Positions 1 to 64,000 of a DNA stretch of 64,000 bases are shown here, piece after piece. The notes beneath the pieces are model-generated. The model was not told where the DNA came from. It made no database searches and saw only the letters and a list, made by a program, of their open reading frames with translations. Source of the DNA: Chloracidobacterium validum (lineage in GTDB: Bacteria; Acidobacteriota; Blastocatellia; Chloracidobacteriales; Chloracidobacteriaceae); the NCBI RefSeq assembly GCF_018304825.1, contig NZ_CP072648.1, forward strand, positions 2,339,501 through 2,403,500. The letters are read 5' to 3'. A program made the translations under genes and the position numbers. Positions within the stretch are counted from its first letter, which is position 1. Each line of letters starts with the position of its first letter.

Positions 1-439
1 GGGTCACAGAAAACTGGAAAGGACCTGCGCCAGCGGTTGCCATCGGATAAACACCGGGGGCAAGGGGGGTCCCGGCCGGCTCATTTTCCTTGCCAATCAG
101 TTCAAATACCACGAGGTAGCCGTCTGACGTAGGAGCTTCCCGCAGAGATAGTTGTCCCCGCTCTGGGTTCAAGTTGTAATCGGCCAGATGGAAGGCATAG
201 GAAGAAGCTTTTTTGGTTTCCGTATTTTTGGAAAGCCCGATTGTGGATGGGTAAATGTAGCCAGATTTGAGGGCAACAGGCTGTGACTTGCCGTCAACAG
301 TAAGAACAAGCTCCTGCGCTTTGCTGCCACAGGCGATGCTGGATGCCACGACCAACATCAACATCAGTCCGAATGAGCGCACTTGCGGAGCGGAATAACA
401 ACTTAGCAGACAGCGCGTCTGACGCAACATGACAAACAT
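1..439 (-). CDS. Putative lipoprotein, 3' end cut by the window edge
   Basis: The reading frame stays open from an ATG at 439 down to base 1, so the C-terminus lies outside the window (146 codons seen). The start is preceded by a GGGAG-like ribosome binding site about eight bases upstream; a second in-frame ATG lies at 430. Residues 25-38 form a hydrophobic segment ending in a lipobox (S-S-I-A-C), so it is probably an outer- or inner-membrane lipoprotein. The rest is polar with no motif I recognise. Function unknown. Confidence 0.7.
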   Translation of the reverse strand, partial: MFVMLRQTRCLLSCYSAPQVRSFGLMLMLVVASSIACGSKAQELVLTVDGKSQPVALKSGYIYPSTIGLSKNTETKKASSYAFHLADYNLNPERGQLSLREAPTSDGYLVVFELIGKENEPAGTPLAPGVYPMATAGAGPFQFSVT

Positions 440-604
440 CGAAGCAATCTCCCAACGGGTTAGGTGTGTGGAAGCAGCGCTTGATGAGAGTCACCGCTCG
501 CCACAGAGGGGGGCGTCAGTGGCGAAAACATTTTGACGGTCTGGCAGCACGTTACCACGTCAAGGCCAGATTTTCTTGTGGTTGTGTTTTTTGTGGTCGT
601 GTTT

Positions 605-1480
605 TTAGGCTGGCTCCGGCAGCCACAGTACGCCTTTGCGCAGAACCGTGATCTGACTCGGTTGCAGACCGATTTCAAAGGCGTCGCAGGCCGCCGCCGA
701 TTCCAGGCAGCGCGTACACAACGCATTCAACTGGCGGCGCACATCGGCTTCGATATGCAGCAGCGTCTCGTGTAGATCGGGATCGCTGATGACGCCACTC
801 AGCGGCTGGTTGTCATCGGCCGCAACGATCAGCCGTTCCCCACTGGAGAAAAGCGCTTCGAGGCGGGTAATCGAAGAGAAAAACTCCTGCCGCCGGTCGG
901 TCAGAATCTCATTGAGCTTGGCTTCTGGGAGGTTCTGCCCAAGGCCCTTGCGCTCCGCTGCGGCCTGCACTTGCAAAAGCTTCAGGTTGACCCGCGCCGT
1001 GAGCGCCGCCAACTCGTCCTCGATGCTCTCCGCCGCCGACTCCGCCAGCCGATTGACAAAGCTTTCCCGGCTCTCACCCACGTCAGAAAAAGCATCGAAG
1101 TTCTGGTTGAACCACAACCGCAGCTTTTCCCGACGCGACAGCCAGTTCACCAACTCTTCGACGTGGTGGGTCAGCACAGCCGCACCGAGCAGGTAGTCTT
1201 GCGTTCGGTGCGGTAAGTCACGCGGCGGGGATTTCCACAACTGCGCGTCCGTCAAGCCAGACGGATCAAGCGGCGGGGACTCCCAATCGGGCGGACCTTC
1301 GCCACGGGCGGCCCAGGCTAGAAAGCGTCGCTCATCCGTGTGCTTGATCCGCGCCCGCAAGCTGTGAAACTTCAGACTACATTCCACGAACCACGCCGGA
1401 CGGTAGCCTGATGACGTATCCGGCACCGGCGCAAGCCAGTACTGCGGCACATCCAGTGTTGGCGGGGGCAAGGTTGTCAT
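605..1480 (-). CDS. Conserved hypothetical protein with helical coiled-coil core
   Basis: A 291-residue soluble protein starting 34 bases after the argS stop on the same strand, so probably co-transcribed with it. I chose the ATG at 1480 because upstream starts would lie inside argS. Residues about 120-250 are rich in Glu, Arg, Leu and Ala and look like long helices or a coiled coil. There is no signal peptide or membrane segment. I do not recognise a catalytic motif. Two tryptophan-rich stretches lie in the N-terminal third. Function unknown. Confidence 0.6.
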   Translation of the reverse strand: MTTLPPPTLDVPQYWLAPVPDTSSGYRPAWFVECSLKFHSLRARIKHTDERRFLAWAARGEGPPDWESPPLDPSGLTDAQLWKSPPRDLPHRTQDYLLGAAVLTHHVEELVNWLSRREKLRLWFNQNFDAFSDVGESRESFVNRLAESAAESIEDELAALTARVNLKLLQVQAAAERKGLGQNLPEAKLNEILTDRRQEFFSSITRLEALFSSGERLIVAADDNQPLSGVISDPDLHETLLHIEADVRRQLNALCTRCLESAAACDAFEIGLQPSQITVLRKGVLWLPEPA

Positions 1481-1514
1481 GGCAGAGATACAGAGACGCA
1501 GGGCGCAAAGGGGG

Positions 1515-3527
1515 TCACATGCGCTCCGGGGCTTCGATGCCAAGGACGGCCAAAGACGCCCGAAGCCGGTTTTCCACCAGCCCCACCAGCGCAATCAGAA
1601 ACGTCCGCCGGACATCGTCCGACTCATGGCGGATGTTGTGCCGATTGTAAAACGTGCTGAACATTTGCGCGAGCTGAAAAGCGTACTTTGCCACGACCGC
1701 GGGTTCGAGCGATTCGCGCGCTTCATCCAACACCGTGTCATAACGCAGGAGCGTTACCGTCAGCGCCCAAAACTCGTTGGCGCGGTTGCCTTCGTCTTGA
1801 AGCCAAGTGGCAAGCCGTGGAAGGTGGTCACGGAGGATGCCGGCCGGGGCCGGGCAGTCCAGCCCAGCCTCGCGCAGCTTGCGGCGGATGCTGGCCATGC
1901 GCACCAGTGAGTAGAGCAAATAGACGCCGGTTTCCCCCTGTTCGGCCAGAGCATCGGCAAAATCAAAGGCAATGAGTGTCGTTCGCGCAAACTTGAGTAG
2001 AAAGTACCGAACCGCAGCGACGGCAACTTGGTGGGCAATCGTCCGTTGCTCGGCTTCAGGCAGGTCTGGCTGGCTGGCTTGCACATGGGCCAAGGCTTTG
2101 CTTTCCAGGCGATCCAGCAACTCGTCGGCCTTCACGCCCAGCCCCTTGCGTCCGCTCATCGAAACGAACGGCCGGCGGCGGTCTTCTTCAGAGAGGGTGA
2201 AGCCAAGTTCAAGGCAGCTCGCCGGGGTCAGCGCCACCTTTTCATAGGCGACATGGGCGCTGGCGGCAACGCGGTCACGGACATCGTCCGGGGCTACGGC
2301 CAACACACCGCGCTTGACAAACTCCTGGGCATAGCTCTGCCCCACGTCAATGACGTTCAAGTAAGCCACGCCCCGCCCAAACGACGGCGGCGATGGTTGC
2401 GCGGCCGGTGGGGTGGCACTTCCCATCCATACGGTGTGCCCATCCGGGTAGCCATAAAACGCGCGGTAATGGAAGTCGCGGTCGAGAACGCCCAACTTCC
2501 ACAGATGGTAAGCAATGTCCTTGCCGGTGTAATTCACTGTGCCGTTCGAGCGGACAAGAATCTTGTCAGCGTCATGCTCATCATCCGGCGCGGCGGTTGC
2601 GCCTTGCTCGGCACGCATCACCCAGCATCCGGCGCGGCGACCTTCGGCTTCATAGACAATGGCACCGGAGGACTGGAGCCGTTCAAACGCATCGGCCCAG
2701 AAATCCAGGCGCAAAACGGCGCTTTCACAGGGCAAGACATCGTACTGAATGCCCAACCGCTCCATCGTGATCAAGTGACAGCGGACAATCCGCTCGGCGA
2801 CGTGTGCGGCAAGCGCCGCCGTCTCGCCCTCGTGCCGCTCGATGGCGTGCAGGGTTTCTGCCCGCAGGCGCAATCGCGTTTCATCCGCGGCGTACCACGC
2901 GCCGACGCGGGCGTAGAGGTCCCAGCAGTAGTCATCGAATTTGCCGTCAATCGCCGCGACTTCATCTAGCGATTTCCCTTCAATGTGTTTGAACCCAACG
3001 ACCACATCCGCCACTTGAACGCCGGTGTCGTCAATGTAGTTGTGGATTTCGACCGTCTCGCCCGTTGCGCGCAGCAAGCGCACCAAAGCGTCACCCAGGA
3101 CGGCATTGCGCAGGTGCCCGATATGGGCGGCTTTGTTTGGATTGACGCTGGTGTGTTCAACAATCAGCTTGCCGCCAAAGCGCGGCGCCAGCCGAGCCGC
3201 CGGGGCTTCGAGTGCGTTGAGAAAAGCATCGGCCCGGTTGAGAAAGAGGTTGACATAACCGGCCCCGGCCACCTCGATGCGCTCAAACACGGATAGTTCA
3301 GACCCCAGCTCGGTCGCCAGCGCCTGGGCAATATCGCGCGGCGCGTGTTTTTCGCCGGTCGCTGCCTTGAGCCGCTTGGCAACTTCAAAGGCAACCGGCG
3401 TGGCAAGGTCACCCAAGCTTACGTTCGGTGGGAATTCAACCGCCACATCGGCCAAGGCCAGACCAAACCGGCGCTCGACCAAGGCTTTGACCGTTTGGCG
3501 AACAGTTTCTCTCAGTTGGTAAAACAT
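1515..3527 (-). CDS. argS: Arginyl-tRNA synthetase
   Basis: Charges tRNA(Arg) with arginine in the cytoplasm (class I synthetase). The 670-residue protein has the N-terminal ArgRS additional domain, the HIGH signature at about residues 135-138 within 'AAHIGHLRNA', a KMSKS-like loop degenerate as in many ArgRS ('MSGRKGLGVKADELLD'), and a C-terminal DALR-type anticodon-binding domain ('LVRMASIRRKL'). The start MFYQLRETV at 3527 matches the family start; a longer frame reaching 3593 adds 22 unlikely residues. Its length is slightly above the usual 550-600. It is divergent from the cyclophilin gene. Confidence 0.96.
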   Translation of the reverse strand: MFYQLRETVRQTVKALVERRFGLALADVAVEFPPNVSLGDLATPVAFEVAKRLKAATGEKHAPRDIAQALATELGSELSVFERIEVAGAGYVNLFLNRADAFLNALEAPAARLAPRFGGKLIVEHTSVNPNKAAHIGHLRNAVLGDALVRLLRATGETVEIHNYIDDTGVQVADVVVGFKHIEGKSLDEVAAIDGKFDDYCWDLYARVGAWYAADETRLRLRAETLHAIERHEGETAALAAHVAERIVRCHLITMERLGIQYDVLPCESAVLRLDFWADAFERLQSSGAIVYEAEGRRAGCWVMRAEQGATAAPDDEHDADKILVRSNGTVNYTGKDIAYHLWKLGVLDRDFHYRAFYGYPDGHTVWMGSATPPAAQPSPPSFGRGVAYLNVIDVGQSYAQEFVKRGVLAVAPDDVRDRVAASAHVAYEKVALTPASCLELGFTLSEEDRRRPFVSMSGRKGLGVKADELLDRLESKALAHVQASQPDLPEAEQRTIAHQVAVAAVRYFLLKFARTTLIAFDFADALAEQGETGVYLLYSLVRMASIRRKLREAGLDCPAPAGILRDHLPRLATWLQDEGNRANEFWALTVTLLRYDTVLDEARESLEPAVVAKYAFQLAQMFSTFYNRHNIRHESDDVRRTFLIALVGLVENRLRASLAVLGIEAPERM

Positions 3528-3740
3528 CGTTGTGATGGATCGTAGGCAAGATTCAGCGTGAAAACCTACCACTCCGGCCCCAGGTCGGCGCAAGTCGGGG
3601 TCGTTTGACCACCAGCAGCAAGCCTCGTTCCGCGCCTAGTTGAAAAACGAACGCTCGCGTCCCAAACTTGGCCGACACCATAACGAATCATGACCGGCTT
3701 GGTCAGCCGAGCTGGCAGAACGGCAAGGAAGGTGACTGTC

Positions 3741-4424
3741 ATGATGCGGCAGGCAATCGTATGGACACTGCTTATGAGTGGTTGGTTGGTGTGTGGCGAC
3801 CGGTTGACAGCCCAGCAACGCCGTCCAGCACCCCGGACGACGCCGGCGCGTCCGGCCGTTCCACCTCAACCGCAGCCATCCACGCCAAAACCGAGTCGCG
3901 CCGAACAGCTCTCGATTGAGGAACTCAAGGCCACGCGGGCCGTCATCGAGTCGGCAGCGGGCAACATCGTGCTGGAATTTTTTCCGGAGCGAGCGCCCAA
4001 TCATGTCCGCAACTTTCTCCGATTGGCAGAACAAGGTTACTACGACGGCACGGAATTCAACCGTATCGTGAAGGATTTCGTCATTCAGGGGGGTGATCCG
4101 GCCAAGTGGCCGGCAGATAGTCCCAATCGCAAGCTGCGCTTCGATACGTCGCCACTCAAGGCGGAATTCAACGAAACGCCACACGACAAAGGAATCCTGT
4201 CAATGGCCCATGGCAAGGACCCGGACAGCGCGACAACGCATTATTTCATCTGCCTGCGGCGGGCGGAGTCGCTCGACGGCAAGTACACGGCGTTTGGGCG
4301 CGTCGTCGAAGGGCTGGAAGTCGTGGACAAAATCGCCGAAACACCAATTCAGCCGGGCGCGGAGGACAAGCCGGCCGAGCGGGTCGAAGTCCGAACGATT
4401 CGGGTCATCTATCCAAAGCCTTAG
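3741..4424 (+). CDS. Exported peptidyl-prolyl cis-trans isomerase, cyclophilin type
   Basis: A 227-residue protein with an N-terminal signal peptide (MMRQAIVWTLLMSGWLVCG), a proline-rich linker (about residues 28-58) and a cyclophilin domain. Recognisable cyclophilin motifs are 'HVRNFLRLAEQGYYDGTEF', 'VIQGGDP' and the later 'SMAHGKDPDSATTHYFI'. It should catalyse proline isomerisation of exported proteins in the periplasm. The ATG at 3741 follows an AAGGAAGG ribosome binding site; the upstream in-frame ATG at 3690 would bury the signal peptide. It is followed on the same strand by the M16 peptidase. Confidence 0.92.
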   Translation: MMRQAIVWTLLMSGWLVCGDRLTAQQRRPAPRTTPARPAVPPQPQPSTPKPSRAEQLSIEELKATRAVIESAAGNIVLEFFPERAPNHVRNFLRLAEQGYYDGTEFNRIVKDFVIQGGDPAKWPADSPNRKLRFDTSPLKAEFNETPHDKGILSMAHGKDPDSATTHYFICLRRAESLDGKYTAFGRVVEGLEVVDKIAETPIQPGAEDKPAERVEVRTIRVIYPKP

Positions 4425-4553
4425 TTGTGCCAAACCACGCTGCAACCGGTCTGCCACGCGCCGTATGGACGCGGCCGACACTCACCCGCCAAGCTCGCTT
4501 GGCTGTACGTTCCTGTCCCATTGTTAGTCCCACCAAACTTGAGGTCTCTTGTC

Positions 4554-6017
4554 ATGCGTCACTGCTGGTTGGCCGGTTGGCTATTGATTTGGTTTTCCGC
4601 TTCGGGTTGGGCCTTGCCACCCGGCGCGCGCGGCCCAGCTTTTCAGAAGCCGCAGCCGCCACGCCTCGAACCGCTGGCCGAGCGGGTGTCAAGCGAGTAC
4701 GCGCAACTCTTCAACCGGCGGCTGGCCAACGGTTTGGAGGTTATCGTGTACGAAGATCATGCCGTGCCACTGGTGACGATTGAACTCGCCTGCCGCAACG
4801 GTTCTTACACCGAACCGCCGGAACTCAATGGCTTGTCACACCTCTACGAACACATGTTTTTCAAGGCGAATCGCGCGGTCAAAAATCAGGAAGCCTACCT
4901 GCGGACGATTGGCGAACTGGGCATCGTTTACAACGGCACGACGCAAACCGAACTGGTCAACTACTACTTCACCACGCTGAGCCGAAACCTTCCGACGGCG
5001 CTGCGCTTCATGCGCGACGCCGCCCTGTACCCGGCCTTCGATGAAGAGGAGTTTGCGCGTGAAAAGGAAGTTGTCTTGGGCGAAATTGACCGCAATGAGT
5101 CGAACCCCTACTACTACCTCTCGACCGAAATGACCCAGCGGTTGTTCGCCAAGTATCCAAGCCGAAAGAACCCGCTCGGCACACGCGCCACCGTGGCAGC
5201 GGCAACGACCGACCAGATGCGGCTTATTCAACAGCGGTACTACCTTCCAAACAATGCTGCGGTGCTTGTAGCCGGGGACGTACAACCTGAAGAAGTCTTT
5301 CGTTTGGTGGCGATGTACTTTGGCGAATGGCCGCGCGGCAACGACCCGTTCAAGAAGTACCCGCCGGTTGAACATCCGCCACTCGAAAGAAGCGAAGGCG
5401 TCATCGTCACCCAACCGGTGCAAAGTGTGACGGTACAGATTGGTTGGCACGGACCATCAATTGGTAAAGATGACGCCGCTACGTACGCGGCTGATGTGTT
5501 TTCATTCATCCTACGCCAGCCCAATTCCCGTTTTCAGCGCGCGCTCGTGGACAGCGGACTCGCCACCGGCGTGGATTTGATCTACATCACCCAGCGCAAC
5601 GTTGGGCCGATCACGCTGACATTACAGACCACGCCGGAAAAAGCGCGGGCAGCGCTCAAAGCCGTCCACGCTGAAGTCGCGCGATTTGCCGATCCCGACT
5701 ACTTCACGGATGAAGAACTCGCCATTGCCAAGACCTTGCTCGAAGCCGACGACCTATTTTCCCGTGAGAAGGTGAGCGAGCATGTGCATTCGCTGAGCTT
5801 CTGGTGGGCTTCGACCGGACTGGATTACTTCCGCGGCTACCTGCCGACGCTCCGCCAGACGTCACGCGCTGACATTCAGCGTTACTTGCGCCGCTATGTC
5901 ATCGGGCAGCCGCATATCACGGTGGCCATGCTGTCGTCAGACGCACAGGCAAGCCTGAAGTTGACGGACGCCGAACTGATTGGCGCGGCGCCGGTGGCAC
6001 CCGCTTCTGGTCAATAG
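4554..6017 (+). CDS. Exported M16 (insulinase-family) zinc metallopeptidase
   Basis: A 487-residue protein with a signal peptide at residues 1-22 and the inverted zinc motif H-L-Y-E-H at about residues 96-100. The third zinc ligand is a Glu about 77 residues further on, in 'EVVLGEIDRNES'. This is a catalytically competent M16B-type subunit, probably periplasmic. I chose the ATG at 4554 because TTGAGG lies nine bases upstream and a signal peptide follows at once. In many bacteria two M16 genes sit side by side, one inactive; only one is seen here. The 3' end overlaps the convergent ribE by seven bases. Confidence 0.92.
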   Translation: MRHCWLAGWLLIWFSASGWALPPGARGPAFQKPQPPRLEPLAERVSSEYAQLFNRRLANGLEVIVYEDHAVPLVTIELACRNGSYTEPPELNGLSHLYEHMFFKANRAVKNQEAYLRTIGELGIVYNGTTQTELVNYYFTTLSRNLPTALRFMRDAALYPAFDEEEFAREKEVVLGEIDRNESNPYYYLSTEMTQRLFAKYPSRKNPLGTRATVAAATTDQMRLIQQRYYLPNNAAVLVAGDVQPEEVFRLVAMYFGEWPRGNDPFKKYPPVEHPPLERSEGVIVTQPVQSVTVQIGWHGPSIGKDDAATYAADVFSFILRQPNSRFQRALVDSGLATGVDLIYITQRNVGPITLTLQTTPEKARAALKAVHAEVARFADPDYFTDEELAIAKTLLEADDLFSREKVSEHVHSLSFWWASTGLDYFRGYLPTLRQTSRADIQRYLRRYVIGQPHITVAMLSSDAQASLKLTDAELIGAAPVAPASGQ

Positions 6018-6658
6018 CCGAGCGCCCGCAGGCGTTCGGCAGTGAGCGGCGGCGTGGCGGCTGACGGTGACGGCGCTTGCAACAGACGCTCAACGTACTT
6101 AGCCAGCACATCGGCTTCGAGATTGACCGCTGCGCCCGGCTTAAGCTTAGGCAGCGTCGTCCAGTTGAGCGTGGCGGGAATGACCGCCACCTCAAACCAG
6201 TCTTCGCCAAGCGTCGCCACTGTCAAGCTCACGCCGTCCACGGCAATGCTGCCCTTGCGAACCAGGTAACGCCCAATGTCCGGTGGAAAACCGAAGCGCA
6301 TCGTGACGGCATTCCCAAGTGGGCGACGGGCGAGAAAGTGACCGACGGCATCCACATGGCCCTGGACGATATGACCGCCGAGCCGCGCGCCGACGGCCAG
6401 GGCGCGCTCCAGGTTCACGTCATCTCCGGTCTTGCGTTCGGCCAGGTTTGACACCCGGAGCGTTTCTTCCGAAACATCTACCGTGAAGCTCCTAGCGGTC
6501 AGTGCCGTGACGGTCAGGCACACGCCGTTGACGGCGATGCTGTCGCCCAGCTTGGTGTTTTCCAAAACGACCTGCGCGCCCACCGTCAGCGCGCCGCCGG
6601 TTGAGCGCCGGTCAAGTCGTTCTAAACGGCCGACCTCTTCGATGATGCCGGTAAACAT
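6011..6658 (-). CDS. ribE: Riboflavin synthase alpha chain
   Basis: Converts two 6,7-dimethyl-8-ribityllumazine molecules into riboflavin and a pyrimidine. The 215-residue protein begins with the invariant MFTGIIEEVG and shows the two lumazine-binding barrel repeats, each with a 'V(N/D)GV(C/S)LTV' motif, plus 'GGHIVQGHVDAVG' in the interdomain region. The start at 6658 matches the family exactly. It lies eight bases after the thioredoxin-like gene, so the two are probably one transcript. No other riboflavin genes are in the window. Confidence 0.96.
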   Translation of the reverse strand: MFTGIIEEVGRLERLDRRSTGGALTVGAQVVLENTKLGDSIAVNGVCLTVTALTARSFTVDVSEETLRVSNLAERKTGDDVNLERALAVGARLGGHIVQGHVDAVGHFLARRPLGNAVTMRFGFPPDIGRYLVRKGSIAVDGVSLTVATLGEDWFEVAVIPATLNWTTLPKLKPGAAVNLEADVLAKYVERLLQAPSPSAATPPLTAERLRALGY

Positions 6659-6666
6659 AGCGCAGG

Positions 6667-7245
6667 CTAGGCGTACGCGGGCGCATTGCCCGGTCGCCAC
6701 TTGATGTTGCACCCAATGCTGGGCTTTTGCTCGCCGAGGGGAGGTTCGCCGGCCAATGCTGCGTCCAATGCGCGCCGAAGATCGCTCCCCGTGACCGGAA
6801 CACCATTGCCGGGACGGCTATCGTCCATCTGCCCACGGTAAACCAGCGCGCGCGCACGATCATAGACGAAGAAATCCGGCGTGCAGGCCGCTTGAAAAGC
6901 CTTGGCAACTTCTTGGGACTCGTCATACCCATAAGGAAATTGGAAGCCCAACTCCCGCGCCATGGCGCGAAGCGACTCCGGCGCATCGTCCGGGTAAGCG
7001 GCAGCATCGTTTGAACTGATGGCCAGAACGCCGACACCCCGCGCCAAGTATTCATTGGCCAGCGCCGTGAGTGCTTTTTCGACATGCTTGACGTATGGGC
7101 AGTGCCGACAAATGAACATCACCAGCAATACTGGACGGTCAGCAAATGTTGCCAGTGAGATGGCGCGTCCGGTTGTGACATCGGTCAGGGTAAAATCCGG
7201 CGCTGGCGTGCCCAGCGCCAGCATGGTTGATGGCGTGAGTGCCAT
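6667..7245 (-). CDS. Thioredoxin-fold redoxin (AhpC/TSA-like)
   Basis: A 192-residue cytoplasmic protein with 'APDFTLTDV' at the start of the redoxin fold, an active-site C-x-x-C in 'FICRHCPYVKHVE', and a later conserved Cys in 'AACTPDFFVYD'. This pattern is typical of a thioredoxin-family group related to peroxiredoxins whose substrate is usually unknown. The C-terminal 'SIGCNIKW' motif is conserved in that group. It lies between the ankyrin gene and ribE on the same strand and may be part of the oxidative-stress transcript headed by the catalase. Confidence 0.85.
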   Translation of the reverse strand: MALTPSTMLALGTPAPDFTLTDVTTGRAISLATFADRPVLLVMFICRHCPYVKHVEKALTALANEYLARGVGVLAISSNDAAAYPDDAPESLRAMARELGFQFPYGYDESQEVAKAFQAACTPDFFVYDRARALVYRGQMDDSRPGNGVPVTGSDLRRALDAALAGEPPLGEQKPSIGCNIKWRPGNAPAYA

Positions 7246-7341
7246 AGGTTAGCTCCTTGCCCGCGACAGTTCTTTTCTCGGCTATTTCTACGCTGAATTG
7301 ACGTGGCTGGCAACGGACGGACGCTCTGGCAAGTGGCCGCT

Positions 7342-7938
7342 TCATGGCGCGCCATAGCGACGCAACAACGCCACCATGTCGTCGTGGCCCTGCCCCAGCG
7401 CCAACGTGAGTGCCGTTTGTCCGTTCTTGTCAGCCAGGTTGACCGTTGCCCCTTTTTCAAGCAGCAGTTCGGCGATGGGCAGCCGATTGAACAGCGCGGC
7501 AAACATGAGCGCCGTAGCATCATTGGCATTGACGGCATTGACCTCTGCGCCGTGTGCCAGTAGTTCCTGGGCGATGCCAAGATGCCCCTTGAAGCCGGCG
7601 GCCATCAGCACGGTATTGCCGAGCTTGTCGGCGGCATTGGGGTTGGCTTTGTGCTTGAGCAGAAACGTGACCAAGTCGGCGTGGCCGTAGTATGCCGCCA
7701 GAATGAGCGGAGTTGAGCCGCGCGCGTCAGTTTGCTCGATGTCGGCCCCGGCTTCGAGCAACGCCGCCACGGCCGGCACATCGCCCGCGCGCGCGGCATC
7801 AAGGAGCGTCGGCGGTTGTGGTTGCTGACCGAGCGCCAGAGCCGACAGGCCAAAGCATAGGCAAGCGACGACGACCAAGGCGCGGCATCCTGCCAGGGAC
7901 GGCTGCCCACGGCGCGTTTTGACCAGTCTGAACACCAT
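7342..7938 (-). CDS. Exported ankyrin-repeat protein next to catalase (AnkB-like)
   Basis: A 198-residue protein with a signal peptide (hydrophobic stretch around residues 20-37, predicted cut after 'ALALG'). Four to five ankyrin repeats follow (for example 'GSTPLILAAYYGHADLVTFL' and 'GNTVLMAAGFKGHLGIAQEL'). A GGAGG ribosome binding site precedes the ATG. It is 83 bases downstream of the exported catalase. In Pseudomonas aeruginosa the exported ankyrin protein AnkB is encoded beside KatB and supports catalase activity. By analogy this is a periplasmic catalase partner, which is an inference from arrangement and signal peptides. Confidence 0.85.
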   Translation of the reverse strand: MVFRLVKTRRGQPSLAGCRALVVVACLCFGLSALALGQQPQPPTLLDAARAGDVPAVAALLEAGADIEQTDARGSTPLILAAYYGHADLVTFLLKHKANPNAADKLGNTVLMAAGFKGHLGIAQELLAHGAEVNAVNANDATALMFAALFNRLPIAELLLEKGATVNLADKNGQTALTLALGQGHDDMVALLRRYGAP

Positions 7939-7976
7939 ATCGAAACCTCCTCACTTGAAGTAGCGCCGTCGTAAAC

Positions 7977-8004
7977 GGTGGCAGGTCAGTGGCGACCTGC
8001 CACC
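7977..8004 (-). terminator. Hairpin between catalase and ankyrin genes
   Basis: A perfect 11-bp inverted repeat (GGTGGCAGGTC / GACCTGCCACC) with a six-base loop begins 18 bases after the catalase stop. On the minus strand the tail is only weakly T-rich (GTTTACG). It may therefore be a partial terminator or an mRNA-stabilising hairpin that lowers expression of the downstream ankyrin gene. Confidence 0.55.
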
Positions 8005-8021
8005 ACCGGATGACGACCCGA

Positions 8022-9566
8022 CTACTGGAGCGTTTGGGCTACCGCCTTCACGTCCGCCAGCGGCAACCCAAGGGCTTGGGCAAGGCGCGTGCCGTAGTCC
8101 TGGTCAGCCCGGTAAAAGTGGCTCACCATTTTGATCTGGATGTCCCGGTTGCGAACCTGCTTGAGATCGCCAGACAAATTCGCAATCAAGCTGGCGCGCT
8201 CGGCTTCACTGAAGGAGCGATAGAGGTCGCCAGCCTGCGCAAAGTCGTTCCGCTTTGAGATGGTACGCTGTTGGGTCGTTCCCGCCAACGGCATCGGTGT
8301 GCTGGTGTATCCAGCCTTGGCCCGGTAAGGCGCAACGGCGTCGCTGGCATGGTAGTTCGTGTCCGACGCCGTCCGTCGGGCGCTGAGTGCGCCGTCCTGA
8401 TTGAAGTTGTTGACCCGCACGACCGGACGGTTGACATCAAGCTGCTGGAAGTTCGCGCCCAGCCGATGCCGCTGGGTGTCGAAGTATGAAAACAACCGGC
8501 CCTGCAGCAGGCGGTCTTCGCTCGGTTCAATGCCCGGAACCAAGTTACCCGGCGAAAACGCTGATTGCTCCGACGCTTCAAAGAAGTTTTCCGGCACGCG
8601 GTTGAGCGTCATTTTGCCAACCGTCATCGCCGGGACAAGGTGTTCCGGCCAGACCTTGGTGGCATCCAGTGGGTTGAAGTCAAACTTGTCAAAGTCTTTT
8701 GGGTCAAGCACCTGAACTTGCAACTCCCACGCCGGGAAGTTTCCCCGCTTGATGTTTTCGTAAAGGTCCACCGTGGCATGGGAGAACTCATCAGCTTGGA
8801 TGCGCCGCGCTTCTTCTGCGGTCAGGTTGCGGACGCCCTGAAGTGACTTCCAGGTGTACTTGACGTACCTGACCTCGCCACGCGCATTGACCCACTTGAA
8901 CGCATGGACGCCAAAGCCGTTGGTTTCACGGTAGTTGGCCGGGATGCCGTAGTCCGAAAAAAGAAACGTCAACATGTGGGTGGATTCCGGCGTGTGGGCA
9001 AAAAACTCAAAGAAACGATTTGGGTCTTGCCGGTTGGTGATGGGGGATGGCTTCAGTGAATGCACCATGTCCGGGAATTGCATGGCATCCCGGATGAAAA
9101 ACACCGGCAGGTTATTGCCGACGATGTCGTAGTTCCCTTCTTCGGTGTAGAACTTCACGGCAAATCCCCGTGGATCACGCAGGGTTTCTGGTGAGCCGCT
9201 GGGATGAATGACCGTCGAGAAGCGCAGAAACACCGGCGTTTTCTTGCCCTTTTGACTAAGAAATGCCGCGCGTGTCAGCGCCGAGTAGTCACCATAGCTG
9301 ACGAATTCGCCGTAGGCGCCGGCGCCGCGCGCATGAACGACCCGTTCTGGGATGCGCTCGCGGTCAAAAGCGGCCAGCTTCTCAATCAAGTGAATGTCTT
9401 GGAGTAAGACGGGGCCGTTTTCACCGGCGGTTTGCGAGTTTTTGTTATCACCAACGGGCGCACCGTTGTTGAGGGTGAGCGGCTGTTGTGCCCAGGTGGT
9501 CATTGTCAAAACAACAACGGCTGCCAGGGCAAGTCCATAGGGTCGAGTACGTCTGAGATTGGCCAT
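8022..9566 (-). CDS. Exported monofunctional haem catalase
   Basis: Breaks hydrogen peroxide into water and oxygen. The 514-residue protein has the distal-haem His in 'RVVHARGAGAYGEF' (about residue 78), the catalytic Asn region 'NYDIVGNNLPVFF', and the proximal haem Tyr in 'RLFSYFDTQRHRLG'. It is a small-subunit catalase in length. Unusually it carries an N-terminal signal peptide (MANLRRTRPYGLALAAVVVL, cut near TWA-QQ), so it should act outside the cytoplasm. Of two close starts (9572, 9566) I prefer 9566, which places GGGAGG about eight bases upstream. The twin arginine in the signal is not a clear Tat motif. Confidence 0.95.
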   Translation of the reverse strand: MANLRRTRPYGLALAAVVVLTMTTWAQQPLTLNNGAPVGDNKNSQTAGENGPVLLQDIHLIEKLAAFDRERIPERVVHARGAGAYGEFVSYGDYSALTRAAFLSQKGKKTPVFLRFSTVIHPSGSPETLRDPRGFAVKFYTEEGNYDIVGNNLPVFFIRDAMQFPDMVHSLKPSPITNRQDPNRFFEFFAHTPESTHMLTFLFSDYGIPANYRETNGFGVHAFKWVNARGEVRYVKYTWKSLQGVRNLTAEEARRIQADEFSHATVDLYENIKRGNFPAWELQVQVLDPKDFDKFDFNPLDATKVWPEHLVPAMTVGKMTLNRVPENFFEASEQSAFSPGNLVPGIEPSEDRLLQGRLFSYFDTQRHRLGANFQQLDVNRPVVRVNNFNQDGALSARRTASDTNYHASDAVAPYRAKAGYTSTPMPLAGTTQQRTISKRNDFAQAGDLYRSFSEAERASLIANLSGDLKQVRNRDIQIKMVSHFYRADQDYGTRLAQALGLPLADVKAVAQTLQ

Positions 9567-9650
9567 TGCCATAACCTCCCTTTGTGAGTTGAAGGCATTT
9601 GGTGCGGACGGCATGCCTGGGTTGAGTTCGATTTTCCATTCATATCTAGA

Positions 9651-9799
9651 TCAAGTCTTGAATTGGTTTGCATCTAAACTCTGAATCAGAAAACTCCCAA
9701 CCCATAGCAACGCTGGCTACACAGGTTGCTCAACCAGCAAGCCCACATTGACCGATAGGCTTGCGTTGGCGCTAGCTGAGGTTTCCTAGACTAAGTCTA
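9651..9799. promoter_or_regulatory. Catalase upstream region with three short palindromes
   Basis: The 513-base stretch 9567-10079 contains no convincing gene. Upstream of the catalase it holds three similar odd-length inverted repeats with a one-base centre: TCAAGTCTTGA at 9651-9661, TCTGAATCAGA at 9680-9690 and TAGACTAAGTCTA at 9787-9799. This part is clearly more AT-rich than its surroundings. They could be operator sites of a peroxide-responsive regulator, but they match no consensus I know and no promoter hexamers stand out. Confidence 0.35.
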
Positions 9800-9892
9800 A
9801 ACTTGAAAAGCGTCAAGATAAATTACTCGACGACACCAGCTCTCACTGGCAGCGGCCCCTACATCGCCAACCTCCGACTTTTTCCCGTAGCA

Positions 9893-9910
9893 GGTGTTAT
9901 CTGTAACACC
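9893..9910. promoter_or_regulatory. Perfect inverted repeat upstream of SUMF1-like gene
   Basis: GGTGTTA and TAACACC flank a four-base TCTG spacer, a 7+4+7 perfect dyad 170 bases before the SUMF1-like lipoprotein gene. The partial copy GTGTTA follows at once. It looks like a dimer-binding operator or a short hairpin; the regulator is unknown. Confidence 0.35.
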
Positions 9911-10079
9911 GTGTTAAGGGTTCTCCTGTTTTATGGAATGTCTAACCAGCAAAAGCTTAAACAAAAGCTCAAAACGATAACCTGTAACGAAGCTCGCTCA
10001 CCCCCAAGCCAGAATAGTCAGCCACCCTACTTGGCAAAGTGGTGGCTAAGTAGGTCGTGACAAAGGGGAGATTAAGCCG

Positions 10080-10937
10080 ATGTTGAGGAAATTGGCTGGA
10101 ACAACACATCAGATGTGGCTAGTCCTTGGCTGGAGTGCCCTACTCCTGTGCAGTTTGTGGACTTCAGGGTGTGACCGTGACGCGGCAAATCCTGGCAGCG
10201 GAGCAACCGGTGCCGTGCCGCGCGCCAAAAGCAAAGCGCAACTCGACCTGAGCAACCTGCCAAAGACCATGGCTGGTGTGGCTGGTATCGAGATGGTACT
10301 CATCCCGGCCGGCGAATTCACTATGGGTGAGGCTGGCGGTGAACTGGATGAGCAGCCAACGCACCGGGTTACGATTAGTCAGCCGTTTTACCTTGGCAAG
10401 TACGAAATCACGCAGGCCCAGTGGAAACAGATCATGGGCAATAATCCAAGTAAGTTTGTTGGCGATGACCTACCGGTGGACAGTGTTTCCTGGAGGGAGG
10501 TTCAAACTTTCATCCAGCGCTTGAACGACGCCGACGACCCATTTTTTTATCGCCTGCCAACCGAAGCAGAGTGGGAATACGCCTGTCGAGCCGGGACATC
10601 TGGCAAGTACGCCGGTGACTTGGCCGCCACCACTTGGTACTTTGATAACGCCAGCGGCAAGTCGCACCCAGTTGGACAAAAAGCCCCCAATGCCTTTGGC
10701 CTGTATGACATGCACGGCAATGTGCGTGAGTGGTGCCAGGATTGGTACGATGACCTGTACTATAAGAAAGCGCCATCCGATGATCCCACCGGGCCGGTCA
10801 ACGGCACGTGGCGCGTCATTCGGGGTGGTTCCTACTTTGCCAATGTGGCGGCCTGTCGGTCGGCAGTGCGCTACAAGCTGGACCCGGAACTAAAACTTGA
10901 CTCTGTTGGGTTTCGAGTGGCGGCCAGCGTCCGGTAG
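10080..10937 (+). CDS. SUMF1/formylglycine-generating-enzyme-like lipoprotein
   Basis: A 285-residue protein with a lipoprotein signal (hydrophobic 12-28, lipobox W-T-S-G-C at about 27-31), a short linker and a complete SUMF1-type C-lectin-like domain. Motifs are 'VLIPAGEFTMGEAGG', 'EITQAQWK', 'YRLPTEAEWEYACRAGT', 'HGNVREWCQDWY' and 'RGGSYFANVAACRSAVR'. In true formylglycine-generating enzymes two cysteines lie in the last motif. Here the position matching the first is Ala and only the second Cys remains, so sulfatase activation is unlikely. Such surface proteins often have unknown roles. The ATG at 10080 follows GGGGAG. Confidence 0.85.
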   Translation: MLRKLAGTTHQMWLVLGWSALLLCSLWTSGCDRDAANPGSGATGAVPRAKSKAQLDLSNLPKTMAGVAGIEMVLIPAGEFTMGEAGGELDEQPTHRVTISQPFYLGKYEITQAQWKQIMGNNPSKFVGDDLPVDSVSWREVQTFIQRLNDADDPFFYRLPTEAEWEYACRAGTSGKYAGDLAATTWYFDNASGKSHPVGQKAPNAFGLYDMHGNVREWCQDWYDDLYYKKAPSDDPTGPVNGTWRVIRGGSYFANVAACRSAVRYKLDPELKLDSVGFRVAASVR

Positions 10938-10979
10938 TTCAGTTACGATTGGTAAGCGTTGAGTCACTCTACATCCTCA

Positions 10980-11371
10980 ATGAACCGTCGGCTGGTAGAA
11001 TCGGCTGGTAGAAAAGGCGGCCGGCAGCGACACGTCCAAGTCGCAGCGAACGTCAAAGAAGCCAAAGCCGAAGATTACCGCCTTGGGTTGCGCTTTACGC
11101 CGGAGCTGAGGTCGTCAACAACCTGAAGGCCGAACGCGAGGGAAAGACTGCCGGGCAAATCATCATGACGACCGGCGATACGCCGGATGCCATTGCCAAC
11201 TTCTATGAAAAGCAGCTCAAAGAAAATGGCTTCACCGTCGTGCGCACCGCTTCCGGCGAAGCCCAGTCGGTGAGTCCCCGCCGTCAATCAGGTGAGGGAG
11301 TCGCACTCTCCATCAACCCCAACCCGGAAACCAAGCAAACAACCGTTAGGCTGGCCTACACCACCCAGTAG
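10980..11371 (+). pseudogene. Decayed gene with 13-bp duplication and frameshifts
   Basis: A coherent C-terminal segment runs from about 11072 to the stop at 11371 ('LPPWVALYAGAEVV', 'AIANFYEKQLKENGF', 'TVRLAYTTQ') but has no start codon in frame before 11165. The N-terminal part lies in other frames: an ATG at 10980 (MNRRLVE) and a Lys/Ser/Pro-rich linker from 11014. A 13-bp tandem duplication at 10988-11013 and a second shift near 11070 would explain the break. The intact ancestor was probably a small exported or membrane-anchored protein. A genuine 68-residue ORF starting at 11165 is the alternative. Confidence 0.5.
10988..11013 (+). repeat. 13-bp exact tandem duplication
   Basis: TCGGCTGGTAGAA occurs twice back to back. 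Because 13 is not a multiple of three it shifts the frame of the decayed gene around it. Confidence 0.9.
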
Positions 11372-11414
11372 TCTGCCTCACAACCACTCATCCAGCCGCA
11401 GTCCCCGCGCTTGC

Positions 11415-12134
11415 TCAGGCAGTCATGGCCTGCGTTTCAGATGACGGAGCCGCCAATGCCTGGTTGAGTAAGGTTTCAAACTGGCCGTATGACGCAAGGT
11501 AGTCTTCACGGCTGAGCTGAATGACACGGTGAGCCTCTGCCGCGTCATACACGTGGGTAATTTCGGTGCGCCGCTCGGCAGCACCGGGGATTTCCTTGTA
11601 CGTTAAGAAATAGTGTCGCAGGCGCTCAACCAGATTTTTGGGACATTCACTAATGTCACGCCATTCGCCATAGACCTCATCGCTGCGCAGCACGGCAATG
11701 ATTTTGTCGTCGGCTTCATTGCCATCAATCATGCGCAACCCGCCAATTGGGATGGCCTGCACCAGAATGTCACTGTGGTGGATTGGTTTTTCAGTCAGGA
11801 CACAAATGTCGAGTGGGTCGCCATCCCCATCCAGCGCCGGCCGGCCGGTCCGTTCGGCGCAAAATGCACCAACCCGCGCGCCACAGTACGTTTGTGGAAT
11901 CAGTCCATACAACGTCGGGCAGTGGTTTGAGTACTTCTGTGGACGATCAACTTTTAGGTGCCCGGTTGTTTTGTCGAGTTCATATTTGATGGCGTCAGTT
12001 GGTACGATTTCAATATAGGCGGTGACTTGGGCTGGGGCGTGCTCTCCAATCGAGACGCCATGCCAAGGGTGGGCTTTGAACAGCGTTTGCATCATCTTCC
12101 ACAGAGCGGCTTCAAGTGTTTTATCCATCGTCAT
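11415..12134 (-). CDS. ppa: Inorganic pyrophosphatase, family I
   Basis: Hydrolyses pyrophosphate to phosphate, pulling biosynthetic reactions forward in the cytoplasm. The 239-residue protein carries the family I signature 'DGDGDPLDICVL' with its metal-binding aspartates, plus 'IPTDAIKYELDK'-like substrate lysine (here 'VPTDAIKYELDKTTG') and 'YGLIPQTYCG'. It is longer than the usual 175 residues of bacterial enzymes because of N- and C-terminal extensions. Either ATG at 12134 or 12128 may be used. Confidence 0.94.
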   Translation of the reverse strand: MTMDKTLEAALWKMMQTLFKAHPWHGVSIGEHAPAQVTAYIEIVPTDAIKYELDKTTGHLKVDRPQKYSNHCPTLYGLIPQTYCGARVGAFCAERTGRPALDGDGDPLDICVLTEKPIHHSDILVQAIPIGGLRMIDGNEADDKIIAVLRSDEVYGEWRDISECPKNLVERLRHYFLTYKEIPGAAERRTEITHVYDAAEAHRVIQLSREDYLASYGQFETLLNQALAAPSSETQAMTA

Positions 12135-12245
12135 CGCATCCAGCTTTTAAAACGTTGACCTCATGCAGGGACAGCGGGAGTGACAGCCACCATACGACCC
12201 TGGTTGGCGACCAGCCCCGGTCAGCGTGAGTATCAGGAGACGTGC

Positions 12246-13493
12246 TTATTCTGCATTTACCGTTCGTTGCTTTTCGTACGCTTCACTTGCAGCCGCGTAG
12301 ATCTGCCAGAGCGGTTGCCCAGTGGCCTCGGCTAAGTGGCGGCAGTCCTCATACTCTGGGCTGATTTTCTCTGTACCATCCGCCAGGGTGGCGACCTTGA
12401 CCCGGACCTGGCCAACGGCTGTCGTCACCTGAACTTGGCGGCGGGGAAGCGTGTAACGCGCCGTCTGGCGCGTCCGAATCCCCAGGGTCGTTGTTTCCCG
12501 AAAGATGATTTCTGCCAACCGTGACTCATCTTCGGGACGACTCAGCACGGTCAGCAGCACGGCCGGTCGGTTTTTTTTCATGTGGATGGGTGTAAAGAAA
12601 ACATCGAGCGCACCGGCCGCCAAAAGCTGTTCCATGACATAACCAAGTTGCTGGGGTGATTGGTCGTCCAGATTGGCTTCGAGCATTGAGATGACTTGTT
12701 GGGCTTCGCCCGCCGCGGATGCCGCTCCGCCCAGAAAAACCCGCAGAGCATTTGGCAGATGGTGCGTGTCGCGTGTGCCGGCCCCATAGCCGATATGGGT
12801 GACGGTAAACGTGGGCGCAGGCGTGTAGTGTTGACATAAGGTCGTGATGATGGCTGCGCCGGTCGGCGTCGTGAACTCCCCTTCGATGTCGCCCGCATAC
12901 CAAGGAACACCTTTGAGCAGTTCAGCCGTGCCGGGCGCGGGAATGGGGTACTGTCCGTGCGCGCAAGCAATCAGCCCAAAACCGGTGCGCAAGGGGGCAG
13001 ACGTGAAGTGTTCGACGCCAAGCTGCTCAAAGCAGAGACAGGCGCCCACGATGTCCACAATGGCATCCACCGCCCCAACTTCGTGAAAGTGAACAGCTTC
13101 CGGTGGAATGCCGTGAACCCGTCCCTCGACTTCGGCCAACCGCCAAAAGACGGCCTTGGCTCGGTCCTTGACGCGCGCACTCAAGTCCGCGGACTCAAGG
13201 ATCGTCGCAATTTCCCGGAAACCACGCCCGTGGTGATCGTGACGGTGATCGTGGTGGGGCGCGTGGGATGGAGGCTGGGCGGCGGTCACCGTCACGTCAA
13301 ACTTGGCACAGTCAATCGCTGCTCGTTTGACACGCTGAAGCGAAAGCGTATAGCCCTCCAGCCGAAGCGTTGCCAAGTCAGCCTGGAGCTGCTCAAAAGA
13401 AGCGCCGGCATCGAGGAGCGCGCCGATGATCATGTCGCCACTCGCGCCCGCAAACGCATCGAAATGTATGTGACTCGTCTGAATAATGCCCAT
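12246..13493 (-). CDS. larC: LarC-type nickel-insertion protein (DUF111)
   Basis: LarC inserts nickel into the pyridinium dithiocarboxylate cofactor of lactate racemase and relatives. The 415-residue protein starts 'MGIIQTSHIHFDAFAGASGD', as is typical of the family, and has a His-rich metal-binding loop ('HHDHRHDHHGRG'), 'AVHFHEVGAVDAIVDIVGA', and a C-terminal 'EYEDCRHLAEATGQPL'. The LarC1 and LarC2 parts are one continuous frame. I chose 13493; the open frame extends to 13691 without family similarity. No larA, larB or larE is present in the window. Confidence 0.9.
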   Translation of the reverse strand: MGIIQTSHIHFDAFAGASGDMIIGALLDAGASFEQLQADLATLRLEGYTLSLQRVKRAAIDCAKFDVTVTAAQPPSHAPHHDHRHDHHGRGFREIATILESADLSARVKDRAKAVFWRLAEVEGRVHGIPPEAVHFHEVGAVDAIVDIVGACLCFEQLGVEHFTSAPLRTGFGLIACAHGQYPIPAPGTAELLKGVPWYAGDIEGEFTTPTGAAIITTLCQHYTPAPTFTVTHIGYGAGTRDTHHLPNALRVFLGGAASAAGEAQQVISMLEANLDDQSPQQLGYVMEQLLAAGALDVFFTPIHMKKNRPAVLLTVLSRPEDESRLAEIIFRETTTLGIRTRQTARYTLPRRQVQVTTAVGQVRVKVATLADGTEKISPEYEDCRHLAEATGQPLWQIYAAASEAYEKQRTVNAE

Positions 13494-13642
13494 CTGTGTC
13501 GTTCTCGCTTGCATGAGAGAAATCTGACGCCGCACCATGCGGTGCCAAGTCGTTGGGATGCAAGTCTGGTTTGAATCATTGACCTTGAACCCCTGACGGC
13601 CGTCACCGCCGACTTTCTGAAGGGCAATGGAGGGCAAGTGGC

Positions 13643-15100
13643 ATGACACCAAGGGAACGAAGCGCGCGTTGGACCGGGTTGGGACTGGCATTGGCAGGCG
13701 CGGTTGGGCTAGGCGTTTTTTGGGGACAGCACCTCACCATTTCCCAAGCAACGCCAAATCCCACCACTGACGCCCTTAGTCTCGCGTTCAGTCAGGTTGC
13801 CCAAAATGCGCGACCTTCTGTGGTCAATATCCGCGCCGCCGGTCCAAGCCTAGCGCGCGGTATGGGCGGCGCGACCGGTTCAGGTTTCGTCATTGACCGC
13901 GATGGCCATGTCGTGACAAACCTGCACGTTGTGCAAAATGCTGCTCGGCTCACGGTTCGCCTGGCAGACGGCACGCAACTCCCAGCCCGGTTCGTCGCTG
14001 GCGATGCTGAAACCGACTTGGCCGTTTTGAAGCTGGTGGGTCGGATTAGCGTTCCACCCCTGGCGTTTGGTGATTCTGACGCCCTGCGCGTCGGTGAGTG
14101 GGTGGTGGCGATTGGGAGTCCGTTCGGACTCGACCAAACCGTGACAACCGGCGTCATCAGCGCCAAGGATCGCGTGACCGACCGCCGAAATAACCTTCAA
14201 CAGTTTCTCCAAACAGACGCCGCCATCAATTTCGGCAACTCCGGCGGGCCACTGCTCAACCTGGCCGGTGAAGTCATTGGCGTCAACACCCAGATTGCCT
14301 CACGGGATGGAAGCTACAGCGGGATTGGATTTGCCCTTCCGTCCATCACTGTCCGCGAGGTTGCCCGGCAACTGATTGAGCGCGGCCAAGTTTCACGCAG
14401 CTTGCTTGGCGTGCAAGTGGACCGCGTCACGCCCCAGTTTGCGCGGATTTATGGACTGCCGGATGAACAGGGCGCGCTTATCCAGTATGTCGAGGAAGGC
14501 GGCGCTGCCTATGCCGCAGGGTTGCGGAGCGGCGATGTCGTCGTCGCATACGCCAACCGGCGCATCACGAGCGAGCGCGACCTCATTCGTGAACTGGCGG
14601 CGACGCCTGGCGACACAACTGTCGAAGTCCGGTACTTCCGCAATGGCAAGCCAGCCGCCGTCACGCTCCGCACTGAAGAGCGAACGTCATCTGCCATTCA
14701 GACCATGCGTCCGCGCTTTGAGCGGCGCGGGGGGCCGTCCAGTGATGCGTCGCCTGAAGAGCCAGAAACCACGCTCCGCCGGTTAGGGCTGAATGTCAGC
14801 GATGCCTCACCGCTCAAGCTCATGCAACTTGGTGTCAAGGACATCTATACCGGGCAGGCTGGGGCGCTCATCACGGAAGTCAGCCCGGTTGGGCTGGCGG
14901 CGGAAAACGGTTTGCAGGAAGGCATGCTCATCACCGCCGTAAACCGCCGGCCGGTTCGTACGGCAGACGATTTCCTGGGCGCGTTGGCCGCCCTGCGTCC
15001 CGGTGACGACCTCGTGCTGGCCGTCAGCCGTCCACTAGGGCGCGCGCCGCAAGGCGAACGACGCGCCGTTACAAACTTTTTTTCATTCACCCTGCCCTGA
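13643..15100 (+). CDS. HtrA/DegP-type periplasmic serine protease with two PDZ domains
   Basis: A 485-residue envelope protease and chaperone. An uncleaved anchor or signal lies at residues 10-27, then a trypsin-like domain with catalytic His95 ('VVTNLHVVQNA'), Asp125 ('AETDLAVLK') and Ser200 ('NFGNSGGPLL'). Two PDZ domains follow, at about 245-340 and 385-470. GGAGGG lies nine bases before the ATG. The gene is divergent from larC, and its last 18 bases overlap the convergent glycerophosphodiesterase gene. Confidence 0.95.
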   Translation: MTPRERSARWTGLGLALAGAVGLGVFWGQHLTISQATPNPTTDALSLAFSQVAQNARPSVVNIRAAGPSLARGMGGATGSGFVIDRDGHVVTNLHVVQNAARLTVRLADGTQLPARFVAGDAETDLAVLKLVGRISVPPLAFGDSDALRVGEWVVAIGSPFGLDQTVTTGVISAKDRVTDRRNNLQQFLQTDAAINFGNSGGPLLNLAGEVIGVNTQIASRDGSYSGIGFALPSITVREVARQLIERGQVSRSLLGVQVDRVTPQFARIYGLPDEQGALIQYVEEGGAAYAAGLRSGDVVVAYANRRITSERDLIRELAATPGDTTVEVRYFRNGKPAAVTLRTEERTSSAIQTMRPRFERRGGPSSDASPEEPETTLRRLGLNVSDASPLKLMQLGVKDIYTGQAGALITEVSPVGLAAENGLQEGMLITAVNRRPVRTADDFLGALAALRPGDDLVLAVSRPLGRAPQGERRAVTNFFSFTLP

Positions 15101-15856
15101 CGAAGACGGCCGAGAAGCGTGCCACCGCGCTAGACGAGAGGGGTAGTCGGTCACGATACCATCCACGCCGCAGGCCACAACGCGCTCAACATCGTTTAGG
15201 TCGTTGACTGTCCAGGTGTTGACTTGAAGTCCTAAACGATGCGCCAGAGCAACGCGCGCGGCCGTCACCAAACTGTGGTGGGGATGCAGGGCACGGAGAC
15301 GAAGCAAGCGTGTGACCGGAAGCCCACGTAGATACCACGGCGATTGCGGACGATACAGATAGGCTAGCGCGATGCGCGCGTCGCATTGTTGAACGCGCCA
15401 CAGGACGAGCGGATTGAACGACGACACCAGGCAGCGTTCGTGTAAATCAAACCGCGCAATGAGTCGCGCCACGGCGCGTTCTTCACCACGACTACTGAAG
15501 TGGTCATTCTTGATTTCAACATTGATAACCTTATCAGTGGGAAGCTGCGCGAAGACTTCCTCGAGGGTTGGAATGCCCTCGCCCGCAAAGCGGGCGTCGT
15601 ACCACTGACCAAAGTCAAAGGCGCGCAAGTCGTTTAGGGAAAGCTCGGCAACGCGCCCCACACCGGTTGATGTCCGATCAATGGTTTCATCATGGATGAC
15701 GACCACTTCGCCCGAAGCGCAGCATTGCACATCGAGTTCGATACCATGCGCCCCGTCCGCAAAGGCTTGCTGGAAGGCGGCATGCGTGTTTTCCGGCGAT
15801 GTCCCGGCGGCGCCCCGGTGTCCAAAGATGATGAGAGGTGGAACTTTCGGACACAC
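15083..15856 (-). CDS. Glycerophosphodiester phosphodiesterase
   Basis: Cleaves glycerophosphodiesters to glycerol-3-phosphate and an alcohol. The 257-residue protein has the family landmarks 'FGHRGAAGTSPENTHAAF' (catalytic His and Arg), 'GIELDVQ', 'VIHDETIDRTSTG' and a late 'GVDGIVTDYPS'. It has no signal peptide, so it resembles the cytoplasmic UgpQ type. The start is a GTG at 15856. It is preceded by a hairpin-rich 234-base spacer. Confidence 0.93.
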   Translation of the reverse strand: MCPKVPPLIIFGHRGAAGTSPENTHAAFQQAFADGAHGIELDVQCCASGEVVVIHDETIDRTSTGVGRVAELSLNDLRAFDFGQWYDARFAGEGIPTLEEVFAQLPTDKVINVEIKNDHFSSRGEERAVARLIARFDLHERCLVSSFNPLVLWRVQQCDARIALAYLYRPQSPWYLRGLPVTRLLRLRALHPHHSLVTAARVALAHRLGLQVNTWTVNDLNDVERVVACGVDGIVTDYPSRLARWHASRPSSSGQGE

Positions 15857-15924
15857 CGGCGCAAAAACGTCGAAACCTAGTTGCCAGTTGAAACCAACGG
15901 GTGTATAACTTCGTTAGTTCATAT

Positions 15925-15989
15925 GCCCTGTGACGGCAGGGCTTGGGGATGCAAAAACCCAATAGTTTCGTTTCCTGCCCGAAACGAAA
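15925..15989. other. Two perfect hairpins in leader of glycerophosphodiesterase gene
   Basis: GCCCTG-TGACGG-CAGGGC at 15925-15942 and TTTCGTTTC-CTGCCC-GAAACGAAA at 15966-15989 are perfect stems with six-base loops. They lie between the end of the mrp operon and the GTG of the downstream gene and would be in its 5' leader. I recognise no known riboswitch or tRNA here. Confidence 0.45.
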
Positions 15990-16027
15990 TCCGTCAACCC
16001 GCCTCGATCACAACGCGCTGTGAGTCG

Positions 16028-16059
16028 GAAGCCTCTCTCCCAACTGGGAGGGAGGCTTC
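16028..16059 (-). terminator. Strong hairpin ending the mrp operon
   Basis: A 14-bp stem (GAAGCCTCTCTCCC / GGGAGGGAGGCTTC, one G-T wobble) with an AACT loop lies 31 bases after the stop of the small gene at 16091. The T tail is weak on the minus strand and short (CTTCTTCCCC) on the plus strand. Confidence 0.65.
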
Positions 16060-16090
16060 TTCCCCATGGTGTGGAGATTGTGATGTCGGT

Positions 16091-16309
16091 CTAGGCAGCG
16101 ACCCGCGCCGGACTGTCGTCGTGGATGTCCACCTGAATCAACCCGTTGCGGTACAGCGCATAGCCGCTGGCTGTGCTGGCGATGATGGATGGAATTCCGC
16201 GCTCGGCAAACCACCGCTGCCAGCGCTCCAAGTCACGGTAACCTTCGGACTTCTTGCTCTTGACAAATGTGGAGAAGCGGTTTTCTTCAGAAATAATGAC
16301 GTGACCCAT
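16091..16309 (-). CDS. Small conserved-looking protein downstream of mrp
   Basis: A 72-residue soluble protein beginning MGHVIISEENRFSTF. The ATG at 16309 has GGAGG eight bases upstream, which overlaps the end of mrp, so the two are probably translated together. A longer frame from 16324 would overlap mrp by 11 bases and lacks a better site. The protein is basic in its first half ('VKSKKSEGYRDLERW'), with a C-terminal 'IIASTASGYALYRNG' stretch. Function unknown; context suggests a link to iron-sulfur handling. Confidence 0.65.
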   Translation of the reverse strand: MGHVIISEENRFSTFVKSKKSEGYRDLERWQRWFAERGIPSIIASTASGYALYRNGLIQVDIHDDSPARVAA

Positions 16310-16313
16310 TGTC

Positions 16314-17393
16314 TTACCCTCCAAGGTTCAGTTCAGGAAGTTCAGGGGAGGCCATTGCCGCGACGGAAACCTGTGCGGCCAATCGTTCGGCAATGGATTG
16401 AAAGGCTCTGGCTTGCGTGCTCTGGGGGTAGCCAACGACGACCGGCACGCCACTGTCGCCGCCTTCCCGGACTTCGATGCTCAAGGGAATTTCGCCGAGA
16501 AAAGTCGTTTCAAACTGTTTGGCCATCACCTCGCCGCCACCTTTCCCAAAGATGTAAATTGGCTCTGGGATGTTGGGATGCGTGAAGTAGCTCATGTTTT
16601 CAACAATGCCAAAGATCGGAACGCCGACTTGCTTGAACATGTTGAACGCTTTGCGCACGTCGGCCAGGGCAACTTCCTGTGGTGTTGTCACGAGGACGGC
16701 CCCGGAAACGGGCACAAGCTGCGCGAGGGAAAGCTGGACGTCACCCGTACCAGGCGGCATATCCACCACCAAGTAGTCCAATTCTCCCCACTCGACATCG
16801 CGTAGAAACTGCTGGACAACGCCATGCAGCATCGGCCCACGCATGATGACCGGCTTATCACCCCGGTTGATAAGCCCAATGGACATAAACTTTACGCCGT
16901 GCGCCTCGCGGGGGATGATTTTGTTGCCGCGCACCCGCGGCTCCTCGATGACGCCCATCATGATGGGTACGTTCGGACCGTACACATCGGTGTCAAGCAG
17001 CCCAACGCGCGCGCCGGTCTGGCCAAGTGCCACCGCAAGATTGACCGCCACGGTGGATTTCCCAACCCCACCCTTGCCGGAGCTGACCGCGATGATGTTG
17101 CGAACGCCGGGGATACCCGACTTTTCTGGGACGCCCCGTCCCTGCGGAACCTGGGCTTCCATCTTGACGGTCACCTGTTTGACGCCGGGGATAGCCGCAA
17201 CGACTTCCCGTGCCTGATGTTCGAGCTGCTCCTTGACCGGGCAGGCCGGTGTCGTCAGGACGAAGCGAAACGCAACCGCGCCATTGTCAATCTCGACATC
17301 CCGAATCATGCCCAGTGAGACGACATCCCGATGTAGATCGGGGTCTTGGACGGCGCGCAGTGCATCGAGAATTTGCTGTTCAAGAATTCGCAT
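16314..17393 (-). CDS. mrp: Mrp/ApbC/NBP35-family iron-sulfur carrier ATPase
   Basis: A 359-residue cytoplasmic P-loop ATPase that in relatives carries and delivers Fe-S clusters. It has an N-terminal MIP18/DUF59 domain ('VQDPDLHRDVVSLGMIRDV'), a deviant Walker A 'GKGGVGKST', switch motifs 'DTDVYGPNVP' and 'VVDMPPGTGDVQLSL'. The usual C-terminal C-x-x-C of NBP35 proteins is not obvious here ('VENMSYFTHPNI' in its place), which is unusual. The ATG at 17393 overlaps the TGA of the SufR-like gene (TGATG), implying translational coupling. Confidence 0.93.
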   Translation of the reverse strand: MRILEQQILDALRAVQDPDLHRDVVSLGMIRDVEIDNGAVAFRFVLTTPACPVKEQLEHQAREVVAAIPGVKQVTVKMEAQVPQGRGVPEKSGIPGVRNIIAVSSGKGGVGKSTVAVNLAVALGQTGARVGLLDTDVYGPNVPIMMGVIEEPRVRGNKIIPREAHGVKFMSIGLINRGDKPVIMRGPMLHGVVQQFLRDVEWGELDYLVVDMPPGTGDVQLSLAQLVPVSGAVLVTTPQEVALADVRKAFNMFKQVGVPIFGIVENMSYFTHPNIPEPIYIFGKGGGEVMAKQFETTFLGEIPLSIEVREGGDSGVPVVVGYPQSTQARAFQSIAERLAAQVSVAAMASPELPELNLGG

Positions 17394-18082
17394 CACGAGC
17401 ACTCCCTCTGAAAACTAGCCCGGGGCGACTCCATCAAAGGTGGGAAGACCCGGTACGCGCACGCGCCATCACCATCGGCAATCCGCTGTTCACGGACGAC
17501 CTTGCCGCCTAAGAGGGCTTCGTAAAGTTGGCGCTCCTGCGCGCACAACTCAGAGAAAACTTTGGCAACGTTGAGCGTCGGACAATTGCGCTCAATGAGC
17601 CGAAACGAACCATCGGGGAGAGCTTCATAGTCAGCAAGGTAACCCCGCTCGACCAGAAACTCTGCGAGTTTTGCTACACGTGCGGAAAAATTGAGTGGCT
17701 CAAGCTGCGGCGCAAGGTGACGCAACACCTGCTCGGCCCGCGCGCTGATCACCCGCAGGACGCCTTCCTGCCCAAAACACTGGCGTGTCGTCTGCAACAG
17801 CTCACAGGCCAAGGCGTCATAGCTGTTAGGGAAAAGCTGTGCCGCTTGTGGCGTCAGAGAGTAGTGATGACCCGGCCGCCCCCGCCCGCAAGTGACGACG
17901 CGATAGGCAACATACCCTTGTCGCTCCAGGATTTCCAGATGACGACGGACACTGACCCGCGTCAGTCCAAGCGCCTCGGCCAAGGCTTCACTCGTCATTT
18001 CGCCGTGCTGCTTGAGCAAGCAAATGATGTCATTCCGATGTTCTTTGAGGTGTTCTTTGAGGAGTGTGGCGACCGTTGTCAT
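17393..18082 (-). CDS. SufR-type iron-sulfur transcriptional regulator
   Basis: A 229-residue DNA-binding protein. An N-terminal DeoR/ArsR-like winged helix is visible ('MTSEALAEALGLTRVSVRRH', 'LERQGYVAYRVV'). Three C-terminal cysteines at about 167, 180 and 208 have C-x12-C-x27-C spacing, the same spacing as the cluster ligands of cyanobacterial SufR. It should sense Fe-S status and repress an Fe-S gene, here probably its own operon with mrp. The ATG at 18082 fits the domain; an ATG at 18097 adds five residues. Confidence 0.82.
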   Translation of the reverse strand: MTTVATLLKEHLKEHRNDIICLLKQHGEMTSEALAEALGLTRVSVRRHLEILERQGYVAYRVVTCGRGRPGHHYSLTPQAAQLFPNSYDALACELLQTTRQCFGQEGVLRVISARAEQVLRHLAPQLEPLNFSARVAKLAEFLVERGYLADYEALPDGSFRLIERNCPTLNVAKVFSELCAQERQLYEALLGGKVVREQRIADGDGACAYRVFPPLMESPRASFQRECS

Positions 18083-18092
18083 GGCGAGTGGG

Positions 18093-18121
18093 AGCATGCA
18101 CTAGGTCGCGATTTTTGTCAA
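18093..18121 (-). promoter_or_regulatory. Candidate sigma70 promoter of the sufR-like/mrp operon
   Basis: On the minus strand TTGACA (18121-18116), a 17-base spacer and CATGCT (18098-18093) lie just before the gene. Transcription would begin within a few bases of the ATG at 18082, so the message could be leaderless; no ribosome binding site is visible. Confidence 0.4.
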
Positions 18122-18132
18122 TAAAAAACATT

Positions 18133-18885
18133 TTATTTTTCTAAAATCCCTCTCGATGCCAACTGTAACGCTGCGCTCAGGGTGAAACGCTGTTCATAGA
18201 GCGCCTTGCCGACAATACACCCTTCGATGACGCCAGTTGCCGCCAGGGCGCGAATATCCGAAAGCTCGGCGACGCCCCCGGAAGCGATGATGTGTAAGTC
18301 AGTGAGCCGGGCCAACTCAGCCGTGGCAGTAACATTAACCCCAATGAGCATGCCGTCACGGGCGACATCGGTGTAGATAATCCGTTCCACCCCTTGCGCC
18401 TTGACTTGCTGAGCCAACGCCAGCGGTGAGCGACGGCTATCGGTTTGCCAGCCATGGGTCACAACCTGGTTGTGGCGGGCATCTATCCCAACCACAATGG
18501 CAGCCGACCCGTAGCGCCCCAAGAAATCATCCAGCAGCGCCGGTTGCTCCACGGCGACCGTCCCTAGAATGATGCGTTGCACGCCCAACTCAAACAGCCA
18601 TTCAGCGGCGGCAAGGGATCGGACGCCGCCACCAAACTGAACCGGAATGCCCACACTACGTGCGATGGCAGCCGTGGCGTGCAGGTTTTCGGCGTCTCCG
18701 TCATCGAAAGCGCCGTCTAAGTTGACAACGTGGAGCCACCGCGCGCCTTGGTCGCGCCACTGTTGCGCCACGGCGAGTGGATCGTCGGCGTAAACGGTGG
18801 CGCTGGCCTTCTCGCCCTGGCGCAACCGGACGCATTTGCCCTGGCGCAAATCAATAGCCGGGATCACTTCAAAGACACGGGACAT
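18133..18885 (-). CDS. hisA: HisA: ProFAR isomerase of histidine biosynthesis
   Basis: Isomerises the aminoaldose ProFAR to the aminoketose PRFAR (fourth step of histidine synthesis). The 250-residue (beta/alpha)8 barrel has catalytic Asp in 'PAIDLRQGKCVRL', 'NLDGAFDG'-like 'VVNLDGAFDDGD', 'QFGGGVRS', the second Asp in 'YTDVARDGML' and 'IASGGV'. It starts three bases after the E1 dehydrogenase stop, an unusual pairing that implies one transcript. hisD is elsewhere in the window at 38.7 kb; the other his genes are not here. Confidence 0.96.
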   Translation of the reverse strand: MSRVFEVIPAIDLRQGKCVRLRQGEKASATVYADDPLAVAQQWRDQGARWLHVVNLDGAFDDGDAENLHATAAIARSVGIPVQFGGGVRSLAAAEWLFELGVQRIILGTVAVEQPALLDDFLGRYGSAAIVVGIDARHNQVVTHGWQTDSRRSPLALAQQVKAQGVERIIYTDVARDGMLIGVNVTATAELARLTDLHIIASGGVAELSDIRALAATGVIEGCIVGKALYEQRFTLSAALQLASRGILEK

Positions 18886-18888
18886 GGC

Positions 18889-21012
18889 TCAGTACTCGGC
18901 CAGCGCAACCATCGCGCCAACTAGGTCAGGGATTTGCGGCAAAATGTAATCTTCAACCTGTGGCGCGTAGGCCACAAAGGTATCCAACGCGCCAATCCGC
19001 CGCACCGGCGCATCCAGGTCGTCAAACAGCTCTTCGCCAATCCGCGCGGCAATTTCCGCGCCATAGCCCCAGGAGAGCGACTCCTCATGCGCCACGATAA
19101 CCCGGTTGGTCTTTTTGACCGAAGTGACGATGGTCTCCCAGTCGTAGGGCGCAAGGGTTCGTAAATCAATGACTTCAACTGAAATGTCGTGGCTGCGCTC
19201 CACCTCCTTGGCGGCAACGAGTGACTGCTGCACGAGCGCCCCGTAGGTAATGACGGTCAAGTCCTCGCCTTCCCGTACGACGTTGGCCTTGCCAAACGGA
19301 ATCATGTAATCCGGCCCCGGGTACACGCCCTTGTTATAGGCCTGGCGGTATAAATGCTTGTGTTCCAGAAACATCACCGGGTCATCAGCCCGAATGGCCG
19401 TTCGCAACAAGCCGTTGGCATCCTCAGCCGTTGACGGGAAAACAACGCGCAATCCGGGAATATGGGTGAACAGGGTTTCACCGGACTGGCTGTGATAGAC
19501 CGCCCCCCCCTTGAGATAGCCCCCAATCGGGACACGCACCACCACCGGACACTTGAAGGCTCCATTCGAGCGCCAGCGCAGCAGGGCCAGTTCATTGCGC
19601 AGTTGCATGTAGGCCGGCCAGATGTAATCGAAAAATTGAATCTCGACGACCGGCTTGAAACCGGCCGTGGCCAGCCCGATGGCGCGTCCGATGATGTTGG
19701 CCTCGGCAAGCGGAGCGTTGTACACCCGGTCGCTGCCGTAGAGCCGCTGCAAGTTGTGGGTAACTTTGAAAACTCCCCCCTTGCCCTTGACTTCCTTCAG
19801 GTTTTCCTCGCGGCTGGCATCGGCCACGTCCTCGCCGAAGACCAGGATGCGCGGATCGCGGGCCATTTCATCGCGCAGACAGGCATTGAGGAGGTCCACC
19901 ATGGTGGTTGGCGTCCCTTCCGAATGGGTGCGCGGCGTGTCAAATGCCGGTGACGTTGGGTCCACATCCGGTGAATAGACGTGCAGCGTGGCGGTTTCAG
20001 GCGCGGGCTGCGGACTGGTCAGTGCTCGATCCGTAGCCGCGTTGACTTCACGTTCGACATCGGCGCGCAGGGCAGCCAAGTCGGCCTCGGTCGCAATGCC
20101 CTCGCGGAGCAGGAAATCCGCAAAGGTCACGAGCGGATCGCGGCGGGCGTCGCTTTCACGTTCATGGGGAGTGCGGTAGAGCCGTTCGTCATCAGACAGT
20201 GAATGTGAGTAGGGACGAATGACGTGGGCATGCACCAGAGCCGGCCCTCGTCGCTCGCGGGCGTAAGCCACGGCCGCACGCATCGTTTGGTAGCTGGCCA
20301 GCAGATCCGTGCCGTCCACCTTAAGAACCAACAAGTCAGGATAACTCTGCACCAGGCGCGAAATGCTGCCGCCGGCCGTTTGGACCTCGACCGGCACCGA
20401 AATCGCATAACCATTGTCTTCAATCAAATAGACGACGGGCAGCTTGAGATTGCAGGCCGTGTTGAGCGATTCAAAGAATTCGCCTTCGCTGGTCGTTCCT
20501 TCACCCGCCGAACAGTACACCACCGCATCGGCGGGGAAGGCTTGGCCGAGCGTTGCTTCGTCAAGCTGCAACCTGGACTGCCGGTAGAGCGCCTCAGCAA
20601 AACCGACGGCTTGCAGGAACTGGGTTCCAGTGCAACTGGATTTCGAGACGATATTGAGTGCCTTATGCCCCCAGTGGGAAGGCATTTGGCGTCCGCCGGA
20701 GTTTGGGTCTTCGGCCGCGCCCACGGCTGAAAGCAGCATTTCGGTGGGTGTCATGCCCAGTTCCAAACACAGCGCGCGGTCACGGTAGTAGGCATAGAAC
20801 CAGTCGTACCCCGGCCGCAGGACACGCCCAGCCGCCACCAAAATCGCTTCGTGACCGGCCCCGCTGATTTGGAAAAAGACCTTGTTTTGGCCCTTGAGCT
20901 GAATTTCTTTGTCGTCGAGACGGCGCGACAGCACCATGGTGCGGTACATCGCCATCAAATCCGCCGGCTCCAAACCGGCATACGTCGGATGAAGAACAGG
21001 TTGGGGCTGCAC
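18889..21012 (-). CDS. 2-oxoacid dehydrogenase E1, fused alpha and beta subunits
   Basis: Thiamine-diphosphate decarboxylase component of a pyruvate or branched-chain 2-oxoacid dehydrogenase complex. Residues about 1-335 are the alpha part with the TPP motif '[15 protein letters not shown]...EDNGY'. A linker rich in Thr and Pro follows, then the beta part from about 370 ('[18 protein letters not shown]', '[13 protein letters not shown]'). Most bacteria encode these as two genes. I prefer a GTG start at 21012 because GGAAGGAG lies eight bases upstream; the frame runs back to a GTG at 21063. No E2 or E3 gene is nearby. Confidence 0.9.
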
Positions 21013-21157
21013 GAAACAATCTCCTTCCAAAATGAAGTCTAGGCGCGGTGGGGAGTGCGCCACGCCGCCAGGCGACGGTGTGTAAAGCTGCCTTTTCCTT
21101 CAGTTGCAGACTGTTTTTCAAGCCAAAAATACACAAGTGCAAGACATTCGGTCGTCA

Positions 21158-21194
21158 ATGACCGCATCGCAGGCACATGACCGCATCGCAGGCA
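21158..21194. repeat. 18-bp direct repeat, period 19
   Basis: ATGACCGCATCGCAGGCA occurs twice, separated by a single C, directly after the transporter stop codon. No gene or mobile element explains it. Confidence 0.85.
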
Positions 21195-21196
21195 GG

Positions 21197-22651
21197 TCAC
21201 CAGTAACCTAACCACCGCCACCACAACCCACCAATCGTTAGCCAGATCACTAGGTTGACGAGCGAGGCCGCCAGCCCCAGCCGCCACCACGCGCGCTGTG
21301 TGACATAACCGGCGGCAAAATAAATCGGCGCGGGGGTCGTTCCGTAGTGGGTCAGTCCAGCGCACAAATTCGAGGCATAGGCCAGCCCAAACGCGGACAG
21401 GAGCGGCGGAGCGCCGGCGGCCGTCATGACCACCAGAAAGGGAACGTACATCGCCGTGGCATGGGCTGTGATGCTGGCAAAGGCGTAGTGTGCGTAAAAA
21501 TAGGCAGCGACGAGAACCAATCCGGCAACCGGCCAGGCCCAACCGGCGGCTTGTCCGGCCACGACTTGGGCGAACCGCTCGGTGAGTCCGGTTTCTCCCA
21601 GGGCTTCGGCCAACCGCACCAGCCCACCGTACCAGAGGAAGACATCCCAGGCGAACCGTTCGCCGGTCACATCTTCCCAGGTGAGCACCCCGGTCAGGAG
21701 GAGCGCCCCAACGCCAATCAGCGCCACGACAGCATAGTTGAGCAGCCCTTCCAGACCGACGGCGCGCAGCATCCCGGCAACGCCTGGGATGGCGGGCGTC
21801 AGCCACAGGGCAATCACCAGGGCAAACACCCCGGCCAAAACCTGCTCGGCGGAGCTGAGTGGACCGAGCCGGTCCAGTTCGGACTGCGCGAGACGGGGAG
21901 CGTCAGGAGTCTGGGTAATTTCCGGGGGGAATAGGCGATAGAGCAACGGCGGCACGAGCGCCAGCGAGACGAGCGCCGGGAGGAGTCCGCCGACAAACCA
22001 TCCACCATAGGTCAAGTCCACACCGGCAGCGGTTTTGGCTAACCTGGCAATGAGGACGTTTGAGGCCTGGCCGGTCAGGAACATGGCGCAGGCAATCACT
22101 TCGCACTGATACACCATGACGACCAAAAACGCGCCCAACCGACGCGCCGTTGGACCGGGGTGCGAGTCATAGGCCTCAGCAATGCTCTTCACGATTGGAA
22201 ACAGCACCCCCCCGGCCCGCGCGCCATTCGATGGAATGGCCGCGGCCAGGACGACATCGGTTGCCACCAAGGCATAGCCCAGCCCCAATGTTCGGCGACC
22301 CAGGACGCGGATGAACCAAAAGGCCAGCCGTCTTCCCAAACCGGTGTGCGTCATGGCACGCGCCATGAGGCACGCGGCCAGCACGAGCCAGACCGTTGGA
22401 TCGCCATAGCCGGCCAGCGCCGACTTCGGCGCAAGCGCCCCGGTGACGGTGGCAGCCACGACTCCCAGAAAAACGACCAACCCACCCGGCGCGGGTTGCA
22501 CGATAAGGCCGGCAATCACGGCCGCGAAGACGCCGGCCAGCGGACGCGCATTCGCCGCCAAATCGCCTGGGCAAAGCGCCCAGGCCGCGCCGCCAATACT
22601 GATGGTCAACAGCCAGCGCCATCGCGTGGCTATCTTGGGAAGCTGCGTCAT
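21197..22651 (-). CDS. DASS-family dicarboxylate/anion transporter (SLC13-like)
   Basis: A 484-residue inner-membrane protein with about 12-14 hydrophobic segments. It resembles the divalent anion:Na+ symporter family, including 2-oxoglutarate/malate translocators ('AAIPSNGARAGGVLFPIV', 'WDVFLWYGGLVRLAEAL', 'YFYAHYAFASITAHATAM'). Likely substrates are C4 or C5 dicarboxylates, by family only. It lies on the same strand as, and upstream of, the E1 dehydrogenase gene, so they could share metabolism. It is divergent from the acyl-CoA dehydrogenase. Confidence 0.88.
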   Translation of the reverse strand: MTQLPKIATRWRWLLTISIGGAAWALCPGDLAANARPLAGVFAAVIAGLIVQPAPGGLVVFLGVVAATVTGALAPKSALAGYGDPTVWLVLAACLMARAMTHTGLGRRLAFWFIRVLGRRTLGLGYALVATDVVLAAAIPSNGARAGGVLFPIVKSIAEAYDSHPGPTARRLGAFLVVMVYQCEVIACAMFLTGQASNVLIARLAKTAAGVDLTYGGWFVGGLLPALVSLALVPPLLYRLFPPEITQTPDAPRLAQSELDRLGPLSSAEQVLAGVFALVIALWLTPAIPGVAGMLRAVGLEGLLNYAVVALIGVGALLLTGVLTWEDVTGERFAWDVFLWYGGLVRLAEALGETGLTERFAQVVAGQAAGWAWPVAGLVLVAAYFYAHYAFASITAHATAMYVPFLVVMTAAGAPPLLSAFGLAYASNLCAGLTHYGTTPAPIYFAAGYVTQRAWWRLGLAASLVNLVIWLTIGGLWWRWLGYW

Positions 22652-22804
22652 GGGACGGAGTGGTACGTCACAACCGGGGTTGGCCTTGATGATATTTTGG
22701 CTTATCGTTGAATAAGGTTTTTTTATACAGTCGAATCAGGGTGAGGCGGTTCGGCTAAACGTTCGTTTTCTTTCGCCGTTCGTCGGCAACAAGGAGTCAA
22801 GCCC

Positions 22805-23959
22805 ATGGGACTTATGCACATTGACCTCACGGAAGAACAAACCCGAATCAAGTTTTCCGTCCGCGAGTTTGCGGAAGCGGAGATCGCGCCCCACGTGATG
22901 GCGTGGGATGAGCCACAACAATTCCCGGTCGAACTTCAACCCAAACTGGCTGAAATGGGGCTGATGGGGATTATCTTTCCCGAAGCGTACGGTGGAGCCG
23001 GTTTGGGTTATATCGAATACGCCACGATTATTGAAGAGTTGGCGCGCGTGGACCCGTCTGTTGCGTTGGGTGTCGCGGCCCACAATTCACTTGGGACAAA
23101 CCATATTTTCACCGCCGGCACACCTGCGCAGCGCGAGTCGTTTGTGATCCCACTGGCGCGGGGTGAGAAGCTGGGCGCGTGGGCGCTGACCGAGCCGGGT
23201 TCGGGCAGTGATGCGGCTGGGTTGGCCACGACGGCCGTGCGGCAAAACGGTCACTTTATCCTCAACGGCAACAAAAATTTCATCACGCATGCCAGTTATG
23301 CCGACACGTGCGTCGTGCTGGCCAAAACCGACCGCTCCAAGGGAACGCACGGTATTTCGGCGTTCATCGTACCGACTGACACACCAGGCTTCGTCCGGGG
23401 CAAGAAGGAAAACAAGCTGGGGATGCGGGCTTCGGATACGGCCAGTCTGGCTTTCGTGGATATGAAAGTGCCAGCCGACCACCTGCTTGGCAAGGAAAAT
23501 GAAGGCTTCGTGGACGCGCTCAAAATTCTCGACGGGGGACGGATTTCCATTGCCGGACTGTCGGTTGGCATTGCCCAGGGCGCATATGAGTCGGCCGTGC
23601 GCTACGCCAAGGAACGGCACTCGTTCGGTCGGCCGATTGCTGAATTTCAGGCCATTCAATGGAAATTGGCCGACATGGCCACGCAAATTGAAGCGGCGCG
23701 GTTGCTGACTTGGCGGGCGGCAGCGATGAAAGACGCGGGCAAGCGGACGACGCGGGAATCCGCCATGGCGAAGCTGTACGCTTCAGAAGTAGCCGTCAAG
23801 GTAGCCGAGGAGGCGATCCAGATTCACGGTGGCTACGGATACACGAAAGACTACCCGGCCGAAAAGTTCTGGCGCGACGCCAAGCTGTGTACGATTGGGG
23901 AAGGCACATCGGAGATTCAGCGGCTCGTCATCGCGCGCGAAATTCTGCGCCAGCACTGA
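22805..23959 (+). CDS. Acyl-CoA dehydrogenase
   Basis: FAD enzyme introducing the alpha-beta double bond in acyl-CoA during fatty or amino-acid degradation. The 384-residue protein has the two family signatures '[16 protein letters not shown]' and '[20 protein letters not shown]'. The catalytic Glu lies in the C-terminal '[19 protein letters not shown]', the position used by short- and medium-chain enzymes. AAGGAG lies nine bases before the ATG. It stands alone on the plus strand and ends in a clear terminator. Chain-length preference cannot be read from sequence. Confidence 0.95.
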
Positions 23960-23986
23960 ATCACGTTACGCCGCACTTGCCACCTG

Positions 23987-24026
23987 CCGGGAGCGCTGGG
24001 ACCTTGTGCGCCGCGCTCCCGGTTTT
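23987..24026 (+). terminator. Intrinsic terminator after acyl-CoA dehydrogenase
   Basis: A 10-bp stem CCGGGAGCGC / GCGCTCCCGG with a 16-base loop is followed by TTTTG, 27 bases after the stop codon. Confidence 0.75.
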
Positions 24027-24036
24027 GTCATTGGTG

Positions 24037-24798
24037 TTAGGGGGCTAGAACCCACCAATCTTCGATTGGGGACTGAGAGCGCCCTTTGCCTTGCGGCTGG
24101 ACTGCTTCACACGGGTAAACAGTGCAATATGTGCCATGATTTTCACAGCGTAAACCCTTGGCAAAGTCACTACATCTGAATCCGGTCACATTCCCCAGTC
24201 CATCCTTCAGCGGCTCGCAATTCTGATTTGGACAACCGCTCTTACTGCCTTGATCGTTCTCATTATCTAGGCTTCGGCCCAACGTTGGGGCGATTTCCCG
24301 GTTCCACAGCTTGCCGTTTGAAAACTCGGCGCGCTCAACGGCAAAAACCAGGAGCCGCGACTGCCCTCGATAATTGTTCTCAAAGGTATCAAGCGGTAAT
24401 CCATAGTTGAGCCGCCCGACAAAGGATGTCAGTTCCGCGAGGTTTGACTTTTTGAGTTCGGCAACCACCACGGCTGGGATGCGGCGTGGCGTGACAGTTC
24501 CACTTTCCAGCAAGTTGCCAGTTTGAACGTCAAACAGTAACCACGTTAGCTGCAGGTTTAGAATGGTGTTACCGGTGTGATTACGTGTAATAAAAAATCT
24601 TACTGCATAAGGATTTGCCGTCTGTGAAACAGCGTGGACGTAAATATCGGCATCCTGACAACCAGGTAGGATGTCCGGCGCAATGGTCAAGGAGTCGGCC
24701 GGCGGTGGCGGTGTTGGCCGCTCATCACCGAGGACTGAGCAAAGTAACGGCCACACAACGAAGATACTACATAACCACACTTGTAGAGCAGTTCGCAT
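24037..24798 (-). CDS. Secreted cysteine-rich hypothetical protein
   Basis: A 253-residue protein with a signal peptide (residues 1-24, 'LQVWLCSIFVVWPLLCSVLG'). A middle domain rich in beta-strand-like sequence follows, then a C-terminal segment with six cysteines in about 40 residues ('SGCPNQNCEP', 'RCSDFAKGLRC', 'YCTVYPCEA'). The cysteines suggest disulfides or a metal site outside the cytoplasm. The ATG at 24798 follows GGGAGG by six bases. I do not recognise the family. It converges on the acyl-CoA dehydrogenase terminator. Confidence 0.7.
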   Translation of the reverse strand: MRTALQVWLCSIFVVWPLLCSVLGDERPTPPPPADSLTIAPDILPGCQDADIYVHAVSQTANPYAVRFFITRNHTGNTILNLQLTWLLFDVQTGNLLESGTVTPRRIPAVVVAELKKSNLAELTSFVGRLNYGLPLDTFENNYRGQSRLLVFAVERAEFSNGKLWNREIAPTLGRSLDNENDQGSKSGCPNQNCEPLKDGLGNVTGFRCSDFAKGLRCENHGTYCTVYPCEAVQPQGKGRSQSPIEDWWVLAP

Positions 24799-24879
24799 GA
24801 CGCACCTCCCTTTGAAGTTAAGAACCAATACCTAACTGACGGACCTGGGAACAGGTATGGCTGCCTACAGTTCCAAGTT

Positions 24880-25518
24880 TTACTTCGGCCGAGGTTGCCA
24901 GTCAACCGTACGGCCGGTCTTGGCTTCAGACTCTAGAAACGCCTGGGTAAAGGCGCGAATGGAGGCAATGCCGGCCGCGCCAGCCGCAGCCACCAGGGGC
25001 GCGTTGTCACGATTGACGCCCCCCAGAGCAAACAGCGGCAATGTCGTTTCGCGGGCGAGCGCAGCAAAAGCCTCCAGGCCCAACACCGGCTTGTTACCGG
25101 AAGGAAAGACGGGGCCGCATACAGCAAAGTCAGCCGCATCCTCTGCCGCAGCAATCTCAGCCCGGTTGTGGGTTGAAACGGCAATCAAAAAGCCGGGCGG
25201 CACACACCGCCGCACCACGGCCGGCGGCAGCGACCGGGCCGTAAGATGGACGCCGTGGGCACCGGCCGCATAAGCCACGTCCAAACGGTCGTTGACGAGA
25301 AGTTTTGTGCGCGAGCCGGACAACGCCGCAACCATGGCGGCGGCCATCTGTGTCAACGCGCGCGCCGAAAGGTCCTTTTCGCGGAGTTGCAGGTAGTCAA
25401 TGCCCTGGGCGGCAGCGAAGCACGCCAGTCTAACAAGCCGCTGTCGGGCCGTAGCTTCGTCGTAGGCTTCACCGGCATGGAAAAGCTGTTGGCGGTCGGT
25501 GATGAGGTAACGACGCAT
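24880..25518 (-). CDS. Thiamine-phosphate synthase (ThiE/TenI family)
   Basis: Joins the pyrimidine and thiazole halves of thiamine. The 212-residue barrel starts 'MRRYLITDRQQL' and has 'YLQLREKDL', 'LLVNDRLDVAYAAGAHGVHL' and 'CGPVFPSGNKPVLGLEAF', all matching ThiE. The phosphate-binding 'ALGGVN' loop is present. Some TenI relatives with similar motifs act as thiazole tautomerases, so the exact reaction is not certain. No other thi gene lies nearby. Confidence 0.85.
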   Translation of the reverse strand: MRRYLITDRQQLFHAGEAYDEATARQRLVRLACFAAAQGIDYLQLREKDLSARALTQMAAAMVAALSGSRTKLLVNDRLDVAYAAGAHGVHLTARSLPPAVVRRCVPPGFLIAVSTHNRAEIAAAEDAADFAVCGPVFPSGNKPVLGLEAFAALARETTLPLFALGGVNRDNAPLVAAAGAAGIASIRAFTQAFLESEAKTGRTVDWQPRPK

Positions 25519-25614
25519 ATTGAAGTTGTTTGAGTTGAGGTCGTCTAAGCAGCTCTAAGCGTCTGGCGACTGGTGCCCGTCCACACTTCAAGCGCCAGAT
25601 CATTTATCCCCGGC

Positions 25615-26034
25615 TCATCGTTGGCCGAGGAGCGTAATTGCCGTTCCACGCCAGGCAATGGGCATGGTGCCGGCGTCGCCCACAACGTGCATGTGCGTGG
25701 TGTCTCCGACCGTGTAAAGTGTGACATCTTCAATGATGCCGATGGCTGGCGAGGGGTGGACAAAGTGGCTCACCTTGGCGGTCACACCCTGCTCACGCAG
25801 CGCGGTGGCTTCGTCGAGCAAAGCCGCCCGGGTGGCTTCTGGTATGTCAAGCGCGGCAATCGCCTCTTCATCCTGCACGAGCGCCATGCTGCCATCGGCG
25901 TCCACACTCCAAAGGTATGGAATGTCGAGAAGGAAATGCAGGTGTTCAGGCTGGGCATAAACGCCTAGAATCTGGCAACCGAACACGTGCTTGACGACGT
26001 GCTCCTGGTGCTTCGTAAGCTGTCGGATTTCCAT
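25615..26034 (-). CDS. Conserved hypothetical protein
   Basis: A 139-residue acidic soluble protein without signal peptide or membrane segment. It reads as an alpha/beta protein with a central helical part ('EATRAALLDEATALREQGV') and a C-terminal 'TMPIAWRGTAITLLG'. I know no family for it. Its ATG is only five bases from the ATG of the divergent transglutaminase gene, so their promoters must overlap the opposite coding regions, or one start is further inside. Confidence 0.6.
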   Translation of the reverse strand: MEIRQLTKHQEHVVKHVFGCQILGVYAQPEHLHFLLDIPYLWSVDADGSMALVQDEEAIAALDIPEATRAALLDEATALREQGVTAKVSHFVHPSPAIGIIEDVTLYTVGDTTHMHVVGDAGTMPIAWRGTAITLLGQR

Positions 26035-26039
26035 AAGCC

Positions 26040-28241
26040 ATGACCATCGAGAAGTTTTTCAAAGCCACGTCCTACGCCTTGGTCGCCGGTGGGTTCTTGA
26101 CGCTGGCGCTCACCGGGCGGGTGGACACGGTGACGTTCATCCTCTACGCGCTGGCCCTGGTTGCAAGCTGGTTTGCCGACCGTCCCGGCTCAAAGCTGCA
26201 AATCAGTGAACGGGTCGCCAACTGGTGCGTCGTCGGCTACTTGCCCTTTGCCTATCTGGACTTTCGTTACCTCAGTGGCTCGTGGATTACGCCGCTCATT
26301 CACTTCGTTCTGTTTGTCTCCATCTTCAAGCTTTTCCAGGTCAAGCGCGACCGCGACTGGGTGTTTCTCTACTTGCTGGCGGTGTTTGAAATGCTGTTGG
26401 CGGCGGGTCTCACCATTGACGCCCTGTTTCTAGTTTTGCTGGCTGGCTTCACGCTCACCGGGCTGGCGGCGCTGCAAGCGTTTGAAGTCGTGCGGACCCG
26501 GCGCAACGCCCAACCGGTCATCCGTGCCGTGACGCTTTCCTACGACGGGCAACGCGCGCGAAAGGAAAGCCGTCCGGTGCGCTACCTCCTGGCGATGACC
26601 TTTGCCATGGCGGTATTGATTGGCGTTTTGAGCACACCGATGTTTTTCATCCTCCCGCGGTGGAACACTGGTCTTCTGGCGCAAAGCTTCAGTGAAGACA
26701 CGGCCATGACCGGCTTTTCCGACCTTTCGATTTCACTCGGTTCGGTCGGAAGCATCAAAACTGACGAGCGGACAGCCATGCGCGTTCGTGTGGATGGTCC
26801 ACTCTCGCCCGACCGGCATTGGCGCGGCATGGTCATGACGCAGTTTGATGGACGCGAGTGGACGCGGCCCGAAGCTCAACAGCGGATGGCCATTGGACAG
26901 CGAGCAGGTAAGTATGTTCTGGACGAGCGGCGTCCCGGGCCACTTACCACACAGGTTTTTTATGTGGAACCAATGACGACCGGCGCGTTGTTCCACAGTG
27001 GTGAACCGTGGTTTGCCTATAACATCCGTGGACTGGCACGCGATGCGGTGGGCACGTTTTATCGGGCAGAACGTGGAACGCGCCTGAGTTACACGGTTGA
27101 AACCAGTCTCAGTGAAGTTCCGGCTGCGCGCTTGCGCCAGGACCCGCTCCAGTACGACGCGCGAACCCGGGAAACATTCCTGCAACTGCCACCGGCCTTT
27201 GACACACGGATTACGCAATTGGCGCGCGAAGTGGCAACCGCGGCAACCAATGGCTACGACCAGGCACGCGCCATCGAGGCCTATCTCAAGACCCGCTATG
27301 TTTACACGCTCGATCTCCAACGCGGGAGCGAGCCAGACCCGATTGTGGATTTTCTGTTTGAAACCCGCCGTGGTCACTGCGAGTACTTTGCCTCGGCCAT
27401 GGCGCTGATGTGTCGCTCGCTCGGACTGGCAACGCGGCTGGCCGGCGGCTACCACTTGGGTGAATACAACCATGTCAACCAAACCTATATCGTCCGACAG
27501 GCAGACGCCCACGCCTGGGTTGAAGTGTATTTCCCCCAAACTGGAACCTGGGTGGAGTTTGATCCCACGCCATCTGTAGCCGGGGCACGCGCCAACACGG
27601 CCGATTGGTTGGCCGCCACGCGGCGATACATCGAAGCATTGCGGATGTTCTACATTGATTATGTTGTCGCCTACGATGCGCAGCGCCAGCGCGCGCTGGC
27701 GCGGGATGCCGGAAGCGCCACAGCACAGTATCAGACAGCCGTCCAAAAGTACGTTGACGGCTATCGTCGGTACTTTGCGAACTGGTTAATCGTCTATTGT
27801 GGTGACTGGCTATACGACCTTAGATGGTATTACGACTTGAAGGGCAAAATCATCCTCGGACTCGTCGTAACCGGGACTGGGTTGCTGTTGCTTGGGGGCT
27901 ACTTGCTCTGGCGGCGTCTTCGCCAGGCACCGCGCCTGCTCTTCGAGCGCTGGTGGCTAGGGTGGCTCGTTCCATTGATGCGCTGGCGACTTCGGCACGA
28001 TGAACGCCAGTCGGCCGTGCTTTTTTACGACGAGATGGCAGCCTTACTTCGGCGGGCGGGCTATCGCCGCGCGGCCCACCAGACGCCACTTGAATTTGCC
28101 CACGCCATCGGCTTTCACGAGGCACTGGTCATCACCCAAGCCTACAATCAGGCTCGTTATGGACCATCCCTAGCAGTTGACATGGCGCAGGTTGACGGTG
28201 CGTTGCGGACCTTGCGGCAACGGCTTCGGCGGCAACGCTAA
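26040..28241 (+). CDS. TgpA-type membrane transglutaminase-like protein
   Basis: A 733-residue inner-membrane protein: an N-terminal block of about six transmembrane helices (DUF3488 type, residues 10-205), a periplasmic transglutaminase-like domain, one more helix near 605-625 and a cytoplasmic tail (DUF4129-like). The triad is visible as Cys447 ('RRGHCEYFASAM'), His491 ('ADAHAWVEVYF') and Asp508 ('WVEFDPT'). Pseudomonas TgpA is essential for viability. The family often sits with MoxR and DUF58 genes, which are missing here. There is no obvious ribosome binding site. Confidence 0.92.
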   Translation: MTIEKFFKATSYALVAGGFLTLALTGRVDTVTFILYALALVASWFADRPGSKLQISERVANWCVVGYLPFAYLDFRYLSGSWITPLIHFVLFVSIFKLFQVKRDRDWVFLYLLAVFEMLLAAGLTIDALFLVLLAGFTLTGLAALQAFEVVRTRRNAQPVIRAVTLSYDGQRARKESRPVRYLLAMTFAMAVLIGVLSTPMFFILPRWNTGLLAQSFSEDTAMTGFSDLSISLGSVGSIKTDERTAMRVRVDGPLSPDRHWRGMVMTQFDGREWTRPEAQQRMAIGQRAGKYVLDERRPGPLTTQVFYVEPMTTGALFHSGEPWFAYNIRGLARDAVGTFYRAERGTRLSYTVETSLSEVPAARLRQDPLQYDARTRETFLQLPPAFDTRITQLAREVATAATNGYDQARAIEAYLKTRYVYTLDLQRGSEPDPIVDFLFETRRGHCEYFASAMALMCRSLGLATRLAGGYHLGEYNHVNQTYIVRQADAHAWVEVYFPQTGTWVEFDPTPSVAGARANTADWLAATRRYIEALRMFYIDYVVAYDAQRQRALARDAGSATAQYQTAVQKYVDGYRRYFANWLIVYCGDWLYDLRWYYDLKGKIILGLVVTGTGLLLLGGYLLWRRLRQAPRLLFERWWLGWLVPLMRWRLRHDERQSAVLFYDEMAALLRRAGYRRAAHQTPLEFAHAIGFHEALVITQAYNQARYGPSLAVDMAQVDGALRTLRQRLRRQR

Positions 28242-28259
28242 CGGCTCAGGGCTAACGGT

Positions 28260-30158
28260 TCAGGCAACCACCGCCGAACGCCTACCGCTCCCCAGATGCA
28301 GGCTCAGAATGGCCAGCGCCGCCGGCGTCACGCCGGGGATGCGCGCCGCCTGCCCCAACGTGGATGGACGAATCCGGGTAAACTTGTCAGCCATTTCCCG
28401 CGACAGCCCCGGTAGCCCGGCGAAGTCAAAGCCAGTTGGGATGGTAACATCGGCCGCCCGTGAAAGCTTCTTGGCCGTGGCTTCATGGTGACGCACATAG
28501 CCTGCATACTTCACGTCATTCACGGCAACGCTGAGTTCGGTGTCATCAAAGTCAGCCTGGCCAGCACGGCGGAGTGCCGCAGCCAAGTGCTCGGCGGTCA
28601 CTTCAGGACGCCGCGCCAAACTTGACAGGCGTTGCTTTTCCTTGATGACGATGCCGGTTTCAGCCGCGAAAGCGTCTGCCTCAACCGAGTCAGCCGGAAT
28701 CGCAACGGTATCGAGCAACATCCGGCAGGTAGCAATCCGCGCCTGCCGGGACTGGAAAGCGCGATAGTCGTCGTCACTCACCATCCCAATGGTGTGGCCA
28801 AGCGGTGTCAGGCGTTGGTCACTGTTGTCAATCCGCAGCAGGAGACGCACTTCCGAACGCGACGTAAACATCCGGTAGGGTTCATCCACACCCTGGGTGG
28901 TGAGGTCGTCCACCAGCACACCAATGTAACTCGTGGCTCGGTCGAGTGTGACGGGCGGCAGGCGCTTGGCCAACCGGGCGGCATTGATGCCGGCTATCAA
29001 GCCCTGACAACCGGCTTCCTCGTAACCGGTCGTGCCGTTGATCTGTCCGGCGTGAAACAATCCCTTCACGCGCTTGGTTTCAAGCGTTGGCTTGAGTTCG
29101 GTGGGGTCCACCATGTCGTACTCAATCGCGTAGCCCGGACGAATGAGTTGCGCCTGTTCAAGGCCTGGAATGGTGCGCACCATCCGCTCCTGTACGTCAA
29201 TCGGCAGGCTCGTTGAAATCCCGTTGACATAGACCTCGTGCGTGTCAAAGCCCTCTGGCTCAAGAAAAATCTGATGCCGGTTCTTGTCGGGAAACTTGAC
29301 GACTTTATCCTCGATGGATGGGCAGTAGCGCGGTCCTACGGACTGAATCTGGCCGCTGTACATCGGTGATTTGTCGAGGTTTTCACGAATCACGCGATGC
29401 GTTTCTTCGTTGGTGTAGGTGATGTAGCAGGACAGTTGCCGGCGCGTGATGGCTTTGGTGCCAAAAGAAAACGGCGTCGGGTCGGCATCGCCGGGCTGCT
29501 CTTCGCACTTCGACCAATCAATGGTCTTGGCATGGACGCGCGGCGGCGTTCCGGTTTTGAGCCGGCCCACGCGGAAGCCCAACCGACGAAAACTTTCCGC
29601 CAGAAGGATGGATGGCAGTTCTCCGGCGCGGCCGGCCTGGTAGGTGCGCTGACCGATGTGAATGAGGCCGTTGAGGAACGTCCCGGTACAGATCACGACG
29701 GCCGTCGCGCCGAGTCGGCGGCCGTCCCACATCTCGACGCCGAGGATGCGTTCCTGCTCAACCATCAAGTCAATGACTTCGCCCTGCCGCAAGTGCAGGT
29801 TTTCGACGGTTTCGAGAAAGCGCCGCATTTCCGTTCGATAGAGCGCACGGTCAGCCTGGGCGCGTGGTGACTGGACGGCCGGCCCGCGGCTCCGGTTGAG
29901 CAGCCGAAATTGAACGCCGGTTCGGTCAATCATCTTGCCCATCAACCCGCCGAGGGCATCCATCTCACGGACGAGGTGGCCCTTGGCAATACCGCCAATC
30001 GCCGGATTGCAGGACATTTGAGCAACGAGGTCGAGGTTGAGCGTAATGAGCGCCGTCCGGCAGCCCAGCTTTGCGGCCGCATAAGCGGCTTCACATCCTG
30101 CGTGACCCGCGCCAATCACGACCACATCGAAGACTTCGTTGAACTGATATTCACACAT
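28260..30158 (-). CDS. mnmG: tRNA uridine-34 carboxymethylaminomethyl synthesis enzyme MnmG
   Basis: FAD enzyme that with MnmE modifies U34 of several tRNAs. The 632-residue protein has the N-terminal dinucleotide fold '[21 protein letters not shown]', the GidA signature '[12 protein letters not shown]', '[21 protein letters not shown]' and a C-terminal helical domain ending '[10 protein letters not shown]'. The length is standard. Its stop converges on the transglutaminase gene 18 bases away, across a short imperfect repeat. mnmE is not in the window. Confidence 0.97.
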
Positions 30159-30194
30159 GACTCACACAAACCTCGGTCAAGGCTCAAAACACGG

Positions 30195-30224
30195 AGTGTA
30201 CTGAGGGCGCGGGAGGAATGACAA
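30195..30224 (-). promoter_or_regulatory. Candidate promoter of mnmG
   Basis: Minus-strand TTGTCA (30224-30219), an 18-base spacer and TACACT (30200-30195) lie about 40 bases before the mnmG start codon. Hexamers match four to five of six bases; this is suggestive only. Confidence 0.3.
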
Positions 30225-30240
30225 CTAGGCTTCGTGGCGG

Positions 30241-31359
30241 CTAGGTCTCTCCGGGTGATAGTCCACGCCCTTGCAGGGTGCGCAGTGCCACCCGCGCGAG
30301 AAAGCGCACACGGCTGCGCCAGCGGTCATGGAGACTCGATTGATAGAGGTTCGATGCAACAAAGAAGCCGAGCTTCGCCCCAAAGGCCTGGCGCGGCCGG
30401 TTGTAGAGGGTCATTGCGCGGTCAAAAAGCCGCTGATTGACGCCGAGCCACCGGCGCTGTCCGGCGGTCAGGCTGGTCAACAGCGGTGTTTCCACCTCCA
30501 ACCGCTGCCGTAACAATTCACAGGCAAAAATGACGGATGTGGTCACCCGCCATTCCTGCGCGCGCCGCAGCAGTCCATCCCAATCAAAAGCGGGGTACTT
30601 GTGAAGCAACAGTTTCAGGTCGAACAGCCAAGCGAGCCGGGCAAAGCTGTGGGCGGCGGCGTGAACGCACAGAAACAGAAACTCGTCTTCCGGCGCGAGG
30701 ACGCTGACGACCTGCCCGTGTTGGGTCTGGTAGGGGATGGCGCGCGCGAGGAAGTCGTCCGCGCGCAGCGTCACCCCAAAACGACGAAACAAGTGAAAGT
30801 GCAGTTCCAACGGCGGCAACACGTTGTCAAGCGCGATGTTGTGGTCGCCGGCCAGGGCGCGGGCCACCGTGGTGGCGTCGGCTTGATACCCCAGGGACGC
30901 CAACGCCGCCAGTGCCGGCTGAACCTGTCCGTAGGGGATGAGCACATCCAGGTCGCTCGATGACCGCAGACCATCGCCGCCATACAGCCGCTCCCCCAGG
31001 ACAGGCCCCTTGAGGATTGCCGCCGGGATGTTCACGGCCGATAGCGTGTCAAAAACGCGATCCGTTTGCGCCGTGAGCTGGAGCGTCCAGGCTGCCTTGT
31101 GGGCTTGGATCAATCGAAAGCGAGTGAGCACGGCCTCTGGCAAGCCGACGCCAGCCCTGACCAGTCGGCGGAACAAATAGTCCTCCAACCCGTGATGGAG
31201 CGCGCTTTGCAGTAGCGCCGGCCAGTGCTCGACCACGCTTGCCCGCTCCGCCAGCATCGTTTCTTGTTCTGGCAGACAGGCAATTAGGTACTCCAGCCAG
31301 CGTTCGGCGGCTACACCGTTGTCGCGGTGCGGCATGAGGTCGGGATAGCGCGTCGGCAT
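30241..31359 (-). CDS. Nucleotidyltransferase-family protein of RiPP-like operon
   Basis: A 372-residue protein of the uncharacterised nucleotidyltransferase family (PF14907 type). The diagnostic region is 'AAILKGPVLGERLYGGDGLR' followed by 'SSSDLDVLI', giving the G-S-x-D-x-D-like metal-binding site (here S-S-D-L-D). The rest is helical. Members often accompany PqqD-like and HprK-like proteins in peptide or surface-polymer clusters. It is the last gene of the operon, 32 bases after the PqqD-like gene. A role in nucleotidylating a peptide or partner is only a guess. Confidence 0.82.
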   Translation of the reverse strand: MPTRYPDLMPHRDNGVAAERWLEYLIACLPEQETMLAERASVVEHWPALLQSALHHGLEDYLFRRLVRAGVGLPEAVLTRFRLIQAHKAAWTLQLTAQTDRVFDTLSAVNIPAAILKGPVLGERLYGGDGLRSSSDLDVLIPYGQVQPALAALASLGYQADATTVARALAGDHNIALDNVLPPLELHFHLFRRFGVTLRADDFLARAIPYQTQHGQVVSVLAPEDEFLFLCVHAAAHSFARLAWLFDLKLLLHKYPAFDWDGLLRRAQEWRVTTSVIFACELLRQRLEVETPLLTSLTAGQRRWLGVNQRLFDRAMTLYNRPRQAFGAKLGFFVASNLYQSSLHDRWRSRVRFLARVALRTLQGRGLSPGET

Positions 31360-31391
31360 TGTTTTTCAGCGCGTTCGTGGACGCGCGGCTT

Positions 31392-31670
31392 TCACGCAGA
31401 ATTGGCTTGATCCGGCTCGATGAGCGCGGCCTTCTCGAGCTGTTCGAGCATCCGCCGGGTGCTTGCAGCCAGATGGGTCTCGTCGGCGTCGTATTCGGCT
31501 GCCAGGGCCGCCACGATGTCAGTTTCGGGTTTGCCTTGTGAGAGGTGCTTCCAAATTGCCGCGCCGGTGCTGTTGAGCGTGAAGTAGCGTTTCGTGTCAA
31601 GGTGCAGCAGCACGATGGCATCTTCAACTTCAGTCGAAACAACGGATGGATGCGGGCGAAAGGTTGTCAT
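31392..31670 (-). CDS. PqqD-like RiPP recognition protein
   Basis: A 92-residue PqqD-family winged-helix protein ('AIVLLHLDTKRYFTLNSTGA', 'AIWKHLSQGK', 'EYDADETHLAASTRRMLEQL'). Such domains bind the leader of a precursor peptide and present it to modifying enzymes. The ATG overlaps the radical SAM stop as ATGA, so the two proteins are translationally coupled and probably work as a pair. The family position and the adjacent precursor gene fit an RRE for the 51-residue peptide. Confidence 0.9.
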   Translation of the reverse strand: MTTFRPHPSVVSTEVEDAIVLLHLDTKRYFTLNSTGAAIWKHLSQGKPETDIVAALAAEYDADETHLAASTRRMLEQLEKAALIEPDQANSA

Positions 31671-32713
31671 GGCTGTACACTCATAGCAACCGACTTTGAT
31701 ACCGTCGTTGTTGCGCGCCCAAGCTGCACTAACCCTGGTATCTGCCAGGCTGCTTTGTCAAACGTCGTCACACAGAAGTGGCATGGGAATTCGGCGTCTG
31801 GATGCCCAGCGGCAAGCGCCGCATTCCGTCGTTCGCGCTGGGCGACTGCCAGCCGGTGAACTTGTTCACATGCCTCCCGGAAGGAGGTGGTGCGCATATC
31901 CGCCACAATATCACCTTCGCCAACACTGTTACGGAAGTCTGACAGCGTACAGCACAGCGTAAGGCGTCCGCGACAATCGAGATTGACGGTTTCGCCGGAC
32001 AGTGACACGCAGGGCGTTCCTGGCTCTGGCGTCGAACTGCCGGCTGCAAACTGTACGGGCATGTTGAGGATGGCATTCACCGCCAAGGCCTCGCGCTCTG
32101 CCGCCCGCCGCTCACTTGGTGTCAGGGATAACGTTTGATCATATTCCTCGGACGTAGGCAACATATGCGCGAACTGGACGATGTCAGCGCCAAGCCTGGC
32201 CCCTAGAACAGCCATGGCTTCGATGCTGGACACGCTGCGTTTCGTGACCACCAAGTTGATGCCAAATGGGAAGCCATGGAGTCGGCACAAGGCCATGGCG
32301 GCCATGATTTTGCGGAACGATCCTTTACCACGCACGGCGTCGTGCAGGGCTTCGGTTGGCCCATCCATACTGAAGAAAATTCGGAAAAGCGCAGCCTTGG
32401 TCTCAACCAGGAATGGCGCAATTTTGGGAAAGTGCCAACCATTGGTCACAAACGAGTAGGAGAACCCAAGCTCCGCCGTGCGGTGAACGACATCCCGAAA
32501 GCGGGGATGAAGCGCGACCTCACCACCGGTGTACGTCACGGATGTCACGCCATAGCCACGCGCCTGCTCCAGAACAGCACTCAGCAGATCAAAATCCAAG
32601 TGCTGTGTCTCGGCAACCCGCAGGCAGTAGTCACAGTCGAGGTTGCACAGGTTGGTGAGTCCTATGGTCAAGCGTTTGACGGGGAAGCAAGCGGAGGCAG
32701 GTGGTTCAGGCAT
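31667..32713 (-). CDS. Radical SAM enzyme with SPASM-like C-terminus
   Basis: A 348-residue enzyme. The radical SAM cluster motif C-x3-C-x2-C is at residues 23-30 ('CNLDCDYC'), followed by 'TYTGGEVALHP' and a barrel. The C-terminus has further cysteines (about 235, 247, 254, 255, 311 and 314) in a 'C-V-S-L-S-G ... C-R-G-R-L-T-L-C-C' pattern typical of SPASM or twitch auxiliary clusters. Such enzymes modify peptide side chains or backbones. The start at 32713 overlaps the kinase stop by eight bases; a longer frame goes to 32824. It is probably the core-modifying enzyme. Confidence 0.9.
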   Translation of the reverse strand: MPEPPASACFPVKRLTIGLTNLCNLDCDYCLRVAETQHLDFDLLSAVLEQARGYGVTSVTYTGGEVALHPRFRDVVHRTAELGFSYSFVTNGWHFPKIAPFLVETKAALFRIFFSMDGPTEALHDAVRGKGSFRKIMAAMALCRLHGFPFGINLVVTKRSVSSIEAMAVLGARLGADIVQFAHMLPTSEEYDQTLSLTPSERRAAEREALAVNAILNMPVQFAAGSSTPEPGTPCVSLSGETVNLDCRGRLTLCCTLSDFRNSVGEGDIVADMRTTSFREACEQVHRLAVAQRERRNAALAAGHPDAEFPCHFCVTTFDKAAWQIPGLVQLGRATTTVSKSVAMSVQP

Positions 32714-33710
32714 AGGTACGGTGAAGCTGTGTGAGTTCCTGGGCATCCAAGTAGGTCGCCAACTGTGACGGGCAGTGCAGCACATCGCGGCCCATAAGCA
32801 ACGTAAAGCTATAGCACGATTCAATCAGCTTGCGATATGTCGCCAAGTGAGCTTCCGCCGTATCCCGATCAAGCGCCAACCAAGGGGTACTCACCATCAA
32901 GCGGGCCAGCGCATCTGCCATTGGAAGGGGCTGAAGCTGGGTCTCTTCGGCATCCCGAAGTTGACAAAAAAACAGGAAATCTGGCTGTGCCACCGGTTCA
33001 TGGCGACCGGACCAAATGGCGGCCGGGTCCACAATCCACTTCTCAACGTGCTGCAAGCGACGTTCGGCGTGCGGCTGCAAATGGGGGAACCGACGCAGTC
33101 CATCCGTTGTCACCGAGAACAGTGCCCGCCCGGCCCGGACATATAGCGCAGACACGGCACCATCCACAGCCGCCTGATTCGAGAACACTTGCCGTACCAG
33201 TAGGGCGTCGTCAGAAACATAGTCCCAACCGGCTTCCAGTAAACCCAGAACGGCGCTGGTCTTCCCGCTTCCCGAAGCGCCCACGAAAATATAACCGCGC
33301 CCGGTGTGAACGCATGCGCCGCCATGCAGTTCAAACCACCCCAGCCGTCGGAGCAAAAACAATAAAATGAGTCGTAGGAAAGCGTAACAATCGTACGACG
33401 CCAGCGCATCACCAGACGGGGCAAGCGCAATTGGTGTCACCAGTCGCCGGGCAGTGTCAATCACGACTTGCCAGGCGCCGTAAGTGAATGTCAGACAGGA
33501 ATTCTGACGGTGAACGGTCAGCCCCTTCCAAGCCAACCACGGCCCGGCTTTTTCGTGGGACGGGAAATTTGGTCTGTCGTCTGTCAGAATAATATCTGCA
33601 GCTTCCGGGGCGACCTCAGGTAAGCCAAGGTAACGGCAGGTTTCAATGACGAGGCTGAGTTGACGAGCAGATTGTCCAGCAACCCCAAAGGAAAGACTTG
33701 CGCTCGACAC
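32706..33710 (-). CDS. HprK-related kinase of RiPP-like operon
   Basis: A 334-residue protein related to HPr(Ser) kinase. The P-loop is 'GASGSGKTS' at residues 144-152, preceded by 'ELHGGACVH', and an Asp pair lies at 'YVSDDALLV'. It lacks the N-terminal HprK domain and no HPr gene is present. HprK-like kinases recur in lasso-peptide and PqqD-containing clusters, where some phosphorylate a serine of the peptide; the function here is unproven. The start is a GTG at 33710. It lies 81 bases downstream of the precursor, beyond a hairpin. Confidence 0.82.
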   Translation of the reverse strand: MSSASLSFGVAGQSARQLSLVIETCRYLGLPEVAPEAADIILTDDRPNFPSHEKAGPWLAWKGLTVHRQNSCLTFTYGAWQVVIDTARRLVTPIALAPSGDALASYDCYAFLRLILLFLLRRLGWFELHGGACVHTGRGYIFVGASGSGKTSAVLGLLEAGWDYVSDDALLVRQVFSNQAAVDGAVSALYVRAGRALFSVTTDGLRRFPHLQPHAERRLQHVEKWIVDPAAIWSGRHEPVAQPDFLFFCQLRDAEETQLQPLPMADALARLMVSTPWLALDRDTAEAHLATYRKLIESCYSFTLLMGRDVLHCPSQLATYLDAQELTQLHRTYA

Positions 33711-33733
33711 TCTTCAGCCCCCGAACAAGAAAT

Positions 33734-33769
33734 GGGCTGGCTGCATCAGGCAGTAGCCACAGCCAGCCC
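33734..33769 (-). terminator. Attenuator-like hairpin just after the precursor gene
   Basis: A perfect 10-bp inverted repeat (GGGCTGGCTG / CAGCCAGCCC) with a 16-base loop starts 22 bases after the precursor stop. On the minus strand it is followed by ATTTCTTGTT. A leaky terminator here would keep precursor mRNA more abundant than the enzyme genes behind it, as in many RiPP operons. Confidence 0.6.
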
Positions 33770-33791
33770 AAATTCAAGACTGAAAACCAAT

Positions 33792-33947
33792 TTACGGCGC
33801 GATAAAACTTGCGGTGAAGGCTTCCAGCACACGCAATCCCTGGATTTGCTTCTCCAGGTGGTCGAATTCCCTAAGTTCTGGTTCAATAAAGACTTTCTTT
33901 GCCGGTGCGGCATCCGCCGCGATCACGTTGGTTTCAAGCGTATTCAT
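33792..33947 (-). CDS. Candidate RiPP precursor peptide, 51 residues
   Basis: The gene has a strong ribosome binding site (TTAGGAG, about seven bases before the ATG) and lies 35 bases after the B2 peptidase stop. The leader contains KKVFIEPELREF: F20-x-x-P23-x-L25 matches the lasso leader motif Y-x-x-P-x-L bound by PqqD-like B1 proteins. Counting as in lasso precursors, the position ten after L25 (usually Thr) is I35 and the core would start at G37: GLRVLEAFTASFIAP. The core has no Cys and its only acid is E6, not at lasso positions 7-9. The modification is unknown. Confidence 0.78.
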   Translation of the reverse strand: MNTLETNVIAADAAPAKKVFIEPELREFDHLEKQIQGLRVLEAFTASFIAP

Positions 33948-33982
33948 GACAAGTCTCCTAAAAGCGTTTTAGTGGTTATAAG

Positions 33983-34381
33983 CTAGGATGCCGTTGGCAT
34001 CCGGTGACGTAGCAGCACGTGGAAGCAACCGATGGGATTCGCCATTTCAAGCAATGGCTGCCCATTTGTCTCAATCCAACAGTGAAGGGCCGGACGACCA
34101 ACGTCATCCAGTGACCCAGCCCCCAACACAAACGCAACGCCCGCCTGCCGCTGGCAACGTAACATTGCGTAAATTACCAACGAGCGAAGCAAACATTCGC
34201 CTACTCCAAAACGCGGCAAGCGATGCACCACTGCTCGCGCCGTCTGAGCAAGTGCTTCTGGAGTTAGTGCCGTTAGACCACGCTCGGGCAGGTTATCCAA
34301 ACGCGCCAGGATGTTTGGCAACGTTCCCCACCGAATTTGCGGCCACAACCAACAAGCCCACAGAAGACACCTGACGACCAC
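33983..34381 (-). CDS. Lasso-type B2 leader peptidase (transglutaminase-like)
   Basis: A protein of about 132 residues. After a hydrophobic N-terminus come 'LPRFGVGECLLRSLVIYAML', with the catalytic Cys, and 'ALHCWIETNG', with the catalytic His. This is the pattern of transglutaminase-like B2 proteins that cut the leader off lasso-type precursors. The C-terminus carries the extra 'EMANPIGCFHVLLRH'. There is no ATG in frame after the upstream gene. I use the GTG at 34381; GTG 34510 or TTG 34477 are possible and would fill most of the 181-base gap. Confidence 0.75.
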   Translation of the reverse strand: MVVRCLLWACWLWPQIRWGTLPNILARLDNLPERGLTALTPEALAQTARAVVHRLPRFGVGECLLRSLVIYAMLRCQRQAGVAFVLGAGSLDDVGRPALHCWIETNGQPLLEMANPIGCFHVLLRHRMPTAS

Positions 34382-34562
34382 CCCGGGATGATGGCGACGC
34401 CAAGCTATGTGCCGAACCTGGCCAAGGTGGGAATCCAAACTACAGCAAGAACGTATCCACGAAGCAAAGTTGCTCAAGCTAACAACGACATTATGAGAAT
34501 TAGTCGCCACTGTGCAAGTTGTTTTTCTGGCGTTGGCACATTTAGGCCCGGCACTGCCGAAC

Positions 34563-35780
34563 TCACTCAGGACGTTCGAGCGGCGGTACGACGGCACAGT
34601 AATCACGTTCAAAACGTGCAGTGTAGTCACGCAGCAGCTCACTGACCCGCTCATAGTTCGTTGAGCGCACGACCAACCCAACGTGGTACCGTTTCTTGAC
34701 CCGGTGAACGATTTCCGGATCGGTAAAAGCCGAGGTGTCAGGATACTCTTGCCGCGCCAGACACAGCGCCACACCCCCATATTCCTGTCGCGTTGGTGGT
34801 AGCGTATAAGGAACTTCCCCGCGCCCCAGCTCGATTTTGGCCCATTCAGCCCAAATGTTGATGCCACTCGCCGCCTCGAGCGCCTCGGCAATGTAGGCGC
34901 CCCCCACCCGACCGGCAATTTCCAAAAAGTAAAACTCACCATCCTCGGCACTCTTGATAAACTCGGCGTGGGTCGCGCCGCGGCGCATCTTGAGTCCGGT
35001 GATGAGCTTGTGATTGATGTCAAGCAGAACCGCCCGCTCTGGCGCATCATAGGGCACGGTCTGGGTGGTGAAGACGCCACCATCGTGGGCCACGCTCATC
35101 GGCGGACGCCCATAACGATTCACCCCGGCAAAGACGACCTCACCATTTTCGACCAGTGAATCCACGTGATACACATCACCAGCCACGAACCGCTCCAGCA
35201 CGTAGTTGCTCGAACGTTCGCTCAAGCGGTCGCGGGCATCGAGATAGTCAATCGTGCGCCACACCTGCTCGCTGTCATAGAGTTTCTTGATCCCAATCGC
35301 TGAAACATCTGTGCGCGGCTTCATCACCCACGGCGGCGGCACGCGCTTCATGTAAGTTTCCAAGTCCTGGTAGTTGAGCACATGCACGAAGTCAGGCACA
35401 CGCACACCAGCCTGTTCTGACTCGATCCGCATGGCGAGTTTGTCGCGGAAGTGCCGCGCCGTGGTGCTGCCCATCCCCGGCAAGCGCAAGTGTTCGCGGA
35501 CGAGCGCCGCCGTCAGCACGTCAAATTCCTCGAGCGCAACCACGGTGTGCAGCTTACGCGGGCGCGCAAGCTGCGCGACCGTGTACACAAACAGCTCTGG
35601 GGTAGCGTCATTCGGCAGCGGAATAAACTCGTCGAGGCTCTCAAATGGCCAGTCTTCATGGCGAAACTTTTCTTTGGTCACCAAAACGACCCGGCATCCC
35701 TGCCGCTTGACCTCACGCAGGAACTCAACGCCCTTGAAATAGCTGGCTAGACAAACAACGGTTCGTTCGTGATTGGTCAT
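34563..35780 (-). CDS. ATP-grasp carboxylate-amine ligase-like enzyme
   Basis: A 405-residue cytoplasmic ATP-grasp protein. It has an N-terminal Rossmann-like part ('VVCLASYFKGVEFLREVKRQG'), a lysine in 'WVMKPRTDVSAIGIKKL', 'YVLERFVAGDVYHVDSLV', and the Mg-binding 'FYFLEIAGRVGG'. These are the usual ATP-grasp ATP and metal sites, so it should form an amide from a carboxylate via acyl phosphate. It is the first gene of the RiPP-like operon by direction. Its membership is plausible but not proven because about 180 bases separate it from the B2 gene. Confidence 0.82.
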   Translation of the reverse strand: MTNHERTVVCLASYFKGVEFLREVKRQGCRVVLVTKEKFRHEDWPFESLDEFIPLPNDATPELFVYTVAQLARPRKLHTVVALEEFDVLTAALVREHLRLPGMGSTTARHFRDKLAMRIESEQAGVRVPDFVHVLNYQDLETYMKRVPPPWVMKPRTDVSAIGIKKLYDSEQVWRTIDYLDARDRLSERSSNYVLERFVAGDVYHVDSLVENGEVVFAGVNRYGRPPMSVAHDGGVFTTQTVPYDAPERAVLLDINHKLITGLKMRRGATHAEFIKSAEDGEFYFLEIAGRVGGAYIAEALEAASGINIWAEWAKIELGRGEVPYTLPPTRQEYGGVALCLARQEYPDTSAFTDPEIVHRVKKRYHVGLVVRSTNYERVSELLRDYTARFERDYCAVVPPLERPE

Positions 35781-35887
35781 GGGGTAATCATGAACTCATC
35801 AACAAGCTGGATTGACAATGCGTGCAGGAACATAACCCGCCGCCTGGAACATAAGCAATTGCTCGTTGTCGAGCGCGCCCAGATTTG

Positions 35888-36871
35888 TCACGGCTCGTCC
35901 GGCGGATAGGGTTCAACCCGAATCACGCCACGTGCTGTTATCAGTTGCAACTCTGCGCCGCCCACCCCGAAGCGGCCCCGGGTTTGCATGCCAAACGGCG
36001 TATCCGGCGGCAGGTCCGGTTCGCGGTTGAGCGGATAGCGAATATCGAGCGGCGCGCTGGCCGTCAGGATGACATCCGCCGCAAAACCACGTGGGACGCT
36101 CAACAGAATATCGCCTACGCCAACCCGCAAGTCCAAACCAGAACCACGCCAGCTTCGACCGCTGAGTTCAACCCGCGCATTCCCGGTCGCCAGCCGCCCA
36201 ACGACCGTTCCGGCAACGCCGCTGAGGGTGACTTGTCCACGCTGCACCCCAAAAACAATCCCACCATACATTCCGGCCAACACGAGGTCGCCATCAAACA
36301 CAGACACGTCGAGATCGGTGTATTCCGGCACGGTCAGCGTGTAATCAATCCGATACGGCAGGCGGAGCAGCGGACTCGCCAGGCCGTCCGTCACCGCTCG
36401 CCGCTCCTTCCGCGACAAGTTCTTGACCGACGGCCCGACCGACATCAAGTGCAGCCGGACATCACGGGTATCGAGCTGAAAACCAATCCGCTCGGCCAGC
36501 GCCGAAAGGTCGTCCGCCGATGCCCCTTCCACGCGAATGGTGGCCTTGATCGTGAGTTCCGAACGCTTGCTGCCAGCAATGGTCAGGCTACCGGTTGGCG
36601 GCAGCGTGATTTTGAGCGCACGGCCATAATCAAACCGCATCTTCTGCTCGCGGACGTACTCCCGAAACAAGCTGCCGCTCTCGGTTTTCCCCTCGGCTTT
36701 GAGCGTTGCCGCCGCCGGTGGAATGGTCGGCGCGGACGGCGGCGGCTGTTGCCCCAACCCGATGCCACTCGTCACGATGCCGCCCAGGATAACAGCAGCC
36801 AACGGATGCAACCTGCCGCCGAATACCAACCTCCGGCCACGCCAAAGCCAGGAACGCTTCAGGAAACGCAT
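35888..36871 (-). CDS. Exported DUF4097-like beta-helix protein
   Basis: A 327-residue protein with an N-terminal hydrophobic segment (residues 24-40) and a Pro/Ala linker. The long remainder has short beta repeats ('DLDVSVFDGDLVLAGMYGGI', 'VGDILLSVPRGFAADVILT') like putative adhesin (DUF4097) domains. Likely periplasmic or surface. Its ATG shares a base with the carA stop (TGATG), an odd coupling of pyrimidine synthesis to an envelope protein. Function unknown. Confidence 0.72.
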   Translation of the reverse strand: MRFLKRSWLWRGRRLVFGGRLHPLAAVILGGIVTSGIGLGQQPPPSAPTIPPAAATLKAEGKTESGSLFREYVREQKMRFDYGRALKITLPPTGSLTIAGSKRSELTIKATIRVEGASADDLSALAERIGFQLDTRDVRLHLMSVGPSVKNLSRKERRAVTDGLASPLLRLPYRIDYTLTVPEYTDLDVSVFDGDLVLAGMYGGIVFGVQRGQVTLSGVAGTVVGRLATGNARVELSGRSWRGSGLDLRVGVGDILLSVPRGFAADVILTASAPLDIRYPLNREPDLPPDTPFGMQTRGRFGVGGAELQLITARGVIRVEPYPPDEP

Positions 36872-37989
36872 CAGGCAGCAGCCTCGACTGAACGGGGTGG
36901 CAAGAGCGCGGCAAACGTTTCAAACAAGTATGACGCATCATGCGGTCCAGGCGCGGCTTCCGGGTGATACTGCACGCAGAAGATCGGCAGGTGGCGGTGG
37001 CGAAAACCTTCGAGCGTGCCGTCGTTGAGGTTGATGTGCGTGACCTCGAGTTCATCGGGCAGACCGTCCGGGTCAACCGCAAAACCATGGTTTTGTGACG
37101 TAATCTCGACTTTTCCAGTGGCCAGGTGTTTGACTGGATGGTTGGCACCACGGTGGCCATACTTGAGCTTGAACGTCTTACCGCCAAAGGCCAACGCCAA
37201 AACCTGATGCCCAAGACAGATGCCAAACGTCGGTAGCTGTTCGGCCAGGACGCGAACTTCGCGCGCGATATCCGCCAAGGGTTCTGGATCGCCAGGGCCG
37301 TTGGACAGAAACAGACCATCCGGGCGCAGCCGGAGAACGTCCTCGGCGGTCGTTGTTGCCGGGACGACCGTCACGCGGCAGCCAACACTCGATAGTCGGC
37401 GGAGAATGTTGAACTTGATGCCAAAGTCGAAAGCCACGATATGCCAGGGCGTGCCGACTGGCCCGGCATCGCTGACGGGCGTGGCCGACCAAGTGTACGG
37501 CGTCGCACAGGTCACGGTTTTCGCCAAGGCCGCGCCGACCATGCTCGGCGCGGCCGCCGCCTGCGCCACGAGCTGCTGGGGTTCGCGCTGCGACGTGGAA
37601 ATGACACCACGCAGCGCGCCGCGTTCACGGATGTGCCGAACCAAAGCCCGCGTATCAATCCCTTCAATCCCCACGATGCGATGGCGCTTCAAATAGGCAT
37701 CGAGCGATTCCGTAGCCCGCCAGTTACTCGTCACAACCGACAGCTCGTGCACGATAAAACCGGCCACGAATGGTTGCCGCGACTCAGTGTCATCCGCGTT
37801 GACGCCATAGTTGCCAATGTGCGGGCAGGTCATCGTCACGAGCTGCCCGGCGTAGGATGGGTCGGTCAACACTTCCTGGTAGCCGGTCATGGCCGTGTTG
37901 AACACAACCTCGCCGGTCGTCTCACCTGACGCCCCAATGCTTTTCCCGTAAAACAAGCGCCCGTCTTCAAGCGCAAGAATGGCTTCCAC
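36871..37989 (-). CDS. carA: Carbamoyl-phosphate synthase small (glutaminase) subunit
   Basis: Supplies ammonia from glutamine for carbamoyl phosphate in arginine and pyrimidine synthesis. The 372-residue protein begins '[19 protein letters not shown]' and has the nucleophile Cys in '[16 protein letters not shown]' and the His-Glu pair in '[13 protein letters not shown]'. I chose a GTG start at 37989 because GGAG lies eight bases upstream and it fits the family; a GTG at 38055 would add 22 residues. carB is not in the window. Confidence 0.95.
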
Positions 37990-38083
37990 GTTATTGATCT
38001 CCACTTGGCCTTGCTCGGCGTAGCCTTGCAGGGAGTCTAGCACGCCTTGGTTCACCGCCCCACATCGCGGCCGGCAGGCTGGG

Positions 38084-38722
38084 TTACGACGCTTCCCACT
38101 GCCTCAGCAGGGTATCGAGCGCCGTTTGCAACCGAGCGGTTGCCGCCGCAATTTCCTCATCAGTTGCGCCGCGCCGAACCCAGATCGGTTCACCGTAGAA
38201 CACCCGACCGACCGTGAAGGGCTTCGGGATGCGGAAACCGTCCCAGGTTTTGAGCGTCCAGTAGTGCTTGGTCACAATGCAGACCGGCTGAATCGGCGCG
38301 CCACTCAGGCTGGCCAGCATAGCCGCTCCATCCTTGGCGCGATAGCGTGGCCCTTTTGGGCCGTCAATCGTGAAGGCGGCATCCGCGCCGCGCCGAATGG
38401 CCTTGACCATGGCTTTGAGCGCCGCCACGCTGCCCCGCGTGGCCGACCCACGTGCCGCGCCGAACCCAAAGCGCTGAATCACTTCGGCAATCATATCCCC
38501 ATCCCGGCTGAGTGAGGTCATGACGACGATGCCGCGCTGCCGGAAAAACAGTGTCGCGGCCAAAATCTGGTTATGCCAGAAGGTGTAAATGATGGGCGTC
38601 GTGGGCGGTAGCGAGCCATGCAGCGGGTCGGGCAAATCACGCAAGTTCGAGGTATCGAGCCGGATTGTTCCTCCCAGCGTCCGCAGGACAAAGGTTGCCA
38701 GTGTCGCCAACCACCACGTCAT
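38084..38722 (-). CDS. DUF374/lysophospholipid acyltransferase-like protein
   Basis: A 212-residue protein with an N-terminal membrane segment and DUF374 motifs: '[11 protein letters not shown]' in place of the H-x4-D acyltransferase box, '[10 protein letters not shown]', '[12 protein letters not shown]' and '[13 protein letters not shown]'. The family is related to acyltransferases acting on lipid A or lysophospholipids at the inner membrane. Its ATG overlaps the hisD stop (ATGA), so it is translated with hisD. Confidence 0.88.
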
Positions 38723-40110
38723 GACGGTTCGGAGGCGGCTTCTGGTGGCGGCTCAATAACCAAGAGGTTTTGCTTACTTTCAGAGAGCGGATTGGTAGTT
38801 GCGGTCAGTGGCCCGCTGTGCCGCTCAATCCGCAGGCGCACCGAACGGGCATGCCCATCCAGGCCCTCGGCGTCCGCCAGAGCGGCAATCATATCAGCGG
38901 TTTTGACCAGTCGCCCCATGGTGTAGCGAATGACATTCGTCCGGCGCACGAAGTCATACACGCCAAGCGGTGAAAAAAAGCGAGCGGTGCCGCCCGTCGG
39001 CAAGACATGACTTGGACCGGCGAAGTAATCCCCAACGGCCTCCGCCGAAGCTGGACCAATGAAAATCGCGCCCGCATAGGCAATTGCTTCCGCAACCCGT
39101 TCCGGTTCAGCGGTCATGACCTCGACGTGCTCCGGCGCGATCTGATTGACAAGCCGAATGCCCTCCGCCAGCGATTCCACGAGAACAATCGTGCCAAAGC
39201 GGTCAAGGGCGGCTTCGACGACCTCCCGGCGCGACAGTGTTGCCGACTGATAGCTGACCTGCTCGGCGACGGCCGTTGCCAGTGTCTCGCTGGTCGTGAC
39301 ACAAACGGCTGCTGCCAGTTCGTCATGCTCGGCTTGCGCCAGCATATCAGCCGCGACGAGTACCGGGTCAGCCGTTTCATCCGCAATCACCACGACCTCG
39401 CTGGGTCCGGCAATGGCGTCCACGTCCACCACACCATAGACTTGCCGCTTGGCTTCGGCCACATAGCGATTGCCTGGACCAACAATCTTCGCCACACGCG
39501 GGATGCTTTCCGTGCCATAGGCTAGCGCAGCGATCGCTTGTGCCCCGCCAATGGTGTAAACCTCTGTCACGCCAGCCTCAACCAGCGCCGCAGCCAGTAT
39601 GGGCTGGGTCAAAAACGTCTTGGCCGGTGTCACCGCCACGAGCCTGGGCACGCCGGCCACCTGGGCCGGAATAGCCGTCATCAACACAGTCGAAGGATAG
39701 GCGGCCTGCCCGCCAGGCACGTAGATACCTACGGCATCGAGCGGCTGTATGCGATGGATGAGCTGGACGCCATCTGCCTGCTCCATAACCCGCGTGTATT
39801 CCCGCTGTAGTTCGTGAAAGGAACGAATATTGTCGGCGGCCAGGCGCAGGGCCGTCCGTGCGTCCGCCGGGGCTTGTTCGGCTAACTTTTCCAGTAGCGC
39901 CAGTTCGACGCGCACATTTTGGGGCGATAGTGACACGCCATCGAACTTCTCCGTCAACGAAAACAACCCCTGGTCGCCCGTCTCACGCACGAGGCGGAGA
40001 ATGTCGGCTACCGTGCGCGTGACATCCGCATCGGCAACCGCCGCGTACCGATGGTGTATGGCAGCGAGGCGCGCTTGGCCCTCGGCACTATCAAGACGAA
40101 CAATCTGCAT
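38719..40110 (-). CDS. hisD: Histidinol dehydrogenase
   Basis: Zinc enzyme that oxidises histidinol to histidine in two NAD-dependent steps. The 463-residue protein has 'DAVGIYVPGGQAAYPSTVLM', 'AGPSEVVVIADETADP', 'MLAQAEHDELA', the catalytic 'NQIAPEHVEVM' and a late 'GPSHVLPTGGTARF'. The ATG at 40110 has GAGG six bases before it; a TTG at 40122 would overlap tatC. It carries an uncommon C-terminal tail of about 35 residues. It sits directly after tatC. Confidence 0.96.
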   Translation of the reverse strand: MQIVRLDSAEGQARLAAIHHRYAAVADADVTRTVADILRLVRETGDQGLFSLTEKFDGVSLSPQNVRVELALLEKLAEQAPADARTALRLAADNIRSFHELQREYTRVMEQADGVQLIHRIQPLDAVGIYVPGGQAAYPSTVLMTAIPAQVAGVPRLVAVTPAKTFLTQPILAAALVEAGVTEVYTIGGAQAIAALAYGTESIPRVAKIVGPGNRYVAEAKRQVYGVVDVDAIAGPSEVVVIADETADPVLVAADMLAQAEHDELAAAVCVTTSETLATAVAEQVSYQSATLSRREVVEAALDRFGTIVLVESLAEGIRLVNQIAPEHVEVMTAEPERVAEAIAYAGAIFIGPASAEAVGDYFAGPSHVLPTGGTARFFSPLGVYDFVRRTNVIRYTMGRLVKTADMIAALADAEGLDGHARSVRLRIERHSGPLTATTNPLSESKQNLLVIEPPPEAASEPS

Positions 40111-40118
40111 ACATTTCC

Positions 40119-41225
40119 TCAACTCACAGAACGTAGTTCCCGGTTGGCGTCCGTGGCCGATACTGCTTCATCGGCTTCACGTTGCCGACCGAAAACGTAG
40201 GCGATACCAACACTCAAAAAATACAACGCCAACATCGGCACAGCGAAAATCATCATATTGGGAATATCCGACGTGGGCGAGATAATCGCCGCCAGCACCA
40301 GAATACCCATCACCGCCAAGCGCCAAATACGCAGCAGAAAACCGGCCGTGACCAATCCCAGCCGCGCCAGCACGAAGACCACCGTCGGCAGCTCAAAAAC
40401 CAAACCAAGGCCCAGGACGATAGTGATGATGAGGTCAAAATACTCATTCACCTCGATCATTGGCTGGAAGTCCTTCGCCGTGCCCAACAGAAACAAACAG
40501 GCCTGCGGAAAGGCAACGTAGTAGCCAAATGCCGCGCCAAGCAGGAAAAACCCGGTTCCTAGAATCAGCACCGGGTAAATGTAAGCCCGTTCATGCCGAT
40601 AGAGGCCCGGCGCGACAAAGGCGTAAAGCTGGTAAAGGGCAAATGGTATCGAAAAGAAAATCGCTGCGTAGAAGGCAACCTTGATGTAGAGATTGAAAGC
40701 CCCCTGCACCGTATGCACGACCAACTGCCCCAGGGGGTCAGGCGCCGTGGCAAAGAGTTCGGCTGAAGGCAGGGTAAAACCTTCTGGCACGATGCGCTGG
40801 CTCACAACCAGCGTTTGCGCCGTTTCCAGTTTGCGCCTACCTTGCGCGTCGCGGACGATCCGCGCTGGGACGGTCGTCCCAGCGGGAATCGTGACGCCCT
40901 CAATGGCAATGCCCGCGCCAAACACGTAGGTCACCTGCGCCCCATCTGGCAAATCGGCCAGACTCGGCAGTGGTGACGGCACTTTGACTTGCGCGAGGCG
41001 CGAAGCCCGGAGGGCGTCCGCGACCGGCTTGGACAGAAAACTGTAAATCGCGTCCGCAAAGCCCCAGCAAACGATGAAAGCGGCGGCGACAAAAGCCACC
41101 ACGTAAAACACCCGTCGCCGCAGCTCGTCCAGGTGGTCGAGGAAACCCATTGTCCCGGCTTCCTCGCCATCTTCCGGTGGCTCGGCAAGCGGTTGGTCTG
41201 GTTTGGTCAACGGTTCATCAGCCAT
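40119..41225 (-). CDS. tatC: Twin-arginine translocase TatC with large periplasmic insertion
   Basis: Receptor subunit of the Tat system, which exports folded proteins. The 368-residue protein has 'FLDHLDELRRRVF' at the start of the first helix, 'YAFVAPGLYRHERAYIYPV', 'FDLIITIVLGLGLVFELPTV' and 'SPTSDIPNMM'. TatC is normally about 250 residues. Here a hydrophilic stretch of about 75 residues (about 81-160) is inserted in the first periplasmic loop, plus an acidic 25-residue N-terminus. It follows tatA/B by 39 bases. Confidence 0.94.
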   Translation of the reverse strand: MADEPLTKPDQPLAEPPEDGEEAGTMGFLDHLDELRRRVFYVVAFVAAAFIVCWGFADAIYSFLSKPVADALRASRLAQVKVPSPLPSLADLPDGAQVTYVFGAGIAIEGVTIPAGTTVPARIVRDAQGRRKLETAQTLVVSQRIVPEGFTLPSAELFATAPDPLGQLVVHTVQGAFNLYIKVAFYAAIFFSIPFALYQLYAFVAPGLYRHERAYIYPVLILGTGFFLLGAAFGYYVAFPQACLFLLGTAKDFQPMIEVNEYFDLIITIVLGLGLVFELPTVVFVLARLGLVTAGFLLRIWRLAVMGILVLAAIISPTSDIPNMMIFAVPMLALYFLSVGIAYVFGRQREADEAVSATDANRELRSVS

Positions 41226-41264
41226 GACAGTGCCCCCGCAGGCCGCGGCAACAACCTGAGTTCA

Positions 41265-41762
41265 TCAGCCCTCATATCCGACGAATTCGACCGCCGGAGC
41301 AACCGGGCGCACCGGTCGGGCGAGTTCGGCAACTGGACCGGTCGGCAGAATCGCATTCGGCTCAGGTGGGGTGCTCGCGCCATCCAAGCGGCTCACATCC
41401 GCATCCAGAGCGTCGGCATCCAGAGCCTCCGTAGCTGGCATCGGCGACGGCTCAGACGCCTCGCCTGACAACTGGCCTGGCGTTCGGGCAAAGGCCCCCT
41501 CGGCCGGCTGGACATCTGGCGCAAGCACATTCGGTGAGGCCGGCTCAAGTTCAACTGAAACGGATGCAAGGTCTTTGGTCAGGCGTGTTCGCTCGCTTTC
41601 GACTTCAGCTTCCCAAGTTTGCTTGAAGTCATCGGCGGCTCGCCGCAACTGCGCCATGATTTCTCCCAGACGACGGCCGATTTCTGGAAGCTGGCGGGGT
41701 CCAAAGATGAAGAACCCGATGAGAAAAATAAAAATGAGTTCTGGCGTGCCGATTCCAAACAT
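41265..41762 (-). CDS. TatA/TatB-family translocase protein with long acidic tail
   Basis: A 165-residue protein. Residues 1-20 form the short membrane helix ('MFGIGTPELIFIFLIGFFIF'), then 'GPRQLPEIGRRLGEIMAQLR' as hinge and amphipathic helix. After about residue 60 comes a Pro/Ala/Glu/Asp-rich disordered tail. The length and the Glu in the membrane helix favour a TatB-like role, but TatA and TatB cannot be separated safely. It is directly upstream of tatC. Confidence 0.9.
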   Translation of the reverse strand: MFGIGTPELIFIFLIGFFIFGPRQLPEIGRRLGEIMAQLRRAADDFKQTWEAEVESERTRLTKDLASVSVELEPASPNVLAPDVQPAEGAFARTPGQLSGEASEPSPMPATEALDADALDADVSRLDGASTPPEPNAILPTGPVAELARPVRPVAPAVEFVGYEG

Positions 41763-41856
41763 CGTGTTCCGTTCACTCCATCATCCGCGCGGTGGCGCGT
41801 TCCGCTAAATCTACCGGAGATGGTCGCCAAACGCACCCTGTGTGTGGCAGTTCGGT

Positions 41857-42828
41857 TCAGGACTCTGGCTCGAGGTAAAGCAGACTCAGCCGTGGAATGC
41901 CATGATACTGACGGAGCAGCCGTGCCACATAGTTGGCTTGCGCTTGGGCATAGACTGCCGCCGACATCCCCTTGCGGTGTGGCTTCAGTGCTGTAGCAGC
42001 GGCTTGGATGGCTTCGGATAGCACCGCTGGCGGAGCATCGGCGTGGAGCGCCGCCAACAAGCGATCTTCCAAATCGGATAATGCCAGTTCAAGTGTATCC
42101 AGCCGAAGCACCGCTTCCGACCGCACTTGCTCGATCATCGCCTGAAGCTGCGCCAAAGCCACTGAAAGCGCATCCAAAAGTTGGTGGCGTGGCGCGTCAG
42201 TCTGCGCCTGCTCTACCAAGTTTTGACGAACAGTGAACAGGCTGGCTACGGCTGACTCGAGAAAAGCGATAACGGTTGCCGGCGAGGGACTGTTGGCTTC
42301 GGGGGTCGGCGGGGTCGCCGGATGCGCGCCAGCCTGAGCGGCGCGATAGGCCTGGAAAGCTTCTTCAACCGCCGGTTGGCAGTAACTCAGCGACCGGATG
42401 GGACGCAGACGACCTTTGGGCTGACGGGCGGCGGCGCGTGCCGCGAAGGTTTGCTCGATGCCGCGCAGGACGACCGGCAGCGGAATGCCTTCTTTCCGCC
42501 AACACTCAACCAGCGCCCAATCCGCCGGGGACAGATGGTAGGCCCGTCGGCGCCGCGCGGCAAAGGCGGCTTCGATTTCACTGAAGTAGCTATGGTAGTT
42601 GAACTGCTTTTCCGGCGGCGCGGTCGGATCAGGCGATAGCTCCTGGTCTGGCGCCGGCAACAGGGTCACTTGATCCGGCTCTGGAAGCGGCAACGCCACG
42701 TCGTCGCTTCGCAACGGCGCCACCGGGGGAAACAGGAAGGGGCTTAGAACGTGGCGACCTAGTCTGAGAAGGAGACGGTCTGGGGTCTGAAAGGCACAGA
42801 AATGAAATGTTTTGGGATCATCACCCAT
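41857..42828 (-). CDS. Conserved hypothetical protein (Acidobacteriota-type)
   Basis: A 323-residue cytoplasmic protein. It has a proline-rich N-terminal linker, a conserved 'FNYHSYFSEIEAAFAARRR' and 'LSPADWALVECWRKEGIPLP' block with 'VVLRGIEQTFAAR', then a helical coiled-coil-like C-terminal half. I recall similar blocks in many acidobacterial genomes without known function; the helical block resembles a DNA- or protein-binding fold, which is only an impression. The first ATG is 42828; a TTG lies at 42834. Confidence 0.75.
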   Translation of the reverse strand: MGDDPKTFHFCAFQTPDRLLLRLGRHVLSPFLFPPVAPLRSDDVALPLPEPDQVTLLPAPDQELSPDPTAPPEKQFNYHSYFSEIEAAFAARRRRAYHLSPADWALVECWRKEGIPLPVVLRGIEQTFAARAAARQPKGRLRPIRSLSYCQPAVEEAFQAYRAAQAGAHPATPPTPEANSPSPATVIAFLESAVASLFTVRQNLVEQAQTDAPRHQLLDALSVALAQLQAMIEQVRSEAVLRLDTLELALSDLEDRLLAALHADAPPAVLSEAIQAAATALKPHRKGMSAAVYAQAQANYVARLLRQYHGIPRLSLLYLEPES

Positions 42829-42869
42829 AGCCAAGACTCACGTTGCGCGCCTGCTCGTCGGCAACCTAG

Positions 42870-43475
42870 CTACAGATAACGCCGGGCGACAACATTGGTA
42901 TTGGCGTCGAGTTCATAATAGAGCGGCGCGCCAGTTGGGATATTGAGTTCCAGCACTTCCTGGGGCGACAGTTGGTCGAGATGCATGACCAGCGCCCGCA
43001 GGCTGTTGCCATGCGCAACGATCAGGATGTTTTTTCCGGCTTTGAGCAACGGCAGAATGTGCGCCTCGTAGTAGGGCAAGACCCGCGCCGCCGTATCAGC
43101 TAGGCTTTCACCGTTCGGCGGCCGCACGTCGTAGCTGCGCCGCCAGATTTTCACCTGCTCGTCGCCATACTGCTGAGCCGTTTCGGCTTTGTTGAGACCC
43201 TGCAAGTCTCCGTAGTGCCGTTCATTCAGCGCCTGGTCACGGCTGGTTGGCAGGTCAGCGAAGCCCCCGGCGGCGCAAGCCAGCTCGGCAGTTTTGATCG
43301 CCCGCTGCAAAACCGAGGTAAAGAGGTGGTCGAACGTCAAACCGGCAAGCTTCGCGCCGGCGGCGCGGGCTTCTTCTTCGCCTTTGGGCGAGAGTGGAAC
43401 ATCCACCCAGCCGGTGAACCGATTTTCGAGATTCCACTGGGATTCCCCGTGGCGAAGCAGCACGAGATGGGGCAT
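42870..43475 (-). CDS. gpmA: 2,3-bisphosphoglycerate-dependent phosphoglycerate mutase
   Basis: Interconverts 3- and 2-phosphoglycerate in glycolysis through a phosphohistidine. The 201-residue protein has the catalytic '[12 protein letters not shown]', '[17 protein letters not shown]' and '[14 protein letters not shown]'. It is shorter than E. coli GpmA (250 residues), as in several other phyla, but keeps both histidines and the Glu. GAGG lies eight bases before the ATG. Confidence 0.95.
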
Positions 43476-43519
43476 GACAGAGCCTCAGAGAGCCGTTCGC
43501 GGTGCGGTTACCACAACCG

Positions 43520-44296
43520 TCAGCGTCCGACAAAGTTGGGTTTGCGTTTTTCCAGGAAGGCACGGACGCCTTCTTCCTTGTCCTCACTGGCGAAACAGAG
43601 CGCAAATAAGTCCACTTCACGGCGCAGCCCCTCGTCAAGGCCGGCCCGAGCGGCCGTCTTGACGGCTTCCTTTGCCATGCGGAGTGCGACCGGGCTTTTT
43701 TCGGCAATCTTGGCCGCCAACGCCATGGTCTGCTCCCGCAATGCATCGGCCGGGAACACATGGTTGACCAATCCGAGCGCCTGGGCTTCCGAAGCGGTGA
43801 CCATCTCACCAGTCAGGATGAGTTCCATCGCCTTGCCCTCGCCAACCAGCCGCGTGAGTCGCTGCGTGCCGCCGCCGCCGGGGATGACGCCTAGGTTGAT
43901 TTCAGGCTGGCCCAGCTTGGCGGTGTCACTCGCCACCCGGATGTCGCAGGACAATGCCAATTCCAGCCCCCCGCCCAGGCAGAAGCCATTGATCATGGCA
44001 ATGACTGGCTTGGGAAAGGCTTCCATGGCGTCGAATGCACGCCGCTGCGTCATGACCTCGCGCTGCGTCAGAGCGGTCTGGCCGGCGAACTCGCTAATAT
44101 CCGCACCGGCGATGAAGGCTTTGTCCCCGGCGCCGGTGACAACCAGCACGCGCACATCCGGGTCAGACTGTAACGCGTCGAGGGCCGCGAGAATTTCGTT
44201 GCGGGTGGCGATGTTGAGTGCGTTGAGCTTGGTTGGTCGGTTGATTGTGAGAACCGCGATGCGGTTGTGTTGTTCGACGAGTAAGTTTTCGTACAT
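43520..44296 (-). CDS. Enoyl-CoA hydratase/isomerase family protein
   Basis: A crotonase-fold enzyme of 258 residues, probably hydrating enoyl-CoA in beta-oxidation or related routes. Diagnostic parts are 'AFIAGADISEFAG' (first oxyanion-hole segment), 'MINGFCLGGGLELALSCDIR' and 'INLGVIPGGGGTQRLTRLVG', which includes the second catalytic Glu region. The exact substrate is not readable. It lies between trxB and gpmA on one strand, with the acyl-CoA dehydrogenase of the same pathway 20 kb away. Confidence 0.93.
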   Translation of the reverse strand: MYENLLVEQHNRIAVLTINRPTKLNALNIATRNEILAALDALQSDPDVRVLVVTGAGDKAFIAGADISEFAGQTALTQREVMTQRRAFDAMEAFPKPVIAMINGFCLGGGLELALSCDIRVASDTAKLGQPEINLGVIPGGGGTQRLTRLVGEGKAMELILTGEMVTASEAQALGLVNHVFPADALREQTMALAAKIAEKSPVALRMAKEAVKTAARAGLDEGLRREVDLFALCFASEDKEEGVRAFLEKRKPNFVGR

Positions 44297-44355
44297 AGCG
44301 ATTCAAGCCGGCCGCAGGTTTCTGGGTTGCGGCCCAGTCAGTTTCGGCTGCCGGG

Positions 44356-45315
44356 TCAGTGTGTGGCGTGCGCTTGTTCTTCCAGCCAGCGTTCGGCGTC
44401 AATGGCGGCCATGCAGCCCGTTCCGGCCGCCGTCACCGCCTGCCGATAGGTGAAATCCTGAACGTCCCCGGCAGCAAAAACACCCGGTACGCTCGTGTAG
44501 GTCGAGCCGGGCTTCGTCACGATGTAACCCTGTGGATTGAGGTCGAGTTGTCCGACGAACAAGGATGTGTTTGGCTGGTGTCCGATGGCGACGAAAAGTC
44601 CGTCGCACTTATAATCCATCACTTCGTCCGTGGTCAGGCTCCGTAGGCGGAGGCCGGTCACGCCGGTTTCCCGCGCCCCCAGCACCTCTTCGACCACAGT
44701 ATCCCACAGAAAGGTGATCTTGGGGTTGGCGAACGCACGCGCCTGCATGATTTTCGAGGCGCGCAGCTCCCGCCGCCGGTGAATGAGCGTTACCTTCGTG
44801 GCGTACTTGGTCAAAAACGTCGCTTCTTCGATGGCCGTATCGCCACCACCGACAACGGTGACTTCACGATCCTTGAAGAAAAAGCCATCGCAGGTCGCGC
44901 AGGCCGAGACGCCATACCCCTTGAGATGCTCTTCCGAAGGCAACCCCAGCCACTTGGCTGACGCACCCGATGAAACGATGACCGCATCGGCGGTGTATTC
45001 GTCTTCCCGTGACCAAACGCGAAAGGGACGGGTTTTGAAGTCCACGGCTGTCACGTTGCGCGTGACGATCTCGGTCTCAAAGCGTGCGGCCTGGGCGCGC
45101 ATGTTAGCCATCAATTCCGGCCCGAGAATGCCATGCTCAAAACCTGGGTAGTTGTCCACGTCGGTGGTAATCATCAGTTGCCCGCCGGGGATATTTTCTG
45201 GTCCCTCGCCTTCAAAGAGCAATGGTTTGAGATTCGCACGCGCCGCGTAAATCGCCGCGGTGAAACCTGCTGGACCCGCACCAATGATAATCACTCGCCG
45301 ATGGTTGTTTGCCAC
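44356..45315 (-). CDS. trxB: Thioredoxin-disulfide reductase
   Basis: FAD/NADPH enzyme that reduces thioredoxin. The 319-residue protein has the FAD motif 'IIIGAGPAGFTAAIYAARAN', the redox-active C-x-x-C in 'VSACATCDGFFFKD', the NADPH motif 'VVGGGDTAIEEATFL' and the C-terminal 'GVFAAGDVQDFTYRQAVTAA'. The start is a GTG at 45315 with GGAGG about ten bases upstream. It heads a long minus-strand run down to carA. Confidence 0.96.
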   Translation of the reverse strand: MANNHRRVIIIGAGPAGFTAAIYAARANLKPLLFEGEGPENIPGGQLMITTDVDNYPGFEHGILGPELMANMRAQAARFETEIVTRNVTAVDFKTRPFRVWSREDEYTADAVIVSSGASAKWLGLPSEEHLKGYGVSACATCDGFFFKDREVTVVGGGDTAIEEATFLTKYATKVTLIHRRRELRASKIMQARAFANPKITFLWDTVVEEVLGARETGVTGLRLRSLTTDEVMDYKCDGLFVAIGHQPNTSLFVGQLDLNPQGYIVTKPGSTYTSVPGVFAAGDVQDFTYRQAVTAAGTGCMAAIDAERWLEEQAHATH

Positions 45316-45412
45316 TGGGGAACGCCTCCAAGGTGACCTGCGGTTATTGCGCCGCAGCTACATTGCTCGGGCATCTTATGTCCGCCCTGCTCCAAGCTGC
45401 AAGCTTCGATGC

Positions 45413-45432
45413 CATGATTGGGCATGATTGGG
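45413..45432. repeat. 10-bp tandem repeat in trxB upstream region
   Basis: CATGATTGGG occurs twice in direct succession, with a decayed third copy (TATGACCTGATTGG) after it. It lies in the 269-base spacer between divergent trxB and the 3D-domain gene, which otherwise shows nothing I can name. Confidence 0.7.
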
Positions 45433-45584
45433 TATGACCTGATTGGCATTGCCTTCCAGCTTTGCCACTGCCCAGGGAATTTGACAACTCATGATAGAGT
45501 CTCAGGCTGATTCATGGTCGGCGGGGTAATGGTTTCCCCAAAACTGTTGCGCCACGACCGATTTTCCATCGAGGAGGACATGGC

Positions 45585-46193
45585 ATGAGCTTATGTGCCA
45601 TTGGGACTTCAGTGAGTCGGGGGCTACAGCGTGCATTTCCATTCAAGCCCTTATTTACTTTTGTTCTGGTCTTGCTGACGATGGTTGGCAACTTTGCCGC
45701 CCGCGCCCAGCAGGGACGCCCGACCACCGACACGACCCAGACGCCAAAGCCGGCTGAAGCAACAACGTCAACCCCATCCACCCCTTCCCCATCTAGCTCC
45801 GCCCCATCGGTCGAGCTGACGCTCGACTTTCCGGCCACGCCGCCGGCACTGGGATTGTTTTCACTTCGTAACGCGGAGCCGTCTCCCACCGCCATTCCAT
45901 TCGTGGCAACGGCTTACAGTCTCAAAGGACGAACGGCATCGGGTGAATACGTTCGCCCTGGTATCGTGGCCGCCGACCCACGGGTATTGCCGCTGGGTTC
46001 AGTCGTCAAGGTTCACGCCGGCCAGTATTCAGGCGTGTATCACGTCAAGGACACTGGCGGCCGGATTCGCGGACGCCACATTGACATCTACATGCCGTCA
46101 ACCCGTGAGGCCATTCGCTTCGGACGGCGCACCGTCCGGGTGGAAGTCATTCGGGCGGCCCGGCCACAGCGCTCCAAGTTTGGTCTGCGCTGA
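45585..46193 (+). CDS. Exported 3D-domain (double-psi barrel) protein
   Basis: A 202-residue protein. It has a signal peptide (hydrophobic about residues 24-40), a Thr/Ser/Pro-rich linker (45-75) and a C-terminal 3D domain whose three aspartates sit in 'AADPRVLPLGSVVKV', 'VKDTGGRIRGRHIDI' (two). The fold is shared with MltA- and Rpf-type peptidoglycan-acting proteins, so it probably acts on or binds the cell wall. GAGGAGG precedes the ATG. It ends in a strong terminator and is followed by a muramidase gene. Confidence 0.87.
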   Translation: MSLCAIGTSVSRGLQRAFPFKPLFTFVLVLLTMVGNFAARAQQGRPTTDTTQTPKPAEATTSTPSTPSPSSSAPSVELTLDFPATPPALGLFSLRNAEPSPTAIPFVATAYSLKGRTASGEYVRPGIVAADPRVLPLGSVVKVHAGQYSGVYHVKDTGGRIRGRHIDIYMPSTREAIRFGRRTVRVEVIRAARPQRSKFGLR

Positions 46194-46263
46194 TACGCGC
46201 TGGCCTCACTCATCCAGCCTTGCAAGAACTCCGCTTACAAGAACGCTTGCAAGCAACCTTCGC

Positions 46264-46294
46264 CGCGCGGATGGCTACCATCCGCGCGTTTTTT
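46264..46294 (+). terminator. Intrinsic terminator after 3D-domain gene
   Basis: A perfect 11-bp stem (CGCGCGGATGG / CCATCCGCGCG) with a CTA loop and a six-T run. It also rules out the TTG at 46293 as the start of the next gene. Confidence 0.9.
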
Positions 46295-46379
46295 GCTTGA
46301 CCGATGGCGTGGACTGGCAGCTAACCTCACGGTGACTTCGCCGCTACCCGGCGACGGTCTCCATGCCAACCCACCCCCG

Positions 46380-47570
46380 ATGATCCACATGCAAACCGGA
46401 CTCGACCGTTTTTTCACTGACTACCTTGACCTCGTGCGCAACCGGCGCGTTGGTCTGATCTGTAGCCCGGCTTCAGTGGATGTCGTCTATCGCCATGCGG
46501 CCGACCTTTTCGCGGCCTGTCCAGCCTTTCGCCTGACGGCGTTGTTTGGGCCGCAGCACGGCATCCGCGGGGAAACCCAGGACAACATGATCGAGTGGGA
46601 AGGCTGGGCGCGTGATGCGCGGCTCGGTGTTCCGGTTTACAGTCTGTATGGGAAAACCCGCCAGCCGACGCCGGCGATGCTTGCGGACGTGGACGTGCTG
46701 GTCTTTGACGTGCCGGATGTCGGCACACGTGTCTACACCTTCATCTGGACGATGGCGCTGGCGATGCAGGCCGCCAAGGCGCAGGGTATTCCCTTCATTG
46801 TCCTCGACCGGCCCAATCCCATTGGCGGCCTCGACATCGAAGGGGCGGTGCTCGAACGCGACTGGGCATCGTTTGTCGGGATGTACCCACTCCCGATGCG
46901 CCATGCGATGACGGTCGGTGAGCTGGCGCGCATGTTCAACGAAACCGAAGCCATCGGCTGCGAGCTACACGTCGTGCCCCTCGCGGGCTGGTCGCGTCCC
47001 CAGTGGTTTGACACGACGTGGCTTCCGTGGGTGATGCCATCGCCCAACATGCCCACGCTCGACACGGCGACTGTCTATCCGGGCATGGTGCTGCTGGAGG
47101 GCACGGTTCTGTCTGAAGGTCGCGGCACAACCCGTCCCTTTGAAATTTTCGGCGCGCCGTTCATTGACCCCTACGACTTGGCGGCTGCCCTCGAACCCCT
47201 TCAGTTGCCGGGTGTCCACCTTCGCCCGATGTGGTTTCAGCCGACGTTCAACAAGTTCACCGGTCAGTTGTGCGGTGGATTGCAACTGCACGTGCAGAAT
47301 CGGGCGACGTTTCGCTCGTACCGCACGGCCGTTGAAATTCTCAAGGCTATTCGGCGGCTCTATCCACGCGAACCGCTGTGGAGCCAACCACCATACGAAT
47401 ACGTCTTTGACAAAGTGCCCTTCGATGTCATTGCCGGACAGCCGCGGCTGCGGGCGGCCATCGAAGCCGATGCCGACTGGGCCGACATTGCCCAGGCCGA
47501 TGAACCGGCGCTCACCGATTTTTGCCGGCGGCGCGCGGACTACCTGCTCTATGAGCCACGCTCGGCATAG
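46380..47570 (+). CDS. DUF1343/NamZ-type exo-beta-N-acetylmuramidase
   Basis: A protein of about 396 residues. It matches DUF1343, whose Bacillus member NamZ removes N-acetylmuramic acid from peptidoglycan fragments: 'RVGLICSPASVD', 'LTALFGPQHGIRGETQDNM', 'VPVYSLYGKTRQPTPAML', 'DVLVFDVPDVGTRVYTFIWT', 'LDRPNPIGG' and 'GTVLSEGRGTTRPFEIFGAP'. No clear signal peptide is seen, so it may act on recycled fragments in the cytoplasm. Starts at 46380 and 46389 are equally plausible. It converges on the 47574 gene. Confidence 0.9.
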   Translation: MIHMQTGLDRFFTDYLDLVRNRRVGLICSPASVDVVYRHAADLFAACPAFRLTALFGPQHGIRGETQDNMIEWEGWARDARLGVPVYSLYGKTRQPTPAMLADVDVLVFDVPDVGTRVYTFIWTMALAMQAAKAQGIPFIVLDRPNPIGGLDIEGAVLERDWASFVGMYPLPMRHAMTVGELARMFNETEAIGCELHVVPLAGWSRPQWFDTTWLPWVMPSPNMPTLDTATVYPGMVLLEGTVLSEGRGTTRPFEIFGAPFIDPYDLAAALEPLQLPGVHLRPMWFQPTFNKFTGQLCGGLQLHVQNRATFRSYRTAVEILKAIRRLYPREPLWSQPPYEYVFDKVPFDVIAGQPRLRAAIEADADWADIAQADEPALTDFCRRRADYLLYEPRSA

Positions 47571-47573
47571 CCC

Positions 47574-48251
47574 CTACTCGACGCGCAAGCGTCCACGGGA
47601 CAGGAGGTTTCCCTGAGCGTCAAGCCGCGCTGGGAAAATGACAACCACATAGCCACTCCCCGGCTGGTCGCAGTCGTAGGCAAAACTGTAGTTTTGCTGA
47701 AAGTCCCCGGCATAGATGACCTCCTGCCCTGGAAAGACCAGGCGTTCTCCGCGTTCATCCAACGCCAGAAACAAGCCGCTTGGATTCAGGGAAAAATGCC
47801 TGGTCAGCGCATCAATGTGCCCGCGGCGCAGGCGGCCCTGGTAACGGTTAATGATGTCGGAAACGCGCTGATTCTCAAATGGATGGGGTGGCGGAACGGG
47901 CGTCTGTGGCGTTGGTGGCGCAGACGGGGCAGACGACAGTGCCAGCAGCGCCTGAGGTGGTGTCTCTGGCGGCGTCAGCAGTACCGAAAGCTGGCTTTTG
48001 AGGTAGTCCACTTCTTGTTGCAGCGCGGAAAGTTGGGCTTCTGATGTCACCCGGCCCTGGTCAGCCGGACGCCTGTTGTCCGCTTGGCGGTGCGTTGTCA
48101 GCTCCGTTATTTGTCTGTCCCACTGGAAAGCTTTTGTCTCCTGTTCCTCAACTTTCACTTGCAGGGGACGAAGGATGGCAAAATACAGAACTGCCAGGCC
48201 GATGAGGCTTAAGGTGGCAAGCATCACAGCGATTAGTGCCAGTAGCTCCAT
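47574..48251 (-). CDS. Membrane-anchored coiled-coil protein of cytoskeleton-like operon
   Basis: A 225-residue protein with one N-terminal membrane helix (residues 2-27). A coiled coil follows ('QVKVEEQETKAFQWDRQITE', then 'LSALQQEVDYLKSQLSVLL'), then a proline-rich linker and a C-terminal beta-rich domain ('LFLALDERGERLVFPGQEVI'). I chose the ATG at 48251 because GAGG lies eight bases upstream. It begins 28 bases after the actin-like gene and is the last gene of the operon. No family recognised; it could anchor the system to the membrane. Confidence 0.72.
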   Translation of the reverse strand: MELLALIAVMLATLSLIGLAVLYFAILRPLQVKVEEQETKAFQWDRQITELTTHRQADNRRPADQGRVTSEAQLSALQQEVDYLKSQLSVLLTPPETPPQALLALSSAPSAPPTPQTPVPPPHPFENQRVSDIINRYQGRLRRGHIDALTRHFSLNPSGLFLALDERGERLVFPGQEVIYAGDFQQNYSFAYDCDQPGSGYVVVIFPARLDAQGNLLSRGRLRVE

Positions 48252-48279
48252 TGGCATTTCCTCTACGCGCTCCATCTCA

Positions 48280-51200
48280 TTATTCGTATGTCATCGTTGA
48301 CCGGCGCGACTCCGGTGCATCCACGACCGGCGGCTGGTCGTCGTACAAGCCGGCCTTGCGCGCCATGTCCTCAATCAGCGGATAAGGCTGGTCAGGCAGA
48401 CTCGTGACCAGCTTGAGGTCGGCGTCGGCGTAGAGAACGCCTGTCAGAAAAACGGCCAATGGCGTCAATGCCGGGTAGTGCCGTCCACCGGTCAAGTACC
48501 CATTGATCGTCGCCCACTTCTTCTGTGGGATGAGATCCGTCGCGCCGCGTGACGTAAACAACGTGAGCAGTGTATCGAGCGGCTGCACCGTACCTGGCAG
48601 CCGGACGGTGACTTGCCGAATGTCGGTATCTGGCTCCATCGCAAAGCGGCGCTTGAGGTCGTTTTCACTCCAGCGGTCATACCACCGTATGGCTTCCGGA
48701 CCATGCTCCATCGCCCCATCGCTCACCACGACCTGGGGCAGATTGACCCCGGCAAAGGGGGCAGTGCGGCGTCCAGCGGCCGGGGATGCCGCCACAGCCA
48801 AGGCGCCAATCGGCACGTTGGTCTTGGCGCGGCTGATGTCACCCTCGTTGAGAAGCGTGACATCGTGAATATGCAGGTGCTCCAGGCAGTCCTTGGCTTC
48901 CGGTGCCAGGTTGTTTTCACTGGCGCGCGCCTTGAGACGGTTCAGCAGCGCCTCGGCTTCCGTCAGCAGCGCATTGCCCGACCGCTCAAAATCAGCAAAC
49001 AGCAACAAACCCCAGGCGTTGCCACCCAACACCAAATGGATGCCATGGGGTAACTGTGACTGATTGAGCTGGCGCTCGATGGCCGCGGCAGCCGCCTGGA
49101 CAATGCCATAGGCCAGCAGGTGGCGGAAGAAGAACTGCGCGCAAAAACGCTGGTAGGCATCCTTGTAGCTTTGGCTTTCCGGAAGCGTGGTGTCGCGGTA
49201 GCGTTTCAGAATGGCATGTTCACGTTGTATGAAAACATCGCCTTTGAGTTCGTTCACGCGCAACAGGTAAAACGTTGGCAGGCTGAGGTTTTGCTCCCGA
49301 ATGCCCGGCATGTCAGCGATGTCCAGGTCCGTTGGCGCGGCATCATCCGGGGCCAGCAACAAGCCCAGGTGACGGCGAAACACACTCGCCTTGCGGAGCT
49401 TGACGCGCGGCGACAGGTTTTGCTCGGCCGTACGGAAAAACTGCCGCCCCGCCAGCCGCAGGCTGTCGAGGACGAGCAGTTCCGTCCCACGCCGAACGGC
49501 AATATCGGCCGTGCCCCCGCCCACGTCAATAAACAGGTCAAGGCGCTCCGAACTCGGCGGCAGGTTTGCCCCGGCCGCAGCGGCGGCGCTTTCGTCCACC
49601 GTAGCCCGATAGTGCGCGGCCAGCTCAGCGTCTCGCCTGCCATGGCAAAGCTGCTGAATCACGCCAATGTTTTGTTGGTTCTGGGCATGAAACAAATCCC
49701 GGTCAGTTTTGTTCATGGCCAGTGGAAACGTGAAGGTGTAGTCGGTTACTCGCGCCCGGCGGTTGAAAAACAGCTCGGCGTGCGCAAACAGCAGCAGCAG
49801 CCGCAAGAACAATGCCCGATATGCCGAGGTGCGCGACTGATCCCATTTGAGGCTGTCGTGGAGGTCCCAGGCATTGGTGCCGCTCCCGGCCGCCAGCATG
49901 CGGTTGAGGCCATCGGAATAAAGGTTTGGAATGGCAGCCGCGAACAGATGCTCGACGGCCAGCGTCTCCGGCGTCACCTGGTTCAGACCAGCGGCGCGGC
50001 GGGTCAACAGGGTGGTTGAAAAATACCCTTTCGCCCCGCCCCAGTTGAACGGCGCGAAACCAAGGCGATTGGCGCCATCGCCGTTCCACAGGCGCAATGG
50101 GGAAAGTGAAAAACGCAGCGTATCCGTCACCCCGCCGGCCGCAAAGGCCACCGAGGTATTGCTCGTGCCAAAATCTACTGCGAGGTGAGCATCCACTGGA
50201 GTCCGCGCGCTTGCCTCTGGAAGCCTGGCCAGCAACACGACGCCGCGCTCCACATCGCGTTCCGGCGTGGGCCACCACCAGCTCAGCGCCCGTGGACGAT
50301 TGCCCGGCGCGTCTCCCGCAAGCGATGCGTGGGGCGTCAGCAGGGACACATATTCCTCTTGCGCGGTGCCGAGTTCATACAGGTCGCCCAGCCGTCCGGT
50401 TTCATCCACCAATCGCCAGCGCCCGGAGCGGTCCCGGATGCCCAGGCCATGCGCCGCATAGAAGCGCCACTGGGGGTCAACCTTGGGTGGCCACAGCGAC
50501 AAAGAAGCCACCGCCAAGTCGCGCGCCTCGAAATAGGTTGCCGTCCACGGCACATCGCGCCCACACAATTTGAGCGTCCACGTCACGCTGTGCCCGTCAT
50601 AACCGGCCTGGGCCTGCCAACCGGTGGTGTCTTCCGCCAGGAGTTCAGGGAAAAAGGACAGAAGCCGACTGGTGACAGGCGCGAGGCAAATCGCCACTTT
50701 CGTGGCGTCGGTCAACCCCTGCACCCTGTGGACCGGATGGATGAGCGCCAGACGTTGATCGTCGCGTGGGTAGTCCACCCGCCCGACGTAATCGCTTATG
50801 AACAATGCCGCCAGATCAACGACTTCATCGTTTGGGCCAAGCGCCAGGGTTTCAAGCCGGCCGCGGACTTCAACGCCAATGGCATTCGGGCCGAGCGCGC
50901 GGAAGCCCACTGGCGACGGTCGCCCTGGACCGAGCGCGGCCGTCATCCAGGGCGGCGGCGCGGGAAACTTGTCCACCAGAAAGTAGGTCTGTCCGCCGCG
51001 CGCGTTTGGTTTGCGGAGTGGATACGCTTCTAAAAGCTCCACCGGTTGGGGCAGTGGGCGAACCAGTGGCCAGCTCGCCGGTGCCGGGGACAGGCGCGGG
51101 GACTGGTCGAGTCCATAGGGGGCGGATCCAAAAGCAGTGTCGCACAGCGCGTCCAGCCGCTTCCCAAAACTCAAGGGCAAGACGTCACGCGCCAGGCAGC

Positions 51201-51744
51201 GCAGGTGACGGTGGCACTTTTCCTGTTCGAAGCGGTCTGTCAGGAGTTGGTCGCGGGTCTGCGACCAGGAAAGGCGCGAGCCATCGAGGTAGGGGCGCAG
51301 GTATGTGTCCTGCGGCCAACGCGAGCGCGCCCGCGCCGGGAAAAAGACCACATCTGGATAGACGCCGCCCAGGGTCGTCGTTCCAACGCTGAGGATTTGG
51401 ATGTCTTGAAACTGTCCCGCCTGCGGGTGCGTCGTTTCCAGCGCCGGAAGAAGCGCCGGCGGATACTCCCGCGCCAGCGTTGCCGGGGAAAGCGGCTCGG
51501 TCAGGTAAGCCGCTCCCATCGCATGCAGGACGAACAGGGTCAGCCACTCCTGGAGGGCGATTTCCTCACCCTGCTCGATGGCTTGGCGAAAACGATAGGC
51601 CGCCGCCCAAACCGTGGGCAGGGTTTCAAAAAAGCGTGGGTCGGGCGTTGGCGGTGTAACCCGATGGGGGTCCACCGGGAAAAATGTTCGGGGTCGAAAC
51701 CCACCGATTTCGCCCAGCATCCCCTGATTGATGAGCAGCGCCAT
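48280..51744 (-). CDS. Large actin/Hsp70-fold ATPase, 1154 residues
   Basis: Residues 521-533 ('LAVDFGTSNTSVAF') are a phosphate-1 loop, 737-750 ('LFIDVGGGTADIAV') phosphate-2 and 904-912 ('LVLGGNAWG') an adenosine motif. So the second half is an actin/Hsp70-type ATPase. The first 510 residues have no recognisable domain and resemble no Hsp70 part, and there is no Hsp70 substrate-binding domain. A strong AAGGAG lies eight bases before the ATG. The gene is sandwiched between a tubulin-like gene and a membrane coiled-coil gene, suggesting an ATP-driven partner of a filament or membrane machine. Confidence 0.85.
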   Translation of the reverse strand: MALLINQGMLGEIGGFRPRTFFPVDPHRVTPPTPDPRFFETLPTVWAAAYRFRQAIEQGEEIALQEWLTLFVLHAMGAAYLTEPLSPATLAREYPPALLPALETTHPQAGQFQDIQILSVGTTTLGGVYPDVVFFPARARSRWPQDTYLRPYLDGSRLSWSQTRDQLLTDRFEQEKCHRHLRCLARDVLPLSFGKRLDALCDTAFGSAPYGLDQSPRLSPAPASWPLVRPLPQPVELLEAYPLRKPNARGGQTYFLVDKFPAPPPWMTAALGPGRPSPVGFRALGPNAIGVEVRGRLETLALGPNDEVVDLAALFISDYVGRVDYPRDDQRLALIHPVHRVQGLTDATKVAICLAPVTSRLLSFFPELLAEDTTGWQAQAGYDGHSVTWTLKLCGRDVPWTATYFEARDLAVASLSLWPPKVDPQWRFYAAHGLGIRDRSGRWRLVDETGRLGDLYELGTAQEEYVSLLTPHASLAGDAPGNRPRALSWWWPTPERDVERGVVLLARLPEASARTPVDAHLAVDFGTSNTSVAFAAGGVTDTLRFSLSPLRLWNGDGANRLGFAPFNWGGAKGYFSTTLLTRRAAGLNQVTPETLAVEHLFAAAIPNLYSDGLNRMLAAGSGTNAWDLHDSLKWDQSRTSAYRALFLRLLLLFAHAELFFNRRARVTDYTFTFPLAMNKTDRDLFHAQNQQNIGVIQQLCHGRRDAELAAHYRATVDESAAAAAGANLPPSSERLDLFIDVGGGTADIAVRRGTELLVLDSLRLAGRQFFRTAEQNLSPRVKLRKASVFRRHLGLLLAPDDAAPTDLDIADMPGIREQNLSLPTFYLLRVNELKGDVFIQREHAILKRYRDTTLPESQSYKDAYQRFCAQFFFRHLLAYGIVQAAAAAIERQLNQSQLPHGIHLVLGGNAWGLLLFADFERSGNALLTEAEALLNRLKARASENNLAPEAKDCLEHLHIHDVTLLNEGDISRAKTNVPIGALAVAASPAAGRRTAPFAGVNLPQVVVSDGAMEHGPEAIRWYDRWSENDLKRRFAMEPDTDIRQVTVRLPGTVQPLDTLLTLFTSRGATDLIPQKKWATINGYLTGGRHYPALTPLAVFLTGVLYADADLKLVTSLPDQPYPLIEDMARKAGLYDDQPPVVDAPESRRSTMTYE

Positions 51745-51778
51745 GGGCGATCTCCTTGCAGTTGACGCTCAAACGCGA

Positions 51779-53479
51779 CTAAAGCGCGGTACTTGCCTTG
51801 TCAAAGACGTTTTGCCAGACCAGCCGGGCGTAGTCACCACGCTTGAACTCCGGCCGGGGAGTCCAGCCATAGAAATCAAACGAGGTGAGTTCAACGGCAA
51901 CCTGTCCGAAGCGTAGCGCTTCCTGCGGCTTGTTGTCGGCAGACAACCCCAGGAAGCGAGTGCGCCGCTTCATGCGCTCGATGACCCCGGTTTCCGCGCC
52001 GGGCGCGATCAACTTGTCAAGCCCGGCCCGAATTTCGGCGTCCCAGCCAAGGGTTCGGTCTGGCGAAGTCATATCCACCATGATGTCGCGGATGAGCGCG
52101 AGCATGGTGTCGTAGGCCAGGTGGTCCCGCTTCTGACGCCCTGGGTCGAGCTGGTAAAGCTGCCGTAACCCGCCCGGATCATCGCTCCAACCGCGTGCGT
52201 CTGAACGCCAGTCAATTTGGTATTTCAACAGGTGAATCATGACCGCCGTGGCCAGAAAGACCTTCTCGGCATCCACCGGCTGCCCAGCAACCGAATAGAT
52301 TGGCACATCGGAAAGGCGCAGCAGGTTTGGCGCCAGCGCCGCGTCACCGGCCGAGAGACCATAGGCGCTGCCATCTCCCACGCGGTTGCCACTGAAGTAG
52401 TTGAGCGCGGTCACGGCCGCCACGACTTCAGTGGCATTGAGTGGGTTGCGCTGCGTTTGCCCGCCATTGCTCCACCGCTGCAAGGCATCGGGCTGGGGCT
52501 TCCCGATGAGGTAGAGATCGTCAAAGGTCGGCGCGAGAATATCCCGGTAATAGACCAAACTATGCCGGGCGCGCAGCGGCAAGTCGGTTGGGTCGGCGTA
52601 AAAACCGGTCAGGATTTGTCGGGCCAGCGCAATTCGCTCCTCATCGTTGAGGACGGCAAAGGCCTCATGACCGGCGAACTGCTGCGCCATGCGGCGCGCT
52701 TCCTGCTCAACGTGGCGCGGGTCCATCTGCCGGTCTTCGGGCAACGGGCCGAAGGGCGGCGGCGGCGGCAGGAAGTAAGGCATCAGTAGGCAACCGCCGA
52801 TGGTCCAATTGAGGTTGCCACGCTGCCGTTCGCGGGCAAGAAATTGTCCGATGACCGGGAGCGCGCAGGCCCCTGTGCCGCCATAGACGCTCCCGCAGAT
52901 GAAAAAGCGAACCTGGCTTTGCTTGAGCGTGTTGAAGTCAATCTGGCTCCCGGCCGGCGTGTTGCGGTCGGTCAGCGACGCCGCGAACGCCGCCATGACC
53001 GGCGAACCAATAAATGGTTTCTGGTAAAAGCCCCGGTTGATTTTGACGTCGAGGTCTTTGTCCTCGTAGAAAGCCTGTAGCACGGGGGTGCCGTCCCGCT
53101 TGCCCGGCGACTGGGCCAACAGCTCGCGTAGCGTCGAGATGGGCCGGTCAAAGCCGGGCAGGGCCAGTGGGTCAAAGTCGCGTACTTGGGTGTTGACGGC
53201 CATCGCCCACGGACTGGCCGCCAGTGGTGTGATGCCCGGTTCGCCGTCTCCGTCCTGCATCAAGTGCTGAAGATGACGATAGCGGCGGAGCGTTTCGTGC
53301 AGGACATCGAGCGCGCCAGAACTCCGGTCGGGATCAATGCGCCAGATTTCGAGTTCGTCCCCGGCGCTGGAGAGCAGCCCCTGATGCATACCGGTCGGAA
53401 ATCCCATGGCCAACAACCGGACAAGGGCATCCGCCACCCGTGTTCCATTGCCGCCGGTCACGATGATGATGTTTTTCAT
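51779..53479 (-). CDS. Tubulin/FtsZ-superfamily-like protein (Tubulin_2 type)
   Basis: A 566-residue protein. The N-terminal 'KNIIIVTGGNGTRVADALVR' resembles the first glycine loop, and 'CGSVYGGTGACALPVIGQFL' at about 195-214 resembles the tubulin signature G-G-T-G-[SA]. A poly-Pro run at about 238-243 follows, then a long C-terminal region without clear similarity. It probably binds GTP; polymerisation is not shown. It is 35 bases upstream of the actin-like gene. I could not verify the family by search, so the assignment rests on the two loops and their spacing. Confidence 0.72.
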   Translation of the reverse strand: MKNIIIVTGGNGTRVADALVRLLAMGFPTGMHQGLLSSAGDELEIWRIDPDRSSGALDVLHETLRRYRHLQHLMQDGDGEPGITPLAASPWAMAVNTQVRDFDPLALPGFDRPISTLRELLAQSPGKRDGTPVLQAFYEDKDLDVKINRGFYQKPFIGSPVMAAFAASLTDRNTPAGSQIDFNTLKQSQVRFFICGSVYGGTGACALPVIGQFLARERQRGNLNWTIGGCLLMPYFLPPPPPFGPLPEDRQMDPRHVEQEARRMAQQFAGHEAFAVLNDEERIALARQILTGFYADPTDLPLRARHSLVYYRDILAPTFDDLYLIGKPQPDALQRWSNGGQTQRNPLNATEVVAAVTALNYFSGNRVGDGSAYGLSAGDAALAPNLLRLSDVPIYSVAGQPVDAEKVFLATAVMIHLLKYQIDWRSDARGWSDDPGGLRQLYQLDPGRQKRDHLAYDTMLALIRDIMVDMTSPDRTLGWDAEIRAGLDKLIAPGAETGVIERMKRRTRFLGLSADNKPQEALRFGQVAVELTSFDFYGWTPRPEFKRGDYARLVWQNVFDKASTAL

Positions 53480-53521
53480 TGAACCCGGTGCGCTCCTTTC
53501 AATCGGTTGCCAGAGACGGCT

Positions 53522-53983
53522 TCACCATCGCTTTGGATACAGGTCGCGCCGCCACGGACTCACGACATGAACGAGCAGCATGAAGAGCGCGTACCACAAA
53601 ATTCCAAACACCATGCCGACCATCAGCCCGTAGCCGCCGATGACCGCCGCATTGCGCAGAATGAATTTCCAGCCAATGAAACACAGCAGCACCAGCGGAA
53701 TAAAGCCCAGACAAATGAAGCCCACCGTTTCCCCAAGCGACCAGTTGCGGGCCTGCGGATTGGGCGCGCTTTGCTTGCGGAGAAACTTCACCCCCAACAT
53801 GCCGAGTGCGCACAAGACTCCCACGGCGACGAGGTAGAGAAACCACTTGTCGCCGACCGTCTGCCACTCGCTATCGCTGGTGTCGGTGACGAAATACTGG
53901 ATGAGTTCTTCCGGCAGCGCGAAAGCGAAGCGCTGCCCACCCAATCCAACTGAACGAACTGCCAACATCGCTGGTAAAACCAT
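53522..53983 (-). CDS. Three-helix membrane protein of cytoskeleton-like operon
   Basis: A 153-residue inner-membrane protein with helices at about 46-67 ('FLYLVAVGVLCALGMLGVKF'), 85-107 ('VGFICLGFIPLVLLCFIGW') and 112-138. The N-terminal 40 residues would be outside or in the cytoplasm. I chose the ATG at 53983 since the longer frame overlaps the vWA gene. It lies 29 bases after the vWA lipoprotein gene. Unknown family; probably the membrane platform of the system. Confidence 0.72.
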   Translation of the reverse strand: MVLPAMLAVRSVGLGGQRFAFALPEELIQYFVTDTSDSEWQTVGDKWFLYLVAVGVLCALGMLGVKFLRKQSAPNPQARNWSLGETVGFICLGFIPLVLLCFIGWKFILRNAAVIGGYGLMVGMVFGILWYALFMLLVHVVSPWRRDLYPKRW

Positions 53984-54012
53984 ACACTGCTCACGCCAAA
54001 CCGGCGCGGCCC

Positions 54013-55437
54013 CTATTTTGGGCCGATTGCCAAGTACAGGGTTGCTACCGTTTGCCGCCCGATCGGCGAACGCTCCCAAGGCCCTTGCCAAGTAGCCAGC
54101 AAGTTGTAGGTGCGATTAGCCTGTTCAAGCGTGCGGTCATCACGTGTATTCCACCGTTCAAGCCAGTCTGGCAAGCGTTTTTTGGGGGCGAGTCGCCCCG
54201 TCAGCCGAAAAATACGCCAGGCTGGAGACTTGGCCTGGCTTTCCCAACCTGGCTGTCCGGTGATCAGGATACTGCCATCCGCAGCCGTGACCTGTATATC
54301 GTCCAAACGCGGGTAGCCGTCTTCGGGGTTCTCGGTTGTTGGATACACCGGCGTTACCTGCCATTCCGTCATCTCGGCCAGTTGATCGGCAGGAGCCGCG
54401 CTCAACGCAGCTTCTGACCACGCCGGACGAACCATCACCGCCAGCCGTCGGTTGTTTTCCATGCCAATCTGAATGTTGAACGCGGGCGGCGCGTCCGGCT
54501 GCTTGTGCTTGACCTGGGCAATGCGCGGGCCAAGTCCGCTGGCGGATGGATCGCCTTTGACCTCAACCTGTGGTGGACCAGCAACAAAACAGGATGAAAG
54601 CGGCAGTTCGTGAATTTCGGGGCGACTCTCCAGTTTGCGCAGTTCACGGCGCAAACGGGCGACATTGTTATCGTGCTGACTGGCATCACTAGAGAAGACC
54701 ACTAGGTAAAACGGCCGCCACGTTTGCTGATCGTCTTCGGTTTTGTAGAGCGTGGCGTGCGTGCGTTCGACTTCAGAGTACACCTTACCGTCAAACTGGC
54801 TGCGGATACCAAACAGGGTCGCTTGCCAAGGTGGCTTGCCGTCTGCGCCGTCAAGCAGTTTGAGACTTTCATCCCGAAAGGCGGCCGCAAGCGTTGTCCC
54901 GGTGGATTGCACGCCATCGGTGACGAGCACATGCATGCGCGGCGGCGGGCCGGTGCGCTTACCTTCGAGGTTAGCGGCGAAGCTTCGCACGGCGGCGGCC
55001 AGATCGGTCTCCGGCAGGCTGTAAAACTCCTCTTTGTCCGGCAGCGGATTGAGCGCCTCCCAGGGTTTGGGGGCATCCACGCTCCCGCCGACTTTGCGGA
55101 ACTGAATTTTCATAGCCGGCTCGCACAGTGGCCCGACTTCCGTCAGCAACCGGAGGGTTTCCCGGTAAGCGCTGGCTCCACGCCGATTCAAATAGCCACG
55201 CATGCTGGCGCTGCCGTCCAGATACACAATCAGGTCATCAGTCGCCGGAGCAACAGCGGCAGGCTGGCAACGTGGCTGATCAAAGTCAGCGAGTTCTTTT
55301 TTCTCGACGAGTTCGCCCCACCGCGGGGGCGGCGTCGTGCAGCCACCCAGGGCGGACAGGAGACAGACCACGCCAAGGATCCACCAGCGGGAGCGGCTAG
55401 GTTGTGGCACAGGGTGACGTTTCCAGCCTTGGTTCAT
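54013..55437 (-). CDS. Lipoprotein with von Willebrand A-type domain
   Basis: A 474-residue protein with a lipoprotein signal (lipobox L-G-G-C, Cys at about residue 33). The vWA-like domain has the metal-ion site D-x-S-x-S in 'VYLDGSASMRGY' (about 74-78), a Thr in 'LPETDLAAAVRS' and an Asp in 'VLVTDGVQST'. The C-terminal part is beta-rich. vWA proteins assemble complexes through a bound metal. As the first gene of a tubulin/actin-like operon it may be the envelope sensor or docking subunit. The ATG at 55437 is the one that gives a signal peptide. Confidence 0.82.
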   Translation of the reverse strand: MNQGWKRHPVPQPSRSRWWILGVVCLLSALGGCTTPPPRWGELVEKKELADFDQPRCQPAAVAPATDDLIVYLDGSASMRGYLNRRGASAYRETLRLLTEVGPLCEPAMKIQFRKVGGSVDAPKPWEALNPLPDKEEFYSLPETDLAAAVRSFAANLEGKRTGPPPRMHVLVTDGVQSTGTTLAAAFRDESLKLLDGADGKPPWQATLFGIRSQFDGKVYSEVERTHATLYKTEDDQQTWRPFYLVVFSSDASQHDNNVARLRRELRKLESRPEIHELPLSSCFVAGPPQVEVKGDPSASGLGPRIAQVKHKQPDAPPAFNIQIGMENNRRLAVMVRPAWSEAALSAAPADQLAEMTEWQVTPVYPTTENPEDGYPRLDDIQVTAADGSILITGQPGWESQAKSPAWRIFRLTGRLAPKKRLPDWLERWNTRDDRTLEQANRTYNLLATWQGPWERSPIGRQTVATLYLAIGPK

Positions 55438-55568
55438 GAGCGTTGCTTGACCGGCGACGGCAGCACGCCATCGGGATTGGGACAGACCTTGTCGGTGATG
55501 GACTTTCCAGGCAAGTGAGAAATACACAGCTTAGAAGCGAGTTGCAAGCCACGAACCATCTGATGTAC

Positions 55569-56666
55569 TCACAGGTCGGTTTGGTGAACTTGGCGGAGCG
55601 CCGCTCGGTGTCCGTCCCAACCCAATCGCGCTAAGGCGGCCTCACAGGGCAGCCACGCGCATGCGTCGTGTTCGGTCGCTTGTAACCGAACCGCAACATC
55701 GTCCGCAATCCGCGCCACAAATGCATGCTCTCGATTGAAGACTGGTCCCTGTGCCGCCGGGGGATACCATTCGGTTGTCATCAGCGAGGTTCGCACAAGC
55801 CCAAGCTCGCGCGGCAGGATGTCATAACCTGTTTCTTCGTAGGCCTCACGGCGGGCCGCCTGCGCCGGGGATTCACCCGGCTCAACCCGACCGGTTATGG
55901 GCTGCCAGAAACCGCCCCGCGCCGCCGTCCGGCGCAGCACAAGGTATTCCACCTGCCCCGCCCGCTCACGTACCAGCCAGACCTGCACGGAAGCCTGGGT
56001 AACTTGACGTTCAACCACGTCCCGCTCAAAGACCTGTCCCAGGTGGTGACTGACGCGCGCGCCAACCTCGTCAAGCGAGGGCGACGCCCCGGTTTCGTGG
56101 GCAAGGGATGTCACGGCCTTGTCGGCAATACCACACGGAACGATGAAGTTGAAGTCATCGAGGCGCGTTGTCACGTTGAGCGCAAACCCATGCGAAGTAA
56201 TCCAGCGCGACACACGGACGCCGAGCGCGGCAATCTTGCGCTCACCGGCCACCCAAACGCCGGTCAGACCCGACACGCGCCCGGCACTAATCCCATACTC
56301 GGCCAGGGCGCGAATCAGTGCTTCCTCTAGGTCACGCATGTAGCGCCGGATGTCACGCCGGTCTGGATTGAGGTCGAGAATCGGATAGCCGACCAGTTGA
56401 CCCCAGCCATGATAGGTCACATCGCCGCCGCGTCCGGTTTCATAAACGGCCATGCCCTGGCTTTCGAGCACGGCCGCGGGCGCAACGACGTGCTGCGCTT
56501 TGGCGGCCCGCCCCAGGGTAATCACCGGTGGGTGCTCAAGCAGTAGTAGCGTGTCGGGAATCACACCCTGGCGACGCTGCGCGACGAGTTGCTCCTGCAT
56601 CGTCAGCCCAGCGGCGTAGTCCACCACGCCCAGCGACCAGACTTCCAACCAGCGCGGCGCTGACAT
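55569..56666 (-). CDS. lipB: Octanoyltransferase LipB fused to a Nudix hydrolase
   Basis: A 365-residue protein in two parts. Residues 1-215 are LipB, which moves octanoate from acyl carrier protein to lipoyl domains, with 'TGRGGDVTYHGWGQLVGYPI', catalytic Lys144 ('ERKIAALGVR') and Cys178 ('VPCGIADKAVTSL'). Residues about 225-365 are a Nudix domain whose box (259-281) keeps G-x5-E-x7-R-E-x-x-E-E-x-G. Both active sites look intact. The Nudix substrate is unknown. It lies a few bases after nhaA and before the vWA gene. Confidence 0.93.
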   Translation of the reverse strand: MSAPRWLEVWSLGVVDYAAGLTMQEQLVAQRRQGVIPDTLLLLEHPPVITLGRAAKAQHVVAPAAVLESQGMAVYETGRGGDVTYHGWGQLVGYPILDLNPDRRDIRRYMRDLEEALIRALAEYGISAGRVSGLTGVWVAGERKIAALGVRVSRWITSHGFALNVTTRLDDFNFIVPCGIADKAVTSLAHETGASPSLDEVGARVSHHLGQVFERDVVERQVTQASVQVWLVRERAGQVEYLVLRRTAARGGFWQPITGRVEPGESPAQAARREAYEETGYDILPRELGLVRTSLMTTEWYPPAAQGPVFNREHAFVARIADDVAVRLQATEHDACAWLPCEAALARLGWDGHRAALRQVHQTDL

Positions 56667-56672
56667 CACAGC

Positions 56673-57881
56673 CTACGGGGATGTGGTTGCGTAATCCATC
56701 GTTTCAAGGTCACGGTCGGCCACGTCTGGCTGACCAAAGAACTTCAGCCATAGAAAGCCAATCACGCCTGCCGTGAGCGATGCCAGCAGAATCGTCATCT
56801 TGGATGCGCTCACAATCAAAACATCTTCTGGAAAGGCAAGATTCGTGATGAAGATTGACATTGTAAAACCTATGCCACCCAGCATCCCGGCACCCAGCAG
56901 ATGCTTCCAGTTCAGATCGAGCGGCATCTGACAGACCCGCAACAGCAAGGCTGCGGCGCTGGCCAGGAAAATCCCAACCGGCTTGCCAATGAGCAACCCG
57001 GTGAAAATCCCAATGCCATTGGCGCTGGAAATTAGCGAAAGGACATCCGGTTGAATGATGACACCGGTATTGGCCAGAGCGAAAATCGGCATGATGCCAA
57101 ACGATACGGGATACTGAAGCCAGCCTTCGAGACGGTGCGAAGGCGAGTGCTCATCTTCGCTTTTACCGGTGAAAGGAATGGTGAACGCCAGCAAGACGCC
57201 GGCAATCGTGGCATGGACGCCCGACTTGAGCATGCAGGACCACATCACAAGACCACCCAGCAGATAGGGCCAGAGTACCATGACCCGCCAGCGATTGAGC
57301 ATCAGTAAGATGGCCATCACGACCAGGGCCGCCCCAAGATAACTCCACGCCAGCGCTCCAGAGTAAAACAATGCGATGAGGATGATCGCACCCAAGTCAT
57401 CAATGACCGCCAGCGCAGCTAGAAAGACCTTCAGCGAAGCCGGCACCCGGTCGCCCAAGAGCGCCAAGACCCCCAGCGCAAAGGCAATGTCCGTCGCCAT
57501 GGGAATACCGATGCCGGGCTGGGTCGGCGTGCCGTTGTTGAGCAGGAAATGAATCCCGGCCGGCACCACGATGCCCCCCAGAGCGGCAATGATCGGCAGC
57601 AGAGCATGCCGAATGTTCGATAGTTCCCCAACGTATAGCTCACGCTTGAGTTCCAGTCCGATGAGCAGAAAAAAAATCGCCATCAACCCATCGTTGACCC
57701 AGACTTCCACCGGGAGGCCAGCCACGTTGGCATGCCAAGCATGCAGATAGGCTTTGCCAAACGGCGAGTTGGTAATGAGGAGCGAAAGCGCGGTACAAGC
57801 CAGCAGCAGGATGCCACTGGCTTGACCGGATGAGAGAAACCGCTTGAAGGTCGGCGACAGCCGAATCTCGATGATGGGCAT
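56673..57881 (-). CDS. nhaA: Na+/H+ antiporter NhaA
   Basis: Electrogenic inner-membrane antiporter exporting sodium in exchange for protons. The 402-residue protein has about 12 helices. The diagnostic 'PMATDIAFALGVLALLG' and 'LAVIDDLGAIILIALF' carry the paired Asp of the ion site, and 'GVHATIAGVLLAF' follows. The start MPIIEIRL at 57881 is chosen over a frame reaching 57911. It sits between nuoN and lipB on one strand, fitting a shared theme of ion and proton circuits. Confidence 0.95.
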   Translation of the reverse strand: MPIIEIRLSPTFKRFLSSGQASGILLLACTALSLLITNSPFGKAYLHAWHANVAGLPVEVWVNDGLMAIFFLLIGLELKRELYVGELSNIRHALLPIIAALGGIVVPAGIHFLLNNGTPTQPGIGIPMATDIAFALGVLALLGDRVPASLKVFLAALAVIDDLGAIILIALFYSGALAWSYLGAALVVMAILLMLNRWRVMVLWPYLLGGLVMWSCMLKSGVHATIAGVLLAFTIPFTGKSEDEHSPSHRLEGWLQYPVSFGIMPIFALANTGVIIQPDVLSLISSANGIGIFTGLLIGKPVGIFLASAAALLLRVCQMPLDLNWKHLLGAGMLGGIGFTMSIFITNLAFPEDVLIVSASKMTILLASLTAGVIGFLWLKFFGQPDVADRDLETMDYATTSP

Positions 57882-57959
57882 CGGGCGTACTCCGTTGGAA
57901 TGCCGTGGCATTCCCGAAATCGTTTCCGGGTATCATACAGACGCCAAGCGGTGGCTACG

Positions 57960-59540
57960 TCAGCGGAAGGCAATACCGGAACTCTGAGCGTAAATGGTCG
58001 TGATGCTTTGGGCGACGATGTTCGCCACGTTGATCAGCGGCTGCGGATACACACCAAAAAACAGAACCGCTACTGCGGAAAGGGTCATGGCGACTCGCAC
58101 GCCAAGTGATAGCAACAGGGGCGTGGCATCGGCTGCATTATCGCTGGGCGGGTTCAGGAACATCGCCCGCAAGAACCGCGCGTAGTAGTAAAACGCAACT
58201 ACGGCGTTGAGAACTGCGATCACGGCCACATACACCAACCAGGGTTTCCCGCTGTCAATCAACGACCCAAACAACAGGTATTTGCCGACAAAGCCGGCCG
58301 TCGTCGGGATGCCGGCCAAGCCCAGAATGAAGATCAGCATCAAAACCGCCACACTCGGCGCTTTGACAAACAGCCCATTCAGATCATCGAGCTTTTCCCC
58401 AATGACCCCCTGCCGGTGCAGGGCAATGATGACGGCAAAAACGCCCGTGTTCATCAACGTATAGGTCATGATGTGGAAAGCGACCCCTTGGTAGCCCATC
58501 GTCGTACCTGACACCAGTCCCAGGAGAATATAGCCGGCATGGGCAATGCTTGAATAAGCCAGCAGACGCTTGACACTGTCTTGCGTGACAGCGGCCAGGT
58601 TGCCGACGGTCATGGTCAGCACGGCGACGATGGCCAGCATATCCGCCCAACCCGGGAGTCCCTCCATTTCGCGCAGTGGGGCCAACGCAAAGAGCAGCAT
58701 CCGCGCCAACAACACATATGCGCCGGCCTTCGGTCCAACCGACATAAACGCCGTGACGGTCGTCGGCGCGCCTTCGTAAGCATCCGGGGCCCACATGTGG
58801 AAGGGGACGGCCGCGATTTTGAACAGCAGCCCGGCGGCCACCAGCACCAACGCCACCAGTAGGAGCAATCGCGGGTCGCCACTTTCCGGCGCACCACCTT
58901 GCACGTAGTCGGCAATGGTTTCGGAAATCAGCCCCAAGTTGGTGTGCCCCGTCACGCCATATACCAATGACAACCCGTAGAGAATGAGCGCCGACGAGAA
59001 AATCCCGGTCAGAAAATACTTCATGGCCGCTTCGTTTGAGCGACCGTCACGCTTGAAGTAGCCGACCAGCACGTACACGCTCAATGACATCAGCTCAAAT
59101 GACACGAACAGCGAAATCAGGTCGCCGCTGACCGCCACAAACATCATCCCCAGGGTCGAGAACAGCACAAGCGCGTAGTACTCGCCCCGCTGCTCACGCT
59201 CGAACTCCAGGTACTTGATGGAATACAGAATCGAAAAGGCCGCCGCTACGATGAAGACGAAGCGAAACACGACCGACAGCCCATCAATGAAGAGCATCCC
59301 ATAGAACGCGCTCAGGGGCAGTCGGTCGGCTACCGTCAGGAGCTGCTGCGCCAATGCCAGCGCCACAAATCCCAGACCGGCCAGGCTGAAGTAGGCCGTG
59401 ATGTGCTTTTTGCCGCGGGGCAGCGACACGTCAAGGACAAGCGCCGCGCAGGCAAACAAGGTCAGGATGATTTCCGGCATGATGAGCGCGGTGTCGCGCA
59501 GGGTTGGCAGCGGCGGCAACTCAACAAGCAAAGGCAGCAT
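57960..59540 (-). CDS. nuoN: NADH-quinone oxidoreductase subunit N
   Basis: Antiporter-like proton-pumping subunit of complex I. The 526-residue membrane protein has about 14 helices with conserved 'SFELMSLSVYVLVGYFKRD', 'AAVPFHMWAPDAYEGAPTTV' and 'LLAYSSIAHAGYILLG', including the lysine and glutamate of the proton path. A TTG at 59573 precedes the ATG at 59540; I prefer the ATG. It is the last of the nuoK-L-M-N run. Confidence 0.95.
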   Translation of the reverse strand: MLPLLVELPPLPTLRDTALIMPEIILTLFACAALVLDVSLPRGKKHITAYFSLAGLGFVALALAQQLLTVADRLPLSAFYGMLFIDGLSVVFRFVFIVAAAFSILYSIKYLEFEREQRGEYYALVLFSTLGMMFVAVSGDLISLFVSFELMSLSVYVLVGYFKRDGRSNEAAMKYFLTGIFSSALILYGLSLVYGVTGHTNLGLISETIADYVQGGAPESGDPRLLLLVALVLVAAGLLFKIAAVPFHMWAPDAYEGAPTTVTAFMSVGPKAGAYVLLARMLLFALAPLREMEGLPGWADMLAIVAVLTMTVGNLAAVTQDSVKRLLAYSSIAHAGYILLGLVSGTTMGYQGVAFHIMTYTLMNTGVFAVIIALHRQGVIGEKLDDLNGLFVKAPSVAVLMLIFILGLAGIPTTAGFVGKYLLFGSLIDSGKPWLVYVAVIAVLNAVVAFYYYARFLRAMFLNPPSDNAADATPLLLSLGVRVAMTLSAVAVLFFGVYPQPLINVANIVAQSITTIYAQSSGIAFR

Positions 59541-59582
59541 AATCTGGCTCACGATGACAGGGTTAAGACTCAATCGAACTGT

Positions 59583-61388
59583 TCAGTGTTCGGTGGTGGG
59601 TTGTGCCGGACGCACGGCCGCTTTTTCCTCGCGGGAAGCCGCGTCCCGTGGCGCAAAATAGGTAGGCCGCATCTGGCGGACAACGACTTCGGTCGTGCCG
59701 TTGATCAGCGTGACCAGCGGCTTGGGATACACACCAAAAATGATCATGGCGGCCACGAGTGGCGTGAGATAGGCCCACTCGCGGGCGCTCAGGTCGGGTA
59801 AGTCGGCATTCTTGGGATTCTTGACTGGCCCCAGAAACACTCGCTCATAGAGCCAGAGCATGTAGGCCGCGCCCAGAATGATGCCGGTTGTACCCCAAAA
59901 GGCCCAGACCACGTTGGCCTCAAAGACGCCACGCAGGCCGATGAACTCCCCAACGAAACCATTGAGTAGCGGCAACCCCACGCTGGCCATCGTCGCAATC
60001 ATGAACATTACCGAAAATGCCGGCATCGAGCTGACAATCCCGCCGTAGTCGGCAATCTGCCGCGTATGCCGCCGCTCATAGAGAATCCCGATCATGATGA
60101 AGAGCGCCGCACTGGTTACGCCGTGGCTCAACATCTGAAGCGCTGCCCCGTTGATGCCGTTTGGATTGAAGGCAAAGAGCGAAAGCATGGTCGTTCCCAT
60201 GTGGGCGACCGACGAATACGCAATCGTCTTTTTCATGTCTTTTTGAGCCAGCGCCACCAGCGAGCCATACACGATGCCGAGAATGGCCAGCGTGCCCATG
60301 ACCGAGGTGACCCGCGCATCCATGGCGGCATCGGGAAACATCGGGAAGTTGAACCGCACAAAGCCATACGTGCCGATTTTGAGCAAAATACCGGCCAGAA
60401 TCGCCGAGCCGGCCGTTGGAGCTTCAACGTGCGCATCCGGCAACCAAGTGTGGAACGGCACCATCGGCACTTTGATCGCCAGCGCCAGGGCAAACCCGGC
60501 AAAGAGCCACAACTGCAATGTCAGCGGCACGAGTGGCTTGCCCTGTCCGTCGCGCGCGCTACCGATGGCTTGCAGAGCATAGATGTTGAACGTTCCGTAT
60601 GGAGCTGGTTCGACGTCATACATTCCACCGCCCGCCTGGGCCGCGCGTGCGACGCCGGCCCGCCGCGCCGTTTCGACGCCGTCCAACACCATGCCGCGCA
60701 TTGGCGCGTTATTGCCCACGACGACTTCAACCGCCGCCTTGACTTCCTGGGGATACTTCGCCGCCGTTTCCGCGGCCGTGAAGTAAAACTTGAACACGGC
60801 AACGAGCATGAGCAGCGACCCGACCAACGTGTACACGAAAAACTTGATGGCCGAATACAGCCGGCGCTCCCCGCCCCAGATGCCGATGAGCAAGTACATC
60901 GGCACCAGCATGACCTCAAACAGCACGTAAAACAGAAATAGGTCAGCCGCGGCAAACACGCCAATCATGAACGACTGCATGATGAGCAGCAGGGCGTAGT
61001 ATTCCTTCTGCCGCTTTTCAATGTAGTTCCACGAACAGAGCGCCACGATGGGGCCGAGAAAGGTCGTCAGCATGACGAGCGTCAGGGCGAAGCCATCCAC
61101 ACCGAGCTGGTACTTGGCGCCGATCATTGGAATCCACTCGGCCGTCTCCATGAACTGCAAGCCACGCACGTCGTAGTTCCACATCAGCACGAGTGGTAGT
61201 GAAACCAGAAAACACACGGCCATCCAAACCGTGGCAAACTGTTTGATGAGGTCTGTACTGCGTTTGTCCAGAAAGAACACGATCGCTGCCCCGACCAATG
61301 GCAGCCAAGTGACCAGGCTCAGGATACCAACCGGCCCGATGTAGAGTTCGGCCGGACTCGATGCGAAAACAACATTACTCGGTAGCAT
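59583..61388 (-). CDS. nuoM: NADH-quinone oxidoreductase subunit M with internal insertion
   Basis: Proton-pumping subunit of complex I. The 601-residue protein has 'FLFYVLFEVMLVPMYLLIGI', 'AIKVPMVPFHTWLPDAHVEA' and 'TIAYSSVAHMGTTML'. NuoM is usually about 500 residues. Here a hydrophilic stretch of about 60 residues (about 205-265, with 'GMVLDGVETARRAGVARAAQ') is inserted in a loop before the conserved 'TFNIYAL' region. The ATG at 61388 follows GAGGA by about ten bases. Confidence 0.95.
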   Translation of the reverse strand: MLPSNVVFASSPAELYIGPVGILSLVTWLPLVGAAIVFFLDKRSTDLIKQFATVWMAVCFLVSLPLVLMWNYDVRGLQFMETAEWIPMIGAKYQLGVDGFALTLVMLTTFLGPIVALCSWNYIEKRQKEYYALLLIMQSFMIGVFAAADLFLFYVLFEVMLVPMYLLIGIWGGERRLYSAIKFFVYTLVGSLLMLVAVFKFYFTAAETAAKYPQEVKAAVEVVVGNNAPMRGMVLDGVETARRAGVARAAQAGGGMYDVEPAPYGTFNIYALQAIGSARDGQGKPLVPLTLQLWLFAGFALALAIKVPMVPFHTWLPDAHVEAPTAGSAILAGILLKIGTYGFVRFNFPMFPDAAMDARVTSVMGTLAILGIVYGSLVALAQKDMKKTIAYSSVAHMGTTMLSLFAFNPNGINGAALQMLSHGVTSAALFIMIGILYERRHTRQIADYGGIVSSMPAFSVMFMIATMASVGLPLLNGFVGEFIGLRGVFEANVVWAFWGTTGIILGAAYMLWLYERVFLGPVKNPKNADLPDLSAREWAYLTPLVAAMIIFGVYPKPLVTLINGTTEVVVRQMRPTYFAPRDAASREEKAAVRPAQPTTEH

Positions 61389-61430
61389 GCCGTATCGTTC
61401 CTCGGTAAAGCTTCCCAAACGCCACGCCCG

Positions 61431-63785
61431 TCAGGGCTGAATGACGCGACTCGTCTGCGGTTGCGACGGCGGTGATGGACGACTTCCCGGCGCAAACAAC
61501 TCCCTGAAGAGCGGATAGCCCAGGCCGGCAATGAACAAGAAAATGCCCAGTGCCATCACCAGGACATAGTTCTGCATGAGGCCGGTCTGTACCGTGCGGA
61601 AGACGACCGAACTGGCGCGCGTCAACCAGGCGAAGAAGTTGACCACCGAATCCACAACGAAATCCACACCCCATGCGCCAAGGTTCACTTTCTTGAACGC
61701 GCCAACGAGGTAAACATCAATGAAGTCATCCCAGAACCACTTGCGGACGCTCAGAACGTAGAGTGGACGCAGCGTTTGGGCGAGCTTTTCGGGAAGTTCC
61801 GGGCGAATGACGTACAGGAAATAGGCCAGGCCCATCATCGCCAACGCCCAGATGACACTGACAATAGCCAGTAGCCACTCGGTCGGATTGATGGCCGTCA
61901 CCGGTTTCTCTGGGTACAGCGTGGTATCCATGACCGGGGCCAGCCAGTGATGAACGTAGTTGGGGAAAGCCCCGCCAGTGAGTTCTTCCGACACACCGGC
62001 AAAACCAGCCACCAGGGCAAACACCGCCAGCACGACCAGCGGTAGCGTCATGACCAACGGCGATTCGTGCGGGTGGAAGTCCTTCGAGGCTGGCCCCTGA
62101 CCGTGGTCATCGCCATGGTCATGTCCATCGCCTGCCTTATGGGGCTGAAAGTCCGGGCCCTCCAGAAACCGTTCCTTGCCAAAGAAGGTCAGGCACATCA
62201 GGCGTGTCATGTAAAAGGCGGTCACGCCAGCCGTGAGAAAGCCCATGGCGTAGAGTGCCAGGCCTATCTCATGACTGAACACGGGTGTGTGCAGCGCCTT
62301 GGCCAGGATTTCGTCCTTACTGAAAAACCCGGCAAAGGGAATGATGCCGCAGATGGCAAACAGCGATACCATCATCGTGGCAAAGGTGATCGGCATGTAC
62401 TTTCTGAAGTTGCCGTAGTAGGTCATCTCCTGCTGGTGGCCACTGGGTGAGCCACCGTGAATGACGCTCCCAGAACCAAGAAAAAGCTGGGCTTTGAAGA
62501 AAGCGTGCGTCACGACGTGAAACACACCAGCGACAAAGGCCCCGACGCCGCAGCCGACAAACATGTAGCCAAGTTGGGAAACCGTTGAGTACGCCAGGGC
62601 TTTTTTGATGTCGGTTTGGGTGATGCCAATCGTGGCCGCGACAAACGCCGTGGCAATCCCGATTACGGCTACGGTCAACATGGCCGTTGGCGCACGCTGG
62701 AAGAGTGGGTTACACCGCGCCACAAGATAGACCCCGGCCGTGACCATCGTCGCCGCGTGGATGAGTGCCGACACCGGAGTTGGACCGGCCATAGCATCGG
62801 GTAACCACGTGTAGAGTGGAATCTGCGCGCTTTTCCCAGCCGCACCCAGGAAGATCAGCAGGGCAATGACCGTCAGCGTGCCGCCTGTGAAGCTCAATGC
62901 TGCCAGGCCCAGTGGTTCCTGCGGCAGGGCCTTGACCATCACCATGACATCGGCGTAGTCGAGCGTCCCAAACACCGCAAAGGTTGCCATCATCGCCAGC
63001 ATCAACCCGAAGTCACCGACGCGGTTCATAACGAAGGCCTTCTTGGCGGCCACCCCGGCTTCGGGTTTCTTCAGGTAGTAGCCGATGAGCAGGTACGACG
63101 CCAAGCCGACGCCTTCCCAGCCGACGAAGGTCATCAGGAAGTTTGCGCCCAACACCAGGTTGAGCATCATGAACATGAACAGGTTCAGGTACGCAAAAAA
63201 CCGATGAAAGCTTGGGTCGCCATGCATGTAACCGATGGCGAACAAGTGAATGAAGAACGCCACAAACGTGACAAACAAAATATAGAGGCCCGAAAGCTGG
63301 TCAAGCTGGTAAGCCCACTTGACCGAAAAATCCGCCATCGCCTGGCCGGCGTTTGGGCCCAGGGTTGCCGCCATCGCCCCGCCGGGCATCCACTCAAACA
63401 ACGTCACGATGTAGGGCGTGGCAACAACTTCGTGTCCCTCATCTTTGGGGTCACCAGCGGCGGTGTGGTCGCCCGCCTCGGTCGCCGACTGGGCCTTGAT
63501 GGCTTGCTTGGCGCGGAGTGCTTCTTTGTCTTCCGCGCCAGACATCTGGGACATCAATGCAGCTTCACGCTGCTTGGCCGCCTTTTGCACGTTGGCGTCG
63601 TGGGCATAATGACTGAACTCATACACAGCAACGGCCGAACACACAAACGAGGCTGCCACCATGGTGCAGGCAATGGCCCCGATAACTTTTTCAGAAAAGC
63701 CCAGCCGCTTGGCAAACAAGCCGTTGATGACAAATCCCAGCAGCGGAAAGAAAGGCACCAGTGCAACGAGATACATAAACGGCAT
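61431..63785 (-). CDS. nuoL: NADH-quinone oxidoreductase subunit L
   Basis: Largest proton-pumping subunit of complex I with the lateral helix at its C-terminus. The 784-residue protein keeps 'FVGWEGVGLASYLLIGYYLK', 'IPLYTWLPDAMAGPTPVSAL' and 'ALAYSTVSQLGYMFVGCG'. It is longer than typical (about 610-700). A charged Lys/Glu/Ala-rich loop lies at about 65-125 after the second helix, and a His/Asp-rich loop near 560-585 ('GDGHDHGDDHGQG') could bind metal. The ATG overlaps the nuoK stop (TGATG). Confidence 0.96.
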   Translation of the reverse strand: MPFMYLVALVPFFPLLGFVINGLFAKRLGFSEKVIGAIACTMVAASFVCSAVAVYEFSHYAHDANVQKAAKQREAALMSQMSGAEDKEALRAKQAIKAQSATEAGDHTAAGDPKDEGHEVVATPYIVTLFEWMPGGAMAATLGPNAGQAMADFSVKWAYQLDQLSGLYILFVTFVAFFIHLFAIGYMHGDPSFHRFFAYLNLFMFMMLNLVLGANFLMTFVGWEGVGLASYLLIGYYLKKPEAGVAAKKAFVMNRVGDFGLMLAMMATFAVFGTLDYADVMVMVKALPQEPLGLAALSFTGGTLTVIALLIFLGAAGKSAQIPLYTWLPDAMAGPTPVSALIHAATMVTAGVYLVARCNPLFQRAPTAMLTVAVIGIATAFVAATIGITQTDIKKALAYSTVSQLGYMFVGCGVGAFVAGVFHVVTHAFFKAQLFLGSGSVIHGGSPSGHQQEMTYYGNFRKYMPITFATMMVSLFAICGIIPFAGFFSKDEILAKALHTPVFSHEIGLALYAMGFLTAGVTAFYMTRLMCLTFFGKERFLEGPDFQPHKAGDGHDHGDDHGQGPASKDFHPHESPLVMTLPLVVLAVFALVAGFAGVSEELTGGAFPNYVHHWLAPVMDTTLYPEKPVTAINPTEWLLAIVSVIWALAMMGLAYFLYVIRPELPEKLAQTLRPLYVLSVRKWFWDDFIDVYLVGAFKKVNLGAWGVDFVVDSVVNFFAWLTRASSVVFRTVQTGLMQNYVLVMALGIFLFIAGLGYPLFRELFAPGSRPSPPSQPQTSRVIQP

Positions 63786-64000
63786 CACCACTTGAGGAGA
63801 TTGATTTCATCTACCGCGATGGTTTCGCGGTTGCGGTAGAGCGCCAGGAGCAGCCCCAGTCCAAGCGCGGCTTCTGCCGCCGCCACAACAATTACGAAAA
63901 TCGTCATGACGTGGCCGTTATAGGCATACAGACTGCCCTGGGTCTGCCAATAGCGTGCAAAGGCAATGAAGTTCAGATTGGCAGCGCTGAGCATCAACTC
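63785..64000 (-). CDS. nuoK: NADH-quinone oxidoreductase subunit K, 5' end outside window
   Basis: The frame runs off the window end; 71 C-terminal residues are visible, starting in the conserved '[18 protein letters not shown]' and including '[20 protein letters not shown]' and the terminal 'VDEINLLKW'. NuoK is a three-helix membrane subunit of complex I, and both visible helices are intact. Its stop is coupled to nuoL. Confidence 0.95.

Follow-up and report, generated by a model that had tools for sequence, protein, structure and literature searches.

Bacterial cell division places an actin-fold ATPase, FtsA, next to a tubulin-fold GTPase, FtsZ, at a membrane site; outside this pair, we know of no bacterial tubulin-fold and actin-fold proteins that are constant partners. 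In the sections of two earlier surveys relied on here, related components appear in other settings. Makarova and Koonin (2010, PMC2875224) linked the FtsZ-like 1 family (FtsZl1, Tubulin_2) to vWA proteins and proposed a role in membrane remodelling; most FtsZl1 members carry a coiled coil and a helical C-terminal domain, and kinases and P-loop GTPases are encoded nearby. The text of that paper names no actin or Hsp70 partner for FtsZl1 operons; its supplementary families A1-A2 and B1-B9 may include one. Kaur et al. (2020, PMC7159879) described DO-GTPase / GAP1 conflict systems, the overview listing GTPases together with tubulin homologs and an HSP70 protein and the detailed section treating the tubulin and HSP70 themes as non-overlapping. 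The core of these systems is a P-loop DO-GTPase, and they are nearly absent from cyanobacteria.

Within the window, by which we mean the whole 64,000-nucleotide stretch of Chloracidobacterium (Acidobacteriota) DNA analysed here, five tightly spaced minus-strand genes run from 55437 to 47574 (Table 1), all at the positions given in an initial annotation made from the sequence alone, with intergenic gaps of 29, 42, 34 and 4 bases along the operon. The start of the 3-TM gene (53983) is our choice, as the longest P0004 frame overlaps the vWA gene. All five genes are under purifying selection, the aligned parts giving dN/dS of 0.11-0.17 against a congener at a dS of 0.8-1.6, near saturation. Promoter- or terminator-like sites at the cluster were no commoner than in shuffled background. 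The host also has an FtsZ of its own besides P0003, and a separate MreB-like match. The window copy is surrounded by chromosomal-type genes.

Table 1. Genes of the cluster, in order of transcription
Feature	Position	Strand	Sequence features
vWA lipoprotein, 474 aa, part of P0005	54013..55437	-	lipobox LSALGGC, MIDAS-type DGSAS, conserved C-terminal region
Small integral membrane protein, part of P0004	53522..53983	-	three hydrophobic segments
FtsZ/tubulin-like protein P0003, 566 aa	51779..53479	-	T1 GGNGT at 9, T4 CGSVYGGTGA at 195
Actin/MreB/Hsp70-type ATPase P0002, 1154 aa	48280..51744	-	VDFGTSNT 523, DVGGGTAD 740, GGNAW 907
Membrane-anchored TM/coiled-coil protein P0001, 233 aa	47574..48275	-	domains by eye

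Both FtsZ/tubulin-like loops claimed for P0003 are in place, and the protein likely has a tubulin fold. Tubulin_2 (PF13809) matches it at E 0.003 (17.3 bits, below the Pfam gathering cut-off of 27) and matches 10/10 members of a diverse alignment of its relatives (A3) at E up to 1, the best at 2.2e-11. When relatives were taken singly, two of six lay above the cut-off (L032, 40.8 bits; L035, 44.0 bits); L037, L041 and L042 lay below it and L091 gave no match at 0.05. A separate scan of L092 gave no match at 1. A PF13809 profile search of the host's own genome returned no match at E 0.001, an NCBIfam scan of P0003 no tubulin match, and a single-sequence PDB search with P0003 did not retrieve FtsZ. 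By profile comparison, the tubulin-like family reached four canonical Tubulin_2 members at E 3.8e-6 and 87%, whereas two controls scored 0.3-0.4% and FtsZ 1.5%; among solved chains, FtsZ and CetZ were reached at E 1.4 or worse. The T1-type GG.G is present at all 17 loci. T4 is found by pattern at 13, with GGTGA visible by eye in L035, L037 and L041 (L092, the fourth locus missed by the pattern, was left out of the by-eye reading), and a counterpart of the T7 catalytic loop was not recognised by eye in A3. FtsZ and tubulin entries stand in the top rows for the low-confidence model of the 566-residue protein (mean pLDDT 39.9): the 50 rows listed by Foldseek are all tubulin, microtubule or ciliary/flagellar-doublet entries (best E 0.0049, TM about 0.2), and VIA-align, used to re-examine the list that Foldseek had produced, gave FtsZ, tubulin, CetZ, microtubules or the like in 49 of 50 listed titles (best Z 10.1 over 180 residues, rmsd 4.8).

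The actin/Hsp70-type loops reported for P0002 are likewise present, in a core that begins at about residue 521; the ~520 residues N-terminal to it gave no significant match in a Pfam scan. MreB_Mbl matches P0002 above its cut-off of 27 (E 5.6e-7, 29.1 bits) and matches nine of ten relatives at E up to 1, the actin-like protein of L041 having no Pfam match at 0.05. By pattern, the phosphate 1 motif is found at 16 of 17 loci, phosphate 2 at all 17 and the adenosine motif at 12. The Pfam scan of P0002 gave neither an HSP70 nor a SrfB (PF07520) match. The Hsp70 label is loose, as the solved chain nearest to the family profile is MreB, ahead of mitochondrial Hsp70 and FtsA. SrfB does match weakly elsewhere, in the actin-like protein of L092 (0.084) and in an extra protein of L036 (1.6e-6). 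The fold model of P0002 is poor (mean pLDDT 31.2), the input alignments for P0002 and P0003 having 4 rows each, with relatives 77-87% identical.

The vWA protein is predicted to be exported and lipid-anchored, and its MIDAS-type motif does lie behind a lipobox as first described. Its assignment to the vWA family draws on the motif and a weak profile match: a Pfam scan of the window protein found nothing, one relative out of 11 was matched by Pfam VWA models (E 0.23-0.24), and among solved vWA/I-domain chains the family profile gave weak matches to Plasmodium sporozoite surface protein 2 (E 0.0076) and integrin alpha-X (0.48). The MIDAS motif reads DxSxS in 12 of the 16 loci having a vWA gene, DxTxS in L035 and ExSxS in L037 and L041, the L042 gene being left out of the call as it is truncated as annotated. 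Members of the 3-TM family have two to four hydrophobic segments (15 scanned), and BLAST finds relatives of the TM gene in L014-L018 and L133-L136 only. P0001 appears by eye to consist of an N-terminal TM segment, a coiled coil, a Pro-rich linker and a C-terminal domain; BLAST finds its relatives in five congener loci only, and an ending like that of P0001 can be seen by eye in the protein after the actin gene at distant loci. At the remaining loci, TM and coiled-coil genes were assigned from their position, their size and their hydrophobicity.

BLAST recovers four of the five genes in distant loci, where the fifth is recognised by place and eye. Neither outcome named in the initial annotation as refuting it was therefore seen, the low-confidence model of the 566-residue protein having FtsZ and tubulin entries among its best matches. 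The order vWA-TM-tubulin-actin is kept at 28-41% identity in L016-L018 and at <=38% in L033-L037, a Gloeothece plasmid (with the vWA gene on the opposite strand), Picosynechococcus plasmids and a Prevotella, so that the set spans distant Acidobacteriota, cyanobacterial plasmids and one Prevotella. A plasmid search with P0002 gave no match, the wider family on named plasmid records being reached via the Gloeothece tubulin match. Viral contigs yielded no relative with tubulin profiles A1 and A3 and three short matches (54-65 residues) with the actin profile; a phage search with the Gloeothece actin protein gave no match.

Pairing of the tubulin and actin genes is far above chance. In a set of 396 Acidobacteriota genomes, the tubulin profile finds a match in 15 and the actin profile a strong match in 15, where strong means E up to 1e-15, a threshold chosen after a gap between 4.5e-18 and 9.8e-12 was seen; the weaker listed matches span no more than ~100 residues and lie mostly in frames about as long as MreB. 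The two coincide in 14 genomes, with the genes adjoining, and the fifteenth strong actin match is a single 1478-aa protein with both motif sets. The unpaired tubulin genome (G173) has two short-frame matches (2.1e-7, 9.8e-6) and no strong actin match. As actin profile A4 was made from neighbours of tubulin matches, the coincidence at eleven full-length loci is partly by construction: nine of these contributed rows to A3 and A4, the other two (G114 and G157) being congeners. The loci of G028, G274 and G349 and the fusion of G257 are absent from both profiles. Fused tubulin-actin frames occur twice, in L017 (1689 codons, in a draft genome 65% complete, with an alternative internal GTG start behind a purine-rich stretch) and in L094 (1478 aa, both motif sets), whose tubulin part matches Tubulin_2 at E 0.055 and is placed in the family on two loops. 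Distances in the tubulin and actin trees correlate at r 0.98 over 17 loci, and L037, from Acidobacteriota, clusters with L041, from Bacteroidota, in all three trees; since the trees agree and cross phyla, the gene set therefore travels as a unit. A chance neighbourhood was set aside on the pairing counts and tree agreement. The comparison shows the predicted tubulin-like and actin-fold proteins to be constant neighbours, in places one polypeptide, accompanied by a putatively exported vWA protein and membrane proteins.

To judge from its sequences, the cluster is related to the published FtsZl1/vWA systems, as the initial annotation had proposed: a divergent FtsZ/tubulin domain, a vWA protein with MIDAS and membrane partners are common to both (PMC2875224, in part), and OmpA-family proteins partner FtsZl1 and the present tubulin-like family alike. 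It also resembles the tubulin/HSP70 conflict systems, sharing with DO-GTPase systems, as far as covered in PMC7159879, tubulin, HSP70, vWA and membrane components and mobile neighbourhoods. It differs from these in its constant tubulin-actin partners, in its presence on cyanobacterial plasmids and in that no P-loop GTPase was found: Pfam gave none among the five window proteins, and a motif scan of 17 related loci found a Walker A-like string in seven frames, in none of which an NKxD-like motif follows, in a procedure that prefers long frames and may lose real genes in GC-rich loci. Compared with FtsA-FtsZ, the sequences of the window pair are far apart, vWA and TM partners are added, and the actin-like protein is unlike FtsA in its length (1042-1173 aa in the main group) and in an N-terminal half with no assigned match. 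SrfB is a further point of comparison, through the L092 and L036 proteins and not through P0002. As to Zorya, a search of chosen genes of four relatives found ZorB-like genes (2.7e-9, 2.5e-13, 9.1e-17) accompanied by ZorA-like ones in three operons, those of L094, L037 and L035, the ZorA-like scores being weak and of a kind common to other coiled-coil families; PADLOC matched none of the five window proteins, to ZorA/ZorB or otherwise. The claim of novelty stands in part. Published work already covers the link between vWA proteins and FtsZl1 (2010) and the occurrence of tubulin or HSP70 parts in conflict systems (2020), whereas the sections of PMC2875224 and PMC7159879 relied on here describe neither the constant pairing of tubulin with actin nor the fusions nor the Zorya-like stators.

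Recurrence of the set in other phyla and on plasmids suggests a membrane-attached machine, possibly for defence or stress, and a role in one of these is probable. The reading we favour, if tentatively and at somewhat short of even confidence, is an accessory, horizontally moving GTP/ATP pair of FtsA/FtsZ-like type, tethered to the envelope, controlled by an exported vWA protein and serving stress or defence. Beyond the inner membrane, the vWA domain would sense or grip either a ligand or an envelope that has been disturbed; its state would be relayed across the membrane by the multi-TM and TM/coiled-coil proteins, which would also anchor the complex there; and the actin-fold ATPase would take the role of FtsA, tethering the tubulin-like GTPase and timing its assembly into a polymer or ring bound to the membrane. 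In some lineages an ion-driven ZorA/ZorB-like stator may be joined on. With less confidence, the output might be a reaction to attacks on the envelope, for instance by an entering phage, or to stress acting on it, through local membrane remodelling or effector recruitment. The fuller version, in which obligate tubulin-GTPase/actin-ATPase partners form a mobile transenvelope machine with a vWA sensor and, in some lineages, a Zorya-like stator, that is, a dual-filament immune or stress apparatus drawing on GTP, ATP and ion flow, we hold to be rather unlikely. Should the two proteins co-assemble, they would provide a second example of cooperation between tubulin and actin, and some of the FtsZl1/vWA systems put forward in 2010 would gain a partner and a testable mechanism; the natural fusions make contact between the two directly testable.

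A possible alternative, overlapping our favoured reading, whose output is left open, is an NTP-dependent conflict system with an anti-phage or abortive-infection role, in which a tubulin and actin signalling polymer triggers an effector. The ZorA/ZorB-like members of three operons suggest a tie to envelope-sensing phage defence, and the mobility of the gene set agrees with it, as do an FGE-sulfatase domain gene downstream in L018 and neighbours encoding CHAT (L016, L033), caspase (L033), McrBC (near L041) and nSTAND-kinase (near L010) proteins. However, these neighbours were picked by eye without a background rate, the window operon has no recognised effector, PADLOC is blank there, and no DO-GTPase candidate was found. 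Tubulin and vWA genes are present in 7/7 Chloracidobacterium genomes (the cluster being split in four of them), a pattern that suits a resident function better than a recently acquired defence system. Such a distribution is expected under a second, unlikely but serious alternative, an FtsZl1-type membrane-remodelling or vesicle-forming system with no defence role, as proposed in 2010; the family tie to Tubulin_2 and the same kinds of partner, vWA and OmpA-type, point the same way. Against it, the set is patchy elsewhere (15/396 genomes), cyanobacterial copies lie on plasmids, and the trees cross phyla. A chaperone-type system, with an Hsp70-like foldase assembling the vWA or tubulin-like proteins and no polymerisation, is improbable: Hsp70s do occur among the profile matches and the L036 cluster encodes a second protein that matches HSP70, but MreB is the strongest profile match and P0002 itself lacks a Pfam HSP70 match.

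Tubulin and actin folds alike serve plasmid partition. Partition of DNA or plasmids by a TubZ- or ParM-like filament, a use of both folds treated in part of PMC9178275, would fit the plasmid-borne cyanobacterial copies but is very improbable for a window copy that lies among chromosomal-type genes and has membrane or exported partners. A function tied to phototrophy was set aside, the set being present also in a Prevotella.

The five genes lie where the initial annotation placed them, on the minus strand of the window (55437-47574), in a host genome of 3.66 Mb and two contigs. They encode, in order, a vWA lipoprotein, a protein with three transmembrane (TM) segments, a 566-aa tubulin-like protein (P0003), a 1154-aa actin-like protein (P0002) and a TM/coiled-coil protein (P0001), with intergenic gaps of 29, 42, 34 and 4 bases along the cluster. 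The expectation that all five are conserved together holds for the first four, whose order is kept in distant loci (L016-L018, L033, L034, L036 and L037), whereas P0001 has BLAST matches in congeners only and is otherwise recognised by eye, from similar protein endings in distant loci. The same four-gene order occurs in L035, with one large gene inserted, on the Picosynechococcus plasmids L042-L044 and in a Prevotella record (L041), which is unannotated, so that gene order was taken from frames; the Gloeothece plasmid has its vWA gene on the opposite strand. In L016-L018, the TM protein has BLAST matches at E 3e-14 or better, and the vWA counterparts are 28-30% identical to that of the window. 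Both a lipobox and a MIDAS-type motif are present in the vWA protein, whose family is alignable over the whole length; Pfam VWA models match a single member of eleven (E 0.23-0.24). In a second subfamily (L091-L093), the tubulins measure about 754-817 aa, the actin-like proteins are shorter (756-833 aa) and a vWA gene again lies upstream (two frames in L091).

The pairing of tubulin and actin is a constant element. We searched 396 Acidobacteriota genomes with a tubulin family profile (E up to 1e-5) and an actin family profile built from neighbours of tubulin matches (E up to 1e-15). Each profile matched 15 genomes, 14 of them in common, with both matches on one contig and at most about 2.3 kb apart in each, a coincidence that is partly circular by construction. 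At 1e-8 the actin profile matches 294 genomes, the weaker ones among the matches listed being short and MreB-like. The fifteenth tubulin genome (G173) has short, weak matches only. In the fifteenth actin genome (G257, locus L094), both sets of motifs lie in a single protein of 1478 residues: tubulin-type loops at positions 23 and 167, actin motifs at 984 and 1189. Downstream of its gene come vWA, ZorA-like and ZorB-like genes. Similarly, the tubulin and actin frames of L017 form one open frame of 1689 codons.

Patristic distances in the tubulin and actin trees (17 loci) agree closely, with r 0.98 and a rank correlation of 0.89. Agreement is weaker for the vWA tree (16 loci), at r 0.88 against the tubulin tree and 0.83 against the actin tree. 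All three trees place L037, from an acidobacterium, with the Bacteroidota locus L041. Copies from cyanobacteria are nested among those of Acidobacteriota; in the tubulin tree they lie close to L035 and L036. On these phylogenies, the operon seems to travel as one unit.

The proposal that P0003 is tubulin-like is probably right. T1-type and T4-type loops are present, and each of ten relatives matches Pfam Tubulin_2 with an E-value of 1 or less (2.2e-11 at best), two of six scanned singly (L032 and L035) lying above its cut-off, but P0003 alone scores 17.3 bits, under the 27-bit cut-off, and AlphaFold models it with low confidence (mean pLDDT 39.9). Comparison of the family profile with four canonical Tubulin_2 proteins gave E 3.8e-6 over 54 columns around the T4 loop, against 0.033 for FtsZ and 0.22 and 0.15 for two controls. 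An NCBIfam search of P0003 yielded no tubulin match, and neither P0003 nor the family profile significantly matched solved FtsZ-type structures (the best for the profile being a CetZ chain, E 1.4). With the low-confidence model, the 50 Foldseek matches listed are tubulin, microtubule or ciliary/flagellar-doublet entries, none at E < 0.001, and 49 of the 50 VIA-align titles listed name FtsZ, tubulin, CetZ, microtubules or similar (Z up to 10.1). P0003 is likely, short of proof, to belong to the FtsZ/tubulin superfamily.

P0002 clears the Pfam MreB_Mbl cut-off, and its ATPase motifs recur in distant relatives. Against solved structures, the family profile scores best with MreB (1.8e-10), followed by mitochondrial Hsp70 (1.2e-4) and FtsA (2.4e-4). 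No significant Pfam match covers the roughly 520 N-terminal residues, and structure prediction gave no usable model (mean pLDDT 31.2). Three IMG/VR contigs (L038-L040) carry 54-65-residue matches to the actin profile. In L036, a second large protein follows the tubulin-actin pair within the cluster, with matches to HSP70 (1e-7) and SrfB (1.6e-6).

Several operons include further partners. MotA/MotB-like frames of L035, L037 and the fusion locus L094 were scanned with PADLOC because of that resemblance; the scan also covered one gene of L036 and the L094 fusion itself. ZorB-like proteins were found in the operons of L094, L037 and L035 (PADLOC E 2.7e-9, 2.5e-13 and 9.1e-17), as were ZorA-like proteins (6.9e-7, 2.4e-4 and 3.8e-5), whose scores are less telling because of coiled-coil content. 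Candidate conflict-type neighbours, chosen by eye, include the FGE-sulfatase (L018), ARPP-1 (L034) and nSTAND-kinase (L010) proteins of the table, CHAT (L016, L033), caspase (L033) and McrBC (L041).

Features in and around the tubulin-actin operons
Locus	Positions	Strand	Feature
L035	10416-15548	-	1710-aa inserted protein between TM and tubulin genes
L018	2109-4562	-	Downstream protein, right-handed beta helix and FGE-sulfatase domain (3.4e-46)
L010	4800-6806	-	nSTAND2 NTPase fused to protein kinase, ~2 kb upstream of tubulin gene, congener
L034	1082-2065	+	ARPP-1 domain protein (2.2e-102), few kb from operon
L036	15368-18247	+	Second large protein (959 aa)
Window	55569-56669	-	366-aa frame, presumably LipB lipoyl transferase fused to NUDIX domain (by motif); adjoins NhaA-type and NuoN-type frames

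The gene set is real, conserved and mobile and, as far as our searches show, unstudied: screening by title or abstract opening, with subscription journals and supplements outside its scope, found no publication on a tubulin-actin pairing. It is related to FtsZl1/vWA and NTP-dependent conflict-type systems, but the constant tubulin-actin pair is new here. The available text of Makarova and Koonin 2010 (PMC2875224) describes FtsZl1 with vWA, a link restated in PMC5898192, and already notes OmpA-family partners; within that text, Hsp70, MreB and DnaK are absent as words, and 'actin' occurs in general remarks and references only. PMC9871819 treats Tubulin_2 proteins as distinct from FtsZ and tubulin. 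DO-GTPase systems are described by Kaur et al. 2020 (PMC7159879) as near-absent in cyanobacteria; an overview passage there has the GTPases combined with an HSP70 protein and tubulin homologs, the detailed section gives tubulin and HSP70 themes as non-overlapping, and the FGE-sulfatase domain is reported in conflict systems.

Gene content, pairing, fused frames, selection and co-inheritance are all read from sequence. We propose a model in which an envelope-tethered pair would act like FtsA with FtsZ and the exported vWA protein may govern it; its predicted features are use of nucleotides, assembly, tethering at the membrane, sensing and an output in defence or stress.

All seven Chloracidobacterium genomes carry vWA and tubulin genes, and in four of these (L133-L136, L010-L013) the vWA-TM pair is separated from the tubulin gene. 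That both halves are kept despite this break between the TM gene and the tubulin gene speaks for two transcription units with a single function. Each half of the split operon in genome G397 retains its window flank: one is flanked by what we take to be a lipB-type gene, nhaA and nuoN, the other by what look like a DUF1343-type gene, an RlpA-type gene and trxB.
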